Shown here: in pieces, positions 1 to 64,000 of the stretch
How positions within the stretch are numbered: position 1 is the stretch's first letter
How the letters are laid out: each line of letters opens with the position of its first letter
Source: Candidatus Lambdaproteobacteria bacterium RIFOXYD2_FULL_56_26
GTDB taxonomy: Bacteria > SAR324 > XYD2-FULL-50-16
NCBI GenBank assembly: GCA_001783715.1
Contig: MFNF01000040.1
Coordinates: 1-64,000 of the forward strand
Length of the DNA stretch: 64,000 nucleotides
Direction of reading: 5' to 3'
Translations under genes and position numbers: made by a program
Notes under the pieces: generated by a model
Databases searched by the model: none
What the model was told of the DNA's origin: nothing
Seen by the model: the letters and a program-made list of their open reading frames with translations, nothing else

Positions 1-12
1 CGTCAAAATTTG

Positions 13-37
13 GACGATCGGTTAAGCTCCGATCGTC
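13..37. repeat. Perfect inverted repeat/hairpin GACGATCGG-TTAAGCT-CCGATCGTC just upstream of the IS remnant
   Basis: 9-bp perfect stem, 7-nt loop, read directly. Confidence 0.7.
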
Positions 38-55
38 TTCCAAGAAGGAGGAAGG

Positions 56-323
56 ATGAGCAACAAACGCCAACAGTATAAACCTGATTTTAAAGCCATG
101 AATGGCCGAGGGCGCTATCAGGATAACATTCTGGTTGAACGCCTGTGGTGGACCGTGAATACCAGTATCTGTACCTGCAGGCTTTTGAAGGCGGGGCAGA
201 CCTGCGGAGGGGACTGAAAGCTTGGTTCGAGTTCTACAACTCTGAGCGGCCACACCAAGCCCACGGGGGAGGACACCGAATCAAGTGTACGGAGAACTTC
301 TCAGGATTAAAGAGGCCTCTTGA
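56..323 (+). pseudogene. IS3-family transposase remnant: orfA N-terminus (MSNKRQQYKPDFKA) fused to orfB C-terminus (MNGRGRYQDNILVERLWWTV...YQYLYLQAF...FEFYNSERPHQA...RTPNQVYGELLRIKEAS*)
   Basis: IS3/rve-like motifs spread over three frames; frame changes near nt 158-160 and nt 265-275; catalytic core missing. Confidence 0.8.
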
Positions 324-629
324 GGCTTCGACAGATTAAACCGGATCAGAGCTTAAACCCGGTCTCAAGTTGTCCAAACAAACCCGGCCACCTCAGAATT
401 GGAATTCTACCTGAATGGGTTCGCTTACAACCTCAAACGGGCTGTTGGATTGATTTCATAGGGAGTAGTCTGCCCAAAAATTGGGCAAAGCCCCCCAAAA
501 CGGGGAAAATAGGACTGCGCAAAGCAGAACAAGACCGGTTTGCCCGAGAAAAACCATCGGTCCTGGAGCAGGGAATCTGGAATCGAACCTGTGCAACGGA
601 CTCCTAGTGGGACTGTTTTTTTCGCTTTT

Positions 630-2033
630 TTACCGGTTGACGGCGCTCCAACGGCCTTCTTTGTTCACCCCGGCCTTCCAGGCCTCGGGTAGTCCTGTGA
701 CTTCAGCGAGGTTCGCCCCTTCCAGGTTGACCTCTTGGGCCTCCGCCTTGGTGAGGTTGGCTCCCCTGAGGTTGGCACCGGGCAGCAGGGTCCCGGCCAA
801 AAGGGCCTGGGTGAGATTGGCCCCGGTCAGGTTGGCTTGGGCCAAGTGGGTTTGGGTCAGGTTGGCCCCCTTGAGGTTGGCCCCCTCCAGGTTGGCGGAA
901 CGAAGCAGGGCAAAACTTAAGTTGGCCCCCTCCAGATTGGCCCCAACCAACAAGGTGCCCTTGAATTGTCCCCAGCTGAGGTCGGCCCCGGCGAGCTCCG
1001 CCCCGCTGAAGTCCACACCCGAAAAATTGAGCCCCTTGAGGTTCAAGCCCGAGAGCTTCATGCCCCGGAGGTCGAGGGTTTTTCGTTGGTCGGCGAGGTT
1101 TTCCAAGAGCAGGTTGATCCGGTCTTTGGCCTGTTCCTCTGCCTGTTGCATCCCCTTGAGGTACCAGAAAAAGGCCAAGTTGGGGTCGCTGGGAACCCCC
1201 CGGCCGGTTTCAAAGAGGTGCCCAAGGTTCAACATCGCCGGGGCAAAACCGTCTTCGGCGGCCTTGGAGTACCACTTGTAGGCTTCGTGAAAGTTGCGGT
1301 CAAACCCTTCGCCGGTCTCGTACAGACTGCCCAACCGGTTTTGGGCTAGGGAGCTGCCCCGTTCGGCGGCAATTTGGTACAGCCAGATCGCATAACCCAG
1401 GTCTCTGGGGACTCCCAAGCCCAGCTCATACAGCCGGGCCAAATTGGCCTGGGATCGGGCGAACCCTTGGGCGGCCGCTTTTTGGAACCACTTTGCCGCT
1501 TCTTCGGGGTTTGGTGTAGAGCCCCACTGGTAGATCAGCCCCAGGTTGTCCTGGGCACGGGCAAAACCCTGGTTGGCGGCGGCGAGGTAAGAATCGAAGG
1601 CCAGTTTGGGGTCCTTGGGCAGGCCCCAGCCAATCTCGTACAGGTATCCCAGTTTGCAAATCGCTCGGGCATCACCCTCTTTAGCCGAGGCTTGGAGACC
1701 GGGCAGGGAACGGAGGATCAGCTCTTGGGCCTTGGCGGGGTTGGGGGGCAGGCCGGTGCCTTCCTTGTGGAGGATGGCCAAGTTGTAAAGGCCGATGGGG
1801 TTTTCTTTGGCGGCGGAGCGTTCCAACCAAAGTCGGGCTTTTTCATAGTCCCGGACCAGGCCCTCTCCCCGCCGGTAGTTGGCCCCCAGTACCCCCATGG
1901 CGTACGGGTCCCCAGCTTGCGCCCGTTCGATCAGGTTCGGGTCGGTACCGGTGGCGAGGTCGAGTTTGGGGGCGCTGCAAGCGCTGAGCAGGAGGCTTAA
2001 CCCAAGGGCGGCCCAAAGGCGGAAGGATTTCAT
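630..2033 (-). CDS. Lipoprotein with Sel1-like repeats followed by C-terminal pentapeptide repeats
   Basis: Lipobox LLSAC; Sel1-type repeats (A..G...A...LG.LY..G.G); then A(N/D)L.. pentapeptides. Confidence 0.9.
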   Translation of the reverse strand: MKSFRLWAALGLSLLLSACSAPKLDLATGTDPNLIERAQAGDPYAMGVLGANYRRGEGLVRDYEKARLWLERSAAKENPIGLYNLAILHKEGTGLPPNPAKAQELILRSLPGLQASAKEGDARAICKLGYLYEIGWGLPKDPKLAFDSYLAAANQGFARAQDNLGLIYQWGSTPNPEEAAKWFQKAAAQGFARSQANLARLYELGLGVPRDLGYAIWLYQIAAERGSSLAQNRLGSLYETGEGFDRNFHEAYKWYSKAAEDGFAPAMLNLGHLFETGRGVPSDPNLAFFWYLKGMQQAEEQAKDRINLLLENLADQRKTLDLRGMKLSGLNLKGLNFSGVDFSGAELAGADLSWGQFKGTLLVGANLEGANLSFALLRSANLEGANLKGANLTQTHLAQANLTGANLTQALLAGTLLPGANLRGANLTKAEAQEVNLEGANLAEVTGLPEAWKAGVNKEGRWSAVNR

Positions 2034-2039
2034 TTCAAC

Positions 2040-2459
2040 CTACAGGTCCCAGAGAAAGAGGTTTGATTGGGGGGAGTACTTTCTTTGGATCGGCAGGCTG
2101 GAAGGTTGCAACACAAACTCGGCGGACACCGACACTTGGCCGCCCAGAAAATGGCCTCCTCGGACCAAAAAATCCGGCCCCGAGAAACTTCCGTGGAGGT
2201 GCAAAAAAGGAGCGCCTTCTTTGGTCGAAAGGTTTCCAACCAACGTAAGGACTTCAAAGTCGCCGTCAAACCGTTGGGTCTTGTAGTCTCGGGTTTCCCG
2301 TTGGTAAAAGCCCAGCTCCAGCCGGTCGATCACCCCGATCCCCTGGACCCAAGCGGCCCCCAGGCCCAACTCTGTGGCCAAGGCCACCAAGGAACCTTGG
2401 ACGGCTTCCCCTGGCTCCAGGGAAACAAAAATTTGGGATTCGGTTTTGGCATAACGCAT
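2040..2459 (-). CDS. PPC/DUF296 domain-containing protein
   Basis: Pattern GE.v..sL...a.e.gl.aawv.giG..d...lg and LHLHGSFSG..f...GGHf. Confidence 0.75.
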   Translation of the reverse strand: MRYAKTESQIFVSLEPGEAVQGSLVALATELGLGAAWVQGIGVIDRLELGFYQRETRDYKTQRFDGDFEVLTLVGNLSTKEGAPFLHLHGSFSGPDFLVRGGHFLGGQVSVSAEFVLQPSSLPIQRKYSPQSNLFLWDL

Positions 2460-2593
2460 CGGCAGAGCCCCAGGGGAAACAACACTCAGGGGCTAGGGTT
2501 AGCAGAACCGGGGGATTCGATCAAATCCATTTTCACCCCCCAGGCTAGGCCCCAAGGTTCCACCGGATTCCTTGGGGCGGTTTTGGTGATGTT

Positions 2594-3031
2594 TCAAACG
2601 GCATGAGGCCGGTGGTGGACCAAAAGCTCGTGGACTTCTTCAATTTCCTGGTCGGTGGCAAAAAGGGGCCGGTAGGCATCAAAGTGCAAGTAACCGTTGA
2701 GGATCGTCAAACCTACCACCAGGACCGCCACCGGCAGCCCCGAAGGAGCCAGGAAGAGGTGGAAAGCTAGGATGTTGAGGGTGATCGGGGCCAAAAACAA
2801 GAGGGCCAAGGGGACGTACCGGCCAAAAAGCAGCAGGATCCCGGAAACCAATTCAAAAGTCTTGAGCAGCGGGAAAAAATAGCCGGTGGCCGCCAAAGCG
2901 CCCATGAAGTTCATCGCTCCTTCGGGCATCCCGGCCATGGCGGGCATGAAGTTAAAAAAGCCGTTGAGACCGGTCAGGGTAAAAATCAGACCCAAAAGGA
3001 TCCGGGCTCCCATGGTGATGTAACGTCTCAT
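2594..3031 (-). CDS. DoxX family membrane protein
   Basis: RILLGLIFTLTGLNGF...GYFFPLLKTFELVSGILLLFGRYVPLALLFLAPI. Confidence 0.8.
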   Translation of the reverse strand: MRRYITMGARILLGLIFTLTGLNGFFNFMPAMAGMPEGAMNFMGALAATGYFFPLLKTFELVSGILLLFGRYVPLALLFLAPITLNILAFHLFLAPSGLPVAVLVVGLTILNGYLHFDAYRPLFATDQEIEEVHELLVHHRPHAV

Positions 3032-3066
3032 TGTTGCCTCCTAAACTGGCGTTGGTACTTGAACTG

Positions 3067-3094
3067 TTGTCAGAGTAGCATATTTGGATATAAT
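3067..3094 (+). promoter_or_regulatory. Sigma70-like promoter TTGTCA-16-TATAAT
   Basis: Near-consensus -35 and perfect -10, upstream of ORF at 3214. Confidence 0.65.
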
Positions 3095-3119
3095 GGGAAG
3101 TAAAAAATATCTAAATATG
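3079..3119. promoter_or_regulatory. Candidate operator: inverted repeat CATATTTGGATAT-N15-ATATCTAAATATG overlapping the -10 box
   Basis: 13-bp arms with one mismatch in the intergenic region between divergent genes. Confidence 0.6.
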
Positions 3120-3213
3120 GAGAGGAAAGCCGGGACAAACGGTGGTTCTAGGATGGACAAAAAGAAAGGACCCCCCTAGAATCGCCCTAGCCCAAACCCC
3201 TATGGAGGAGGAA

Positions 3214-3489
3214 ATGGAGATCAAAGGATTTGCCCAAAACCTGGCCGAGTACATGGCCAAGTTGTCCAACAAGTACTACAGCGACCGTTGGATGGTTCAA
3301 TTGGAATTTGAGCTTTGGAGAGAGCTGGTGGAAGATCCGGAAATGCTCGACAACGAGGAACTGGAAAAGCTGGTGAAGCTCAAGGACCAAGCGGAAGGCT
3401 GGGTGCTGATGAACTACGATTCAGGTGCCTTGGAGTTTATGAGTCTGCCCAAATGGCAGAGTTATTACCAAAAGCATAAACCCTTTTAG
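3214..3489 (+). CDS. Small hypothetical protein
   Basis: ORF starting at ATG 3214 after GGAGGAGG-type RBS; no family recognised. Confidence 0.65.
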   Translation: MEIKGFAQNLAEYMAKLSNKYYSDRWMVQLEFELWRELVEDPEMLDNEELEKLVKLKDQAEGWVLMNYDSGALEFMSLPKWQSYYQKHKPF

Positions 3490-3538
3490 CCCGGCAGCGC
3501 CCCCTCGGCCCCAAGGCCGGGGGGGGGGGAGTCAAGCG

Positions 3539-4885
3539 CTAGGCTACGTTGAGCTTGCAAAAAACGTCCAAGGCATGTTGCCCAAAGACATCCTGTGCGT
3601 CCAGTTCGCCGATGATCGCCAAGTCCTGGATCACCGTCAGGTCCACCAGATCGTTGTGCTCCAAGGTTTCCCCGGCGGCATTTTGGGCAATCGCCACCTG
3701 CGGGCGGTCCAGCTTGGTTTTGTCCCGGGGCACGTTCATCACAAAGCCCACTTGGCCGTCGGAAAGCTTGACCAGACTGCTTTTGGGGTACTTGCCCATC
3801 ACCTGGACAAAATAACCGTACATCTCGTCTTCATACTCCACCCCGGCCAAGGTCCCCAGGTAGCGCACCGTTTCGGGTGGGGTCCAGGACTTCTTGTAGC
3901 TCCGTTTGCCCACCAACGCTTGGTAGATGTCCACCAGGGCCAGCAACTTGGTCTCGAACATCACCTTGTCGTAGGTGACCGGGGGGTAGCAGCTCTTCAT
4001 CCCCGGATCCATCTTGACGTGGTGGTAATGGGCCATGTTGACGATGTAATCGGGCAGGCCCATGTGGCCCAGCAGTTCGGCCCCAAAAACCGGGTGGGAC
4101 TGGAGCAGATTCATTTCCTTGGAATCCCGTTCAAAACGAACCGTTGAATCCAACACGTCCTTGGGCACCTTGGATTTGCCAAAGTCGTGCATAAAGGCCC
4201 CGAGCATCAGTTCCTTGGGGTCCTTGAAGACACTCTTGCGGCTGCTGATGTTCAAGAGTTCGGTGTAGGCCTGTTGGAAAATGGCCGCTACGTCCACACA
4301 ATGGGCGTAGGTCTGGTCGCTCTGTTTGAGGCTGACCATGGCGCTCAAGGCTTCGGAAGTTCCCGAATCGCAGATATGGTTGACGTACCGGAGCACATCG
4401 GAGGTGTCCATCTTGCCGCCCCGGGCATTGTCCAGCATGTTTTCCACCGCCATTTTGGCTTCTTCCCGGACCGGAGAAGCTTCGGCGACCTTTTCAAACA
4501 GCTTGTTGGCCGCCGCCACCGCTTTGGCCTGTTCTTGGGCGGCGCTGGGCAGGGTTTTGACTTCCTCTTGGATCAAAAACTGCTTGAATCCCCGAGACTT
4601 AAGCTCGGAGACCAAGCGGTCGGTGACCTTGGAGAGTTTGCTCAGTTCTTTGGGCAACTCGAAGATCTGGACCAAACTGTCCCCAGGGCGCAGTTTTTCG
4701 ATTCCAATGGTCCCTTGTTTGCCTTCCCGCTCCACCAGGGCCTTGCAGCCACGGAAGTTGTGGATCAACCAAGCACAGGATTGGTCGGTCGTAGGGGTGT
4801 ATAGTTTGCCAAAACCCAGGTAGGCCTGGATCGTCATCGAACTGTCCAGATCGTCAATGCTGACGCTGCGGGTCCTTGTGGTCAC
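3539..4885 (-). CDS. Divergent HD-GYP/HD domain protein (c-di-GMP phosphodiesterase-like)
   Basis: GAFMHDFGKSKVPKDVL; HPVFGAELLGHMGLPDYIVNMAHYHHVKMDPGMKSCYPP; LLALVDIYQALVGKRSYK. Confidence 0.8.
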   Translation of the reverse strand: MTTRTRSVSIDDLDSSMTIQAYLGFGKLYTPTTDQSCAWLIHNFRGCKALVEREGKQGTIGIEKLRPGDSLVQIFELPKELSKLSKVTDRLVSELKSRGFKQFLIQEEVKTLPSAAQEQAKAVAAANKLFEKVAEASPVREEAKMAVENMLDNARGGKMDTSDVLRYVNHICDSGTSEALSAMVSLKQSDQTYAHCVDVAAIFQQAYTELLNISSRKSVFKDPKELMLGAFMHDFGKSKVPKDVLDSTVRFERDSKEMNLLQSHPVFGAELLGHMGLPDYIVNMAHYHHVKMDPGMKSCYPPVTYDKVMFETKLLALVDIYQALVGKRSYKKSWTPPETVRYLGTLAGVEYEDEMYGYFVQVMGKYPKSSLVKLSDGQVGFVMNVPRDKTKLDRPQVAIAQNAAGETLEHNDLVDLTVIQDLAIIGELDAQDVFGQHALDVFCKLNVA

Positions 4886-4901
4886 TCTCCATCTCCTGTG
4901 A

Positions 4902-6869
4902 TCAAGCGGACTGACTTAGCTTGAGCCGCACAAGACCGTTGTTTTCCCAAAGGGAATAAACGGCGCTTAATACCGATTCGTCGAACTTGTCATTCGGGAA
5001 AATATCGAAATATTTTTTGTAGGAACACCGCTCGAATCGATCTATCCCTGCTTCAATACTATCCAGTTGCTGCTGGGTTAGTTTGTGATTATCCAACAAA
5101 ATGTGCAGGTAACTCAAGTGGTAGTTGTACCAATCTTCCGGGGTGGCGGCGGGGCCGTCTCCCAAGGGAAAGGACATGAACTGCCCCACCGTGACCACCG
5201 CACTTTTGGGGTCCAGGCCCACGGGGATGATTTGGGCATCCTTGAGTTTTTCAAACCGCAGCAAATCCTTTTTCTCCGGCGGCAGCTTTTCTTCGGCCAG
5301 ATTGTTGGTGTCCATCAACTGGCCACCGATCTGGTTCAAGATCTCGGTTTTCTGCTCGTCGGTCTCGGCTACGGCCAGTTCTTGGGTCAGGGCCTGGACG
5401 TTTTCTTTCTTGGCCGCTACTTCTTCGGCGCTCAGGCCCCCGCTGACCCCGATCTCTTCGATCAACCCTTCGGTCTCGGCGGCGAAACCGGCCAGTTCCT
5501 TAGAGGTCAACTTCTTCTTGGTAAAGACTCCAGAGGAAGAGTCGGCAAACTGGGCCAAGTATCCAGGGATCTTGTCCTTGGTCATTGCCCCTTCGATCCT
5601 TGCCCGTTCGTAGAGCTGGGCCAACCGTTCCTTGAGGTAATCGCCTACCTTAAACTGGTTGAGCATCTTGGAGGTGTCCATCTCGGCCAGCCGCTTTTGG
5701 GCCGATTGGAGCCGTTGGGCCTCATAGGATTTTAAGGTGGCGGTCGGGCCGTTGCCCTCTTTGGGCTTGACCCGGTTTCGCACCTTGGCGGTCAGGGAAG
5801 TGACCAGCTTGTGCAGCTCTACTTCTTCCGCCCCCGGTTTGGCGGACAAGTGTTGCTCCAATTTCTCCAACAAATCAACTTGGCCCCGTTGGAACTGGGT
5901 CAGGATAAAGACCACCGGGTTTTTGCCCCGGTACCGGCGCAGGGTGATCAGCAGAGAGGTCAACCGTTCCACCGAAAGCTTGCGGATCGATTCCATCTGG
6001 CTTTGCAGGATCCTCTGTCCGGTGGCGGTCAGGCTTTGTTGGGTCTCGCCGCTACGGAGGATGGGGCTGTAGTTGTTGACATAGGCGAAGATGTGTTTGC
6101 GTAAGGTGGGGTGCCTAGCGGCGGCGGCATCCTTTTCAATCCAAAATTCGATCTGCTCCCCGGAAACCCCATGCCCGGCCTGGAGAAAGTGGTTGATCTC
6201 AAAACGGCGCAGGCTGGCCAAAAGGTAGCTGAAACAACGGTCCACCAAATTGACCACTAGGTCCGAAGGGGCCCGCAGGAGCAGTTCAAAATAAAACTGG
6301 AAGAAGATCTGGGAGGTGGCCTGGAACAGATAATAATATTCGATCAGTTCCGTACGTTTGCTGGTGGTCGGCAGCCGCAGGAAACCCTGGCCGATCTGGG
6401 CCAATTCGGAGAAAAAGAACCGGGGCAAAAAACTTTCGTCCCCCGAATCCTTGTCCATCTTTTGGGCGATTGCTTCGGCGGTCATGTTAAAAGGAACGGC
6501 GGCCAAAAAGGCGTTGATGAACCCTTGGGCTTCCCGGTAGCGATTGAGCCCCGAGTCGAGTGCGGCGATCTGCAATTGCCGCAACGCCGCCCCAGGCCTA
6601 CCTTCGGCTTTGAATCTCGCAGCGGCGGCAAAGGGCAATCCGGGCATCAGGTCGATGGCCACTTCCAACTTGTCCCCGATGTCTCGGGCCGCAAAGATTT
6701 TGTCTTTGATCGAAGTCAGCTTCGAGTAAGACAGAATCTGGGCGTACAAAAAGTCGGCCAACTTTTCGTCGAGCTGCTCCCCCATATTCAGGAAAGCTTC
6801 CTTGGCGTAGGTTTCAGCCAGAGGGTTGTTGGACAAGAGCCTTTTTAGGGCTTGGTTCTCAATGCGCAT
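4902..6869 (-). CDS. Hypothetical 655-aa protein, apparently in operon with the HD-GYP-like gene
   Basis: Long ORF, 16-nt gap to downstream gene, no recognised domain. Confidence 0.7.
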   Translation of the reverse strand: MRIENQALKRLLSNNPLAETYAKEAFLNMGEQLDEKLADFLYAQILSYSKLTSIKDKIFAARDIGDKLEVAIDLMPGLPFAAAARFKAEGRPGAALRQLQIAALDSGLNRYREAQGFINAFLAAVPFNMTAEAIAQKMDKDSGDESFLPRFFFSELAQIGQGFLRLPTTSKRTELIEYYYLFQATSQIFFQFYFELLLRAPSDLVVNLVDRCFSYLLASLRRFEINHFLQAGHGVSGEQIEFWIEKDAAAARHPTLRKHIFAYVNNYSPILRSGETQQSLTATGQRILQSQMESIRKLSVERLTSLLITLRRYRGKNPVVFILTQFQRGQVDLLEKLEQHLSAKPGAEEVELHKLVTSLTAKVRNRVKPKEGNGPTATLKSYEAQRLQSAQKRLAEMDTSKMLNQFKVGDYLKERLAQLYERARIEGAMTKDKIPGYLAQFADSSSGVFTKKKLTSKELAGFAAETEGLIEEIGVSGGLSAEEVAAKKENVQALTQELAVAETDEQKTEILNQIGGQLMDTNNLAEEKLPPEKKDLLRFEKLKDAQIIPVGLDPKSAVVTVGQFMSFPLGDGPAATPEDWYNYHLSYLHILLDNHKLTQQQLDSIEAGIDRFERCSYKKYFDIFPNDKFDESVLSAVYSLWENNGLVRLKLSQSA

Positions 6870-7012
6870 CGATCAATTGACTTTGGTTTTCCTCAGACCC
6901 CAGCCGCCACTATAAGCGAAACTTTGCCCGAGGTAAACGGCTTTTCCCTCTAATCTCTTTACGGCTTTGCCTTGGCTGAAGTAGCCTGATTCATCAACCT
7001 TGAGGAGGCCTT

Positions 7013-7558
7013 ATGGCTCGTTTTTTCGACACCCTGACCCCAGGGCACCAGTCTTTCATTGAAGAACAAAAAATCTTTTTTGTCGCCACCGCTCCGTCCC
7101 AAGGAAGGTTAAGCTTGAGTCCCAAGGGGATGGACAGCTTTTTGTGCCTTTCTCCCACCGAAGTGGCCTTTTTGAATGTGACCGGCTCGGGCAACGAAAC
7201 TGCAGCCCACCTTTTGGAAAATGGCCGGATCACCGTGATGTTCTGCTCTTTTACCCAAAAACCCTTGATTTTACGAATCTATGGGCAAGGGCAAAGTCTC
7301 TACCCCAGGCACCCCCGGTGGGGCGAGCTGGTCCAAAGGTTCAAGCCGCTGCCCGGAGCCCGACAAATTATCCTGATCCAGGTGCAGTCTGTCCAGACCT
7401 CCTGTGGAGAGTCGGTCCCCTTCTTTGAGTACCAAGGGGAGCGGGAAGCCTTAAATGAATGGGCTTTGGAGAAAGGCGATGGGGGAATTAAAGAATACCA
7501 AAAGAAAAACAATCACACCAGCATCGACGGCTTAGACACCGGACTCTCCGGGGACTGA
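7013..7558 (+). CDS. Pyridoxamine 5'-phosphate oxidase-like FMN-binding protein
   Basis: FIEEQKIFFVATAP..GRLSLSPKGMDSF...VAFLNVTGSGNETAAHLLENGRITVMFCSF. Confidence 0.8.
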   Translation: MARFFDTLTPGHQSFIEEQKIFFVATAPSQGRLSLSPKGMDSFLCLSPTEVAFLNVTGSGNETAAHLLENGRITVMFCSFTQKPLILRIYGQGQSLYPRHPRWGELVQRFKPLPGARQIILIQVQSVQTSCGESVPFFEYQGEREALNEWALEKGDGGIKEYQKKNNHTSIDGLDTGLSGD

Positions 7559-7576
7559 ACCTCAAGGAAACCCCCG

Positions 7577-8200
7577 CTAAAACAACCGTCTTGCGGTACC
7601 AAAGTACTGGTACCCCAGGATGGCGGGGCTGCTTTCAAGCTGCCAACATTCCAGTTTTTCAAACAAAAAGCCTTGTTCCATCAGCGCTTCATGGAAGTCC
7701 CGGTTCAGGTTGCATCCCCCCGAAAGCTTGTGGTGCAAGGGGTTGAGCCGGTCCTGCCAAGCCTTGATTTTTGGGTTGGGGTGGGCCCCATGTTCGATGA
7801 ACCGAAAAATCCCCCCTTTTTTAAGGACCCGTTTGATCTCCCGCAAGGCTCCGTAGAGGTCCGACACGCTGCACAGGGTCCAGCTGGAAAGAATGTAGTC
7901 GAAACTCAAGTCTGCAAAGGGCATGGCCGAGGCGCTGCCAAAGTGGTGCTCCACTTCCATGCCGCAGGTACGAATCCGAGGCAAGGCCCGTTGGTGCAGC
8001 TCTTTGGAGGGGTCCAGGCTTTCGATTTTTGTGGTCCCTTGGGGGTAGCACCCCAGGTTGAGGCCGGTCCCCAAGCCCAACTCCAGGATGCGGCCTGCTG
8101 CCGGAGCGAGCAATTCTTTGCGCAACCCCGCAAAGGGTTCGCCGCCCATGACCTGGTCCATCAACCAAGGGTACAGGGTTTGGCGGTAAAAATCTTCCAT
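7577..8200 (-). CDS. Class I SAM-dependent methyltransferase
   Basis: ILELGLGTGLNLGCYP; FDYILSSWTLCSVSD; LREIKRVLKKGGIFRFIEHG. Confidence 0.85.
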   Translation of the reverse strand: MEDFYRQTLYPWLMDQVMGGEPFAGLRKELLAPAAGRILELGLGTGLNLGCYPQGTTKIESLDPSKELHQRALPRIRTCGMEVEHHFGSASAMPFADLSFDYILSSWTLCSVSDLYGALREIKRVLKKGGIFRFIEHGAHPNPKIKAWQDRLNPLHHKLSGGCNLNRDFHEALMEQGFLFEKLECWQLESSPAILGYQYFGTARRLF

Positions 8201-8306
8201 CTCGGTCCTCAGGGGGCAATAAACGGGGTGGCCTGTGCTTTGGCCTTGATCCTAAAGCAGCTTCAGCCTAACCTAAAGGGGCAGACAACTCAAACCCAAA
8301 GGTCGA

Positions 8307-8768
8307 ATGCCTCATCCCAAGAGCGTCAGGATTAACAAGATCAAGAGAATAGCCCTGGTGGCCCACGACCACCGGAAACCGGTTTTGTTGGAGTGGATCA
8401 AGTACAACAAAGGCACCCTTTCTGGTCACGAACTTTACGCCACCGGCACCACCGGCAAACTGATCCGGGATCAGGTAGGCTTAGAGGTCCATTCCTTGAT
8501 TTCCGGCCCGCTGGGCGGGGATTCCCAGATCGGGGCGATGGTGTGCGAAAAGAAGTTGGATTTTCTTTTTTTCTTTTGGGACCCGTTGGCCGCCCAGCCC
8601 CACGACCCGGATGTCAAGGCGTTGCTGCGGTTGGCGGTGGTTTGGAATTTGCCGATGGCTTGCAACCGGGCTACAGCGGATTTTCTGATTTCTTCACCGT
8701 TGATGAACGGGACTTATGAGCGGGAACTGGTGGACTACGAAGCCCACCTCAATCGCCAGCTACCTTGA
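8307..8768 (+). CDS. mgsA: Methylglyoxal synthase
   Basis: IALVAHDHRK; LYATGTTGKLI; SGPLGGDSQIGAMV; FFFWDPLAAQPHDPDVKALLRLAVVWNLPMACNRATADFLI. Confidence 0.92.
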   Translation: MPHPKSVRINKIKRIALVAHDHRKPVLLEWIKYNKGTLSGHELYATGTTGKLIRDQVGLEVHSLISGPLGGDSQIGAMVCEKKLDFLFFFWDPLAAQPHDPDVKALLRLAVVWNLPMACNRATADFLISSPLMNGTYERELVDYEAHLNRQLP

Positions 8769-9651
8769 GATAGCTCTCCAAGGTCGAGCCAACCGCTTCC
8801 AAGCTGGCCGCCGAACATTGGTCGATCACGTCCGCCTGGGTGTGCCATGGGGGATAGTCGAAGTCGATCAGCAAAACCCCCGGTACCCCCGCTTGGATCA
8901 GGGGGTAATGGTCGTCATAAACTCGGTAGCCATAGTCTTGGATGAACCCAGGAGACCGGGTCGCCCCGAGTCCCCAAATCTTCCAGACCTCCTTGGGGGC
9001 CGATTCGAGGCTGAACCGCTCCATCTTGAGCTGCAAATCCTTGTCACAAACCATGTCCACCACTACCACCAACCAAGGGGGCTGTTGGGGGTAAAATTGT
9101 TTTAATTGTTTTGCAAAGTGGACCGAGCCGATCGGCTGCCAAGCTCGGGCCTTGGGGTCCAGCTCTCCCTCTTCGGCATCAAAAAAAACCAAGTCCACCC
9201 CCAAGTCCCGGCCTTTGAGCAGGTCCTTCAACTGGGGGGCCAATTCCAGCAATACCGCTACCCCCGAAGCCGCATCGTTGGCCCCCATCAGGGGGGCATA
9301 GGGGTCGTCCGGGTCCTTGTCGGCAAAACGGCGGCTGTCGTAGTGGGCTCCTAGGATGATCCGCCGCTTGGCCTCCGGGGCAAAGCGAAAGACCCAGTTT
9401 TCCAAAAGGTAGGTCGCTTGGTGGGCATCCCGGTAGGAAAACCGGTCCACCTCAACCTTGGCCTCCAAGGGAGCCAGGGTTTGTTTGATCCAGGCCCGGA
9501 GCTTTTTGTGCCCTTCGCTGGTCGGGTACCTGGGTCCCATCTCCATCTGGGCCTGGATGTAGGACAGCGCCCGCTTCCCCTCAAAACCGTAGGCACAGTT
9601 GACCGCCCAGAGCCCTGCCAGCAACAAAACCAAGCGTTTCACCGCCGCCAC
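8749..9651 (-). CDS. M28-family peptidase/glutaminyl-peptide cyclotransferase-like
   Basis: ILGAHYDSR; MGANDAASGVAVLLELA; VDLVFFDAEEGE; signal-peptide-like N-terminus. Confidence 0.8.
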   Translation of the reverse strand: MAAVKRLVLLLAGLWAVNCAYGFEGKRALSYIQAQMEMGPRYPTSEGHKKLRAWIKQTLAPLEAKVEVDRFSYRDAHQATYLLENWVFRFAPEAKRRIILGAHYDSRRFADKDPDDPYAPLMGANDAASGVAVLLELAPQLKDLLKGRDLGVDLVFFDAEEGELDPKARAWQPIGSVHFAKQLKQFYPQQPPWLVVVVDMVCDKDLQLKMERFSLESAPKEVWKIWGLGATRSPGFIQDYGYRVYDDHYPLIQAGVPGVLLIDFDYPPWHTQADVIDQCSAASLEAVGSTLESYLKVAGD

Positions 9652-10967
9652 TCACGGGTCAGCCGGAAGACCAAGGGGCTCAAGGCCAGCAGAGCCACTA
9701 GGTTGGGCAGGGCCATCAGGGCGTTGAGGGTGTCGGCGATCAGCCAAACCAACTCTAGCTTGACGGTCGCCCCCAGGGGAATGGCCAGAATCCAAAGCAC
9801 CCGGTAGGGGGTGATGCCTTTGACCCCAAAGAGGTATTCCACCGCCTTTTCCCCGTAAAAACTCCAGCCGATCAAGGTGGTAAAGGTAAACAAAAATAAA
9901 CCGATGCTCACCACATAGTGGCCCAAAACCCCCAGGGTTTGGGTGAAGGCCAGGCTGCTCAAGGCCGCCCCGGTCGCCCCGGAAGTCCAGGTCCCCGATA
10001 GCAGGATCACAAATCCGGTGACCGAACAAACCAGGATGGTGTCGATGAAGGTGCCCAACATGGCCACCATGCCCTGGCGCACCGGGCTGTCGGTCTGGGC
10101 CGCAGCATGGGCGATCGGCGCCGAACCCAACCCGGCTTCGTTGGAAAAGATCCCTCGGGCCACCCCAAACCGCAGGGCCATCCAGACCCCCGCCCCGGCG
10201 AACCCGCCCTCTGCCGCAGTCCCGGTAAAGGCGTTGGTCAGGACCAGGGCCAAAATCTTGGGCACTTGGTCCAGGTTCATGGCCACCACCAAAAGGCCCC
10301 CGCCGAAGTACAGCGCCGCCATCAACGGCACCAGTGCGCCCGAAACCTCGGCAATCCGCCGCACCCCGCCCAGGAGCACCAACCCGACCACCAGGGCGAT
10401 CAAAACCCCGGTGATCCAAGGGGCCAGCCCCAGGTCCTGGGCCGCCAGCTCGGCAATGCTGTTGGCCTGGACCATGTTGCCGATCCCAAAGCCCGCCAGG
10501 GCGGCAAATACCGCAAAGGCCGTGGCCATCCAAGCCCAACCTTTCCCCAATCCGTTTTTGATGTAAAACATCGGCCCACCGATGTGGTCCCCTTTGGGGT
10601 CCACTTCCCGGAAATGGACCGCTAACAGGGACTCGGCATATTTGGTCGCCATGCCCACCATGGCGGTGCACCACATCCAAAACAAGGCCCCCGGCCCGCC
10701 CAGAAAAATGGCGGTGGCCACCCCGGCGATATTGCCGGTCCCGATGGTCGCAGCCAAGGCGGTCATCGCCGCCCCCCAAGGGGTGATATCCCCTTGTTCG
10801 CCGACAGACTTGCGGCCCTTCCACATCAGCACAAAGGCAGGCCAAAGTTGCCGGACCGGGAACCCCCGGAGCCCGACCATCAGGTACAGTCCGGTGCCCA
10901 GGATCAACACCAACATCGCCGGTCCCCAGACCAACGAGTTCAGGCTTTGGAACCAAGATTCAATCAT
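9639..10967 (-). CDS. Alanine/glycine:cation symporter (AGCS family)
   Basis: LAATIGTGNIAGVATAIFLGGPGALFWMW; GLGSAPIAHAAAQT; GWSFYGEKAVEYLFG. Confidence 0.9.
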   Translation of the reverse strand: MIESWFQSLNSLVWGPAMLVLILGTGLYLMVGLRGFPVRQLWPAFVLMWKGRKSVGEQGDITPWGAAMTALAATIGTGNIAGVATAIFLGGPGALFWMWCTAMVGMATKYAESLLAVHFREVDPKGDHIGGPMFYIKNGLGKGWAWMATAFAVFAALAGFGIGNMVQANSIAELAAQDLGLAPWITGVLIALVVGLVLLGGVRRIAEVSGALVPLMAALYFGGGLLVVAMNLDQVPKILALVLTNAFTGTAAEGGFAGAGVWMALRFGVARGIFSNEAGLGSAPIAHAAAQTDSPVRQGMVAMLGTFIDTILVCSVTGFVILLSGTWTSGATGAALSSLAFTQTLGVLGHYVVSIGLFLFTFTTLIGWSFYGEKAVEYLFGVKGITPYRVLWILAIPLGATVKLELVWLIADTLNALMALPNLVALLALSPLVFRLTREWRR

Positions 10968-11236
10968 AACTTGTCCCTGAAGATGAGGTTGCAAAGTCCA
11001 AAGGCCCGAGCCAAAACCAAGTTGCACTTGGCCCCTTGCCCCTTCCCTTTTGCCTGACCCTACCCAACTCCTGGGCTTCCTGCCTAGGTGGTTTTGCCGG
11101 AATTTTTGGGGTCCATTGTTTGGTTCTTCAGGCCCTAAGGACTCCGTACCTCGGCAGAGCGGGGCCGCAAAAGGCGAAGGACAAAGACCCAGTCCACAGG
11201 GTTGGGGACGGTGTTGGTTTGGGGGTAGAGGGAAGA

Positions 11237-11893
11237 CTACTGCGGATGCAGGGAGATCAGGCCTTTTTGGATGGCGTAGCGGGTCAGTTGGGCGACGTTG
11301 TGGAGGTCCAGCTTTTTCATCAGGTTTTCCCGGTGGGCCCCGACGGTTTTGCTGCTCAGGTTGAGGGTGTCGGCGATTTTTTTGGTGGAATAACCTTCGG
11401 CAATCAGTCGTAGCACTTCCTTTTCCCGGTTGGTCAATTTCTCGGAGATTTCGGCGATTTGGGGGATGTGTTGCAACACAAAATCTTCGATCACCTTGCC
11501 GGTCATCTCTTCACTGATATAATACTTTTCGTCCATCACCGAGCGGACGGCATTGAGGATTTCCTGGTTGGAGCAGTTTTTCCCCAAAAAGGCCAAGGCC
11601 CCAGCCCGGAACATCTCCTGGACCATTTTGCCTTCGGTGTGGCTGGTCAGAGCGATCACTTTGGCGCTGGGCAGCTCGGTCAAGATCCGGGTGGTGGCTT
11701 CGATCCCGTCCATGCCCGGCATGTTAATGTCCATCAGGATCACGTCCGGGCGGGTTTTGAGGGCCAGTTCCACGGCCTCTTCTCCGTTGTTGGCCTCGGC
11801 CACAACTTTCAGGTCGCCCTCTCGTTGCATCAACAAGGTCATGCCGTCACGCATGATTTTGTGGTCGTCTGCCAGTAGTATCTTGATGGTCAT
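11237..11893 (-). CDS. NarL/LuxR-type response regulator
   Basis: KILLADDHKIMRDGM...PDVILMDINMPGMDGIEAT; LTNREKEVLRLIAEGYSTKKIADTLNLSSKTVGAHRENLMKKL. Confidence 0.93.
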   Translation of the reverse strand: MTIKILLADDHKIMRDGMTLLMQREGDLKVVAEANNGEEAVELALKTRPDVILMDINMPGMDGIEATTRILTELPSAKVIALTSHTEGKMVQEMFRAGALAFLGKNCSNQEILNAVRSVMDEKYYISEEMTGKVIEDFVLQHIPQIAEISEKLTNREKEVLRLIAEGYSTKKIADTLNLSSKTVGAHRENLMKKLDLHNVAQLTRYAIQKGLISLHPQ

Positions 11894-12052
11894 CGTATAT
11901 TAGGGGGCCGTAGGTGAGCCTTGGGTAAAGGCCGGTTAAATTCCTGCATTATCTTACAAAAATTGTTCCGAAACTTCTAGCCCTCATTTTTTGACTGCTA
12001 CACTTTTTTGTCGCCTTCGGTCCTTTCCAGTCGGGAATCAAGGGAGATTGCC

Positions 12053-12754
12053 CTACTCCGAACCCCTTGCTTCCAACAGCAGTTTGACGATCTTAAAGTC
12101 CAGGTCCGAGTCGATATCTTGGCTCCGTTCTTCCGGCATTTCAAACAACAAGGTCTTGGGCAAAAAGATCCCTTGGCTGTGAAAAAAACTCTGCCGGTTC
12201 CAAACGTAAATGGAGGCGTTCATGTCAAAACAACGGGGGGCATCTTGGCGGCGGACAATTGGACGCTCCGGGACCTTGGCCAGCCGGACCACTCCATCGG
12301 AGCCCAGTTCCACCAAGTTAAAATAAGGGGAGCGCCGGGCCGGAGCGCCGGTGATCACGTTGTCCGCCCCTTGGGACTCGAGCAACTCCACCGAACCGAT
12401 GATGTCGCTGGCGAGGCGCAGCGGCGAGGTAGCGTCCAGGTCCACAAAGGTGTCAAAAGTCAGGCCGCTCAACCGTTCCACCTCGCTGCCACCCCACTGG
12501 ATGGCCGGAAGTTTGGGGGCGGTGTCGGTGGCCATTTCCGGGGGCCGCTTGAGGGCCAGATCGGCCCCCCAAGCGAGTCCCGCTTCCAGGATCTCTGCGG
12601 AATCGCTGTTGACGGCGATCAGCTCGAACAACCCGGACTCCTTGGCTTGGGCGATGCTGTGGGCGAGCAGAGGTTTCCCGGCCAAATCCTTGAGGTTTTT
12701 CCCCTTTACTCCCTTGGACCCGCCTCGGGCGGAGATGGTACAAAGCCGTTTCAT
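12053..12754 (-). CDS. Acylneuraminate cytidylyltransferase (NeuA/PtmB-like)
   Basis: ISARGGSKGVKGKNLKDLAGKPLLAHSI; DLDATSPLRLASDI; start ATG 12754 overlaps upstream stop (TGATG). Confidence 0.85.
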   Translation of the reverse strand: MKRLCTISARGGSKGVKGKNLKDLAGKPLLAHSIAQAKESGLFELIAVNSDSAEILEAGLAWGADLALKRPPEMATDTAPKLPAIQWGGSEVERLSGLTFDTFVDLDATSPLRLASDIIGSVELLESQGADNVITGAPARRSPYFNLVELGSDGVVRLAKVPERPIVRRQDAPRCFDMNASIYVWNRQSFFHSQGIFLPKTLLFEMPEERSQDIDSDLDFKIVKLLLEARGSE

Positions 12755-13686
12755 CAAGCTCCCTTTGGGTTCAAGACCCAAGAATAAGGTTGTTGCACCG
12801 CCTGCTCCGCCCCGGCAATCAGGTGCAGCACCGCCAGAGCGTCCGGGTAGGGACACAGGGGGCCGGGGGTTAAGCCCAAAAAGGCCTTCAGTTGGTAAGT
12901 ATAAGTGTGGTCCCGCTCCACCTGGAAGCGGGTTTCCTCGCCGTTGCGCTTGAGGAGTCCTTGGCCCAGATCGGCGTAAAAACTGGTTTGGTCACAGTTG
13001 ACGTTGATCCTACGGGCGGGATTGCGGTCGAGGTAGTTGACCTCCAAGGTTACATGGACCCCGCCCTCCAACTCCAACAGCAGGCAGAAGTGGTCGTCCG
13101 AATCGATCTCCAGGCTGCCGGATTTGCCGCCCAAGGCCGAAACCGCCTTCCAAGGCCCCAACAGCCACATCAGGCTGTCCAACTCATGGCTCAAGTCCCG
13201 CAAGGCTCCCCCGCCTTCGGCTTTTTTGGCGGAATAACTCTCCTGGTAGGGCCGCTCGGGCCGCCAAGTGGGCAGGTATTGGCCGACGTACAGCTGGGCG
13301 GTCAAGGGCCTCTGGCCTTCCAACTGGGCCTTGAGGGCACCCAAAAGGGGATGAAAACGCAGGTTGTAGGCCACCTGAATTTGGTCCGGGTTTACATAGG
13401 GCAGGGCCAGCGGGGAATCAAAGATCGGCTTTTCCACCAGAATAGGGCCGGTAAAACCAAGCTCCAGAGCGGCTTGCAGGCTCTCTTTGTGGCTGCCGGT
13501 TGGGTTGGCGATCAAAAGATGGGTGGGGGCAAATTCACGGAGCCCCGTCTTGAGATCGGCAAAGCAGGTTTCCCCCGGTTGGCCGTAAGCGCTGACCGAG
13601 GCGACGGCAGCACCCAATTCCTTGGCCAGCCTGCCGTGACGGCGGCCAATGGAACCCTGGCCGACCACTAGCACCTTCAAAGACAT
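12754..13686 (-). CDS. Gfo/Idh/MocA family oxidoreductase
   Basis: KVLVVGQGSIGRRHGRLAKELG; ILVEKPIFD; GGGALRDLSHELDSLMWLLG. Confidence 0.85.
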   Translation of the reverse strand: MSLKVLVVGQGSIGRRHGRLAKELGAAVASVSAYGQPGETCFADLKTGLREFAPTHLLIANPTGSHKESLQAALELGFTGPILVEKPIFDSPLALPYVNPDQIQVAYNLRFHPLLGALKAQLEGQRPLTAQLYVGQYLPTWRPERPYQESYSAKKAEGGGALRDLSHELDSLMWLLGPWKAVSALGGKSGSLEIDSDDHFCLLLELEGGVHVTLEVNYLDRNPARRINVNCDQTSFYADLGQGLLKRNGEETRFQVERDHTYTYQLKAFLGLTPGPLCPYPDALAVLHLIAGAEQAVQQPYSWVLNPKGA

Positions 13687-13786
13687 GAACCCTTTGGTTG
13701 CAACAAACGGGATAAAACGGTTTGGCCCGGCAGATTTGCTCCGGGCCAAAAGGAAAGGGCAAAAATTACCTCAGGTTCCGGCGAGC

Positions 13787-14035
13787 CTACTGGGCGGCTT
13801 CCGTATTTTTTTCACCTGGTTTGTAGTCCCTGACGCAGCGGACCCCTACCTGCCTTTCGTTGAGCCCTTGTTGGTTGGTGACTTGTTTGATCACCTGCTT
13901 CCACTCGCCGTTGGTGCATTTGTACTGGTTTTTAAAGGCCACTACCTTGTTGCGAGGCGCTTCGGTCATGATCACCGCAAAGGCTGCTTGCCCCCAGAAC
14001 AGGGCGGCAGTTAAGGCCAAAAGATACATCTTCAT
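13787..14035 (-). CDS. Small secreted hypothetical protein
   Basis: N-terminal signal peptide MKMYLLALTAALFWGQAAFA. Confidence 0.6.
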   Translation of the reverse strand: MKMYLLALTAALFWGQAAFAVIMTEAPRNKVVAFKNQYKCTNGEWKQVIKQVTNQQGLNERQVGVRCVRDYKPGEKNTEAAQ

Positions 14036-14102
14036 CGGAATACCTAAAAAATAAGGTTGTCAGGTCTATGGGTTTGGCGCTTTTCCACCCCGATTCTTTC
14101 GG

Positions 14103-14762
14103 CTACGGCCCCGACCGCACCAGCTCCAGCACCTCCAAGGGGGACTGGACGATGGCTCTTGCCCCCGAAGCGTTCAGCTCTTCGGGCCGAAACCCCCAAG
14201 CCGCCCCTAGAGGGAAACAGCCTGCCTGGGTCGCAGTTTTCATGTCAATGGCGGTATCACCTAGGTACAAAACCTGATCCGGGGCTAGGCCCCAAGCCCG
14301 GCAAATCTCCAGGGCACCGGCCGGGTCCGGCTTACGCAGGACCCCTTCCCGGGCTCCAAAAACCGGATGGAAGGAATAGCTTTGCAAAAAATGGCCCACC
14401 ACTTGGACCGTTAAGAGATGAGGTTTGTTGGAGAGGATCGCCTTTTGGGTTCCCAGCGCCTCCAGCCCCGCCAACAGGGCTTCGACACCCTCGTAGGGCT
14501 TGGTCTTGACCGCTGCTTGGGTTTGGTAGTCCTGTTGGAAGAGGGCCAGTAGGCGGTTGATCTCGACTTCTTTCCGGGCCGCCGGGGGCAGGGCTTGGGT
14601 GACCAGATGTTTGGCCCCTTCACCGACAAATTTTTTGTAGGCCTCCAGGGGGTGGATGGGGTAACCGAACTTGGAAAGGCTGCGGTTGCAGGCCTCGGCC
14701 AAGTCGTCCAGGGAATTGACCAGGGTTCCGTCCAGGTCAAAGATCACCGCCTTAAAGCTCAT
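14103..14762 (-). CDS. gph: HAD-family phosphoglycolate phosphatase
   Basis: AVIFDLDGTLVNSLDDLAEACN; AILSNKPH; RKPDPAGALEI; VLYLGDTAIDMKTATQAG. Confidence 0.88.
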   Translation of the reverse strand: MSFKAVIFDLDGTLVNSLDDLAEACNRSLSKFGYPIHPLEAYKKFVGEGAKHLVTQALPPAARKEVEINRLLALFQQDYQTQAAVKTKPYEGVEALLAGLEALGTQKAILSNKPHLLTVQVVGHFLQSYSFHPVFGAREGVLRKPDPAGALEICRAWGLAPDQVLYLGDTAIDMKTATQAGCFPLGAAWGFRPEELNASGARAIVQSPLEVLELVRSGP

Positions 14763-15226
14763 GGTCCCCCCAAGGCTTGGTCCAATTCGGCAAGGCCGGC
14801 GAGGATAAAACTTTCTTGGGGATGGCCCTGGTTCATTTTGACCAAGGTCAGCCGCCCCTCCTCTCCAGGCCAGGTTTTAACCCACAGCCCTTCCTTGTCC
14901 AAATATAAAGAGTAAGAGTAGCCCCGCATCTTGGGCAGCGCCATGAACTTGGTGATCAACTTGGGCATGCCGCTGATGTCGGCAATGAAGACCAACCCTT
15001 TGGCCTCCATCCAGCTGCGGCCTCGGGCTTCAAAGGCTTCGTGGGCCCACTTTCTGGATTCCATGTCCCTGCCGGTCAGCACCCATTTTACCGAACCGGG
15101 GTTGGGCAGGGGCTGGTCCCACTGGTCCAGGAACCCCAACCTCCCCAGGTCAAAGTCCGGTACTTGGGCCGCCGCAGGGGCGCTGAAGGTGGCCAGCAGC
15201 AATCCGAGCCAAAACCAATGTTTCAT
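14759..15226 (-). CDS. Secreted hypothetical protein
   Basis: Signal peptide MKHWFWLGLLLATFSAPAAAQ; overlaps downstream gph start by 4 nt. Confidence 0.65.
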   Translation of the reverse strand: MKHWFWLGLLLATFSAPAAAQVPDFDLGRLGFLDQWDQPLPNPGSVKWVLTGRDMESRKWAHEAFEARGRSWMEAKGLVFIADISGMPKLITKFMALPKMRGYSYSLYLDKEGLWVKTWPGEEGRLTLVKMNQGHPQESFILAGLAELDQALGGP

Positions 15227-15518
15227 GTCAACTCTCAGGGGGATCATCCAGGTTTTTGCATATACTTTCGGTAGGTTACCAGACCCAGCAGTTTCAGGCA
15301 ATCACCAAATAACACAGTAATATAAAGCTGGACCAACCCCCCAAGTGACTGCTTTTTTTTCCGCTTGCTTTCAAAAGACTTGGTTTTGTCTTTTTTTTTC
15401 AGTATAACCTTCTGCATTAGGGGCTCTACGCCAATAAAACCTTTGGTGCAGAGGCCCCAGAGCAACTTGTCCGGTTGATTACCTAAACCGTTTTTTTGAC
15501 CTGGAGAAAAGGATTCCC

Positions 15519-16145
15519 ATGAAAAAAGCCTTGGTTCTTGCTTTGATGCTGGCTTTCAGCCTCACCCAATTTGCGTTTTCTGCTTTGGCTGAAGACGGGA
15601 AGGCACTCTTCGAGAAAAAGCTTTGTATCCAGTGCCACGGTGAAGGTGGCCGGTCCAAGACTTCCCAGTACCCCCATTTGGCCGGGCAGAGCAAACAATA
15701 CCTGACGAACCAATTTGCTTCCATCGTCCAAGGCAAAAGATCCGCCGGTTCTACGGTCTTGATGGAAAAACACCCGAAGCTTAAAGAGTTCAACGATAAG
15801 GACATTGAAACCATTGCCGGTTACCTCAGCAGCCTGCCCCGCAAGGCGAGCCCCGGCGAGGCCGATGCCGCTTCGATCACCAAGGGTGAGGTATTGTTCA
15901 AGAACCTGGGCTGCCCCCAATGCCATGGTGCCGGTGGTAAGGGCATGGGCGAAGATCCCCAGTTCCTGGCTTACCCCAAGCTCAACGGCCAACATGCCGA
16001 CTACCTCTTCTGGCAAATGAAGCGGATCCTAGAAGGCACCCGGACCAACGACCATGCCAACAAAATGCGAGAAAAGTTTAAAGCCGAGAAAATCACCGAT
16101 GTTGAACTTCGGTCCTTGGCTTCTTACTTGAGTAGCGTGGAATAA
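15519..16145 (+). CDS. Di-heme cytochrome c (c4/c553-like)
   Basis: Signal peptide; two CXXCH motifs (CIQCH, CPQCH) in duplicated domains. Confidence 0.92.
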   Translation: MKKALVLALMLAFSLTQFAFSALAEDGKALFEKKLCIQCHGEGGRSKTSQYPHLAGQSKQYLTNQFASIVQGKRSAGSTVLMEKHPKLKEFNDKDIETIAGYLSSLPRKASPGEADAASITKGEVLFKNLGCPQCHGAGGKGMGEDPQFLAYPKLNGQHADYLFWQMKRILEGTRTNDHANKMREKFKAEKITDVELRSLASYLSSVE

Positions 16146-16150
16146 AGGCC

Positions 16151-16192
16151 AAGGGGCCGCTTGGTTTTGGTTGACCCAGAGGCCCCTTTTTT
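16151..16192 (+). terminator. Rho-independent terminator after cytochrome c gene
   Basis: AAGGGGCC ... GGCCCCTTTTTT. Confidence 0.7.
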
Positions 16193-16275
16193 CGTGCAAA
16201 GTGCATGAAGATTTGCTAGAGTCCAAGCTGTGGTTCCTCCATCACCTCGTTTCGAGTCCAAGAGGAGAACTTGTC

Positions 16276-16374
16276 ATGACCAACCATACGGCATTTTTTC
16301 TGGTGTCCATTCCGTTTTTCCTAGTCGCCTTGACACTGCAACTCCTTCGGGAGCCGAAGGCGGAGCTACTTTGA
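16276..16374 (+). CDS. Candidate 32-aa single-TM microprotein MTNHTAFFLVSIPFFLVALTLQLLREPKAELL
   Basis: ATG after AGAGGAG; stop overlaps TTG start of next ORF. Confidence 0.4.
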   Translation: MTNHTAFFLVSIPFFLVALTLQLLREPKAELL

Positions 16375-16718
16375 GGTATAGTTTGGCCGGGAAAATTCTT
16401 GTTTTTTGTTTGGCCTTGGGGGTGTGGTCGGGGGTCGGTTCCCTCTTCGCCTACACCCCAGTGGAACAGGTGCGGCAGCTTAAAGCCTGTGTGGGCTGTT
16501 ACCTGCGCAATGCCAACTTCGACCACCACGACCTGACCGAAGTGAACCTGCGGGGTGCCAACCTCGAATACGCCACTTTCAAAAAAGCGACCCTGTACAA
16601 AGCCGATTTGACCGGGGCCGACCTCAAAGGAGCCGATTTTACCGGGGCGCTTTGGGTGGATGGAGTGACTCTCTGCAAAAAGGGTTCGATCGGCAAATGT
16701 TTAGCCCAGGAACAATGA
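16371..16718 (+). CDS. Secreted pentapeptide-repeat protein
   Basis: TTG start after GGAG; signal peptide; VNLRGANLEYATFKKATLYKADLTGADLKGADFTGAL. Confidence 0.7.
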   Translation: MRYSLAGKILVFCLALGVWSGVGSLFAYTPVEQVRQLKACVGCYLRNANFDHHDLTEVNLRGANLEYATFKKATLYKADLTGADLKGADFTGALWVDGVTLCKKGSIGKCLAQEQ

Positions 16719-16752
16719 CTGCTTTGTCTGGGCAAAGCGGAATTCTCCAGCC

Positions 16753-19512
16753 ATGACCTCTTTTCCTGAAGTCCTTTCCGTTTCTCGGTATTCGGACCGG
16801 CGGCTCAAGTTTCTCACTTGGGTGGCGTTGGTCTTCTGGACCGTTCTGGTCTTGGTTTCCCTGCAAATCAACCTCGCTCGGGAGAAGTGGATTTCCACCG
16901 AGTTGGCGCTCACCGCCGCAAGGTCCGCCTTCAACAAGGATTTGGCCATTCGGAGTTGGGCGGCCAACCACGGAGGGGTCTATGTCGAGGTGACCCCCAA
17001 GACCCAACCGAATCCTTACCTTAAAGCCAAAGAACGGGACATCTTCACCCCTTCGGGGCGGCACCTGACCTTGATGAACCCGGCCTATATGTTCCGGGAG
17101 GTGTTGGAAAACTATTCAGAGGCCTACGGGATTTACGGCCGTATCATCAGCCTCAAACCACTGAACCCTACCAACGAGCCGGACCCCTGGGAACGGTCGG
17201 CCCTGACAACGTTTGAAGGGAAAAACACCACCGAAATTTGGGAAAAAACCACCTACAAGGGAGCCCCCTTCTTGCGGTTGATCAAGCCGCTGGTGGCCGA
17301 AAGGCCTTGCCTGACCTGCCATGAACAACAGGGGTATAAGCTTGGGGATATCCGTGGGGGCATTACTGTTTCGGTTCCCTTGGAGCCTTACCAAAGGATC
17401 GAAGCCCGGCAGATCCACGAACATATCCAGACCCATATCCTGTTTTATCTGGTCGGTTTGGCCGCCATTGCTCTGTTTGCCCGGCTGTCTAGGCGGGACC
17501 TGGGCCGGATCATCCGGGCCGAACAGGCGCTGACCGCATACCAAAGCCATTTGGAAGAAGAGATCGAACGGCGCACCTTTGATGCCCAAACGGCCCGCAA
17601 ACGGGCCGAAGAGGCCAGCGCCTTCAAGGCCAGCTTTCTGGCCAACATGAGCCACGAGATCAGAACCCCCTTGAGCGGGGTGCTCGGGGTTGCCAATCTG
17701 CTCAACGACACCAACTTGGACCGGCAGCAAAAAGAATTGGTCGAGACGATCCTCTACAGTGGGGATTACCTCCTGATGATTGTCAACGAGGTTTTGGACC
17801 TCTCCAAGATTGAGGCCGGCAAGCTGTCCCTGGTCATTGCCCCCTTGGAGCTGCGGGCGTTGGTGGAAGAAACCCTGGACCTTTTTGCCCTCAAGGCCAC
17901 CGAAAAACGGATTGAATTGCTCCAGGTGTTTGACCCGGACACTCCGGCCTGTATTTTAGGGGACAAAAAACGGATCCAACAGGTGTTGATCAACCTGATC
18001 GGCAATGCCCTCAAGTTTACCGAAAAAGGGGAGATCGTGATTTGGGTCAAACCTGCCGGTCCTAAGAATTCGGGGCAACTGGAGTTTCGGGTAGCCGATA
18101 CCGGGCCGGGGATCGGCAAGGAAGCCCAAGCCTCCTTGTTTGAAGCTTTCACCCAACTGCAACCGGAGAAACACCCCGGCACCGGTTTGGGGCTGAACAT
18201 CTGCAAACACTTGGTTGCCTTGATGGAAGGGCGAATCTGGGTGGAGAGCCAGTTGGGGGTTGGGTCTCAGTTTTGTTTTACCCTCAAGGCCGAACCGGCC
18301 CCGGTGGGCGAGGAGCTGGCCCAACTGTTCCGGTTGGAAGCCCTAAAAGAGCTTAGAATTCTGGTCTGGAGCCGTCACCAAACCTTGGGCAAGGCGGTGC
18401 AATCCTTGACCCAACCCTATGGGGCCCAGGTGATCACCGCCCACAGCCAAAGTGAGGTGTTTGACGACCTGGAGCTTTGCGCCGCCCGGTGCCTCCTGTT
18501 GGTGGACCTGCCAGTGGAGGAGGTGGAATTGTCCCGGTTTAAGGTCGCCTTAACCCAAACCGGGCGCAGGCTTCCCCTGGTGGGTTTGAGCTTCTTGGGG
18601 GAAACCCAAAGTTTGCCCGATGGGGCTTTGTTGTTGCGAAAACCGCTGAAGTCCAGGCCGCTTTTGGGTGCCTTGACTGGGGCGGGGTTGGGCACCGAGG
18701 CCCCCAAGGAAGGGCTGCCGCCTGCCCCCAAGGCCCTGCCGAACTTGGCGGAACTTTATCCCTTAAAGATCCTGCTGGTGGAAGACAACCAGATCAACCA
18801 GACCTTGGTCCTCAAGATCCTAGAAAAGTTCGGCTACCGAGCGGACGTGGCCAATGATGGGCTCAAGGCGGTGGAACTGGCGGCCCAAGGTTTTTATGAC
18901 CTGATCTTTATGGACATCCGCCTGCCGGTGCTCAACGGGATCGAGGCGACCAAGCGGATATTGGCCCACGGCATCTTCGCCACCGCTCCGGTGGTCATCG
19001 CCATGACCGCCAACCTGCTTTCGGGGGAACAGGAAGAATATTATGCCGTAGGCATCAAGGACTTGGTTCCCAAGCCGGTCCTGCCCGCCAACCTGGGGGC
19101 GACCTTGGCCTTCTGGGGCCGGAGCATCAAAAAGCAAAGGCACCTGCAACAGATCGACCTGCCCGGCTCCAATCCGGCCCTGGTCAACCAAGAGGTGGTT
19201 ACCTCCAGGATCGGGGTGGGCGGCGAGTTTTTTGGCCAACTTTTCCGGGGCTACCAGAAAGAGGGCAGCCGGACCTTGGTCGAGTTGGAAAAGGCGGTCT
19301 CCTCGGGTGCCGATGTGGAGGCGATGCGGTTGGCCCACTTTTTACGGGGCCTGAGCGCCAACATCGGGGCCGACCAGATGGCCCGGCTTTGTTTTGAGCT
19401 GGAGGTGGAGTCCAACAACGGGGACCTGAAAAAAATGTCCGCCTACCTGTTGGAGCTGGGGCGGCTTTTTGAGCAAACCTGTGAAGAATTGCAGAAAAAC
19501 GAGACCCCTTAA
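16753..19512 (+). CDS. Hybrid sensor histidine kinase: Tll0287-like/DUF3365 heme-type sensor, HisKA, HATPase, REC, Hpt
   Basis: CLTCHEQQGYKLGDIRGGITVSVPL; FLANMSHEIRTPLSGVLG; DTGPGIG, GTGLGLNICK; ILLVEDNQINQ...DLIFMDIRLPVLNG; Hpt-like AHFLRGLSANIGA. Confidence 0.9.
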   Translation: MTSFPEVLSVSRYSDRRLKFLTWVALVFWTVLVLVSLQINLAREKWISTELALTAARSAFNKDLAIRSWAANHGGVYVEVTPKTQPNPYLKAKERDIFTPSGRHLTLMNPAYMFREVLENYSEAYGIYGRIISLKPLNPTNEPDPWERSALTTFEGKNTTEIWEKTTYKGAPFLRLIKPLVAERPCLTCHEQQGYKLGDIRGGITVSVPLEPYQRIEARQIHEHIQTHILFYLVGLAAIALFARLSRRDLGRIIRAEQALTAYQSHLEEEIERRTFDAQTARKRAEEASAFKASFLANMSHEIRTPLSGVLGVANLLNDTNLDRQQKELVETILYSGDYLLMIVNEVLDLSKIEAGKLSLVIAPLELRALVEETLDLFALKATEKRIELLQVFDPDTPACILGDKKRIQQVLINLIGNALKFTEKGEIVIWVKPAGPKNSGQLEFRVADTGPGIGKEAQASLFEAFTQLQPEKHPGTGLGLNICKHLVALMEGRIWVESQLGVGSQFCFTLKAEPAPVGEELAQLFRLEALKELRILVWSRHQTLGKAVQSLTQPYGAQVITAHSQSEVFDDLELCAARCLLLVDLPVEEVELSRFKVALTQTGRRLPLVGLSFLGETQSLPDGALLLRKPLKSRPLLGALTGAGLGTEAPKEGLPPAPKALPNLAELYPLKILLVEDNQINQTLVLKILEKFGYRADVANDGLKAVELAAQGFYDLIFMDIRLPVLNGIEATKRILAHGIFATAPVVIAMTANLLSGEQEEYYAVGIKDLVPKPVLPANLGATLAFWGRSIKKQRHLQQIDLPGSNPALVNQEVVTSRIGVGGEFFGQLFRGYQKEGSRTLVELEKAVSSGADVEAMRLAHFLRGLSANIGADQMARLCFELEVESNNGDLKKMSAYLLELGRLFEQTCEELQKNETP

Positions 19513-19612
19513 GAAATGGGGGGTTGTACAACCTAACCTAGTTTGGGCAGACTGGGCCTTCGAGCCCAATCGGCCCCACTTTTTTTAGACCCGATCCTGC
19601 CCCCTTGCTGTT

Positions 19613-20509
19613 ATGCCCAACGCCAGAAAGATTCAAAATCTGTATGCCTACAACACCCATGTTTCTTTTGAGGTGTTCCCCCCCAAGACCAACCAGGGGC
19701 TGAAGCAGATTTACCAAACCATCGCCAGACTCAAAGGCATGTCGCCTGATTTTTTTTCGGTGACCTACGGAGCCGGGGGCAGTACCGCCGAAAAGAGTTT
19801 GGACATCGCCTCGGCGATCACCAATTTGGCCCAGGTGACCTGTGTGGCCCACTTTACCTGTGCCCATCTGAGCCGTCCCCAGGTGCTGGAGTTGTTGCAG
19901 TCCTTGGAGTTCCACGGGATCAACAACGTCTTGGCCCTGCGGGGGGACCCGCCCCAAGGCCAGGGAACCTTTGTCCGGCCCCAGGACGGCTTTGGTTACG
20001 CCAGCGAGTTGGTCGCCTTTATCCGAGAACATTCCAAAGTGGGGATTCTGGTGGCCGGGTACCCGGAAGGGCACATGGAAAACCCCGACAAGGAGGACGA
20101 CTTCCGCCACTTGGTCCAGAAGGTTGAAGCCGGAGCGGACGGGATCGTGACCCAGCTCTTTTTTGACAATCGGTTTTTGGTGGAGTTCAAGGAAAAATTG
20201 GACCGAGCCGGGGTGCAGGTGCCTTTGGTGGCCGGGATCTTCCCGCTTTCCAACCTCAAGCAGTTGGACCGGATCGCCTCCATGTCCAAAAACTACGTCC
20301 CCCCTCGGCTCAAGGCGGGCTTGGAAAAATGGGCCAACGACCCCGAATCGATGGAGCAGTTCGGCACCGACTATGCCATTGAACAGGTCCAAGGGCTACT
20401 GGACTTGGGGTTCCGGGACTTTCATTTTTACACCATGAACCGGTACCAGCAGACCCGAAACATCCTGTTTGCCCTCAAGGACTACTTCCCCAGGCTCAAG
20501 TTCGATTGA
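19613..20509 (+). CDS. metF: Methylenetetrahydrofolate reductase
   Basis: SFEVFPPKT; FFSVTYGAGGS; HFTCAHLSRPQVLELL; NVLALRGDPPQG; ADGIVTQLFFDNRFLVEF. Confidence 0.95.
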   Translation: MPNARKIQNLYAYNTHVSFEVFPPKTNQGLKQIYQTIARLKGMSPDFFSVTYGAGGSTAEKSLDIASAITNLAQVTCVAHFTCAHLSRPQVLELLQSLEFHGINNVLALRGDPPQGQGTFVRPQDGFGYASELVAFIREHSKVGILVAGYPEGHMENPDKEDDFRHLVQKVEAGADGIVTQLFFDNRFLVEFKEKLDRAGVQVPLVAGIFPLSNLKQLDRIASMSKNYVPPRLKAGLEKWANDPESMEQFGTDYAIEQVQGLLDLGFRDFHFYTMNRYQQTRNILFALKDYFPRLKFD

Positions 20510-20513
20510 CCCT

Positions 20514-21173
20514 TCAGGGGGTTTTTTGCAGCAACAACAAGACCCCGCCGAAGCCCAACTCCAGTTGGTAGGGTAGGGCTTTCTCTAGGCTCCAGCCCCC
20601 TTGGGCTTGCAGCTCCCCCCACTCTTCTTCCCAGTTTTTCCCCTTCCAGGCCCAAAGCCTTCCTCCGGGCTTCAAAAAGACCGCTGCCCACTGGCCCAGT
20701 TCAACCAAGGAACTCAACGCCCGGGCCAGGACAAAGTCCTGGGTCCGGGCCAGCCCCGCCTCTTTGGCCAAGTCTTCCAGCCGCACCTGTCTGGCGACAA
20801 AGTTTTTGAGCCCCATCCGGGTCCGGGCGGTTTCTTGGAAGTTGACCTTTTTTAGCACCCCTTCAATCGAGAGGAACTCGACTTCCGGCAAACAAAGAGC
20901 TAAAATTAAGCTAGGTAGCCCTGCGCCTGACCCCAAGTCCATCCCTCTCCCTTGCAGCAACGGTCCCAAACCTAAACCCAGGGGGGCCAGTGCGTCCAGG
21001 AGGTGTTTGGCCACTTGGTTCTCAAATCCCTTGACCGAAGTGAGGTTGAACCTTTGGTTCCACTGGTCCAAAAGCTCCAGATACAAGGCCAGGGAGTCCA
21101 GCTGGGTCTCGGTTAAGGCGAGGTCGGGGAAAACTTTTTTGGCAGATTGGGCAATTTGGTTTGTTTTTCGCAT
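20514..21173 (-). CDS. rsmG: 16S rRNA (guanine527-N7)-methyltransferase RsmG
   Basis: LLDQWNQRFNLTSVKGFE..VAKHLLDAL; MDLGSGAGLPSLILALCLPEVEFLSIEGVLKKVNF; ARALSSLVELGQWA. Confidence 0.92.
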   Translation of the reverse strand: MRKTNQIAQSAKKVFPDLALTETQLDSLALYLELLDQWNQRFNLTSVKGFENQVAKHLLDALAPLGLGLGPLLQGRGMDLGSGAGLPSLILALCLPEVEFLSIEGVLKKVNFQETARTRMGLKNFVARQVRLEDLAKEAGLARTQDFVLARALSSLVELGQWAAVFLKPGGRLWAWKGKNWEEEWGELQAQGGWSLEKALPYQLELGFGGVLLLLQKTP

Positions 21174-21305
21174 TCCATGGGCAAACGCTAGAGCCGGGAC
21201 CCCACTAAGGGGCTCGGCGGTTGTGCTTTGAAGATCATTCTGTGGCTTTCAAAGGCGCCTAGGCAAGAGAATTTACCGGCCACAGGTTAAACCGAGGAAT
21301 AGGAA

Positions 21306-22793
21306 ATGGCGAAGGCAAGTGAAATGGATCTGGACCTGGACTTGGACATGGATCTGGACGGGAACGAGGGCTCCGGTGACCTCGGCCTTGAGGATGACCT
21401 CGACCTAGGCTCGGACCTGGGCACAGACATGGATCTGGGTTCGGATCTGGACCTTGGCGGCGACCTCGGCGGGGATGAAGAAGAGGCAGACTTTGGCTCC
21501 ATGGGTGGCGACGAGCCCCTGGATGGGGGAGATGACTTTGGCACGGACCTGGACCTGGGGGCTGAGGACGACCTGGATGCAGGTTCGTCCGGCAACGAGG
21601 ACTTGACCGTGGACATGAGCGGCCTCGAAGACGAATTGGGTTTGGACGACTCCGATCTAGCCCCACCTTCCAAAGGTGGAGCGATCAAAGAGGTGGAGTC
21701 GGACGATGAACTGGACCAGGAATTGGCCAGCCTCAACGATGACTTGGTTTTGGACGAAAGCCTGGAAGTCCAGGAAGTGGAAGGGGCCGACGATGCGGAG
21801 TTGGCCTTTGAAGGTGACCTGGGGGAAGAGGAGGACAGCTTCGGTTCCGCTCCCCAGACCGAAGAAGAGGAATTTGCCGAACCTCCGACCTTGCCCGAAG
21901 ACACTCTGGTGGACCTTTCGGACAGCGAGATGGAGCTTTCCAGCAATTCGGGCGAACTGTTGGAGGAAGAATTGGAAACCCCCCTGCCCGATGACTTGGA
22001 CATGGGTGCCGGATTTGAGGACGACCTGTCGAGCAACTTTGACGACGACCTGGGCTCGGCTGCGGTGGCGGAAGATTCGGTGGAGGAAACAGAGGAAATC
22101 GAAGCGGTGGAAGAAGTGGAAGACCTGGAACCGGTCCCGATGCTGGACATGGACGACAACTTCGACCTGGGCGACGAGCCTGAAGCGATCGATGAATTTG
22201 CCGCCTTGGAGGAAGAGGAACTGCCCCCTCCGCCCAAGGACTTTGAAACCCACCGGACCCCGGCCAAGCCGGCCAAACCTGCCGTTCCCGCCCCTTCTTT
22301 TGAGGAAGAGGAAATGGAATCCGGCTTTTCGGACCCCGAGGAGTTTGAATCGGAAGACCGCAGTGAAATGGCTTTTGAGGACCTGGAAGAACCCCAGGAG
22401 TTTACCCCGCAGATCCAAGACGAAACCAATGGCTTTGAGATTGAAGAGGCCCCCAAGGCCCAACGGATGAAGGTGGACCTCTCCCCTGAGCCGGTGGCCA
22501 GACCGAGCCTCAAGGTCCCCGGCCCCTCTTCCCAGCCCGCTCCGGGGGCCGAAGGGTTGGTGGGCAAAAACCTGCTGTACAAGATTCCCCACCAGTTGAA
22601 GGTGGAAATCGGCCGGACCAATCTGACCGGGGAAGACCTGACCCGTCTCAATTATGGTTCGGTGATCGAGTTGGACCGCAAGGTCGGCGACCCGGTGGAC
22701 ATCGTTTTGGGCGGCCAAGTGATCGCCAAGGGCGAGGTGGTCCAGATCAACCAAGAGCAGTTGGGCGTTCGAGTGACTAGGATCGACTTTTAG
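21306..22793 (+). CDS. FliN/SpoA-domain protein with very long acidic N-terminal extension
   Basis: C-terminus LLYKIPHQLKVEIGRTNLTGEDLTRLNYGSVIELDRKVGDPVDIVLGGQVIAKGEVVQINQEQLGVRVTRI is FliN/SpoA-like; remainder Asp/Glu/Leu/Gly-rich. Confidence 0.85.
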   Translation: MAKASEMDLDLDLDMDLDGNEGSGDLGLEDDLDLGSDLGTDMDLGSDLDLGGDLGGDEEEADFGSMGGDEPLDGGDDFGTDLDLGAEDDLDAGSSGNEDLTVDMSGLEDELGLDDSDLAPPSKGGAIKEVESDDELDQELASLNDDLVLDESLEVQEVEGADDAELAFEGDLGEEEDSFGSAPQTEEEEFAEPPTLPEDTLVDLSDSEMELSSNSGELLEEELETPLPDDLDMGAGFEDDLSSNFDDDLGSAAVAEDSVEETEEIEAVEEVEDLEPVPMLDMDDNFDLGDEPEAIDEFAALEEEELPPPPKDFETHRTPAKPAKPAVPAPSFEEEEMESGFSDPEEFESEDRSEMAFEDLEEPQEFTPQIQDETNGFEIEEAPKAQRMKVDLSPEPVARPSLKVPGPSSQPAPGAEGLVGKNLLYKIPHQLKVEIGRTNLTGEDLTRLNYGSVIELDRKVGDPVDIVLGGQVIAKGEVVQINQEQLGVRVTRIDF

Positions 22794-22802
22794 GTATCCC
22801 CC

Positions 22803-23759
22803 ATGGCCTTTGAAACTACCGTTCCCCTGGACCTGAGCCGGGGCGAGTCCATCACCTCCGGGTACTACACCCCTTTGGAAGTGGTGGTCAAAAACTACTT
22901 GAGCGAACTGGAGTCCTACTTTTTTGACCAGTTCCACATTTCCTGTGTCTTTGACTTTCGGATCGACCCGGCGGGCAAGTTCCAGGAATACCTGGGCTCC
23001 ATCGCCCAACCGACCCCGATTTTCGTGGTCAATTTTTCGACCTTAAAAGACGATGCTCTGCTGGTCATGGACAATCCACTGGCCAACCTGTTTTTGGAAC
23101 GGGAAGAGCTAGTCCGGCAGGGCCGAGCGAAGGTGCCCAAGGGGTTTGCCGTGGACCTGGAAAACTACCCCCGGCTGGAAGAGGGAATCAGCCAATTGGT
23201 GGGCCTGTTCGCCAAGAGTTGGTCTCGGTTGCAAGACTGCGACCACCGGATCTCCAAGTTGGTCAGCCACCGGATCAAGGCCAAGATCATGGCCCCCGGC
23301 GAATCCTGCCTGAAGGTCAAGGTAGGGCTTGCCTACAAGGGATTTTCCAGTGGATTTGAATTCTGTTTTTCCGCCTTTGGGATGGACTTGTTTTTAAAAT
23401 CTTATGGCCGCCAAGCCCTGCTGATGGGCGAACGGACCCAGCCTACCCCTAACTTGGAGCCGCTGCGCCGGTTGATCGAAACCGAAGCGGAGTATCAGGC
23501 CACTGCCGTTTTGGGAGAGTTGTACCTCTCTCGCCAGGACCTGGAGCGTTCCCTCAAAACCGGGATGGTACTGCCGGTCAAAAGTGGGCTCAAAGACCAA
23601 ATCGCCGTGTTGGTCAACGGCCTGCCGTTGTTCTCCGGCGAGCCGGGAGAAAGCCTGGGCCACCAAGCGGTGCTGGTGCAGGGCAGGATCGATGAGGTTC
23701 GCCAAGAACTCAAGCGCCAGCCCAAACCCTTTGCCAAAACCCACTACCCCAAGGGTTGA
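22803..23759 (+). CDS. FliM-like protein (middle domain plus C-terminal SpoA domain)
   Basis: FliM-like pattern (LSELESYFFDQFHISCVFDF...FQEYLGSIAQPTPIFVVNFSTLKDDALLVMDNPLANLFLE) and C-terminal SpoA-like ATAVLGELYLSRQDLERSLKTGMVLPVKSGLKDQIAVLVNGLPLFSGEPG. Confidence 0.75.
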   Translation: MAFETTVPLDLSRGESITSGYYTPLEVVVKNYLSELESYFFDQFHISCVFDFRIDPAGKFQEYLGSIAQPTPIFVVNFSTLKDDALLVMDNPLANLFLEREELVRQGRAKVPKGFAVDLENYPRLEEGISQLVGLFAKSWSRLQDCDHRISKLVSHRIKAKIMAPGESCLKVKVGLAYKGFSSGFEFCFSAFGMDLFLKSYGRQALLMGERTQPTPNLEPLRRLIETEAEYQATAVLGELYLSRQDLERSLKTGMVLPVKSGLKDQIAVLVNGLPLFSGEPGESLGHQAVLVQGRIDEVRQELKRQPKPFAKTHYPKG

Positions 23760-24397
23760 CCTTGGGCCAGTCGAGCTTCGATCCGGGCTACCTGGGCCTT
23801 GAGGTCCGGGGCACCCAACAGCCCCTCAATCATAGCTACCGAACGTTGCCCGGTGTTTAAAACCTCCGGCAACCGTTCCCACTGGATGCCGCCAATGGCC
23901 ACCTGCGGGAGGCCGATTTCTTTTGCCGTCCAAGCCAAAAACCCCAGTCCCGCTTCCGGTTCCTCCGGTTTGGAGGGGGTCGCATAGGCTGGCCCCACGC
24001 CCAAATAATCGATCCCCAGACCCAACGCCGCTTGGGCTTGGACCCGGTTGTGGGTGGAGAGCCCCAACGCAACCTTAGGCCCCAACAGTGCCCTGGCCCG
24101 GGCCGGGTCCAGGTCCCCTTGGCCCAAGTGCAGGCCATCGGCACCGCTTAAAAGGGCCAAATCCAAGTGGTCGTTGACTACCACCCAAGCCCCTCTCTCC
24201 CTAGCCCAGGGGACCAATGCCAGCAGTTCGGCCCGTTGTTGTTCCCAGGGCAGGTCTTTACCGCGGTACTGGACCAACCGGACCCCCGCCTCGACCATCG
24301 CTTGGGCGCAATCCTGGTGGCTGGCCCAGCGGTAGCGCAGGTCGGTGATCCCGTACAGGTGCCCTTGGGCCAAAAACTGGGCCAGAGGATGAACCAA
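23744..24397 (-). CDS. thiE: Thiamine-phosphate synthase
   Basis: YGITDLRY; VQYRGKDLPW; VNDHLDLALLSGADGLHLGQGDLDPARAR; GLSTHN; DYLGVGPAYATPSKPE; AIGGI; TTG start inferred. Confidence 0.9.
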   Translation of the reverse strand: MVHPLAQFLAQGHLYGITDLRYRWASHQDCAQAMVEAGVRLVQYRGKDLPWEQQRAELLALVPWARERGAWVVVNDHLDLALLSGADGLHLGQGDLDPARARALLGPKVALGLSTHNRVQAQAALGLGIDYLGVGPAYATPSKPEEPEAGLGFLAWTAKEIGLPQVAIGGIQWERLPEVLNTGQRSVAMIEGLLGAPDLKAQVARIEARLAQGQPLG

Positions 24398-24476
24398 AAT
24401 GAACCTCCAGAGAAGTTGCTTCTGTTTTACGGTTGAATAGGTTAGTCTGACTGCAAACCTTCCAACCCCACTGTAA

Positions 24477-26684
24477 ATGCCGGTTGAACTTCCACCACTT
24501 GAGCCTTTTGCCAAAGAAGGCCAAACCCTAGAATCCGCCAAAAAGCGGGTTTTAGAAGGGAAAGTTACGCCCGAGGCCTACCAAGAACTGTTGGAAGCCT
24601 ACGACAAGCTTTACCGGCAGTTTTCCCAGATGGTCAACATCAACGACCAAAGGCAGGCCGAATCCAGGGAGATCAAGGCCAAGCTGGAAGAGGAACTGGA
24701 GCTGCGCAGGGCGGCGGAAAAACAGTTGCAAGCCCAAGAGGCCGAACTGAAACAGGCCAAGGAGCTGGCCGAGCAGACCTTGGCGGAACGGGCGATGTTT
24801 TTTGCCTCCATGAGCCATGAAATACGGACCCCCTTGGCCGGGGTCGTAGGTTGCGCCACCCACCTCCTGCACACCGAGGTCACCCAAGACCAAAAGGATT
24901 TTTTGGGCACCATCCTCACCTCCTCGAACATCCTGATGAGGTTGATCAACGATCTCTTGGACCTGAGCAAGATCGAGGCCGGTCAACTGGCCTTGGAATC
25001 CCAGCCTATCGACCTGGAGGTCCTTCTTGAGGAGGTGATTGAACTGGTGGGCGTGGCGGCGGCGGACAAGGGGCTGGAGCTGATTCCCCAGGCCCAGGCT
25101 CTGCCCTTGGTCCGGGGGGACCAGACCAGGTTGGTCCAGGTGCTGGTGAATCTGGTTTACAATGCCATCAAGTTTACCCCCCAAGGACAGATAGAGCTGG
25201 GGGCGGAACAAGCGGGGGAGGAGTTGCGCTTTTGGGTCAAGGACACCGGAGTCGGAATCCCCCCGGAGCAGCAAAAGAACCTGTTTGCTCCGTTCAAACA
25301 GGCCGACAATTCGGTCGCCCGCCGGTATGGCGGCACCGGGCTGGGGCTCTCGATCTGCAAAAAGCTGGTGGAACGGTTTGGCGGTAGGATTTGGTTTGAA
25401 AGCGATGTCAAGCAAGGGACGACTTTTTGTTTCACCCACCCCCTGGAGGTTGTCGGTCCCAAGCCGGAGCCCTTTTCCCCCAAGGCGTTGGCCGGAAAAA
25501 GGCTGTTGCTCCTGGAGCCCAACCTTGCACTCCAAACTTGGCTGTTGGGGCTTTGCCAAAAGGCGGGGCTGGCGGCTACCGGTTGCGCCGAGCTAGGCCA
25601 AATGGAAGGATGGCTCGCCAGCTCGCAGCCTTTTGACCTGTTGGTGATCGACAAGACCACACTGGCTGGTCCTTTGAGAGGAGGGTTGGCCTCGTCGTTC
25701 TCCCGATTGCCCAAGTTGTTCCTGGAACTCCCCCACAATCACAATAAGGAGAGCGGCGAAACCGGCACGACCAATGAACAACGGTTGTTGAAGCCGATCA
25801 AGTCCCGTCCCTTTTTGAGCGCCTTGGAACAACTGCTCCAAGGTCCCTCGACCCCAGAGCCCAAAAACCTGGGCGGTCCGTTGCCCAACTTGGCCTTGGA
25901 GTTTCCCTTTACGGTTCTGGTGGCCGACGACAACGAGATCAACCTTAAGGTAACCCAAAGTGGATTGAAGCTCTTGGGTTATGACTCGGAGGAAGCGACC
26001 AACGGGGTCGAGGTGATGGAACGGTTGGCGGAACGGGAATTCGACCTGATCTTCATGGACATGGAAATGCCCGAAATGGACGGGCTGGATACCTGCCGGA
26101 TCATCCGGCAATCCTGGCCTTCCAAGGTCAGGCCTTTGATCATCGGACTCAGCGCCAACAGCGCCCCGGTGCACCGGCAAGTCTGCCTGGACCACGGGAT
26201 GGACGACTTTGTCACCAAACCCCTGCCACTCGCAAAACTTGGCCATCTGTTGGCCAGTTGGGGCGCAAAGGCCAAAGGGGACCCGCTCTTCCGGTTTGTC
26301 GCCTTGCAGCAGGACTATGAGACTTTTGAAGAATTCATGTTGTTGGACCTGCCCTTTGTTGAAACCCTCAAGCGGGGCTACAGCATAGAATTGTTGGAAC
26401 ATCTTGCCGAGCTTTTCCAAAAGGAACTTGCCAATGCGGGGCCAAAATTCCGGGAACTGCTTGGAAACCGCCGGTGGGAGGAGCTCTGCTCCTTGGCTCA
26501 CAAGTACAAAGGCTCCTGCTATAATTTGGGTGCTTCGAGGTTGGGGAATATCCTCGCCCAAATCGAAGCCCTGGCCCGAGAGGGCAAAGGGGAACCCTTG
26601 CCCGGTCTGCTGGAGAATTTTGACCACAACTTTGCCCCCACCTTGGCCAAAGTTGCAGCCGCCTTCTTGGTGCCCAAGGATTGA
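24477..26684 (+). CDS. Soluble hybrid histidine kinase (coiled coil, HisKA, HATPase, REC, Hpt)
   Basis: FFASMSHEIRTPLAGVVG; DTGVGIP, GTGLGLSICK; VLVADDNEINLKV...DLIFMDMEMPEMDGLDT; Hpt-like LAHKYKGSCYNLGA. Confidence 0.92.
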   Translation: MPVELPPLEPFAKEGQTLESAKKRVLEGKVTPEAYQELLEAYDKLYRQFSQMVNINDQRQAESREIKAKLEEELELRRAAEKQLQAQEAELKQAKELAEQTLAERAMFFASMSHEIRTPLAGVVGCATHLLHTEVTQDQKDFLGTILTSSNILMRLINDLLDLSKIEAGQLALESQPIDLEVLLEEVIELVGVAAADKGLELIPQAQALPLVRGDQTRLVQVLVNLVYNAIKFTPQGQIELGAEQAGEELRFWVKDTGVGIPPEQQKNLFAPFKQADNSVARRYGGTGLGLSICKKLVERFGGRIWFESDVKQGTTFCFTHPLEVVGPKPEPFSPKALAGKRLLLLEPNLALQTWLLGLCQKAGLAATGCAELGQMEGWLASSQPFDLLVIDKTTLAGPLRGGLASSFSRLPKLFLELPHNHNKESGETGTTNEQRLLKPIKSRPFLSALEQLLQGPSTPEPKNLGGPLPNLALEFPFTVLVADDNEINLKVTQSGLKLLGYDSEEATNGVEVMERLAEREFDLIFMDMEMPEMDGLDTCRIIRQSWPSKVRPLIIGLSANSAPVHRQVCLDHGMDDFVTKPLPLAKLGHLLASWGAKAKGDPLFRFVALQQDYETFEEFMLLDLPFVETLKRGYSIELLEHLAELFQKELANAGPKFRELLGNRRWEELCSLAHKYKGSCYNLGASRLGNILAQIEALAREGKGEPLPGLLENFDHNFAPTLAKVAAAFLVPKD

Positions 26685-26813
26685 CAAGATTCGCCCTCTA
26701 TGGGACTTTGGTCCGGTAAAAACAGACCAGGAAAGCCCCAAGGCCAAAGTCCGGCTTCGGTGGCCGGGACTTGGGTCCTGCTGCCCTTACCCCTCTTTCG
26801 ATCCACCGACCCC

Positions 26814-27605
26814 ATGAAGGATTACACCCCCCTGGGTAACCAAGGCCCCGGACCGAAAAAAAAAGGGCTTGGACCCCAGGGTGCGACTTTGGACTGGCTC
26901 TCTCGATTTTTGACCTTGGCGGGGTTGTTGCTCATCCTGGTGCCCTTGGTTTGGGCTCCCTTTTACCTCTCTCGGCCACTGCGGGCCATTGCGGTCGAGG
27001 GCAACCGGGTCTTGAGCGCCCAGGAGGTGGCCGCCCGGCTGCGTATGGAGCCCAGCCCCCTTTGGATCGGCCTGGACCCTTATGAACTGGAAACCCAGAT
27101 TTTGGAAGAACCCTGGGTTCAGTCGGTCAACATCAAAAAAACCAGTACCCTGGGCCTCTTGGTTGCGGTGACGGAACGGCAACCGGTGGCCTATTTTAAG
27201 GCCCAAAACGGCCTGTTTCTCTTGGATTCGGACCAAATGGTCCTGGTCCGGCCCTCCCTGTGGGGCGGATGGGACCTGCCGGTTTTTACCGATTTGAACC
27301 TCAAGGTGAACGCCGGAGACAAACTGGTCTCCTCGGGGGTTTACCGGGCTTTGGAGTTGACCAAACTGCTCGACCAAGACCCGGTGCTGCCCCTTTCGGC
27401 GGTCAGCGAGTTTTTGGTGGGCGACCCGATGAACCTGAGCTTGATCACCCAGCCGGGCGGGCTGGAGGTGCGTTTGGGTTTTGAAGGATTGGAAGAAAAA
27501 TTGGCCCGACTCCACCAAGCCAGCGGGGAGATAAAAAAACGGGAAGATCGGCTGGCCTACATCGACCTCAGACATCCCCAAGGGATCGTGATCAAACGAA
27601 AGTAA
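26814..27605 (+). CDS. ftsQ: FtsQ/DivIB-like cell division protein (POTRA domain)
   Basis: Single TM, then PLRAIAVEGNRVLSAQEVAARL...WVQSVNIKKTSTLGLLVAVTERQPVAYF...YIDLRHPQGIVIKRK. Confidence 0.8.
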   Translation: MKDYTPLGNQGPGPKKKGLGPQGATLDWLSRFLTLAGLLLILVPLVWAPFYLSRPLRAIAVEGNRVLSAQEVAARLRMEPSPLWIGLDPYELETQILEEPWVQSVNIKKTSTLGLLVAVTERQPVAYFKAQNGLFLLDSDQMVLVRPSLWGGWDLPVFTDLNLKVNAGDKLVSSGVYRALELTKLLDQDPVLPLSAVSEFLVGDPMNLSLITQPGGLEVRLGFEGLEEKLARLHQASGEIKKREDRLAYIDLRHPQGIVIKRK

Positions 27606-27606
27606 C

Positions 27607-28824
27607 ATGGAAAAGACAAAAGCACTTTTAGAGCGGTACAAAAAAGTCATGGTGCCCAACTATGCACCGATGGAATTCCTTCCGGTTTCGGGTCAAGGGA
27701 CCTGGATGACCGATGTGGAGGGCCGCAGAGTCTTGGACATGGCTGGGGGGATTGCGGTTTTGGGCCTAGGTCATTGCCCGGGCGAAGTGGTGGCGGCGCT
27801 CAAAGAGCAGTCGGAAAAACTCTGGCATGTGTCCAACTACTTTGCCAACCTGCCGCAGATTGAACTGGCCGAGTTGCTCTGCCAATTGACCGGGTTTGAG
27901 AAAGTCTTTTTTGCCAACTCCGGTTCGGAGGCCAACGAAGCGGCCCTCAAACTGGCAAGGAGGTACGCCTTCGACAAGCTGGGGCCGGAGAAAAACCAGA
28001 TCCTTTCCTTCCACAAAAGCTTCCATGGCCGGACCTTGTTTACGGTCACCGCCGGGGGGCAGGAATCCTACCGCAAGGGCTTTGGCCCTTTGCCGCCCCA
28101 AATGGTCTATGGCCATTACAATGACTGCAAGGACCTGGAGAAGTTGGTTGGCGACCAGACCTGTGCGATCATCATGGAGCCGATCATGGCCGAAGGGGGG
28201 GTTTATCCGGCGACCGCCGAATTCGCCCAAACCGCAAGGGCCTTGTGTGATAAGTTCGGAGCGCTGTTGATCTTTGACGAGGTCCAGTCCGGGGTAGGCC
28301 GAACCGGCAGCCTGTATTGTTACCAACAATTGGGGGTGGAACCGGATGTCTTGACCAGCGCCAAGGCCTTGGGCTCGGGCTTCCCGGTCAGCGCCATGAT
28401 GACCCGAGACCGGTTTGCCCAGACGCTCCAGCCCGGAACCCACGGTTGCACCTTTGGGGGCAACCCGTTGGCCTGTGCCACCGCCAAGGCGACCTTGGAA
28501 CTCATCTCCAAACCGGAGTTGCTGGCCAACGTCCGGGACCGGGGGGCGCAACTGGTAGCAGGGCTGCACAAGCTCAACGACCGGTACCAACTCTTTGGCC
28601 AAGTCCGGGGCCTGGGGCTTTTGGTGGGTGCCGAACTCAACGCCACCTACCAAGGCAAAGCCAAGGCCTTTGTGAACAAAGCCCTGGCCCAGGGCCTGTT
28701 GCTCCTGGTGGCCGGGCCCGATGTGTTGCGCTTTGCCCCTTCCTTGGCGATCAGCCAGGCAGAAGTGGCTTTGGGCTTGGAACTGCTGGAAAAAGGGATC
28801 ATCGAAACCCTCAAGGAGTTATGA
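27607..28824 (+). CDS. argD: Acetylornithine/succinyldiaminopimelate-type aminotransferase
   Basis: FFANSGSEANEAALKLAR; SFHGRTLFTVTAGGQ; LIFDEVQSGVGRTG; SAKALGSGFPVSAMM; HGCTFGGNPLACA. Confidence 0.92.
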   Translation: MEKTKALLERYKKVMVPNYAPMEFLPVSGQGTWMTDVEGRRVLDMAGGIAVLGLGHCPGEVVAALKEQSEKLWHVSNYFANLPQIELAELLCQLTGFEKVFFANSGSEANEAALKLARRYAFDKLGPEKNQILSFHKSFHGRTLFTVTAGGQESYRKGFGPLPPQMVYGHYNDCKDLEKLVGDQTCAIIMEPIMAEGGVYPATAEFAQTARALCDKFGALLIFDEVQSGVGRTGSLYCYQQLGVEPDVLTSAKALGSGFPVSAMMTRDRFAQTLQPGTHGCTFGGNPLACATAKATLELISKPELLANVRDRGAQLVAGLHKLNDRYQLFGQVRGLGLLVGAELNATYQGKAKAFVNKALAQGLLLLVAGPDVLRFAPSLAISQAEVALGLELLEKGIIETLKEL

Positions 28825-29937
28825 GCTTAGAAAAGACCAAAGCCCGCATTGGCGAGATCCGAGAGAGAGCGGAAACTCTCCGGGGGTACCTTTGACTTGG
28901 GTCGAAAGCAGGCTAAGCTCGAAGAACTGGAATTCCAAACCGCCCAAGACCGGTTTTGGCAAGAGCCCCAAGAGGCCCAGGCCTTGGTCCTCAAACAGGT
29001 TTCCGGCCTCAAGGACGAACTGGCCCGCTGGGAGGCGATCGAACGGGCACTGAGCGATGCGGATTCAGCGGTCGAGCTTTTGGAGTTGGAAGAAGAGGCG
29101 GGCCTCCTGGCCGAAGCCAAGGTGGTGCTCGACCAAGCGGAGGGACGGATCCGGGATTTTGAACTCAAACACCTTTTGGCGGGCAAACACGACCGAGCCG
29201 GGGCGATGGTGACCATCAACTCCGGGGCTGGTGGAACCGAGTCGATGGACTGGGCCTCAATGTTGATGCGGATGTACCAACGTTGGGCGGAGTCCCAAGG
29301 GGCCGGGGTCACCGTCTTGGACCTCCAGTTGGGCGAAGAGGCGGGGATCAAAAGCGCAACCTTGCTGCTGGAAGGGGAATACTTGTACGGCAAGCTCAAG
29401 GCAGAAGCCGGGGTACACCGTTTAGTCCGTATCTCTCCTTTTGACTCCAACAAACGTCGGCACACCAGTTTTGCTTCCGTTTCGGTGTATCCCGACCTGG
29501 ACAACGAAATCGAAGTGGAGATTAGGGAGCCGGACCTGCGGATCGACACCTTCAGAAGTTCGGGAGCCGGGGGACAGCACATCAACACCACCGATTCGGC
29601 CATCAGGATCACCCACCTTCCCTCGGGGATCGTGGTCCAATGCCAAAATGAGCGGAGCCAACACAAAAACAAGGCCACCGCCATGAAAATGCTCAAGGCC
29701 GCACTTTACGAGCGGGAGGAACAAAAAAGGATCGAAGAGGCCGCCAAAGGGCAGCCGGAGAAAAAAAAGATCGAATGGGGCAGTCAGGTCCGTAGTTACG
29801 TCCTGCACCCCTACCAGCTGGTCAAGGACCACCGGACCGACTTTGAAACCAGCCAGTCCCAAAAGGTCCTGGACGGCGAATTGGACGGGTTCATCGAAGC
29901 GACCCTCAACTTTATGGCCAAAACCAACGAGGTCTAG
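28821..29937 (+). CDS. prfB: Peptide chain release factor 2 with programmed +1 frameshift; join(28821..28892,28894..29937)
   Basis: MSLEKTKARIGEIRERAETLRGYL then TGA at 28893-28895 in CGGGGGTACCTTTGAC; +1 frame continues DLGRKQAKLEELE; GAGGQHINTTDSAIRITHLPSGIVVQCQNERSQHKN. Confidence 0.95.
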
Positions 29938-30021
29938 CCTGCCGGTGGGGCAAAGAAACGGGTTGGACGGGCCTGGGGTCTGAGCAATGTCCCCCGGATC
30001 GGGCCGACCGAAGATTTCCCC

Positions 30022-30051
30022 TTGACAGTTTTTGGCTCAGGTCCCTATAAG
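30022..30051 (+). promoter_or_regulatory. Sigma70-like promoter TTGACA-N18-TATAAG upstream of rplU
   Basis: Consensus -35 and near-consensus -10 upstream of rplU ATG 30092. Confidence 0.65.
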
Positions 30052-30091
30052 TACAGTTTCAGCTTTAACCCATTAGCAGAGCGATACCCCC

Positions 30092-30406
30092 ATGTACGCG
30101 ATCATCAAGACTGGCGGCAAACAATACCGGGTAGAAAAGGGCATGACCGTGACCGTGGACCTTATGGACCTCGAAGCCGGTACCGACTTTGAAACCTCGG
30201 AAGTTTTGTTCCTCAAAACTGGCGAGAACTCCTTCAAGACCGGTACCCCCTTAGTGGCTGGTGCCAAGGTTCAAGCGAAGGTTTTACGGCACATCAAAGA
30301 CAAAAAAGTGGTGATTGGCAAGCTCAAGCGCCGTAAAGGCTACCGCCGCAAGCAGGGCCACCGCCAAAATTACACCCAACTTCAGATTACCGACATCAAG
30401 GGCTAA
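30092..30406 (+). CDS. rplU: 50S ribosomal protein L21
   Basis: MYAIIKTGGKQYRVEKG...KRRKGYRRKQGHRQNYTQLQI. Confidence 0.97.
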   Translation: MYAIIKTGGKQYRVEKGMTVTVDLMDLEAGTDFETSEVLFLKTGENSFKTGTPLVAGAKVQAKVLRHIKDKKVVIGKLKRRKGYRRKQGHRQNYTQLQITDIKG

Positions 30407-30429
30407 GCCCTCTTTTTCCAGGTTGAACC

Positions 30430-30687
30430 ATGGCTCACAAGAAAGGTCAAGGTAGCGTTAAAAACGGTCGGGATTCAAATCCCCAGTACCGTGGCATCAA
30501 AAGGTTCGGTGGCCAAGAGGTCAGTGCCGGTACCATTTTGGTTCGCCAATTGGGCAACCAATTCCATCCCGGCAAAAACGTCGGCCAAGGCAAAGACTAC
30601 ACTCTTTTTGCCACCACCGACGGTGAAGTGAAGTTCCAAACCAAGCGGGACAAGCGGCGCTACATCAGCATCGTTCCTTTCACTTAA
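30430..30687 (+). CDS. rpmA: 50S ribosomal protein L27
   Basis: [40 protein letters not shown]...[12 protein letters not shown]. Confidence 0.98.
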
Positions 30688-30708
30688 AGCCAAGCCTCGC
30701 CTTTTAGA

Positions 30709-30738
30709 TCCCCCGGCCTTTGGGCCGGGGGGCTCTTT
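30709..30738 (+). terminator. Terminator-like hairpin after rpmA
   Basis: CCCCCGGCC-TTTG-GGCCGGGGG followed by short T-rich stretch. Confidence 0.7.
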
Positions 30739-31076
30739 CCTCCAGCTTCCTGCAAGTCCTCCCTTAAGAGTTACCGCCAGCTTTTTTTCTTGGACCCTTT
30801 CCGCCGCCAATCTGCCTTAAGTTTTTAGAAGGGGAAAAAAGTGTTTCTCCACCCCTCCTTAAACTGAGCCAACAGCAACCCCTGGCGACCCTCTTTCGGC
30901 AGCTCCCCCTTTAAAGTTGCCTCCTTAAAAATATCGGGATTGTTTTAATAGGCTCCCCATAGGGTTTTTCTTCCCCTACATCCACTTGACCCTGGAAGTA
31001 GAAGCAGTTAGACTGGCTAAGAGAGGTCTATTTTGAAAAAGTAACGGCCAAGACAAAACGAATTTTTGGAGCCCAG

Positions 31077-33173
31077 ATGCCGCATTTGGAATTTAGCGCC
31101 CTTACTTTATTGCTTACCCAAATCGGGGTGATCCTGCTGGCAACTCGCAGTTTGGGGTTAGCGGTCCGTTGGATTGGGCAGCCCTTGGTTATCGCCGAGG
31201 TGTTGGCGGGGATTTTGCTGGGGCCTTCCCTGTTGGGTTTGGTCTGGCCTGGGGTGTTGGAGAGTCTCTTTCCTGCTGCCTCTATGTCGCTGCTCAAAAT
31301 GTTTGCCCAGCTGGGGTTGGTGTTGTTCATGTTCTTGGTGGGCCTGGAACTGGACCCAAAGTTACTCAAGGGGCATACCCGTTCCTCGATTGCCATTAGT
31401 CACACCAGCATTGTCACGCCCTTTGCTCTGGGCAGCTTGGCGGGGTGGTTTTTGTATGACCGGTATTCCTCCCCGGAGGTCTCCCCGGTCTCCTTTATTT
31501 TATTTTTTGGCATTTCCTTAAGCGTGACCGCCTTTCCGGTGTTGGCCCGGATCCTTTCGGAGCGGCATCTGCTCTCCACTCCTTTGGGGGCGGTGACGCT
31601 CGCTTGTGCGGCGGTCGATGATGTGACGGCATGGTGTCTCTTGGCCTTTGTGGTTTCCGTGGCCCGGGCGCACGCCCTTTCTGAGGCGATTTGGACCACA
31701 GGCTTGGCCTTGGGGTTTATTTTGATTATGCTTTATGGGGTTCGGCCGCTTTTCGCCCGAGTTGCCAATCGTATTGGCAGTGCAGAGGCTTTAACCCAGA
31801 CGGTGGTGTCCGCCATTTTGCTTCTTTTGCTCGCCTCGGCCTGCACGACCGAGCTGATTGGGATTCATGCCCTTTTTGGGGCCTTTATGTTTGGGGCGAT
31901 TCTGCCAAAAACCGGGCGGATGGCCGAAACGTTGGCCGGAAAAATTGAAACCGTCACGGTGATCCTGTTGTTGCCGCTCTTTTTTGCCTTCAGTGGCCTG
32001 CGAACCCAGATTGGTCTCTTAAGTGCGCCCCAGGAGTGGGTGGTGACGTTGGGAATCATCTTGATTGCATCGTTGGGCAAATTTGGCGGCAGCCTACTGG
32101 CCGCCCGGCTGACCGGCTTTGGCTGGAGAGAGGGCAGCGCTCTGGGGATTTTGATGAACACCCGGGGGCTGATGGAATTGATTGTACTGAACATCGCCTT
32201 GGATCTGGGGATTATTTCTAGCACCCTCTTTACCATGTTGGTGATCATGGCTCTGGTCACTACCTTTGCGACCACTCCGTTGCTCCATTGGGTTTACCCA
32301 GACCAAAGATTTGCTCGACAACAACCCTTAGAACCAGAGTTAAAGGCCAAAGAATCCCTTTTGATCTGTATCTCCGATTCGGCTTCAGGCCCGGCCTTGG
32401 CCAGGATTGCCAAAGCCCTGACCGGGACCAAGAAAACGGCCACCCGACTTTTTGCTTTGCACCTTTGGAACCCAAGCAACCGACCTTCAACAGAGTTGCT
32501 CCGAAATGAACCAGAGCAAATATCCAAACCTCTGGTGTCATTGGTTGAAGAGGCAAAAGCTCTGGATTTACCGATTCAGACCATGTCTTACCAATCCACC
32601 GAGCCAGCCCTGGACATTTGCCATACGGCCAAAGCCCAACAGGCTTCTTTGGTGCTATTGGGTTCACACAAGCCTTTGTTGTTGGAAGGGAAGTTGGGCG
32701 GGGTGGTCAGTGAGGTGATCCGTAAATGCGGAAGCCCGGTGGCGGTGTTGATGGACCGAGGGCTGGCGAGGATCGAACGGGTCTTGATTGCCTATGCAGG
32801 CGGTCCCGAAGACCTGGCCGCCCTAAAGATCGCTCGGCAAATTGCCACTTCCCCTGGGGCGCAACTGACTTTGCTCCATGTGGTCCCTCCCGGCAAAATG
32901 GAACAAACCGGCAAGGGGCGGATTCAAGCAGAAGAGGTATTTCCAGATGTGGAACTAAGTTCTAAAATATTACGGACCTTGGTGGTAGAAAGCACTTCCC
33001 CTCCAGATGCAGTGTTAGAAGAGGTGGCCAAGGGTTATGACCTGATCATCCTGGGGGTAACCGCCAACTGGGGCTTGGGTGCAGGAAAGATCAGTCTGCG
33101 CCGGCAGCGGGTGCTGGAAGAATCGCCGGTTTCGGTGCTGGTGGTGCACCCGGCGATGAAGGCGGAAACCTAA
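31077..33173 (+). CDS. CPA2-type cation:proton antiporter with C-terminal tandem universal-stress-protein-like domains
   Basis: VIAEVLAGILLGPSLLG; MFLVGLELDPKLL; ALFGAFMFGAILPK; NTRGLMELIVLNIAL; USP-like C-terminus. Confidence 0.9.
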   Translation: MPHLEFSALTLLLTQIGVILLATRSLGLAVRWIGQPLVIAEVLAGILLGPSLLGLVWPGVLESLFPAASMSLLKMFAQLGLVLFMFLVGLELDPKLLKGHTRSSIAISHTSIVTPFALGSLAGWFLYDRYSSPEVSPVSFILFFGISLSVTAFPVLARILSERHLLSTPLGAVTLACAAVDDVTAWCLLAFVVSVARAHALSEAIWTTGLALGFILIMLYGVRPLFARVANRIGSAEALTQTVVSAILLLLLASACTTELIGIHALFGAFMFGAILPKTGRMAETLAGKIETVTVILLLPLFFAFSGLRTQIGLLSAPQEWVVTLGIILIASLGKFGGSLLAARLTGFGWREGSALGILMNTRGLMELIVLNIALDLGIISSTLFTMLVIMALVTTFATTPLLHWVYPDQRFARQQPLEPELKAKESLLICISDSASGPALARIAKALTGTKKTATRLFALHLWNPSNRPSTELLRNEPEQISKPLVSLVEEAKALDLPIQTMSYQSTEPALDICHTAKAQQASLVLLGSHKPLLLEGKLGGVVSEVIRKCGSPVAVLMDRGLARIERVLIAYAGGPEDLAALKIARQIATSPGAQLTLLHVVPPGKMEQTGKGRIQAEEVFPDVELSSKILRTLVVESTSPPDAVLEEVAKGYDLIILGVTANWGLGAGKISLRRQRVLEESPVSVLVVHPAMKAET

Positions 33174-33208
33174 TCCCAGGCCTCGACCGAAAGTGGAGGG
33201 CCAGCGGT

Positions 33209-33597
33209 CTAATCGGTCTCCACCAAATAGGCGGAGAGGTCCCGGTTCAAATGGTTGGAAGCAGCCGCAACGGTGCTGAAGATCGCAATGGGGTGCAGGG
33301 CTTTGAGGTTCCTTTGGAACAGGTTCATCATGGCGGTTTCCAAGGGACCCGAAGCGAGCAAGCACCAAGTTCCATGGGCCATGTCCCGGTCCTTGACGCT
33401 CTGGGTCAGACCAGCCAGTTCCGCAGCGGTAAACCTCACCTTCGCATCCCGGTAGTCGGCGACACCGTCAAATTCCGTGGAAAACTGGGGGTGGGCTACC
33501 ATGTCCTGGGTAGCCTCGATCACATCGTTGATGGTGACCTCCCATGGTAAACCAAAACAATTAGTTTTTGTTCAGGAAGAATGGTGAGTGTTTTCAT
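33209..33597 (-). pseudogene. Small hypothetical ORF interrupted by apparent 1-nt frameshift near 33541-33543
   Basis: MKTLTILPEQKLIVLVYHG then, after restoring one G, (E)VTINDVIEATQDMVAHPQFSTEFDGVADYRDAKVRFTAAEL... Confidence 0.6.
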
Positions 33598-33666
33598 CAG
33601 GCTCCTTGCTTGTCTCCAGCCTTTGGGGGCAGGTTGACCGAGTCCACCACTGGAGTCCGACCACAT

Positions 33667-33972
33667 TTATAGCCGGATCCTCATCAATTTTTTGGAGCTG
33701 CTCGGAAAGTTTAGGGGGTCCTTCCCATAAACCTCTTCCACCGCCTTGTGCCGGTTTCGCTTGAGTTCACGCCACTGGTTTTCTTGGGCCTTGTAATCAG
33801 GCCCCATTTGCTCTTTGATGGCGTTTCGGTAGGTGGTCAAGGTCGTGACCAAGTAGTTTAGGCTGATCGGCTTCCCATTTTCATTTTTCCAGGCCTTTAA
33901 AAATTCGACTTCATCCAGGCAAACTGCCTTTACGGTCTCCATATCCTCCCCGACCTCGGTTAAAAACCGCAA
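33667..33972 (-). CDS. Hypothetical ~101-aa protein (TTG start or further upstream)
   Basis: Open frame with plausible composition; no recognised family. Confidence 0.45.
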   Translation of the reverse strand: MRFLTEVGEDMETVKAVCLDEVEFLKAWKNENGKPISLNYLVTTLTTYRNAIKEQMGPDYKAQENQWRELKRNRHKAVEEVYGKDPLNFPSSSKKLMRIRL

Positions 33973-34010
33973 AATATTGCCTAGCCTGATCTCTACCAGT
34001 TTTTTGAGGT

Positions 34011-34181
34011 TTATTTGTCCCCCTCAATCACCTGGTTGAGGTGATCGGCGGTGCCTGGAAATATTTGCTCCACCACGATCATCAAGCCAAACCACACCAG
34101 CCCAAAAGAGATGATCAACACCGGGACTCCAACAAAAATAACCCTCCAGGCCTGAAACACTAGGTCTCTGAACTTATCCAT
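34011..34181 (-). CDS. Small 56-aa single-TM protein MDKFRDLVFQAWRVIFVGVPVLIISFGLVWFGLMIVVEQIFPGTADHLNQVIEGDK
   Basis: Complete ATG-to-TAA frame below the ORF track size cutoff; clear TM segment. Confidence 0.55.
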   Translation of the reverse strand: MDKFRDLVFQAWRVIFVGVPVLIISFGLVWFGLMIVVEQIFPGTADHLNQVIEGDK

Positions 34182-34312
34182 TGTTTTTTTCTCCCAAGAC
34201 TTGATTTAGTAATTCCGCGTTACAAAGAGCAGTGCGGCGGTTTTTAAAGGGACTTTCATTTCTGGAGGCGGCCCCCAAGCCTTCTCCAGAAACTACCGGT
34301 TAAAACCGAAGG

Positions 34313-36049
34313 CTAAGCCTTGGCCGCCGGTTCCCGCAGAGCCCGGCGGAGGATTTTGCCGACGTTGGTTTTGGGCAGTTCATTGAGAAATTCAATGTAC
34401 TTGGGCCGTTTGTAACCGGTGAGGTTTTTGCGGCAGTGGGCCATCACATCCCCTTCGGTGAGCTTGGGGTCCCTTTTGACCACATAAATCTTCACCGCCT
34501 CCCCGGCGGCCTCATCGGGTACGCCAATGGCGGCCACCTCCAGCACCCCTTCGTGCAGACTGACCACGTCTTCGATTTCATTGGGATACACGTTAAACCC
34601 CGAAACCAGGATCATGTCCTTTTTCCGGTCGATCAGTTTGACATAACCCTGCTCATTGATCGTGGCGATGTCCCCGGTTTTCAGCCAGCCTTCGGGGGTA
34701 AAGAGTTTGGCGGTTTCCTCCGGTTTTTTCCAATACCCTTGGGTTACCTGGGGTCCTTTGATACAAAGTTCCCCCGGTTCCCCCTTGTGGACCGGTCGGC
34801 CTTCTTCGTCCATCAAGGCCACCACAGTGGAGCTGATGGGTAGGCCGATAAAGCCGTTGTAGGTTTGCAAGTTGGTGGGGTTGATGCAGGCGGCCGGACT
34901 GGTTTCGGTCAAACCGTAGGCTTCAAGCAACACGTGGCCGGTGGTTTCCGCCCATTTTGTGGCCACCGCCTGGGTCACCGCCATGCCTCCGGCCAAGGCA
35001 ATCTTGAGGTGGGAGAAGTCCACCTCCTTGATCTGCGGCTTGTTGAGCAACGCCAAAAAGAGGGTGTTGACCCCAGTGATAAAGGTAAAAGGCCAGTGTT
35101 TGAGTTCCTTAAAAAAGACTGGAAAATCCCTGGGGTTGGTGATCAATACGTTGAGTCCGCCGATTTTGCCGATAAAAAGGCAATTGGCGGTCAAGGAGAA
35201 GATGTGGTACAAGGGCAGTGGGGTGATGGCGACCTCTTCCCCCGGATTGAAGGTCCCGCCGATCCAAGATTCCGCCTGGAGCACGTTGGCCACCATGTTG
35301 CGGTGGGTCAGCACCGCCCCTTTGGAAACCCCAGTGGTGCCGCCGGTGTATTGCAAAAAGGCGATGTCCTCCCCGGTAACTTTGCCGGTTTTGAGGCTCT
35401 GGCCTTTGCCGGTTTCCAGGGCTTCAAGCAGAGAACTGTTTTTTTGCAGCCGGTAGGGAGGGACCATTTTTTTGATCCGTTTGACCACAAAGTTGACCAC
35501 ATGGCCCTTGAGCCCGCCGACCAGATCCCCCACTTCGGTCACCCAAATGTCTTGGAGCGGCAGGTCCTTTTCCACTTCCGCCAAGGTGTGGGCAAAGTTG
35601 GCCAGGATCACGATGCCCTTGGCCCCGGAGTCCAGCATCTGGTGCTTCAGTTCCCGGGGGGTGTACAGGGGATTGACGTTGACCGCAATCAGCCCAGCCC
35701 GCAAAATCCCGTAAAGCACCACTGGGTATTGTAGAACATTGGGCATCATGATCGCCACCCGGTCACCCTTTTGGTAGCCCAGGTTGTTGCACAAGGTGGC
35801 GGCAAACGCCCGGCTCAGTAGGTCCAGCTCCCGGTAGGTGATGGTTTTTCCCAGGTTGTGGAAGGCGGGACGGTCGGCGAAATGCAGAAAGCTCTCTTCG
35901 AGCATGGCACCCAAAGAGCTGTATCGGTCCGGGTCGATCGTCTCCGGCACTCCGGGCAGATATTGTTTGAGCCAAGGCTTGTCCACGAAACCTCCGTCTA
36001 GGGTGCAAAATTCTGGTGAAACCGTATAAACCGACCCGGAAGGGGCCAC
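34313..36049 (-). CDS. fadD: Long-chain fatty acyl-CoA synthetase (AMP-binding)
   Basis: FLQYTGGTTGVSKGAVLTHRN; YGLTETSPAACINP; GWLKTGDIATINEQGYVKLIDRKKDMILVSGFNVYPNEIED. Confidence 0.9.
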   Translation of the reverse strand: MAPSGSVYTVSPEFCTLDGGFVDKPWLKQYLPGVPETIDPDRYSSLGAMLEESFLHFADRPAFHNLGKTITYRELDLLSRAFAATLCNNLGYQKGDRVAIMMPNVLQYPVVLYGILRAGLIAVNVNPLYTPRELKHQMLDSGAKGIVILANFAHTLAEVEKDLPLQDIWVTEVGDLVGGLKGHVVNFVVKRIKKMVPPYRLQKNSSLLEALETGKGQSLKTGKVTGEDIAFLQYTGGTTGVSKGAVLTHRNMVANVLQAESWIGGTFNPGEEVAITPLPLYHIFSLTANCLFIGKIGGLNVLITNPRDFPVFFKELKHWPFTFITGVNTLFLALLNKPQIKEVDFSHLKIALAGGMAVTQAVATKWAETTGHVLLEAYGLTETSPAACINPTNLQTYNGFIGLPISSTVVALMDEEGRPVHKGEPGELCIKGPQVTQGYWKKPEETAKLFTPEGWLKTGDIATINEQGYVKLIDRKKDMILVSGFNVYPNEIEDVVSLHEGVLEVAAIGVPDEAAGEAVKIYVVKRDPKLTEGDVMAHCRKNLTGYKRPKYIEFLNELPKTNVGKILRRALREPAAKA

Positions 36050-36135
36050 ACTGAAACCAACCTAACAGAAGAGAGCGGCTTTTTCAAGAAAGGAGAGGGT
36101 ACCCAAGAAAGTTGGTCCCCAGGGGCAGGGCCGGA

Positions 36136-36927
36136 TCAGTGCCGCAAGGGCTCCGGGGCGGCTTCCACCAAGCGGTTGTTGATCTTGACCTGTTCGGCCT
36201 TGAACCGCAGGTTGGCGCTGGCCAAGTTTTCCTCGATGGTCACGTCGGCCCCTTCGGCCCGGTAAAAAATCCGGTCTTTGAGGTCTTCGGGGATCGGTTC
36301 GTAGAGCTTTTGGAGGTCACCGGCCAGCCGCAGGGGCAGCAGGATCTCAAAGTGATTTTCAAAATGGGCGTTAAAGACGATCTGTTTGACCTCCTCTTTG
36401 CGTTTGTAGAAGTCCGATTCGGCGGCGGCACCGACAAAGGCAAAAAAGTCGTCCACCTCGATCACCGGGGCCTCGAAGGTTTCTTGGCGCCACGCCAGCT
36501 TCAGCCGGACCTGCCCCTGGTCTCGGCGGCCTTTTTCTACCCTGGTGAAGTTGACCGGAATCTCAAAGAGGTTGGGCACCTTTTTGGTGCGTTTTTCCTG
36601 GTACAACCGGTCCAGGATGCAGTGGGTGCGGAGTGGGTCGCCTTCGGGGCAGCCCAAAACCTCGGTGCGGATCTTGTGTTTGGCAACCTCGGGGTTGCCT
36701 TTGAGGTCCACCAGTCCCAAAAAGATCACCTCCACCAATCTGGGGTTGACCAGATAAAATTGGGATTCCTGTTCAAAAAATCGTTTGTAGTCCAAGTCGG
36801 CGGCTTTGGCTTGGTAGGCCTTGGCGCTGGTCATGGAATCCCCGTCTGCCTGGGCCAATTCCGGGACCAAGCCCAAAGCCCCGACCAGGGCCAAAAGAAC
36901 CACTTTTTTCAAGGGATGGGGGAACAA
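36136..36927 (-). CDS. Exported hypothetical protein
   Basis: TTG start after AGAGGAG; signal peptide LKKVVLLALVGALGLVPELAQA. Confidence 0.6.
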   Translation of the reverse strand: MFPHPLKKVVLLALVGALGLVPELAQADGDSMTSAKAYQAKAADLDYKRFFEQESQFYLVNPRLVEVIFLGLVDLKGNPEVAKHKIRTEVLGCPEGDPLRTHCILDRLYQEKRTKKVPNLFEIPVNFTRVEKGRRDQGQVRLKLAWRQETFEAPVIEVDDFFAFVGAAAESDFYKRKEEVKQIVFNAHFENHFEILLPLRLAGDLQKLYEPIPEDLKDRIFYRAEGADVTIEENLASANLRFKAEQVKINNRLVEAAPEPLRH

Positions 36928-37032
36928 TTTTACTCCTCTTTGACTACAAAAACTTGGCAGCCCCAAAAAAAGCTGGTAAGCCCAAGCTATCCATTAACGG
37001 GTTTTGTTTCAAGTCACATTACCGAGCCAACC

Positions 37033-37287
37033 ATGAAGCTATTGGGCAGGATCTTGTCGGTTTTGGTTTTTTTCGCCTCCTTTGTGGCGGCGCTTTATCT
37101 GGGTTACCGGTTGTTCCGCCGGGGCCTGGACGATCCGGGTTACCTCTTTGGTGATTCCTTGTACCAAGAGGAAGACGGCGAGGACCTCTACCAGACAACC
37201 GGCACCGCTCCTACCGCCCTAAAGGAGGAACTGGAACCCTATCCTCCCATGGACAATTATGAGGGCCTCGGCCATCTGGTCCACTGA
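37033..37287 (+). CDS. Small membrane-anchored hypothetical protein (84 aa)
   Basis: MKLLGRILSVLVFFASFVAALYLGYRLFRRGLDDPGYLFG...; N-terminal part of the listed 391-aa ORF is antisense to 36136..36927. Confidence 0.6.
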   Translation: MKLLGRILSVLVFFASFVAALYLGYRLFRRGLDDPGYLFGDSLYQEEDGEDLYQTTGTAPTALKEELEPYPPMDNYEGLGHLVH

Positions 37288-37321
37288 ACCTTTGAGGGTC
37301 GAACTTTAAGAACAGCCGCCC

Positions 37322-38209
37322 TTACTTGCGGAAGCTGCGCACAAAGTTGTTGACCCCTTCCCCCTTGAGGGAAGAAGAAACCCGACCCGCCTGTTCCCGT
37401 TCCTCAAAGGGACCGGCCACCACGTGAAAACTGCCTTCCTTGGGGTCCACCAAAAAGGGGATGCCGCCGTACCGGGAAGCCAGGGAGCGTTTGAAGCTGC
37501 GGGCCTTGTCCTGGTCCTTGAACACCGCCACCTGTACCACCACCTGCTTGTAGGGGGTCAATCCCTTGGAGGCATCGTAGCCTTTGGGGTACCGGACCAC
37601 CGTCAACTTGACGTTGGCGGTTCCCTGGTCAGCGTAGCCCAGTTTTTTGGCGGCGGTTTCGGTCAGGTCGATGATCCGGTCGTCCACATAAGGGCCCCGG
37701 TCATTGATGCGCACCACCACCGACTTCCCGTTTTCCTGGTTGGTCACCCGAACCCAGGTGTCCATCGGCAGAATCTTGTGGGCGGCGGTCATGCCCCGTT
37801 GGTTGTACTTTTCCCCATTGGCGGTTTCCTTGCCGTGGAAGCCCGGTCCGTACCAGGAACCAACCCCGACCATCTGTTCGGTCATCTTGCCAACAGATTT
37901 CTGGGAGCCGCTGCCCCCGAAGCTGGGGGTAAAATCTTCCTCTGCGCTCGCCGAATCTGCCCCGTCCCCCCCAAAGTCCGGGACAAAGTCGTTGCCCGCT
38001 TCCATGGGGCTCATCGGGTCCACTTTGGGGCTGTTGCCGTAGTTGCGGTGGTCCGGGAAAAAGGGTTTGGACGAACCGTTGGAATCGGAGGCTTGGATCG
38101 GCTCCTTCCAGTTCTTGGGGGTATAAAAGGCCCCTTTGTCCGGTTTGGCGGTCGAACAACCGGCCAGGAGCAGAAATCCCAGGGGGACCAAGTAGGGTTG
38201 CAGCTTCAT
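37322..38209 (-). CDS. rlpA: RlpA-family septal lytic transglycosylase/lipoprotein with SPOR domain
   Basis: Lipobox LLAGC; GVGSWYGPGFHGKETANGEKYNQRGMTAAHKILPMDTWVRVTN...VRINDRGPY; C-terminal SPOR-like. Confidence 0.9.
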   Translation of the reverse strand: MKLQPYLVPLGFLLLAGCSTAKPDKGAFYTPKNWKEPIQASDSNGSSKPFFPDHRNYGNSPKVDPMSPMEAGNDFVPDFGGDGADSASAEEDFTPSFGGSGSQKSVGKMTEQMVGVGSWYGPGFHGKETANGEKYNQRGMTAAHKILPMDTWVRVTNQENGKSVVVRINDRGPYVDDRIIDLTETAAKKLGYADQGTANVKLTVVRYPKGYDASKGLTPYKQVVVQVAVFKDQDKARSFKRSLASRYGGIPFLVDPKEGSFHVVAGPFEEREQAGRVSSSLKGEGVNNFVRSFRK

Positions 38210-38394
38210 AGCGTTTTGGGGGTTGGAACGGTTCAGGTTCTTGGCCACCTTTGTAGCCGGGACGGGTTGTCGGGATTCGATGGGTAGGGTTCAATGCGAA
38301 TTCTTTGCCAAAATGCGCAACCTCTGCTTGCGGTTGCCAAAGTCCCTTGGCTGCTTTATTGAAGTTAAACCAACCCTTAACACCTATTGGTTCC

Positions 38395-39507
38395 ATGACC
38401 CAAAACCCATCCTGCCGGTTAAGCATCGTAGTCCCTTGTTACAATGAACAAGCGACCCTGGTCACCGCCATGGAGCGGGTGATGGCCATTGAAGAGCCGG
38501 GGCTGGAACTGGAAGTGATTCTGGTGGACGATTGCTCCAAGGATAAAAGCTGGGAGCTGGCCTTGGGACTGCAAAAACGTTTCCCCCACCTCCACCTGCA
38601 CCGCCACCAAGTCAACCAAGGCAAAGGGGCGGCCCTGCGCACCGGGATCGCCCAGGCGACCGGGGACTTTGTGGCGGTCCAGGATGCCGACTTGGAATAC
38701 GACCCCCAAGACCTTAAAAAACTGATTGAACCTTTGGTCAAGGACCAAGCGGACGTGGTCCTGGGTAGCCGGTACATGTCGGGCAAGGCCAAACGGGTGC
38801 TGTACTTTTGGCACACCATGGGCAACAAGCTTTTGACCACCCTCTCCAACATGTTCACCGACCTTTACCTCACCGACATGGAAACCTGTTACAAGGTTTT
38901 TAAACGGTCGGTGATCCAAAGCATCACCATTGAAGAGGACCGCTTCGGCTTTGAGCCCGAGATCGTGGCCAAGGTCTCCCAGGCGAATGTCCGGGTCTAT
39001 GAGATCGGAATCAGCTACTATGGCCGGACCTTTGCGGAAGGCAAAAAAATCAGCATGAAAGATGCCTTCCGGGCGCTCTACTGCATCTTTCATTATAATG
39101 CCCCCTATGCGCCTCTGCCGATGCAATTGGCGATTTATTTTGTGATCGGCGGAGTGGCGGCCCTGTTCAATCTGGGCTTTTTTGCGGCCTTGCAGGCTTT
39201 GGTGCCCTTGGACCTCAATCTCTCCTTGGGGCTTGCCTACCTCTTGGCGGGGTTGGTCAACTATTTTTTGTGCATCATGATCCTCTTCCGGCACCAGGCC
39301 AAATGGAGCGGCAAGGTGGAGTTTTTGTTGTACCTCTTGGTCATGCTCATCGGCGGCGGGTTGGACAATCTGGTGGCTACAGGCCTGTTTGGCCTTGGGG
39401 TGGGGCTGCTGTGGTCCAAGGCATGGGCCTCTTTGGTGCTGTTTGGGGTCAACTTTTTTATGCGCAAGATGATTGTGTTCCCCACCAAGCCCAGACCTCG
39501 CTTTTAG
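38395..39507 (+). CDS. Glycosyltransferase family 2 with C-terminal GtrA-like membrane domain
   Basis: LSIVVPCYNEQATL; DCSKDKS; NQGKGAALRTGIAQATGDFVAVQDADLEYDP; VLGSRYM; C-terminal 4-TM GtrA-like. Confidence 0.88.
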   Translation: MTQNPSCRLSIVVPCYNEQATLVTAMERVMAIEEPGLELEVILVDDCSKDKSWELALGLQKRFPHLHLHRHQVNQGKGAALRTGIAQATGDFVAVQDADLEYDPQDLKKLIEPLVKDQADVVLGSRYMSGKAKRVLYFWHTMGNKLLTTLSNMFTDLYLTDMETCYKVFKRSVIQSITIEEDRFGFEPEIVAKVSQANVRVYEIGISYYGRTFAEGKKISMKDAFRALYCIFHYNAPYAPLPMQLAIYFVIGGVAALFNLGFFAALQALVPLDLNLSLGLAYLLAGLVNYFLCIMILFRHQAKWSGKVEFLLYLLVMLIGGGLDNLVATGLFGLGVGLLWSKAWASLVLFGVNFFMRKMIVFPTKPRPRF

Positions 39508-40521
39508 ATGAGCCAACCCCAAAAGATTCTGGTGCGGACCCCCAATTGGCTGGGGGACCTGATGGTGGCCACCGCATTTTTGCGCCGGTTGCTCAAGGCC
39601 TACCCCAAGGCCCAGATTGATCTTTTGGTCAAAAAAGGTTTTGAACAGGTCCCCTTGCCGGGACGGGGGGAGGTGATCCCCTATTCGTCCAAGGAACAGG
39701 GGGTTTGGTCCATGGCCCAGGAGCTGCGGGAGCGGAGGTACGACCGGGCCTACCTGTTGTCCCCCAGCTATTCTTCGGCCCTGATGGCGTTTTTGGCTCG
39801 AATTCCCGAGCGGTACGGCTTGGCTGGGCAATGGGGCCGCAGCCTGCTGCTTCGTCCCACCGTCACCAGTCTGGTCCCGCCCAAGGGGCAGCACCTTAGT
39901 GCCGAGTATCACCAGCTGTTGACCGCCTCCTTAGGAATCGAGGAAATCGGGAGCGAACCGGGGCTGCCGGGGTTGAGTCTGGCCGCCGGTTGGGCAGAAG
40001 GGCTCTTGACCGGTCCTTTGGACCTGGAACCGGGTTTTGTGGCCTTGGCCCCTGGGGCGATTTATGGGGAGGCCAAACGCTGGCCCTACCAGTCTTACTT
40101 GGAATTGATCCACCGGTTGAGCGAGGCCGGGGAAAGAGTGGTGGTCCTGGGTCAGGAAGGGGACTTCCCCTTTGACCTGACCCAAGGGAAAAACCTGACC
40201 GGGGCGACCGGGCTTTTGGAGTTGATCGCCCTGCTTTCTCGGGCCAAACTGTTGGTCAGCAACGATTCGGGGGCCATGCACATCATGGCGGCCCTGCGGC
40301 GGCCCCAGGTGGCCATTTTCGGCAGCACCTCCACCTTGTGGACCAGCCCGACCAACCCCAAGGCCAGGGTGGTCAGTCTGCATGTTGATTGCTCCCCCTG
40401 TTTCAAACGCCGTTGCCCCTATGGGCATTACAAGTGCCTCACCGGCATCGGGGCGGAGTTGGTCTTTGAGGCCTACCTGGATGCCTTGAGCGAGCCGCCC
40501 GGCCCAAGCCCCCAAGATTGA
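39508..40521 (+). CDS. waaF: Lipopolysaccharide heptosyltransferase II-like (GT9)
   Basis: ILVRTPNWLGDLMVATAFLRRL; GAIYGEAKRWPYQSYLELI; LVSNDSGAMHIMAALRRPQVAIFGSTS; CSPCFKRRCPYGHYKCL. Confidence 0.88.
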   Translation: MSQPQKILVRTPNWLGDLMVATAFLRRLLKAYPKAQIDLLVKKGFEQVPLPGRGEVIPYSSKEQGVWSMAQELRERRYDRAYLLSPSYSSALMAFLARIPERYGLAGQWGRSLLLRPTVTSLVPPKGQHLSAEYHQLLTASLGIEEIGSEPGLPGLSLAAGWAEGLLTGPLDLEPGFVALAPGAIYGEAKRWPYQSYLELIHRLSEAGERVVVLGQEGDFPFDLTQGKNLTGATGLLELIALLSRAKLLVSNDSGAMHIMAALRRPQVAIFGSTSTLWTSPTNPKARVVSLHVDCSPCFKRRCPYGHYKCLTGIGAELVFEAYLDALSEPPGPSPQD

Positions 40522-40613
40522 CAAGCCCCGCCGGATTGGACTACCCTCTCCCAAGGCATTTTAACGTCCCAAATCCTGTTTTTTCTTGGTTTTAACCTCA
40601 ATTCTTGTGGCCC

Positions 40614-41735
40614 ATGAAACTGCGCTGGAAGTCTCACCTGCTCCTTTGTGCCACCCTGGGTTTGGGCTCCACCGCCTTTGGAGTCGAGAACCTCAAGATC
40701 GGGGTGGCCGGGGCGCTTTCGGGCGACTTGGCCCCTTACGGAACTCCCCCCAAAAATGCGGTGGTCCTGGCGGCAGAGGCACTCAACAAAAAGGGGGGGC
40801 TACTGGGCAGGCAGGTTGAACTGGTGCTGGTGGACGATGCCTGCAAGCCCGAAATGGCGGTCAACGGGGCCAATAAATTGGTCGGCGAAAAGGTGGTAGC
40901 GGTGATCGGGCACACCTGCTCGGGGGCGACCAAGGCCGCTTTGCCGATCTACCAGAACGCCAAGATCCCCCTGCTCTCCCCTTCGGCCACCAGCCCTGAA
41001 TTGACCTTGAGCGGCAACTTTCCCTATTTCTTTCGGACCATCCCCCATGATGCCGCCCAGGCGGTCTTGGAGGCTCAGTTTATCACCCAGGTACTCAAGG
41101 CCAAAACCGTCGTGGTGATCCACGACAAAGGGGACTACGGCAAAGGGTTGGCCGAACTGGTGGACCAGGAACTCAAAAAAAGGTCGGTCCAGGTCCTGCT
41201 TTTTGAAGGGGTAACCCCCGGAGCGGTGGACTATTCGGCGCTGATCCGTAAGGTCAAGCGGTTAAGCCCCGAAGTGGTGGTCTTTGGGGGCTATCACCCC
41301 GAGGCGACCAAGATTGTTTCCCAAGCCAAACAAAAAGGGATCACCGCCAAATTCATCTCCGGTGACGGGGTCAAGGACCCGTCCTTCCTCAAAATTGGCC
41401 GTGAGGCGGTGGAAGGGTATTACGCCACCAGCCCCGCCGACCTTTCCACCGTACCCTTGGCCAAGTCGGTGACCGCCGATCTGGAGAAAAAGGGAGAAAG
41501 CCCCGGCAACTTCGGGCTGGCCGCCCATGCCGCCTTCGGGGCTTTGGCCGCCGCCATTGCCGCTGTCCAAAGCACCGACCCGGACCAGATCAAGGCCCAA
41601 CTGCACCAAGCCAAGGTGGACAGCACCTTAGGGACCATCTCCTTTGACCCCCATGGAGACGTTGTGGGGGCGGGGTTCTCGGTTTATCAGGTCCAAGGCG
41701 GGGTGTTTGTGGACCTGCGGTTTGTGCCCCAGTGA
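40614..41735 (+). CDS. livK: Branched-chain amino acid ABC transporter substrate-binding protein
   Basis: Signal peptide; LKIGVAGALSGDLAPYGTPPKNAVVLAAEALNKKGGLLGRQVELVLVDDACKPEMAV. Confidence 0.9.
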   Translation: MKLRWKSHLLLCATLGLGSTAFGVENLKIGVAGALSGDLAPYGTPPKNAVVLAAEALNKKGGLLGRQVELVLVDDACKPEMAVNGANKLVGEKVVAVIGHTCSGATKAALPIYQNAKIPLLSPSATSPELTLSGNFPYFFRTIPHDAAQAVLEAQFITQVLKAKTVVVIHDKGDYGKGLAELVDQELKKRSVQVLLFEGVTPGAVDYSALIRKVKRLSPEVVVFGGYHPEATKIVSQAKQKGITAKFISGDGVKDPSFLKIGREAVEGYYATSPADLSTVPLAKSVTADLEKKGESPGNFGLAAHAAFGALAAAIAAVQSTDPDQIKAQLHQAKVDSTLGTISFDPHGDVVGAGFSVYQVQGGVFVDLRFVPQ

Positions 41736-41742
41736 GCCAAAG

Positions 41743-42660
41743 ATGAATGAAGGTGTCGCCTATTTTTTGGGGATCTGTTTTTCCGGCCTGACCCGAGGTA
41801 GTATTTATGCCTTGATGGCCCTGGGCTACACCTTGGTTTATGGGATCTTGTCGTTGATCAACTTTGCCCACGGCGAGGTTTACATGATTGGGGCCTTTGT
41901 GGGCTTGGTCTTTGCCGGATTGGGGACAATCTTGGGGCTGGGTCCGGTAGCCAATGCTGCCTTGGCTTTGGGGGCGGCCATTGTTTGGGCTGGGGCCTAC
42001 GGCTTTATCTTGGAGCGGGTGGCCTACAGGCCTTTGCGCCGGGCTCCCCGGCTGGCTCCTTTGATCACCGCCATTGGAATGTCCTTGTTTTTGCGGGAAT
42101 TTGTGATCCTGGCCCAAACCTCCGACTTTGTGGCCTTCCCCCCCCTCTTTGAAGCCCTGCCTTCCCTGCCACAGGGGTGGGGCGAGTTTGTGCTACCTTC
42201 GGAACTGTTGATCCTCTGCTCCACCTTGGCGGTGCTGTTTGGGCTTTACCTGTTGGTCCAGCACAGCAAGATGGGGCTGGCGATGCGCTCGATCGCCCAA
42301 GACCCGGAAATGGCCAGACTCTTGGGCATCGACGTGGACAAGATCATCTCCTTTACCTTTGTCCTGGGCTCCGCCTTGGCGGCGGTCGGGGCGGTGTTGA
42401 TCTCCGCCCAGATCGGCCAGATCAACGCCAACATTGGCTTTATCGTGGGGATCAAGGCCTTTACTGCGGCGGTGTTGGGCGGGGTCGGTTCCCCCGGCGG
42501 GGCGGCTTTGGGCGGATTGGTCCTGGGGCTGACCGAATCCCTGGCTGCCGGTTACCTGTCCAGCGATTACGAAGACGGCTTTGCCTTTTTGGTGTTGGTG
42601 CTGATCCTGCTGTTTCGCCCCGCCGGTCTGGTGGGCAAAAATCTGCCGGAGAAGGTCTGA
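41743..42660 (+). CDS. livH: Branched-chain amino acid ABC transporter permease LivH
   Basis: GLTRGSIYALMALGYTLVYGILSLINFAHGEVYMIGAF; GIKAFTAAVLGGVGSPGGAALGGLVLGLTESLAAGY. Confidence 0.93.
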   Translation: MNEGVAYFLGICFSGLTRGSIYALMALGYTLVYGILSLINFAHGEVYMIGAFVGLVFAGLGTILGLGPVANAALALGAAIVWAGAYGFILERVAYRPLRRAPRLAPLITAIGMSLFLREFVILAQTSDFVAFPPLFEALPSLPQGWGEFVLPSELLILCSTLAVLFGLYLLVQHSKMGLAMRSIAQDPEMARLLGIDVDKIISFTFVLGSALAAVGAVLISAQIGQINANIGFIVGIKAFTAAVLGGVGSPGGAALGGLVLGLTESLAAGYLSSDYEDGFAFLVLVLILLFRPAGLVGKNLPEKV

Positions 42661-43853
42661 TGAAGGCCCTGGGGTTGGCCCTTGGGGTAGGGTTGTGGTT
42701 CACCTTTTTGGCGCTGCCCTTGGCGGGGCTCAAGGTGGACTATCTGGCTGGGACCTGGGAATTGCGTGGGGCCAATTTGCTGTGGATTTTTGGCGGCACC
42801 GCCTTGGCCTACGGGCTGGGCCAACTGTGGCGGACTAGGCTCAGCCGCCCAGCCATAGCCGGGCTCTGGTCCTCCTTTGGGGTGGAACCGAGCCTGACCC
42901 GTTGGCTGGCTTACCGTCCGTTGCGGTATTTTTTGGTGGCCCTGTTGATGGCCTTGCCGCTGGTCGCTTCCTCCTACCAAACCGGGGTCTTGGTCACTCT
43001 GATGATGTACATGGTCTTGGGCTTGGGGCTCAACGTGGTGGTGGGGATCGCCGGGCTCTTGGACCTGGGGTATGTGGCCTTTTATGCCCTAGGGGCCTAC
43101 GGCTACGGCCTGGGGCACCAGTACTGGGGCTTGAGCTTCTGGTGGGCTTTGCCCCTGGCGGGCCTGTTGGCGGCCCTGGCCGGGGTGGTGTTGGGGGTGC
43201 CGGTGTTGCGGCTCAAAGGGGATTATTTGGCCATTGTCACCTTGGGCTTTGGGGAGATAATCCGGCTGGTCCTGGAAAATTGGGGGGAGGTGACCAACGG
43301 CCCGGCGGGAGTCTCGGGGATCCCCAAGCCCGGCCTGCCCGGAATCCGGCTGGGCTATGAGGGGGAAAACCACTTGCTTTATTACCTGATCTTTTTGCTT
43401 CTGTTGCTGTCGATCGGGGTCAACCACCGTCTGGTCCGCTCCCGGCTGGGCCGGGCCTGGGTGGCGCTGCGGGAGGACGAGATTGCCGCCCAGGCCATGG
43501 GGGTCAACCTGACCCGGACCAAACTGGCCGCCTTCGCCTTTGGGGCCTTTTGGGCCGGAATGGTGGGGGTCTTTTTTGCCGCCAAGGCCAGCTTTGTTAA
43601 CCCCGCCAGCTTCACCTTCGCCGAATCGGCGGTGTTGGTGTGTATCGTAGTGCTGGGGGGCCGGGGGTCGGTCTTGGGGGTGATCCTCGCCAGTTTGCTT
43701 TTGGTCCTGCTACCCGAATCCATGCGGTTTTTGCAGGAATACCGGATGTTGCTTTTTGGGGCGGTGATGGTGTTCTCGATGGTCTTTCTCCCCCAAGGGT
43801 TGGTCAAAAACCCAAGGCCCTGGTACCTCAAGCCCAAGCCGGAGGAACCTTGA
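42660..43853 (+). CDS. livM: Branched-chain amino acid ABC transporter permease LivM
   Basis: GLNVVVGIAGLLDLGYVAFYALGAYGYGL; LAIVTLGFGEIIRLVLENWGEVTNGPAGVSGIPKP; start inside the longer ORF at 42177. Confidence 0.92.
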   Translation: MKALGLALGVGLWFTFLALPLAGLKVDYLAGTWELRGANLLWIFGGTALAYGLGQLWRTRLSRPAIAGLWSSFGVEPSLTRWLAYRPLRYFLVALLMALPLVASSYQTGVLVTLMMYMVLGLGLNVVVGIAGLLDLGYVAFYALGAYGYGLGHQYWGLSFWWALPLAGLLAALAGVVLGVPVLRLKGDYLAIVTLGFGEIIRLVLENWGEVTNGPAGVSGIPKPGLPGIRLGYEGENHLLYYLIFLLLLLSIGVNHRLVRSRLGRAWVALREDEIAAQAMGVNLTRTKLAAFAFGAFWAGMVGVFFAAKASFVNPASFTFAESAVLVCIVVLGGRGSVLGVILASLLLVLLPESMRFLQEYRMLLFGAVMVFSMVFLPQGLVKNPRPWYLKPKPEEP

Positions 43854-44635
43854 ACCTCCTGGAAGTTTCGGGGCTGAAAAAAAACTTTGGCGGGATCACC
43901 GCCCTGCAAGGGGTGGAACTGACCTTACGGCCCCGGGAGATCTTGGGGCTGATCGGCCCCAACGGGGCCGGCAAGACCACCTTGTTCAACTGCTTGAGCG
44001 GCCAAACCAGGCCCGACGGCGGAACTATCCGCTTCTGCCCCCAATCCCGGCCCCTCAACTTAGCTGGGAAACGGCCCGACCAAGTGGCCGCCTTGGGGGT
44101 GAGCCGGACCTTCCAAAACATCCGGGTTTTTGGGCAGATGCGGGTGATCGAAAATCTCTGGGTGGGACGGCATCTGGTCACCCGGTCCGGGTTTTTGGGT
44201 GCGTTGTTTAAAACCTCCCGGTTCCAAAAAGAGGAGGCAGAGTCCTTGGAGTTGTGTTACCGGTTGTTGGAGTTTGTGGGCCTGGAGGGGAAGGCCAACC
44301 TGATGGCCTCGGAGCTGGCCTATGGCGACCTGCGGCGGTTGGAAATCGCCCGGGCCTTGGCCGCCGAGCCCAAGTTGTTGCTCCTAGATGAACCGGCCGC
44401 CGGAATGAATCTCTCCGAAACCGCAACCTTGGACCAACTGATCCTCAAGATCCGCCAGGAACGGGGGATCGGGATTTTGTTGATCGAACATGACATGAAA
44501 TTGGTGATGGGTCTGTGCGACCAGGTCCTGGTTTTGGACCAAGGAAAAACCCTGGCCCAAGGCAAGCCGGAGGAGATTCGCCAGGACCCGGAGGTGATCG
44601 CCGCCTACCTGGGCCTGGAGGTGGAACATGCTTGA
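43850..44635 (+). CDS. livG: Branched-chain amino acid ABC transporter ATP-binding protein LivG
   Basis: IGPNGAGKTTLFNCLSG; LAYGDLRRLEIARALAAEPKLLLLDEPAAGMN; TTG start overlapping livM stop. Confidence 0.9.
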   Translation: MNLLEVSGLKKNFGGITALQGVELTLRPREILGLIGPNGAGKTTLFNCLSGQTRPDGGTIRFCPQSRPLNLAGKRPDQVAALGVSRTFQNIRVFGQMRVIENLWVGRHLVTRSGFLGALFKTSRFQKEEAESLELCYRLLEFVGLEGKANLMASELAYGDLRRLEIARALAAEPKLLLLDEPAAGMNLSETATLDQLILKIRQERGIGILLIEHDMKLVMGLCDQVLVLDQGKTLAQGKPEEIRQDPEVIAAYLGLEVEHA

Positions 44636-45338
44636 GCTGGTCGGGGTCAAAAGCGGCTACGGCCCCATTGAGGCGCTCAAGGGGATCGACCTTCAGGTCG
44701 GGGAAGGGGAGATCGTCGCCCTGATCGGTGCCAACGGGGCGGGCAAAAGTACCTGCCTGAAAACCATCGTCGGTCTGCTGCGGCCCACCGCCGGTCAGGT
44801 TCGTTTTTGCGGACAGGATACCTTAGGGCTCAAACCCCAGCAGCTGGTGGCCCAGGGGATGTCGCTGGTGCCCGAAGGCCGGAGAATTTTTGGGGACCTG
44901 ACGGTAGGGGAAAACCTGGGGTTGGGAGCCTACCTGACCGCCAGCCGTGCCCAGGTGCAGCTGGATCTGGCCTATGTGTTCGACCTGTTCCCGATTTTGC
45001 AAGAAAGGCAAAAACAACGGGCCGGGACCTTGTCGGGCGGACAACAGCAGATGCTGGCCCTGGGCCGAGCTTTGATGGGCAGGCCCAAATTTTTATTGCT
45101 CGATGAACCTTCTTTGGGACTTGCCCCCTTGATTATCAAGGAAATCTTCGCCATGATCCAGCGGATCAACCGGGAGCAAAAAACCACCATTCTCCTGGTC
45201 GAACAAAACGCCCACCTTGCCTTAAAGACCGCCCAGCGGGCTTATGTGCTGGAAAGCGGGGTCTTGACTCTCCAGGGGCTAGCCAAAGAACTCCTGGGAA
45301 ACAAAGAGGTCCAAGCCGCCTACCTCGGTCTGGTCTGA
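44628..45338 (+). CDS. livF: Branched-chain amino acid ABC transporter ATP-binding protein LivF
   Basis: LIGANGAGKSTCLKTIVGLLRP; LSGGQQQMLALGRALMGRPKFLLLDEPSLGLAPLI. Confidence 0.93.
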   Translation: MLELVGVKSGYGPIEALKGIDLQVGEGEIVALIGANGAGKSTCLKTIVGLLRPTAGQVRFCGQDTLGLKPQQLVAQGMSLVPEGRRIFGDLTVGENLGLGAYLTASRAQVQLDLAYVFDLFPILQERQKQRAGTLSGGQQQMLALGRALMGRPKFLLLDEPSLGLAPLIIKEIFAMIQRINREQKTTILLVEQNAHLALKTAQRAYVLESGVLTLQGLAKELLGNKEVQAAYLGLV

Positions 45339-45363
45339 TACAACCTAACATGCCCAAATCTTC

Positions 45364-46977
45364 ATGAGCCCAAGTGTTGAGCCGGATGTCCTAAAGGGCA
45401 TCGAACTGTTGTCCAAAAAGTTTTTTGTAGGCCCCGGAGACGATGAGGCCTTCAAAAAATGGGGCGAACAGGCCATTGAATTGGCCCTGGACTGGTTAAA
45501 AAACCCCGAGCGGCGCAAGATCCACGCCGACATCACCCTGCCCGAACTGGCCAAGCTGTTTTCGGACCCCACCATCCCCGGCGAGGGGATGCAGATCGAA
45601 GAGGTTTTTTCCGCCTGCAAGACCGAGATTCTGGACAATTCGGTGCGGATCAACAACCCCCGGTACATCGGCCACATGACCACCGTCACCCCTTGGTTTT
45701 CGGTGGTGGTGGACATCCTGATTTCGGCGATGAACCAAAATCAGGTCAAGATCGAAACCGCCCTGGCTTCCTCTTATGTCGAACGCCAGACCTTGGCTTG
45801 GATGCATTCGTTGGTTTACCAGAAACCCAAGGCCTACTACAGCGCAGTGATCCAAGAACCGGGGCGGACCTTGGGCAACATGACCTCGGGCGGCACCTTG
45901 GGCAATTTGACCGGGTTGGCGGTGGCCCGGGAAGCCAAACTTCCGGGGATCAGGGCCAAGGGGTTTTTCCCGGTCTTTGCCGCCTCCGGGTACAAGGACA
46001 TCAAGATTTTGGCTTCCAAACGGGCCCATTATTCGGTCGCCAAGTCCGCCGCCATCTTGGGGCTGGGCGAAGAGGCGCTGGTGACCCTGGAGGTGGACCG
46101 GTTCAACCGGATCAACCTGCAAAAGTTGACCGAAAAAATTGCCGAACTGAAGGCCCAAAACACCTTGGTCCTGGCAGTGGTGGGGATTGCGGGCACCACC
46201 GAGACCGGCAGCGTGGACCCGCTTTTGGAGATGGGCCAACTTTGCCAAAAGGAAGGCATCTGGTTCCACGTGGACGCTGCTTGGGGCGGAGCGCTGCTGC
46301 TGTCCGAAGAGCTGGGCCAAAAGCTTAAGGGCATTGAGCTGGCCGACTCGGTGGTCCTGGACGGGCACAAGCTGTTTTACCTGCCCATGAACCATTCGAT
46401 GGTGCTCTTTAAATCCGAAGAGAGCCTGGGTCTTTGGCGGCACAACGCCCGGTACATCATCAGAAAAGGCTCGGTGGACATCGGCCAGACCAGCTTTGAG
46501 GGCTCTCGGCGCTTTAATGCGCTCAAACTTTGGTTTTCCCTCAAAATGCTGGGTCGGCACGGGTATCACCTTCTGCTCAAACAGTCCTTGCACCTGACCA
46601 CCACCTTGAGCCGCCTGATCGACGAGCACCCTGATTTCGAGCGCTGTTCGGAACCGGAGATCTGCATCCTGACCTACCGCTTCGTCCCCCGATCCTTGGC
46701 CCCGCAGCTCGCCCAAGCCTTGGGGCAAGGGAAGGTGGAGGAGTTGAACCAGCTCAACGAGCGGCTCAACGAGGTTAATGTGGAACTGCAAAAACGGCAA
46801 CGGGAGCGAGGGGAGAGTTTTGTCAGCCGGACTATGTTGGAATCCACCCCATACCCCAAGGAAATCGTGGTGCTCCGGGCGGTGCTGACCAACCTGTTGA
46901 CCCAAAGCGAGTTTTTGGTGGAAATCTTGGAGGAGCAACGGCGCTTGGGCTATGAGATTACCCAGGGCAAACCCTGA
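45364..46977 (+). CDS. PLP-dependent group II decarboxylase (glutamate/aspartate decarboxylase-like, possibly PanP-type)
   Basis: NPRYIGHMTTVTPWFSVVVDIL; GNMTSGGTLGNLTGLAVAR; FHVDAAWGGALLLSEEL; DSVVLDGHKLFYLPMNHSMVLFK. Confidence 0.85.
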   Translation: MSPSVEPDVLKGIELLSKKFFVGPGDDEAFKKWGEQAIELALDWLKNPERRKIHADITLPELAKLFSDPTIPGEGMQIEEVFSACKTEILDNSVRINNPRYIGHMTTVTPWFSVVVDILISAMNQNQVKIETALASSYVERQTLAWMHSLVYQKPKAYYSAVIQEPGRTLGNMTSGGTLGNLTGLAVAREAKLPGIRAKGFFPVFAASGYKDIKILASKRAHYSVAKSAAILGLGEEALVTLEVDRFNRINLQKLTEKIAELKAQNTLVLAVVGIAGTTETGSVDPLLEMGQLCQKEGIWFHVDAAWGGALLLSEELGQKLKGIELADSVVLDGHKLFYLPMNHSMVLFKSEESLGLWRHNARYIIRKGSVDIGQTSFEGSRRFNALKLWFSLKMLGRHGYHLLLKQSLHLTTTLSRLIDEHPDFERCSEPEICILTYRFVPRSLAPQLAQALGQGKVEELNQLNERLNEVNVELQKRQRERGESFVSRTMLESTPYPKEIVVLRAVLTNLLTQSEFLVEILEEQRRLGYEITQGKP

Positions 46978-47088
46978 TCGGCTTGCCAGATTGGGCTTTT
47001 GTGTATTATCATCCCCATCTTGGAACCCACGAGGTTATGTCCACCCTCCCTTGATGCTAGACCTTTGAATTTAAAAGCTATCACTCCA

Positions 47089-47790
47089 ATGCCCCGGCAC
47101 GTGGGCATCATCATGGATGGGAACGGTCGTTGGGCCAGCCAACAGCACCACCCTCGGGTCTATGGCCACCAAAACGCCACCCAGGCCGTGCGGGATGCCG
47201 TTGAGGGCGCAGCGGAGCTGGGGATTGAGGTCCTGACCTTGTTTGCCTTTTCCACCGAAAACTGGAAGCGCCCGGCCCCGGAAGTAGAGGCCTTGATGAG
47301 GCTTTTTGAGGAATTTTTGGGCCGAGAGCTCGAAGGGCTGCAAAAAAACCAGATTCGATTGGTCACCATCGGCAAAAAAGACCGCCTGCCCGGTTTTGTG
47401 TTGGACCCCTTGGAAAAGGCGATTGCCGCCACCAAGGACAACCGGCGCATGACCCTTTGTTTGGCGGTGGACTACGGCTCTCGGGACGAGATTGCCCGGG
47501 CGGCCCGGCAGATCGCCTTGGACTGCGCCGCTGGGAAGTTGGAACCTGACCGAATCACCGAAGAGCTGATTCCTGCTTACCTGGACACCGCCTCGCTGCC
47601 CGAATTGGACTTGGTCATCCGCACCTCCGGGGAACAGCGGCTTTCCAACTTTTTACTGTGGCAGGCAGCCTATGCGGAGTTTTATTTTACCGAACTGCTC
47701 TGGCCGGACTTCAACAAGGCGGAATTGGAACGGGCCTTGGTACAGTATTCCAAGCGGAATCGCAGGGTAGGGGCGGTTCATGGGTCTTAG
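47089..47790 (+). CDS. uppS: Isoprenyl transferase (undecaprenyl diphosphate synthase)
   Basis: MPRHVGIIMDGNGRWA; TLFAFSTENWKRP; DLVIRTSGEQRLSNFLLWQAAYAEFYFTELLWPDF. Confidence 0.95.
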   Translation: MPRHVGIIMDGNGRWASQQHHPRVYGHQNATQAVRDAVEGAAELGIEVLTLFAFSTENWKRPAPEVEALMRLFEEFLGRELEGLQKNQIRLVTIGKKDRLPGFVLDPLEKAIAATKDNRRMTLCLAVDYGSRDEIARAARQIALDCAAGKLEPDRITEELIPAYLDTASLPELDLVIRTSGEQRLSNFLLWQAAYAEFYFTELLWPDFNKAELERALVQYSKRNRRVGAVHGS

Positions 47791-48616
47791 GGAAACGCCA
47801 GTACGGGTCTTGACCGGGGCGGCTTTGGGCCTCTTTTGCCTGGGTTGGGTCTTTTTTGCCCCCGAACCTTTGTACTTGGCACTGTGCCTGGGGTTTCTCC
47901 TGTTGGCTACCTTGGAGTACCGTAAAATCTTGGGCCACCGAGGGCTGGTCTTGCGGCCTTTGGTGTTGTTCGGTTCGGTATTGATGGGGTTCAGCGGCCT
48001 TTGGTTTTATTGGCAGGGGATGCGGTTTCAGGGCAATCTGGCGATGGTGTTTGCCTGGTTCAATCCGCTTTCTTACGCCTTCTTGCGGACCCCGGACAAA
48101 AAGGCTCAGGCCTTTTGGATGCTGCTTCCCCAGGCTTGGCTGGTCGGCCCGGTGTTTTTGCTGGCCTACATCCGGTATCTACCGCCCGAACCGCTCGACG
48201 GGGCGAAGATGATTTTTTGGCTGGCCTTGGTGGTGGCTGGCAACGACATTGCCGCCTACTTTGGGGGCAAACGGTTCGGCAAAACGCCCCTGGCCCCCAA
48301 GATCAGCCCCAAAAAAACCCGTGAAGGCAGTGCTTTCGGGATTTTTGGGGGTCTGTTTTCCGGTTTGGCCTTGAGCCCGGAACTCTTGCCGATCTTGGCC
48401 CCTTGGGAAGTGGTGGTGGTAGTGGTGGTGGTGGTGGTGGCCGCCCAGGTGGGCGATTTGGCCGAATCTGCGTTCAAACGCTTTGGGGGAGTCAAGGATT
48501 CGGGGAAGATTTTGCCCGGCCATGGCGGGGTTCTGGACCGCTTTGATGCCCTCTTGACCGCAATCCCGGTCTTTTACGGCCTGATTTATCTCTTGGGGTT
48601 GGACCAACGATGGTAA
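47780..48616 (+). CDS. cdsA: Phosphatidate cytidylyltransferase
   Basis: NDIAAYFGGKRFGKTPLAPKISPKKTREG; QVGDLAESAFKRFGGVKDSGKILPGHGGVLDRFDALL. Confidence 0.92.
   Translation: MGLRETPVRVLTGAALGLFCLGWVFFAPEPLYLALCLGFLLLATLEYRKILGHRGLVLRPLVLFGSVLMGFSGLWFYWQGMRFQGNLAMVFAWFNPLSYAFLRTPDKKAQAFWMLLPQAWLVGPVFLLAYIRYLPPEPLDGAKMIFWLALVVAGNDIAAYFGGKRFGKTPLAPKISPKKTREGSAFGIFGGLFSGLALSPELLPILAPWEVVVVVVVVVVAAQVGDLAESAFKRFGGVKDSGKILPGHGGVLDRFDALLTAIPVFYGLIYLLGLDQRW
48410..48439 (+). repeat. (GTG/GTA)10 trinucleotide tract encoding Val10 in CdsA
   Basis: GTGGTGGTGGTAGTGGTGGTGGTGGTGGTG read directly. Confidence 0.9.
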
Positions 48617-49791
48617 AACCGACCCGGATCGTTTTGCTCGGCTCCACCGGTTCCATCGGCCGTTCCACCTTGAAGGTGGTGGCCGAAAACCCGGACCGGC
48701 TCAAGGTGGTGGGGCTGGGCTGCAAGTCCAGTCTGGAACTTTTGGTCGAACAGATTCGCCTCTTTTCCCCCCAAGTGGTGGCGGTGGACGAAGGCCGAGG
48801 CCAGGAACTGGCCGAACGGCTGGGTGCCGGTCCCAAACCGGTCATTTTGGAGGGCATGAAGGGCCAAGTGGAATTGGCCGGGTGGCCGGGTGCCGAGATG
48901 TTGGTGGCGGCGATGGTGGGATCGGCGGGGATCAAGCCGGTCTTGGCGGGGATCGAAGCCAAAAAGCAGATTGCCCTGGCCAACAAGGAAACCATTGTCT
49001 TGGCCGGTGAGTTGATCATGGCCAAGGCCAAAGAAAACAAGGTTTCCCTGTGGCCGGTGGATTCGGAGCACAACGCCATCCACCAATCCTTGGCCGGAAG
49101 CCGCAGGGAGGACTTGCACAGCATCACCCTGACTGCTTCGGGAGGTCCCTTTTTGCATTGGCCGGCCCAGGACTTCGAGAAAATCCGGTTGGCCGATGCC
49201 CTCAACCACCCCAAGTGGTCGATGGGCAAAAAGATTTCCGTTGATTCGGCGACCTTGATGAACAAGGGGCTGGAGGTAATCGAGGCCAAGTGGCTGTTTG
49301 GGCTTGAGGTGGACCAAATCAAAGTGGTGGTGCACCCTGAATCGATTCTGCACAGTCTGGTGAGTTTCAAGGACGGCAGCAGCATCGGCCAGTTCGGCCA
49401 GCCGGACATGTGCGTCCCAATTGCCTATTGCCTGGGCCAAGGATTGAGGCTTGCCTCGGGGGTCCGGCCTTTGGACTTTGGGGCCTTGGGCCGGTTGACC
49501 TTTGAGAAGCCCGACCTGGAACGTTTTGGCTGCCTGAAGCTGGCCTTCGAGGCGCTGCGCTTGGGTGGCGGAGCCCCGGCGGCCCTGAGCGGGGCCAACG
49601 AGGAGGTGGTGGCGGATTTTTTGGCGGAAAAGATTCACTTTACCGAAATCCCCAAACGGCTGGCCGCTTTGATGGTCCAGCTTTCCAAAGCGGTGGCCGA
49701 CCCTAAAGGACCCCCCTTTTTAAGGCGAATCGAATCCCTCAACGATGCCCTGGCCGCCGATGCCTGGGGCCGACAATCTATTTTGGTTTGA
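48610..49791 (+). CDS. dxr: 1-deoxy-D-xylulose 5-phosphate reductoisomerase
   Basis: IVLLGSTGSIGRSTLKVVAENPDR; ANKETIVLAGELIM; PVDSEHNAIHQSL; TASGGPFL; ATLMNKGLEVIEAKWLFG. Confidence 0.96.
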   Translation: MVKPTRIVLLGSTGSIGRSTLKVVAENPDRLKVVGLGCKSSLELLVEQIRLFSPQVVAVDEGRGQELAERLGAGPKPVILEGMKGQVELAGWPGAEMLVAAMVGSAGIKPVLAGIEAKKQIALANKETIVLAGELIMAKAKENKVSLWPVDSEHNAIHQSLAGSRREDLHSITLTASGGPFLHWPAQDFEKIRLADALNHPKWSMGKKISVDSATLMNKGLEVIEAKWLFGLEVDQIKVVVHPESILHSLVSFKDGSSIGQFGQPDMCVPIAYCLGQGLRLASGVRPLDFGALGRLTFEKPDLERFGCLKLAFEALRLGGGAPAALSGANEEVVADFLAEKIHFTEIPKRLAALMVQLSKAVADPKGPPFLRRIESLNDALAADAWGRQSILV

Positions 49792-49794
49792 GTC

Positions 49795-51081
49795 ATGTTT
49801 ACGGTGATCAGTTTTCTTCTTGCCATCAGCCTTCTGGTTTTTGTCCATGAACTGGGCCATTATCTCGCCGCCCGGTTTGTGGGGGTCAAGGTGCTGGAGT
49901 TTTCCGTCGGCTTTCCTCCCAAGGCGATCGGAAAAAAAATCGGCGAGACCGAATACATCCTCTCCTGGATCCCCATTGGCGGCTACGTAAGGCTGCTGGG
50001 CCAGGATTCGGAAGACGAAAACCCCGACGAACCGGGGAACTATGCCTCCAAAAGCAAGCGTGAGCGCCTTTTGATCCTGGTCGCCGGTCCGGCCATGAAC
50101 ATCTTGTTTGCCTGGGTCTTTTTTACCCTGCTCTTTTTTACCGGCTACGAACGGCCTGCCTATCTGGGCGGGCCGCCTCAACTGGCGGCGGTAACCCCTG
50201 GCAGTGCGGCCGAAAAGGTGGGTCTCTTGGCCCATGACTTGATTCTGGCGGTGGATGGGCTGGAGGTTAAAACCTGGGCCGAGGCGCAAGCGAGGCTAGA
50301 GGAAGCAGGCCCCGAGCAGTTGGAGCTCAAGGTCCTGCGGTCCGGGCAGGAGCTGCGGCTTTTTTTCCCGGAAGACCAATTGGCCCTGGGGCCATTGGGA
50401 ATCGAACCGCTGATCGCCCCCTTGGTCGGCAAACTGAGCCCCGGAAACCCCGCCGAGCTGGCCGGGCTTTTGCCGGGAGACAAGATCTTGGCCATCGGCG
50501 GGGAGCCAGTGGAAGGCTGGTCTTCGATCACCCCATTGGTGCAAAAAAGCAAGGGCGAGCCGTTTTTGCTGACCTTTGAACGGGAAGGGAATACCCAAAC
50601 CGTGACCTTGACTCCCAAGATGGATGGGCGGTTGGGTTTTTACATCATCGGGCTTTCCCAGGCAAACCAGAGGGTTAGTTATGGGATTTTGGAATCCTCC
50701 GTCCAGGGCTACAAAAGAGCCGAGTTTCTGACCAAAAAAAGCTTTGAATTCATTGGAACAATATTCCAGGGCAAGGCAGACAAAGACTCTCTGGGCGGGC
50801 CAATCATGATTGCCCAGTTGGTGGGGCAAGCGGCGAAAAATTCCTTCGGTGATCTTCTTGCCTTGATGGGCTTTATCAGCCTACAATTGGGCATTTTTAA
50901 CCTCTTCCCCTTTCCGGCCTTGGATGGTGGGCATGTGTTGTTCTTGGGCCTGGAAATGGCCAAGGGCGGTCCGTTGAACAAAAGCATCCGAGAAAAGGTA
51001 CAGAAATTTGGTTTTTCCGCTTTGTTGTTGTTGATCTTGTACATCTCGGTCCAAGACGGGCTTCGACTCCTGTCCCAATGA
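49795..51081 (+). CDS. rseP: RseP-like site-2 protease (RIP metalloprotease with PDZ)
   Basis: LLVFVHELGHYLAARFVGVKVLEFSVGF; PDZ-like GSAAEKVGLLAHDLILAVDG; NLFPFPALDGGHVLFLGLE. Confidence 0.94.
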   Translation: MFTVISFLLAISLLVFVHELGHYLAARFVGVKVLEFSVGFPPKAIGKKIGETEYILSWIPIGGYVRLLGQDSEDENPDEPGNYASKSKRERLLILVAGPAMNILFAWVFFTLLFFTGYERPAYLGGPPQLAAVTPGSAAEKVGLLAHDLILAVDGLEVKTWAEAQARLEEAGPEQLELKVLRSGQELRLFFPEDQLALGPLGIEPLIAPLVGKLSPGNPAELAGLLPGDKILAIGGEPVEGWSSITPLVQKSKGEPFLLTFEREGNTQTVTLTPKMDGRLGFYIIGLSQANQRVSYGILESSVQGYKRAEFLTKKSFEFIGTIFQGKADKDSLGGPIMIAQLVGQAAKNSFGDLLALMGFISLQLGIFNLFPFPALDGGHVLFLGLEMAKGGPLNKSIREKVQKFGFSALLLLILYISVQDGLRLLSQ

Positions 51082-51084
51082 GAC

Positions 51085-52020
51085 ATGGAAAACGCTAGAA
51101 TATTGATTTACGGTGTCGGCACCGTCGGCATCCACTTTGGGGGCAAGCTGGCCAAGGCCGGTTTTGAGGTCACCTTTGTGGACAAGCCGGAACGGGCCGA
51201 GGGGCTCAACCAAAGCGGCCTTTTGGTCCAGGCCTTGAGCGGGAGCTTTGAGCTCAACCCGGTGGTGCGCTCCGACCTGGAAGGGATCGGCCCGCAGGAC
51301 TTTATCCTGATCTGCGTCAAGGCCATCCACACCTACGAAATCGCCTTGAACCTGCTCCCGGTGATCAAGCCTTCCACCGCCCTTTTGAGCTTCCAAAACG
51401 GTCTGGAAAACGAAAACATCCTGGCCGAACTCTTGGGCCCCAATCTGGTCCTGGGCACGGTGCTGCACTTCCATGGCCGGTTGGAGGAAGGCTACCGGTC
51501 TGTCCAGGACAGCCCGGCCCATGTGGTTTTCGGGGAACGGGACCACCAGCCGAGCGGCAGGGAAGAGTGGCTCTCGGAGATCTTTTCCAAGGCCGACATC
51601 GACCATGTGATCAGCCACAACATCAACCAGAAGATTTGGGAGCACTTCCTTTGGAACAGTGCTTTCTCCAGCATCGGTGCCTTGACCGGCAGTACGGTGC
51701 AACAAATCTTGGAGCACCAGCCGATGTTGCCGACCTTGGAATTGATGATGCACGAAGCCATGCAGGTGGCCAATGCCGAAGGGGTAGAAGTATCCCAGGC
51801 GGCGATCGAGGAGATGAACAAGACCCAAGTGAAGTATTCCCACATCAAGTCCCCGATGTTGCAGGACATGGAAGCAGGCCGCCAACCGGAGTTGGAGCCG
51901 ATGTTGGGGGTGTTGCTCAAAAAGGCCCAGCGGAAAGGGATTTTTTTGCCGGTCAACACAGCGGTTTACAACCTGCTTTCCCTGACCTGCACCCATTTTG
52001 GCGGTGAGGAAGAGGAATAG
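51085..52020 (+). CDS. panE: Ketopantoate reductase-like (ApbA/PanE family)
   Basis: ILIYGVGTVGIHFGGKLAKAGFEVTFVDKPE; FILICVKAIHT; WEHFLWNSAFSSIGALTG. Confidence 0.8.
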   Translation: MENARILIYGVGTVGIHFGGKLAKAGFEVTFVDKPERAEGLNQSGLLVQALSGSFELNPVVRSDLEGIGPQDFILICVKAIHTYEIALNLLPVIKPSTALLSFQNGLENENILAELLGPNLVLGTVLHFHGRLEEGYRSVQDSPAHVVFGERDHQPSGREEWLSEIFSKADIDHVISHNINQKIWEHFLWNSAFSSIGALTGSTVQQILEHQPMLPTLELMMHEAMQVANAEGVEVSQAAIEEMNKTQVKYSHIKSPMLQDMEAGRQPELEPMLGVLLKKAQRKGIFLPVNTAVYNLLSLTCTHFGGEEEE

Positions 52021-52803
52021 ATGGACCCACTTGGCTTGGCCAACTTTTTTGACAAGGTCCCGGAAGGCCCGTTTTTTAAGGCTCTGCTCTCGGATCTTAC
52101 CCACCCCTGGGAAGCGGTCCTAAAAATCGGCCCCGCTTTGGAGGCCCACTTTGCCGGTCGCCATTCCCAAGGCAGCCTGCGGGCCAACCACCGCTCGGAA
52201 AGCCCCGAGCCTGCCTACTACCAACAAAGCACCCAATTTTTGACCGAAGACTTGGTGGACCAGGAACTGATGATCCACATCGGTGCGGGGACTTTGATCG
52301 AAGCCGGGGTAACCCTCAAGCCCAAGACGGTGATTGAGTCCGGCTGCCAATTGCGGGAAGGGGCCTACATCCGGGGGAACTTTTATGCCGCCCAAGGCTC
52401 GGTGATCGGCCACACCACCGAGGTCAAAAACTCGGTGTTCTTCAACCATGTCGAGGCCGGGCACTTTACTTATGTCGGGGACAGCCTGATCGGGGCCAAC
52501 TCCAATCTGGGGGCGGGGACCAAGGTTTCCAACCTGGAGTTCCGCACCACCGTCCAAAAACAGGAAGAAATCTTCCCCGAATTGTTTTTGAACTACCAGG
52601 GGCAACGGATTGCCACGGGGCTACAGAAGTTTGGGGCGATTTTGGGGGAAGGCACCGAGATCGGCTGCAACGGGGTGATCAATCCCTTGGTGTTTCTGGG
52701 TAAAGGCTCTTGGGTGTTGCCTTGCCTGAGTTTGCCCAAAGGGGTCTATCCTCCGGCTTCGAGGATCTACTCCTTGAGCGCCGCCAAGGCGGCGAGGCTT
52801 TAA
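52021..52803 (+). CDS. Left-handed beta-helix (hexapeptide-repeat) acyltransferase-like protein
   Basis: IHIGAGTLIEAGVTLKPKTVIESGCQLREGAYIRGNFYAAQGSVIGHTTEVKNSVFFN...GDSLIGANSNLGAGTKVSNL. Confidence 0.8.
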   Translation: MDPLGLANFFDKVPEGPFFKALLSDLTHPWEAVLKIGPALEAHFAGRHSQGSLRANHRSESPEPAYYQQSTQFLTEDLVDQELMIHIGAGTLIEAGVTLKPKTVIESGCQLREGAYIRGNFYAAQGSVIGHTTEVKNSVFFNHVEAGHFTYVGDSLIGANSNLGAGTKVSNLEFRTTVQKQEEIFPELFLNYQGQRIATGLQKFGAILGEGTEIGCNGVINPLVFLGKGSWVLPCLSLPKGVYPPASRIYSLSAAKAARL

Positions 52804-53012
52804 GGGTCCAGCCGGGAGGGCAATTTTTTCTGCAGCTCCAGGAAGTAGGCCCGGTTGCCGTTGAAGGTTTTTAGGGCCTCTTCCAAAGCGGTTTTGGGGT
52901 CGTCAAAGTCACTGATCATCAGCGCTCCGGTCAGGAGGGTGACCATCCCTTCCGGGTCTTGGAACAGTTCCTTGAGGTTCCGGCGAATTTTGGCCTGCGA
53001 GAGGGTGGACAT
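52800..53012 (-). CDS. Small hypothetical protein (70 aa)
   Basis: MSTLSQAKIRRNLKELFQDPEGMVTLLTGALMISDFDDPKTALEEALKTFNGN; tail-to-tail 4-nt overlap. Confidence 0.5.
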   Translation of the reverse strand: MSTLSQAKIRRNLKELFQDPEGMVTLLTGALMISDFDDPKTALEEALKTFNGNRAYFLELQKKLPSRLDP

Positions 53013-53177
53013 GCTTCTTGACCTGAGGAGGACTTCGGATTCGTTGATTTGGGGAGCCGGTGGAGTTTGTCTCCAGGTGCCCTTTGGGCCGGATTCCCCT
53101 TAAGGGGCCGCCGGTCCAAACATCCCGTTTCTTGGGCTTAAGTACAAGCAAAAACCTAACCAATCCCCCGGCCTTTT

Positions 53178-54068
53178 ATGAACTCTCCTTTGTCTTACCT
53201 GCTGTCTTCCAAGAAAAAACGCCGGGCCATTGTCTTGCCCATCGGCCTTTTGTTGGTCCTGCTGCTGGCCTTGGCGCTGGTCGGCAAGGGGACCGCCAAA
53301 CCCAAACTGGGGCTGTTGGAGGTGCAAGGGGTGATCATGGATTCCAAGAACCTACTGGCCAAGATCAAGGAACTGGAACAGGACCCGGAGGTGCTGGGGG
53401 TCTTGCTGCGGGTCAACAGCCCCGGCGGCGTGGTAGCTCCTTCCCAGGAGATTTATGAGGCCGTCAAACGGCTGGGCAGCAAGAAGCCGGTTTACGCCAG
53501 CCTGGGGGCGGTTGCCGCATCGGGGGGTTATTATGTCAGCCTAGGGGCCAAAAAGATTTATGCCAGCCCCGGCAGTTTGACCGGCAGTATCGGGGTTATT
53601 TTGCAAAGCCTCAATGCCAGCGAATTGCTTGAAAAAATAGGGCTGAAGATGGAGGTAATCAAGTCGGGGGCCCACAAAGATGAAGGTTCTCCCTTCCGGG
53701 CTATGGAGCCGGAGGAACGCAAATTGCTTGAGACTGTCATCATGGATACCCATGAGCAGTTTGTGGCGGTCGTGGCCTCCAATCGACCCATCAACCAGGA
53801 AAAGTTGGCCAAGATTGCAGATGGCCGAATCTTTACGGGCAGGCAAGCCCAAGCCTTGGGGCTGATCGATGAGGTCGGGGGGATTGAAGAGGCAATCAGC
53901 GCCTTAAAGGCGACCTTGGACCTCAAGGGGGAAGTGGAACTGGTGGAACCCCATGACCTGGAGCAAAATTTTCTCTCCAACCTGAAGTTGGAAAGTTGGA
54001 CCCGTTTGGCCACCAAACTCCAGTTTGGAGGGCTGATGTTTATGGACAGTCGTTTGGTGAACCCTTGA
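53178..54068 (+). CDS. sppA: Signal peptide peptidase SppA-type serine protease
   Basis: GVLLRVNSPGGVVAPSQEIYEAVKRL; KPVYASLGAVAASGGYYVSLGAKKIYASPGSLTGSIGVI; DGRIFTGRQAQALGLIDEVGG. Confidence 0.94.
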   Translation: MNSPLSYLLSSKKKRRAIVLPIGLLLVLLLALALVGKGTAKPKLGLLEVQGVIMDSKNLLAKIKELEQDPEVLGVLLRVNSPGGVVAPSQEIYEAVKRLGSKKPVYASLGAVAASGGYYVSLGAKKIYASPGSLTGSIGVILQSLNASELLEKIGLKMEVIKSGAHKDEGSPFRAMEPEERKLLETVIMDTHEQFVAVVASNRPINQEKLAKIADGRIFTGRQAQALGLIDEVGGIEEAISALKATLDLKGEVELVEPHDLEQNFLSNLKLESWTRLATKLQFGGLMFMDSRLVNP

Positions 54069-54077
54069 GCCTTTGGC

Positions 54078-54863
54078 ATGACAAAACAAAAAAACCCTAA
54101 ATTAAAAGTCCAATTCCTTGGCTGTACCCAAGACCCGGTCGAGGTGATCTACTCCGCCTTCCGGATCTGCTACTCCAAAGACGATGCCGCCTTGACCTGG
54201 AAAAAGATTCGCTCCGGGGAGATCAGCCACGAGACCATGGAGACCTTTGTCTCCGAAAAACTGGGCACCGGGCACACCAGCCCCTTGCGGCAGGCCCAGT
54301 TCATCTTTGTGGTGGACGGCGTTTCTAGGGCCTGTACCGCCCAGTTCAACCGACACCATATCGGCATTGAACGGGAGGAGATGTCCCAAAGGTATGTCAA
54401 TTTTCACAAGGGAATTGGCGCTTTTGTCACCCCTCCTTCCTTTGAGGAACACCAGGAGGTGTTGGAGCGGTGGGATCGGTTGCAAACCGAAATCTTGAGC
54501 TTTTACGACCTCTGCACCCAAGCGGGGATCAAACAAGAAGACGCAAGGTTTGCCCTGCCCATGGGCACGGTGAGCCGGGAACAGTTTGCCATGGGCTTCC
54601 AGGCGATGCAGCAGTTTTTGGATGTCAGGATGTGTGAACGAGCCCAGTGGGAGATTCGGGACATGGCCTGGCAGATTTACAAGATCATGAAAAAGGAATT
54701 CCCTTCCCTGGCCAAACGGTTGGGGATCAAATGTTGGGAAAACCGTAACCTTTATTGTGACGAGGATTATCAGGCATATCAGGCCTGCAAGTGGAGCCGA
54801 TCTCGGCCCCACAAAAACGACCTGTCTGAGATCTGGAAAAAGGCCAAGAGGGAAGGGCCTTAA
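54078..54863 (+). CDS. thyX: Flavin-dependent thymidylate synthase ThyX (variant signature RHHIGIEREEMSQRYV)
   Basis: LGTGHTSPLRQAQFIFVVDGVSRACTAQFNRHHIGIEREEMSQRYVNF; ALPMGTVSREQFAMGFQAMQQFLDVRMCERAQWEIRDMAWQIYKIM. Confidence 0.88.
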   Translation: MTKQKNPKLKVQFLGCTQDPVEVIYSAFRICYSKDDAALTWKKIRSGEISHETMETFVSEKLGTGHTSPLRQAQFIFVVDGVSRACTAQFNRHHIGIEREEMSQRYVNFHKGIGAFVTPPSFEEHQEVLERWDRLQTEILSFYDLCTQAGIKQEDARFALPMGTVSREQFAMGFQAMQQFLDVRMCERAQWEIRDMAWQIYKIMKKEFPSLAKRLGIKCWENRNLYCDEDYQAYQACKWSRSRPHKNDLSEIWKKAKREGP

Positions 54864-55162
54864 AAACCACCGTCGGTCCTGGTCCCAGGGAAGGGTGCAC
54901 GACCGGTAGAACCCCGCTGAAATTGCGTTTAACCTCCTCTTTCGGGTAAAACCGGAAGGACCGGAATTTTTTTGCCCAAAAAAAGGAAAAAAAGGGCAAA
55001 AAAAATCTTGGCCTTGGTCTGTCCAACCGAGGACATAACTGTAATCTATTGTAATTTAATTATTTTATGATTGTGGCACGGTACTTGAAAAGAAAAGAGT
55101 ATCAGGTTTTGGAAACCAACGCCCCACCCGGGCCACTCACCGAACCAAAAAAGGAGTTTGCC

Positions 55163-55408
55163 ATGATTGAGAAAACCTTAAAAAAAATCACCAAACAATT
55201 GGAACTGTTCGCCAAAAACGGCATCAGCCTGCTGCGGGCCCTCGACTTGATGGAAGCCTCGACCCAGGACCTGGAAGAAATTGTTTGCCTGAATACCTTG
55301 CGTGAATCCTTGAGCGAAATGGCTGATTCGGACAAAAAGACCAAAGTTGCCTTGGCCCCGATGCGCAAAAAGATGGAATCGAACCTGGGTGTTTTTGGCA
55401 TGGCTTAA
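55163..55408 (+). CDS. Small hypothetical protein (81 aa)
   Basis: ATG 55163 after AAGGAG; helical, charged. Confidence 0.6.
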   Translation: MIEKTLKKITKQLELFAKNGISLLRALDLMEASTQDLEEIVCLNTLRESLSEMADSDKKTKVALAPMRKKMESNLGVFGMA

Positions 55409-55487
55409 AAAGTTGGGACTTGTTTTGGTTGAACCAACCATTCCCATCGGACCTGTTTAGGAAAGACCTTTGAAAGTGAAGACCGAC

Positions 55488-55530
55488 AAAAAAGGGGTCT
55501 GAGGTACTGGATGTCCTCAGCCCCTTTTTT
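55488..55530 (+). terminator. Strong Rho-independent terminator
   Basis: AAAAAAGGGG(T)CTGAGG-TACTGGATG-TCCTCAGCCCCTTTTTT. Confidence 0.85.
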
Positions 55531-55728
55531 CATTTTGGCCCCCTGATTTTCCTTTTTCCCTTCCCGCTGTTTGCCGACTTCGGTTTTTGCCGATTCCCCC
55601 GGTTGGGTTCCCCTTGTTCTTTGCCTGTTCTTTGCATACTCCCTAGGAAGGGCAAGAGTCTGCCCACAAAGCTTTTGGCTGTGGAAATCAAACTCGGAAG
55701 TACAACCGTCTGATTTCAAACTTGATCT

Positions 55729-56823
55729 TTGTTCGAGACTGTAGTGAAATCACTTGTTTTGGCCCTGTTGGGCTTCGCCCTTTTTGTCCCCCAAGGGTTT
55801 TGCGCCACCCCCGAGGCCCTGGACCGACCCTTTTTGATCGGCCCCGGTTACCCCCTGGTTTTCCGCTCGACCACCTTCGAGCCGGACCGGGCCTTCAACC
55901 TCAAGCCGGGGGAAGACTTTGTCCAGGTCTCCTATACGAGGCTCAACACCTACGTTTATTCCACCAACAGCCAAAAGGCCGGCAACCCGGCCGGGGACGC
56001 TTCGACGTTCAACGACACCAACAACCAAGGTTATTCGGTTTATTTTGACGGAGAGATCGACCGGCGGTTTTTGCGGTGGTACCACGGGTTTTCCGAAAAC
56101 CTGGAACTCCAACTGACCTACCGGGACCTGCGGTTTATCCCCGGCACCTTGGATGCGCAGATTGAGTCATTCCACAAAAGCCTGGGCCTGGACAACCAAG
56201 GGCGAGACCAGGCCACTCGGGACCAGTTGGCGATTTACATTTATGACAACCAAACCAAAAAGATCATTTTCCAGATCACCCAAGAGGAACGTAACTTCCA
56301 ACGGGAGTCCATGACCTTGGGGTTCAAGTTCAACATCAGGAAGACCGCCAATGAGGCGATTGCGCTGGTAGTGAGCAGCAATTTCAACGATGCCTTCATT
56401 GAAAACGGGGTCAACGAATCGCCCAACAAACCTACCTTCGAGAAGCGGAACTTCAACGATGCCAATTACTCTTTGTTGTACTCCGGAAAATTTGACAGTT
56501 GGGCCCTGCATTCGGGGTTTTCGTTGGCCAAGATCGGCCCAAGCCTGCTGCCCCGTTCGCCCCAGGAAATGTATTATTTCTTTTTGGGCTTTGACAAAAC
56601 CTTGGGTGAACACACCCACGCCCTGATCCAGGCCTTGGAATACACCAGTCCCTTTCCGGAGGACAACACCTCGACCATTTCGGCAGACGTGCGGGAGGTC
56701 AGTACCGGGCTTCGGTGGATTTTGGGGCCCACCGCTTTTGAGTTGGGGCTGATCGAAAACCAGAGCCAGGGCCCACAGAACATAGATATTGCCTTTTTCT
56801 CCAACTTCATGTTTACCTTTTGA
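55729..56823 (+). CDS. Exported protein, DUF3187-like outer-membrane family
   Basis: Signal peptide; beta-strand-rich pattern; GFSENLELQLTYRDLRFIPGTLDAQIESFHKSLGLDNQGRDQ. Confidence 0.65.
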   Translation: MFETVVKSLVLALLGFALFVPQGFCATPEALDRPFLIGPGYPLVFRSTTFEPDRAFNLKPGEDFVQVSYTRLNTYVYSTNSQKAGNPAGDASTFNDTNNQGYSVYFDGEIDRRFLRWYHGFSENLELQLTYRDLRFIPGTLDAQIESFHKSLGLDNQGRDQATRDQLAIYIYDNQTKKIIFQITQEERNFQRESMTLGFKFNIRKTANEAIALVVSSNFNDAFIENGVNESPNKPTFEKRNFNDANYSLLYSGKFDSWALHSGFSLAKIGPSLLPRSPQEMYYFFLGFDKTLGEHTHALIQALEYTSPFPEDNTSTISADVREVSTGLRWILGPTAFELGLIENQSQGPQNIDIAFFSNFMFTF

Positions 56824-56896
56824 AAGACCTGGGGCCTTCGCCCTTGGTTTGGTTCCCCAAAACCTGTATCCCAAACCCAGCTCCCCTTTTTCAGAT

Positions 56897-58273
56897 ATGG
56901 ACTTGTTGGTACAAAAATACGGCGGCACCTCGGTGGGCACCGCCGAGCGACTGGACAACGTGGCGAAAATCGTCGCCCAAACTCGGGAACAGGGCCACAA
57001 GGTGGCCGTGGTTTTGAGCGCCATGAGCAGCCAAGTCAAGGCGGAGGGTACCACCACCAGGCTGATGGAAGCAGCGAAGGCGGCGATTGAGGGCGGGCCT
57101 TATTACAAAATCATCGACCAAATTGCCGAGCGGCACAACGAGACCTTGGAACAGGCCATCAAGGACCGCACCCTCCAGGAGAGGACCAAGGCGGACGTGG
57201 GTTCGATGTTCAAAAAACTGAAGTCCTTTTTGGACGCAATCGGGGTGATCGAAGAGATCAGCCCCCGGTCCATGGACGTAGTGGTCGGCATGGGCGAGAA
57301 GCTGAGCGCCCGGATCTTCACCGGAGTGCTCAACGACCGGGGGATTGATGCGGTGTTCTGCAACCTGGAAAATCTGGTGGACGAGCCCTTTACCGAGGTG
57401 AACCTGGAGTTCTGCCAGTACCTGCAAGGCAAGCTGGCCCAAATCTTGGCCGAAGCGGGAGCCCAGGTGCCGGTCTTTACCGGTTACTTTGGTTTTGCCC
57501 CAGGAGGGATTTTAAAGTCCATTGGCCGGGGTTATACCGACTTTACCGCCGCCCTGATCGCCGCCGGGGCCAAGGCCACGGAGCTGCAAATCTGGAAGGA
57601 AGTGGACGGCATCTATTCCTCCGACCCCAGGAAGGTGCCCAAGGCCAAGGTGCTTTCGGCGATCACCCCTGAAGAGGCTCTGGAGCTGACCTACTACGGT
57701 TCGGAAGTGATCCACCCCTTCACCATGGAGCAGGTGACACGGGCGGGCATCCCGGTGCGGATCAAAAACACCTTCTCCCCCGACCTGCCCGGCACCTTCA
57801 TCGATCCAAAATACGTCCCGGACCCCGGCAACGGCAAGGCCACGGCGGTGACCGTCAAGCGCAACGTGACCATTTTGAACGTCAACAGCAACCGGATGTT
57901 GATGGCCTACGGTTTTATGAACCGGGTGTTTGAGGTCTTGGGCCGGTACGAAATCGTCATCGACCTGATCGCCACCAGCGAAGTCAACATCTCCATGACC
58001 ATCGACTCGGTCTCCAACCTCGCCCCGGCGATCAAGGAGTTGGAACGTTTGGGCACGGTTTCGGTCAAGAAGGGCATGGCCATCCTGTCCTTGGTGGGCC
58101 AGGGAATGAGGAACCGGATCGGGGTTTCCGGGGAAATGTTTACCAAGCTGGCCAATGCCGGGGTCAACATCGAATTGATCAGCCAAGGGGCCAGCGAAAT
58201 CAACATCAGCTGCGCCATCAGCGACGACCAGTCCGACAAGGCGCTGCGGGCGGTCCACGAGATGTTGGAGTAA
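56897..58273 (+). CDS. lysC: Aspartate kinase
   Basis: MDLLVQKYGGTSVGTAERLDNVAKIV; GRGYTDFTAALIAAGAKA; EVDGIYSSDPRKVPKAKVLS; two ACT domains. Confidence 0.94.
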   Translation: MDLLVQKYGGTSVGTAERLDNVAKIVAQTREQGHKVAVVLSAMSSQVKAEGTTTRLMEAAKAAIEGGPYYKIIDQIAERHNETLEQAIKDRTLQERTKADVGSMFKKLKSFLDAIGVIEEISPRSMDVVVGMGEKLSARIFTGVLNDRGIDAVFCNLENLVDEPFTEVNLEFCQYLQGKLAQILAEAGAQVPVFTGYFGFAPGGILKSIGRGYTDFTAALIAAGAKATELQIWKEVDGIYSSDPRKVPKAKVLSAITPEEALELTYYGSEVIHPFTMEQVTRAGIPVRIKNTFSPDLPGTFIDPKYVPDPGNGKATAVTVKRNVTILNVNSNRMLMAYGFMNRVFEVLGRYEIVIDLIATSEVNISMTIDSVSNLAPAIKELERLGTVSVKKGMAILSLVGQGMRNRIGVSGEMFTKLANAGVNIELISQGASEINISCAISDDQSDKALRAVHEMLE

Positions 58274-58275
58274 CG

Positions 58276-58914
58276 GTGAAGCCCCAGGACCGGCAGGGGC
58301 TGTTCGAGGCTTTGGTCTTGGCCCTGCCCAACCCGGTTAGCGAGCTTCACTACGCCAACCCCTTCGAGCTTTTGGTAGCGGTGATCCTGAGCGCCCAGGC
58401 GACCGACGTTTCGGTCAACAAGGTCACCCCCGCCTTGTTTCGGCTCGCCCCGACTCCGCAAAAGCTGGTGGAATTGGGGGAAGACAAGGTCCGAGAGCTG
58501 ATCAAGACCATTGGGCTTTTTAACCACAAGGCCAAAAATCTGGTTCTTTGTGCCGCCCAACTGCTGGAACGCCACCAAGGAGAGGTGCCCAGAGACCGGG
58601 CTTCTTTGATGGCCCTGGCGGGGGTGGGAGTGAAGACGGCAGGGGTGGTGCTCAATGTCGCCTTTGGGGAGCCTTGCATCCCGGTGGACACCCATGTCTT
58701 TCGGGTTTCCAACCGTCTGGGGTTGGTGAAGACCCAAAAACCGGAACAAACCGAAGTTGCGCTTTTAAAGGTAGTGCCGGACTGGGCCAAACCCAAGGCC
58801 CACCACCTGCTGATCCTGCATGGACGTTACACCTGCAAGGCCCGTAAACCCCTGTGCCCCGCCTGCCCGGTCAGCGCCTTTTGCGCCTACTTCAAGAACA
58901 ATCCCCCAGCCTAA
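58276..58914 (+). CDS. nth: Endonuclease III
   Basis: NPFELLVAVILSAQATDVSVNKVTPALF; LAGVGVKTAGVVLNVAFGEPCIPVDTHVFRVSNRL; C-terminal Fe-S motif C..RKPLCPACPVSAFC; GTG start. Confidence 0.94.
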   Translation: MKPQDRQGLFEALVLALPNPVSELHYANPFELLVAVILSAQATDVSVNKVTPALFRLAPTPQKLVELGEDKVRELIKTIGLFNHKAKNLVLCAAQLLERHQGEVPRDRASLMALAGVGVKTAGVVLNVAFGEPCIPVDTHVFRVSNRLGLVKTQKPEQTEVALLKVVPDWAKPKAHHLLILHGRYTCKARKPLCPACPVSAFCAYFKNNPPA

Positions 58915-59945
58915 AACCGGGTGCCAAAGGCGAGCAGCGGGACCTCGACCTCGGAGTCGGAGCTGGTGAAGCTGGAGTTGTTCAAGATGGTGTAAGTCAC
59001 GGCAATGTCCCACCAAGCATGGATGGCGATGACGGTGATCAGGTCCTGCTCCCCCGGCTCGGGCATGTAGGCGTAACCCAGGTAGGCCCCCATGGCAAAG
59101 GCATAGGCCGAGTTGGCCGAGAACCCTTGGCCGTTGTGGGCCAGCCCGAAAACCGCCGCTGAACTCCAGACCGAAAGGTGTCTGGACGCTTCGGAGCCAA
59201 AGCCCAGCTCTTGGTTGAGGTTGTTGTAAAAGGACTGCTGCACCACTCCCCGGAAAAACATCTCCTCCCCAAACCCGACCATGTAAAATTGCTGCCAAGC
59301 GTCCCGTTTGATCCGAGACTCGGTCAGGCCGGTGCCCAGATGGTACCGGGAAATGTTGGTGTCCCCATAACTTGCGGCGCTGACCGCCAGCGCCCCAATG
59401 GGAAGCCAAAACCGCCAATTGGTGATAAAGTGGTCAAATCGCACCGGGGCAAAGGCCAAGCCGTAGGTCTCGTTGTCCGGTTCGCAGCGGCTCCGGTACA
59501 GGTCTCCCAAGCTTACCAGCCAGAGGTCCGATTCGAGGGTGCCGTAAAACTGGGCCTCATAGGTGGAAGAATTGAGGTAGATGTCCGTTTCGGTTTTGCC
59601 GGAAGGACTGTTTTTGGCATCGGTGGTGACGTAGATGTCGCTGTTGTTTTGCTGGTAGTCGTCACGGGCAATGGCTTGGTAATACTTGCGGCCGGTGATC
59701 CATCTCCCGCCGCCAAAAAGCAGGCCCTTGCCGTACTGGCTAGAGACGGCATACCCCAGACCGGGAATGAAGGTTTCCAGCGCCACGGTCCCCCAACAGG
59801 CCCCGGTGCCCATTGCCAGCCCTGGGGTTGGCTGGACAAAAAAAGTGAAAACAAACACAATGGGCATCAAAGGCCGGAACTGCCAGCGGCCCCTTTTTTG
59901 TTTCATTTGCGATCGCCTCCCGAATTTGGTGGCCCAACCTAACAA
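58911..59945 (-). CDS. CPBP-family intramembrane metalloprotease-like protein
   Basis: FGEEMFFRGVVQQSFYNNLN; AAVFGLAHNGQGFSANSAYAFAMGAYLGYAYM; IHAWWDIAVTY; true start may be ATG 59906. Confidence 0.8.
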   Translation of the reverse strand: MLGWATKFGRRSQMKQKRGRWQFRPLMPIVFVFTFFVQPTPGLAMGTGACWGTVALETFIPGLGYAVSSQYGKGLLFGGGRWITGRKYYQAIARDDYQQNNSDIYVTTDAKNSPSGKTETDIYLNSSTYEAQFYGTLESDLWLVSLGDLYRSRCEPDNETYGLAFAPVRFDHFITNWRFWLPIGALAVSAASYGDTNISRYHLGTGLTESRIKRDAWQQFYMVGFGEEMFFRGVVQQSFYNNLNQELGFGSEASRHLSVWSSAAVFGLAHNGQGFSANSAYAFAMGAYLGYAYMPEPGEQDLITVIAIHAWWDIAVTYTILNNSSFTSSDSEVEVPLLAFGTRF

Positions 59946-60003
59946 TCTGGCTTGAAATTGCCAAGCGCTGCTTTGGCCTCCTTCCCTGCCCTAAAAAAAA
60001 TCC

Positions 60004-60672
60004 ATGACCTCCAGACCAGCCTTGCCCAACCTCAAGCGCAACAATCCCTACATCCTGGAGATCCAAAACCACCAAGACCAGATCTGGTTTAGCCCCGAGC
60101 AAGCAGGGGCCGATCTGGCGGACTTTGTTTCCGGTCCGGGAGCCTTGCGGCTGGACTTGGGTTGCGGGGCGGGGAACTTTTTGCGCTCCTGCGCCCTGGC
60201 GGAGCCCCAGGCAAGGTTTGTCGGCTTTGAGCTAAGGTACAAACGGCTGGTGGTGGCGGCCCGGAAGTTCAAAAAGTCACAGCTGCAAAACGTCCGGCTG
60301 GCCAAAGCCCGGGCTGAAGACCTGACCTCTTGGTTTGCCCAAGGGACCCTCGACCGGGTCCATGTCAATTTCCCCGACCCTTGGCCCAAAGCCCGGCAGC
60401 AAAAGCACCGGCTTTTGGGCCAACGGTTTTTGGCGGACCTCAAAGTTCTGCTCAAAAAGGAAGGGGAATTTTGGTTCAAAACCGACCACAAAGAGTACTT
60501 TGAATGGGCCTTGGGCCAAATCGAGGCTTGTGGCTTTTATGAGGTGGTTGAACTTTCATGGGACTTGCATCACTCTCCCTACCAAGAGCACAACCAATTG
60601 ACCGAGTTTGAAGGACTCTTTTTGTCCCAAGGACTTCCGGTTTACCACCTCAAGGCAATTCTCAAAGCTTGA
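60004..60672 (+). CDS. trmB: tRNA (guanine46-N7)-methyltransferase
   Basis: LRLDLGCGAGNFLRSCALAEPQARFVGFELRYKRLVVAARK; VHVNFPDPWPKARQQKHRLLGQRFLADL. Confidence 0.93.
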   Translation: MTSRPALPNLKRNNPYILEIQNHQDQIWFSPEQAGADLADFVSGPGALRLDLGCGAGNFLRSCALAEPQARFVGFELRYKRLVVAARKFKKSQLQNVRLAKARAEDLTSWFAQGTLDRVHVNFPDPWPKARQQKHRLLGQRFLADLKVLLKKEGEFWFKTDHKEYFEWALGQIEACGFYEVVELSWDLHHSPYQEHNQLTEFEGLFLSQGLPVYHLKAILKA

Positions 60673-60683
60673 CCCAAGGTCTT

Positions 60684-62786
60684 ATGTCGATTCCCTTGCC
60701 GATCCGAGCCCTGCTGGCGCTGTTTTTGTGTGTTGGCTTTTTTTCCCAGGCCAGGGCAGAATCGCAGTTTTTTGTTTTGTCCAAAACCGGTGAGAGTTTG
60801 ACCAAGGTTTTGGTGCTGAGTGAATCCACGGAGGTGACGGTTTTCGATAAAAACCTCAAGGAAGAGGGGCATTTTATTTTGCCGGGGTTTTTGGCCAACC
60901 AAGCCGAATACAGCCCCAGGCAGGCTAACCGCCTCCTGCTGGCCGGGCCGGACAAGTTGGTGGTTTATGAACTCAACCGCAACCTGCCCGCCGGTTTGGT
61001 GTTTGAAAAAAAATCGGACCCTGGACAGGAATTCCTGAAGGTGCATTTTTCCCCAGATTCGGACGAGGTGTACTGGAGCACCGGCAGCGCCATCGGCTGG
61101 AACGGGTTGGCCAACCGGGAAGAAAGGACCCTGCCCCCGGAGGGACTGGGCCAAGTCAAGGACCTGACCCCGCTCAAGGGACACCAACTGGCCGTAGCCC
61201 AGGAAGGCAGTGCCGAACTCCGGCTCTACTCGACCCAAAACCCGGACCAACCTGATTCCCTCAAGGGCCATTTGGCTCCGGTGGTGGGGATGGTTTCGCC
61301 CAAGGGACAGGAGTTGTTTTCCCTAGACCAGTCCAACCAATTGCTCCATTGGGACCTTGCCACCAAAGAGCCCCAGGCCCAGGTGGCCCTGGAGATCCAA
61401 GGCACCCTGGCGGTGCCCAAGGCGCTGGGCATGGACCCCAAGGGGAAAAAGCTTTGGGTGGTCCAAGAGCGGGAAGGCAAGGAGCAGTCTTGGAGTTACC
61501 TGCTTTCGGACCTGGAGGCCCAAAAGGTCGAGCCGAAGGTGCAGACCTTGGCCAAAAGACTGGGCGGCAGCCCCTACAGCGCCATCGACAGCCTGAGCTC
61601 GGCCCAAAAGGAACGGCTGGAAAACGCCTTTACCACCCCGGACAAACCCTCTTTTGTTGTTGCCCCGGCCAAGCCCGGTTACTTTGAGACCGCCAAGACC
61701 GAAGCGGAAAACGGCAACTATGATGCGGCGCTGGGTTTCATCCGCAAGATCACCCCGGAGGACCCGAACTTTCGGGCCAGCCGGGAGCTACAACGGCAGG
61801 TGTATGATCTGGTCGAACAGCAACAAAGCCTCAACGTCGCCAAGGAGCAGTTCCAAGAGGGCAACTACCAAACCGCCGAGATACTCCTGCAAGGGGTGCT
61901 GGCCAAGGTGCCCCAGTCCAAGGAGGCAAAGGCGTACCTGGATCTGACCCACGAGAAGATCTTCAGCCGCAAGCTGGCCAACCTCTTTTTGGGGCTCTTG
62001 GCGGTCTTGGCCTTGGCGGGATTGGGTTGGCTGGCCTACCGGAGGTATTTGACCTATGGTTCCCAGGGGTTTGCCTTTTTTAAGGACGACGGCAGGGAGC
62101 GGCGCAGGCTGATTTTGGCGTTGGACCAAGCAAAAAAGCTGGTTGAGGTACGGTTCGGCCAAGACAAGATGGGCTATTATTACAATAGTTTGACTGAAAT
62201 CAAGAAGCGACTCTCTCAGATGGAAGGCCAGCTGGACCAGCCCCAGACCGCAGTGGAGCTGTTCTTGAAGGAAGTGGCCGCCTTACAACGGGAGATGATC
62301 GAAATGGGCCAAGGGCGACACAAACCTGCCGCCAAAAGTGCCGGGACCGGCCCCAAGCCCAAGGCCCAGCCCCAAAAACCGCAGGAGCCCAGGGCCGAAC
62401 CCAAGCCGCAAGCGCCCCCCCGGCCTGAATCCAAGGTCGGTTCCAAGGTCGAGCCCCAAGCCAAACCGGGACCGAGCCCCAAGCCGGAACCAGGACCCAA
62501 AGGGGCCGCCAAAACCGGGCCCAGACCGGAGGCCGAAAAGCCCGGCACCTTTGACCCCAGCGACTTTTATGCGGTGTTGGGGGTCCAACCGACCGCCACG
62601 CAAGAGGAAATCAAAAAGGCCTACCGGACCAAGCTCAAGGCCTACCACCCGGATGTTCACGTCAACAGCTCCTTTGATTGGGTTAAGGAGGAGGCGGAAA
62701 AGGCCACTCGGACCGTCCAGGATGCCTACAAGGTGCTCAAAGACCCGGAGGCCCGCAAGGCCTACGACCAGCGGCGTGGTCTTTAG
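60684..62786 (+). CDS. Membrane protein with exported propeller-like N-terminal region, TPR-like segment, one TM and cytoplasmic C-terminal J-domain
   Basis: Signal-like N-terminus; repeated beta-rich segments; TM LANLFLGLLAVLALAGLGWLAY; Pro/Lys linker; FDPSDFYAVLGVQPTATQEEIKKAYRTKLKAYHPDVH...DAYKVLKDPEARKAYDQR. Confidence 0.85.
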   Translation: MSIPLPIRALLALFLCVGFFSQARAESQFFVLSKTGESLTKVLVLSESTEVTVFDKNLKEEGHFILPGFLANQAEYSPRQANRLLLAGPDKLVVYELNRNLPAGLVFEKKSDPGQEFLKVHFSPDSDEVYWSTGSAIGWNGLANREERTLPPEGLGQVKDLTPLKGHQLAVAQEGSAELRLYSTQNPDQPDSLKGHLAPVVGMVSPKGQELFSLDQSNQLLHWDLATKEPQAQVALEIQGTLAVPKALGMDPKGKKLWVVQEREGKEQSWSYLLSDLEAQKVEPKVQTLAKRLGGSPYSAIDSLSSAQKERLENAFTTPDKPSFVVAPAKPGYFETAKTEAENGNYDAALGFIRKITPEDPNFRASRELQRQVYDLVEQQQSLNVAKEQFQEGNYQTAEILLQGVLAKVPQSKEAKAYLDLTHEKIFSRKLANLFLGLLAVLALAGLGWLAYRRYLTYGSQGFAFFKDDGRERRRLILALDQAKKLVEVRFGQDKMGYYYNSLTEIKKRLSQMEGQLDQPQTAVELFLKEVAALQREMIEMGQGRHKPAAKSAGTGPKPKAQPQKPQEPRAEPKPQAPPRPESKVGSKVEPQAKPGPSPKPEPGPKGAAKTGPRPEAEKPGTFDPSDFYAVLGVQPTATQEEIKKAYRTKLKAYHPDVHVNSSFDWVKEEAEKATRTVQDAYKVLKDPEARKAYDQRRGL

Positions 62787-62907
62787 CTGCCCTTGGGGTG
62801 CTTGGGGACGGGCAATCCATCGGGTTTGACAGGCCAGGGCCGGTTCCCTAAGCTGTCCAAAAACATCCCCTACCCTCAAAAAGAACAATCCTCTTTGGAG
62901 TTTTTTG

Positions 62908-63786
62908 ATGACCCAGTCCATGACCGGCTTTTGCAAGGCCTCGGTGACCCTAGACGGTAAAAGCTGTTTTGTGGAGATGCGCTCGGTGAACCACCGTTTT
63001 TTGGAAGCCAGGATTTATCTGCCCAAGCCTTATGCCTTGATGGAAGAGGAACTGAAAAAGGGCCTCAAAAACCACCTCAGCCGGGGCAAGGTGGACGTGA
63101 CCCTGACCCTGGATGGGGTTGAGGCTTCCGAAGGCCGTCTGGCGGTGGACCCCAAGGTTTGGGGGAACTTCCAGTCCCTCCACAAACAGTTGGAAAGCGA
63201 ACTGGGCCAGCCGATCGCCGTTGGGCTGACCGATCTTTTTCAAATCAAGGGCTTGTTGGTGACCGCCGCCGAAGAGGCCGGGGATTATAATTATTTGGCT
63301 CTGTTCCAGGCAGCCGTCGATGCGGGGGCTAGGTTGCTCAACGCCATGCGGGGCAAGGAAGGGGCGCTGCTCAAGGCGGAGATGTTGGGACACCTGGGTT
63401 TGCTTGAAGGGCTGATCCAAAAGGTCCCCGAATTCAGCAACGAAATGTTGACCAACCACCAGCAACGGCTGGCCCAAAGCTTGGCCAAGCTGGAATTGGA
63501 ACTGGACCCGGACGACCCCAGGGTTTTGCAGGAGATCGGCTTTTTGCTCGACCGGGCGGACATAACCGAAGAAGTAGAGCGGTTCACCGCCCATTTGAGC
63601 CACTTCCGGGATATTTTGGAGGAAACGGAGCCGGTGGGCCGGAAGCTGGACTTTTTGATCCAAGAACTCAACCGTGAAGCCAACACCCTTTGCTCCAAGG
63701 CCGGGCACCCAAGGGTCACCGAAATCGGCGTGACTCTAAAATCAGAACTGGAAAAGATTCGAGAACAGGTCCAGAATATTGAGTGA
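62908..63786 (+). CDS. yicC: YicC-family endoribonuclease-like protein
   Basis: MTQSMTGFCKASV...EMRSVNHRFLEARIYLP; C-terminal GRKLDFLIQELNREANTLCSKAG. Confidence 0.94.
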   Translation: MTQSMTGFCKASVTLDGKSCFVEMRSVNHRFLEARIYLPKPYALMEEELKKGLKNHLSRGKVDVTLTLDGVEASEGRLAVDPKVWGNFQSLHKQLESELGQPIAVGLTDLFQIKGLLVTAAEEAGDYNYLALFQAAVDAGARLLNAMRGKEGALLKAEMLGHLGLLEGLIQKVPEFSNEMLTNHQQRLAQSLAKLELELDPDDPRVLQEIGFLLDRADITEEVERFTAHLSHFRDILEETEPVGRKLDFLIQELNREANTLCSKAGHPRVTEIGVTLKSELEKIREQVQNIE

Positions 63787-63901
63787 AGGGAAGCACTTGG
63801 GGTTGATCCCCAGTTTTGGACGGAAAGCCTGAGGGCTTTCGGGATGGCGGTGGGGAGGTACAAATGGGCCTCCGGCAAAGCTGCATTGTTCCTGGGAGGT
63901 C

Positions 63902-64000
63902 ATGATGGGTTGGTTGCGGAAAAAAAGCCCCCAATTCTGGCTGGGACTTGGTCTGGCACTGTTGTTGGGGGGTTGCAAGGCGGACCAGACCACCAAGAGC
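63902..64000 (+). CDS. Partial lipoprotein gene running off the window
   Basis: MMGWLRKKSPQFWLGLGLALLLGGCKADQTTKS... with lipobox LLGGC. Confidence 0.65.
   Translation, partial: MMGWLRKKSPQFWLGLGLALLLGGCKADQTTKS

Follow-up and report, generated by a model that had tools for sequence, protein, structure and literature searches.

A conserved, divergent FliN/FliM pair of SAR324 bacteria as a candidate accessory module of the flagellar C-ring

Two adjacent genes in a 64,000-nucleotide stretch of DNA (contig MFNF01000040.1, positions 1 to 64,000; hereafter the window) from the SAR324 bacterium Candidatus Lambdaproteobacteria bacterium RIFOXYD2_FULL_56_26 encode proteins that resemble the flagellar switch components FliN and FliM. 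An earlier note, made from the letters of this DNA, had described the pair as isolated from any flagellar cluster, and the locus raises the question of whether a C-ring module has here been put to another use. The contig that carries the window, C40, belongs to a 3.08-Mb assembly that is 97% complete. The FliN-FliM order and the rsmG and thiE flanks given in the note agree exactly with the coordinates of the open reading frames (ORFs), and the two frames, designated fliN* and fliM*, are separated by 9 bp (Table 1). Consistent with the statement that the window holds no other flagellar gene, no further match to FliMN_C, FHIPEP, FliG_C, YscJ_FliF_C or MotA_ExbB was detected on the window's contig. 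The locus is also flanked by two hybrid histidine kinases (HisKA-HATPase-REC-Hpt), one with a Tll0287-like sensor (window 16753-19512) and one whose position is kept in the relatives G003 and G005 (24477-26684).

Table 1. Features of the fliN*/fliM* locus (positions in the window)
Feature	Position	Strand	Evidence
rsmG, syntenic anchor common to the motAB-linked f4 loci; outside the module itself	20514..21173	-	GidB 117.9 bits
fliN*, FliN-like protein, 495 aa, pI about 4	21306..22793	+	ORF, FliMN_C, TIGR02480, PDB FliN 1o6a
Acidic N-terminal tail of FliN*, 410 aa, 35% D+E, 3% K+R, no Cys	21306..22535	+	Composition
SpoA (FliMN_C) domain of FliN*	22572..22784	+	E 1.3e-19
fliM*, FliM-like protein, 318 aa, without CheY-binding N-terminus	22803..23759	+	Profile, TIGR01397, tree
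Middle domain of FliM*, with the CheC-like FliM fold and a replaced GGxG loop	22869..23402	+	AlphaFold2, Foldseek, loop alignment
SpoA domain of FliM*	23487..23690	+	E 3.7e-9; 35.2 bits
FliM*-specific C-terminal tail motif, here FAKTHYP	23730..23750	+	Alignment, 21 FliM* vs 20 FliM
thiE, other flank of the pair	23744..24541	-	ORF

The SpoA domain that had been recognized at the C-terminus of FliN* was recovered by Pfam (FliMN_C, residues 424-493, 67.8 bits against a cut-off of 23.8), and the protein was matched by the FliN structure 1o6a with an E value of 6.5e-14. Pfam detected no CheC domain in FliN*. Like canonical FliN (TIGR02480), FliN* has a C-terminal SpoA domain that is closest to FliN. 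However, it carries an acidic tail of 200-670 aa in place of the short N-terminus, its gene precedes that of its FliM partner instead of following it, and its score of 73 bits against the FliN equivalog model lies below the cut-off of 84.05. The tail is a property of the relatives as well as of the window protein: across 15 genomes it spans 204-673 aa, with 22-47% D+E, 0-4% K+R and no Cys. An Asp-rich N-terminus resembling that of FliN* was also observed in a protein of unknown function that is encoded a few genes away from a canonical FliN gene, both in the window genome, G000 (L039 10595-11686), and in G003 (L122 10357-11421).

In FliM*, Pfam detected the SpoA domain (residues 229-296, FliMN_C 35.2 bits against the same cut-off), and the FliM middle domain scored 19.2 bits, under its cut-off of 27. 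A FliM* profile built from 17 relatives matched Salmonella FliM (8umd_C) over the full length with an E value of 5.3e-21. The AlphaFold2 model of FliM* (mean pLDDT 81) was matched by Foldseek to the FliM middle domain 4fhr_A (TM 0.89, rmsd 2.2 A, 182 columns) and to the full FliM 8umd_C (E 5e-19). Since the full-length profile match and the structural match coincide, the similarity to FliM reported for this protein is real and not a product of chance.

FliM* has the architecture of canonical FliM (TIGR01397, PF02154+PF01052), with the middle-domain fold followed by a SpoA domain in the same order, but departs from it in several respects. Against the FliM equivalog model it scored 60.3 bits, below the cut-off of 219.6, as compared with 340.5 bits for the canonical FliM with which it coexists in one genome. 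The CheY-binding motif, whose absence from the window protein had already been remarked upon, is found in 18 of 20 FliM and in none of 21 FliM*. The GGxG motif is present in all 20 FliM and absent from 19 of the 21 FliM*, including the window protein; the tetrad in the loop of the other two, both from family f4 (L021 and L027), may be a remnant or may have arisen by chance within a glycine-rich loop. A new C-terminal tail, F-x3/4-[WFYL][PGS], occurs in every FliM* (21/21) and in no FliM (0/20), and the FliY-type phosphatase motif [DS]xxxExxN was found in none of the FliM* aligned. GGxG and EHPQ are the contact motifs between FliM and FliG (PMC4642947). Because GGxG, one half of this contact, has mostly been lost, the sequences suggest that FliM* is unlikely to dock onto FliG in the usual mode.

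Elsewhere, the window genome encodes a canonical flagellar set: a FliM on C43 with the motifs LSQDEVDSLL and GGTG, together with three proteins of the FliN type on C1 and single copies of FlhA and of a FliF-type protein. In the contig region of the canonical FliM, ORFs resembling flagellin, FliS and FliD were read by eye. Thus, the pair is not the sole FliM/FliN set of this genome, and fliN*/fliM* constitute a paralogue set. The PF01618 matches comprised one MotA-type protein (C15) and three short proteins of ExbB/TolQ length. Since the genome combines a flagellum with a single MotA-type stator, this stator very likely serves the flagellum.

Two features of the canonical set were observed in passing. 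The three FliN proteins are distinct paralogues (G000:C1:554291, C1:493441 and C1:316863), and the same is true of G003 (L122-L124). FliM and FliN stand at 1:3 in the C-ring, a stoichiometry that makes the number intriguing. In addition, one and the same FliG sequence is cut by two contig ends of the window genome (G000:C34:1-120 and G000:C47:16034-16153). Because two contigs terminate inside one FliG sequence, the genome probably contains two near-identical FliG copies that break the assembly; two canonical FliG genes are present in the relatives G003, G001 and G002.

The distribution of the pair was determined by profile search. At E <= 1e-57, FliM* was detected in 40 of the 52 genomes that belong to the SAR324 class, and the 331 genomes from outside it yielded none; the best matches there stood at 1e-38 or weaker, on the scale of canonical FliM. 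Most absences within the class correspond to incomplete genomes or contig breaks. The clearest real absence is that of G010 (89% complete, 1.5 Mb), which retains a flagellum and f4-type MotAB and in which FliM* was not found; either the pair is therefore dispensable, or G010 is incomplete. FlhA was present in 51 of the 52 genomes. The flagellum being universal in the class, co-occurrence of FliM* with it cannot discriminate between explanations.

Conservation of the gene neighborhood, which had been named as a check, extends to the pairing itself: in every locus read, across families f1, f3 and f4, FliN* lies directly upstream of FliM*, with gaps of 1-106 bp. In a maximum likelihood tree of 41 proteins, FliM and FliM* were split at 100/100, and FliM* formed one clade that was grouped by family, a pattern to be expected if the copy is ancient and has been passed on vertically. 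The FliM* branches were much longer than those of FliM, indicating faster evolution. A decaying relic was rejected, as the fold, the pairing, the acidic tail and the C-terminal tail are kept across the class. The pair is undescribed in the literature searched, which consisted of open-licence papers. It is real, conserved and, in this sample, SAR324-specific, and represents a variant of FliM/FliN, not a new category.

Genetic linkage of the pair to motor genes was observed in the sister family f4. In L088 the gene order is motA-motB-fliN*-fliM*; in L089 and L090, rsmG is inserted on the opposite strand between motB and fliN*; and L098 shows the 5' part of the motA-motB-rsmG-fliN* arrangement as far as its contig reaches. 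rsmG adjoins the pair in loci of both f1 and f4, including the window's own family. Since this flank is common to the window's family and f4, the loci are syntenic. No flagellar gene adjoins the pair in the f1 and f3 loci read, and in G028 (97% complete) the pair is present elsewhere, unlinked to motAB, and MotA is divergent. In a MotA tree, f4 MotA fell in the clade of the window genome's only MotA, a group whose internal branching order is partly unresolved, and apart from both MotA1, of the fliL-fliN cluster, and MotA*, of the clusters around the FliG-like protein FliG* described below.

The order motA-motB-fliL-fliM-fliN is a known flagellar gene cluster, and the f4 order is similar to it. 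However, the f4 locus lacks fliL and export genes, is mostly split by rsmG, and carries a MotA from a different clade than that of the SAR324 fliL-fliN cluster. In several f3 genomes, two similar MotB genes stand in tandem behind one MotA (L106 4821-7001, L108 6575-8740 and L115), which suggests heteromeric stators.

Flagellar genes have been reported to be scattered over the SAR324 genome (PMC4782131), and another study recorded flagellar motility genes in every SAR324 genome that it covered (PMC9031357). Such scattering being normal in SAR324, the isolation of the pair alone implies no new function. Thus, the description of the pair as isolated holds for the window's contig but is weak as evidence, and in f4 the pair adjoins motA-motB.

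A rival partner is encoded in the same lineage. FliG* is a membrane protein of ~600 aa in which an FliF-RBM3-like periplasmic domain and a transmembrane helix are joined to FliG_M and FliG_C. In many relatives (L078-L083 and L087) its gene lies in a cluster that also encodes a separate MotA, a MotB/OmpA protein and lipoproteins/TPR proteins, of which one matches YscJ_FliF_C; the window genome encodes a divergent FliG* (L076 9360-11153; G000:C57). By Foldseek, FliG* matched FliG (E 6e-9) and the FliF S-ring/RBM3 (E 5e-3), with a low AlphaFold2 pTM of 0.29. The cluster possibly specifies an export-less rotary machine.

The pair could be the C-ring of such a second machine, built on FliG* with its own MotA/MotB. 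FliG* has FliG_M, FliG_C and the periplasmic RBM3-like part, and both sides of the FliM-FliG contact deviate from the canonical form, EHPQ having become (D/E)EPxK/R in most FliG* copies and GGxG having mostly been lost from FliM*; the divergent FliG* of the window genome is consistent with this. However, profile searches detected FliM* without FliG* in the near-complete genomes G016 (99%), G028 (97%), G012 and G015, and in G005 (98%) FliM* is accompanied by at most a weak partial match to FliG*. FliG* was thereby ruled out as an obligate partner of FliM*/FliN*. Moreover, the pair was never found inside a FliG* cluster in the loci read, and the stator-linked pairs adjoin a different MotAB clade. 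We consider this explanation distinctly improbable, and the same applies to the broader proposal of a second, separate C-ring, whether it sits as a stack upon the flagellar motor or belongs, at least in FliG*-bearing genomes, to a non-secreting FliG* machine with dedicated MotA/MotB. The type III secretion sorting platform that the earlier note had raised is far more remote still. SpoA domains do occur in SctQ, and FliN* scored 52.6 bits against the SctQ model TIGR02551, but this is below both the cut-off of 100.8 and the score of FliN* as a FliN. In this genome, the FlhA/SctV family and YscJ_FliF_C are each represented by one protein, both of the flagellar type. With one FlhA and low SctQ scores, a platform of a non-flagellar system is refuted for the assembled window genome.

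Two further explanations place the pair within the ordinary C-ring or away from the motor altogether. Surplus SpoA proteins in a single ring are known (PMC6946799), and FliM*/FliN* could replace a share of FliM/FliN in one C-ring in the manner of FliY/FliN in Campylobacter jejuni; two f4 FliM* keep the GGxG tetrad, and SAR324 genomes have three FliN paralogues besides. Simple substitution in a FliG-bound ring is nevertheless hard to reconcile with the loss of GGxG from 19 of 21 FliM* and of the CheY-binding motif from all 21, with the much faster evolution of FliM* than of FliM, and with a FliN* partner bearing 200-670 acidic-tail residues, and such subfunctionalization is unlikely. The elements that bind CheY and FliG have both been lost, and flagellar genes do not adjoin the pair in f1 and f3; this would also suit a cytoplasmic scaffold that has left the motor for a task such as cell polarity or division. 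Against this stand the f4 linkage to stator genes with its common rsmG synteny and the normal scattering of flagellar genes in SAR324 (PMC4782131), which leave this role improbable.

The explanation that we favor, at a little under even chances, is that FliN*/FliM* is a paralogue of the switch pair, inherited vertically and specific to SAR324, that would serve the single flagellar motor as an accessory C-ring module blind to CheY; this module is probably stator-related. The earlier proposal of a repurposed C-ring module is upheld insofar as the pair is of the C-ring type, diverged and distinct from the canonical set. A move away from the flagellum appears less likely than a role as an accessory motor part, because SAR324 flagellar genes are scattered and the f4 pair adjoins motA-motB.

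The fold, the pairing and distribution of the genes, the loss of motifs and the linkage to stator genes are computed; from them we infer the following place and role in the motor. FliM* and FliN* would pair via their SpoA domains, as in normal C-rings. FliM* would remain outside the primary FliG-bound ring and would join the existing C-ring via SpoA/FliN contacts, forming an additional layer or a scaffold. The acidic tail of FliN* and the C-terminal tail of FliM* would serve to bind partners, for which the stator or its surroundings are the most plausible candidates, and the module may thus tune stator engagement or C-ring stability, not the direction of rotation. By analogy, the closest published parallel is the C-ring of Campylobacter jejuni, of which extra SpoA paralogues form part, dividing its work (PMC6946799). 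As in SAR324, surplus SpoA proteins there stand beside one flagellar system, with scattered genes. However, the extra protein in Campylobacter jejuni is FliN/FliY, whereas SAR324 duplicates the whole FliM-FliN pair, without the CheC-type phosphatase motif.

Should the accessory-module explanation prove right, a marine lineage that is abundant and uncultured would carry a complete additional FliM-FliN module in which neither CheY input nor FliG docking, the two features usually held to define FliM, has been retained, and C-ring scaffolding and stator handling would be naturally split from switching. SAR324 is also a place to seek unusually elaborate motors: the genomes inventoried hold three FliNs each, and the lineage has several clades of MotA as well as FliG proteins anchored in the membrane. 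In G042 (L096 6384-11010 and 11684 onward), a FliG*-MotA-MotB cluster is immediately adjoined by an ORF that by eye resembles a contractile tail sheath and by others that resemble a tail tube.
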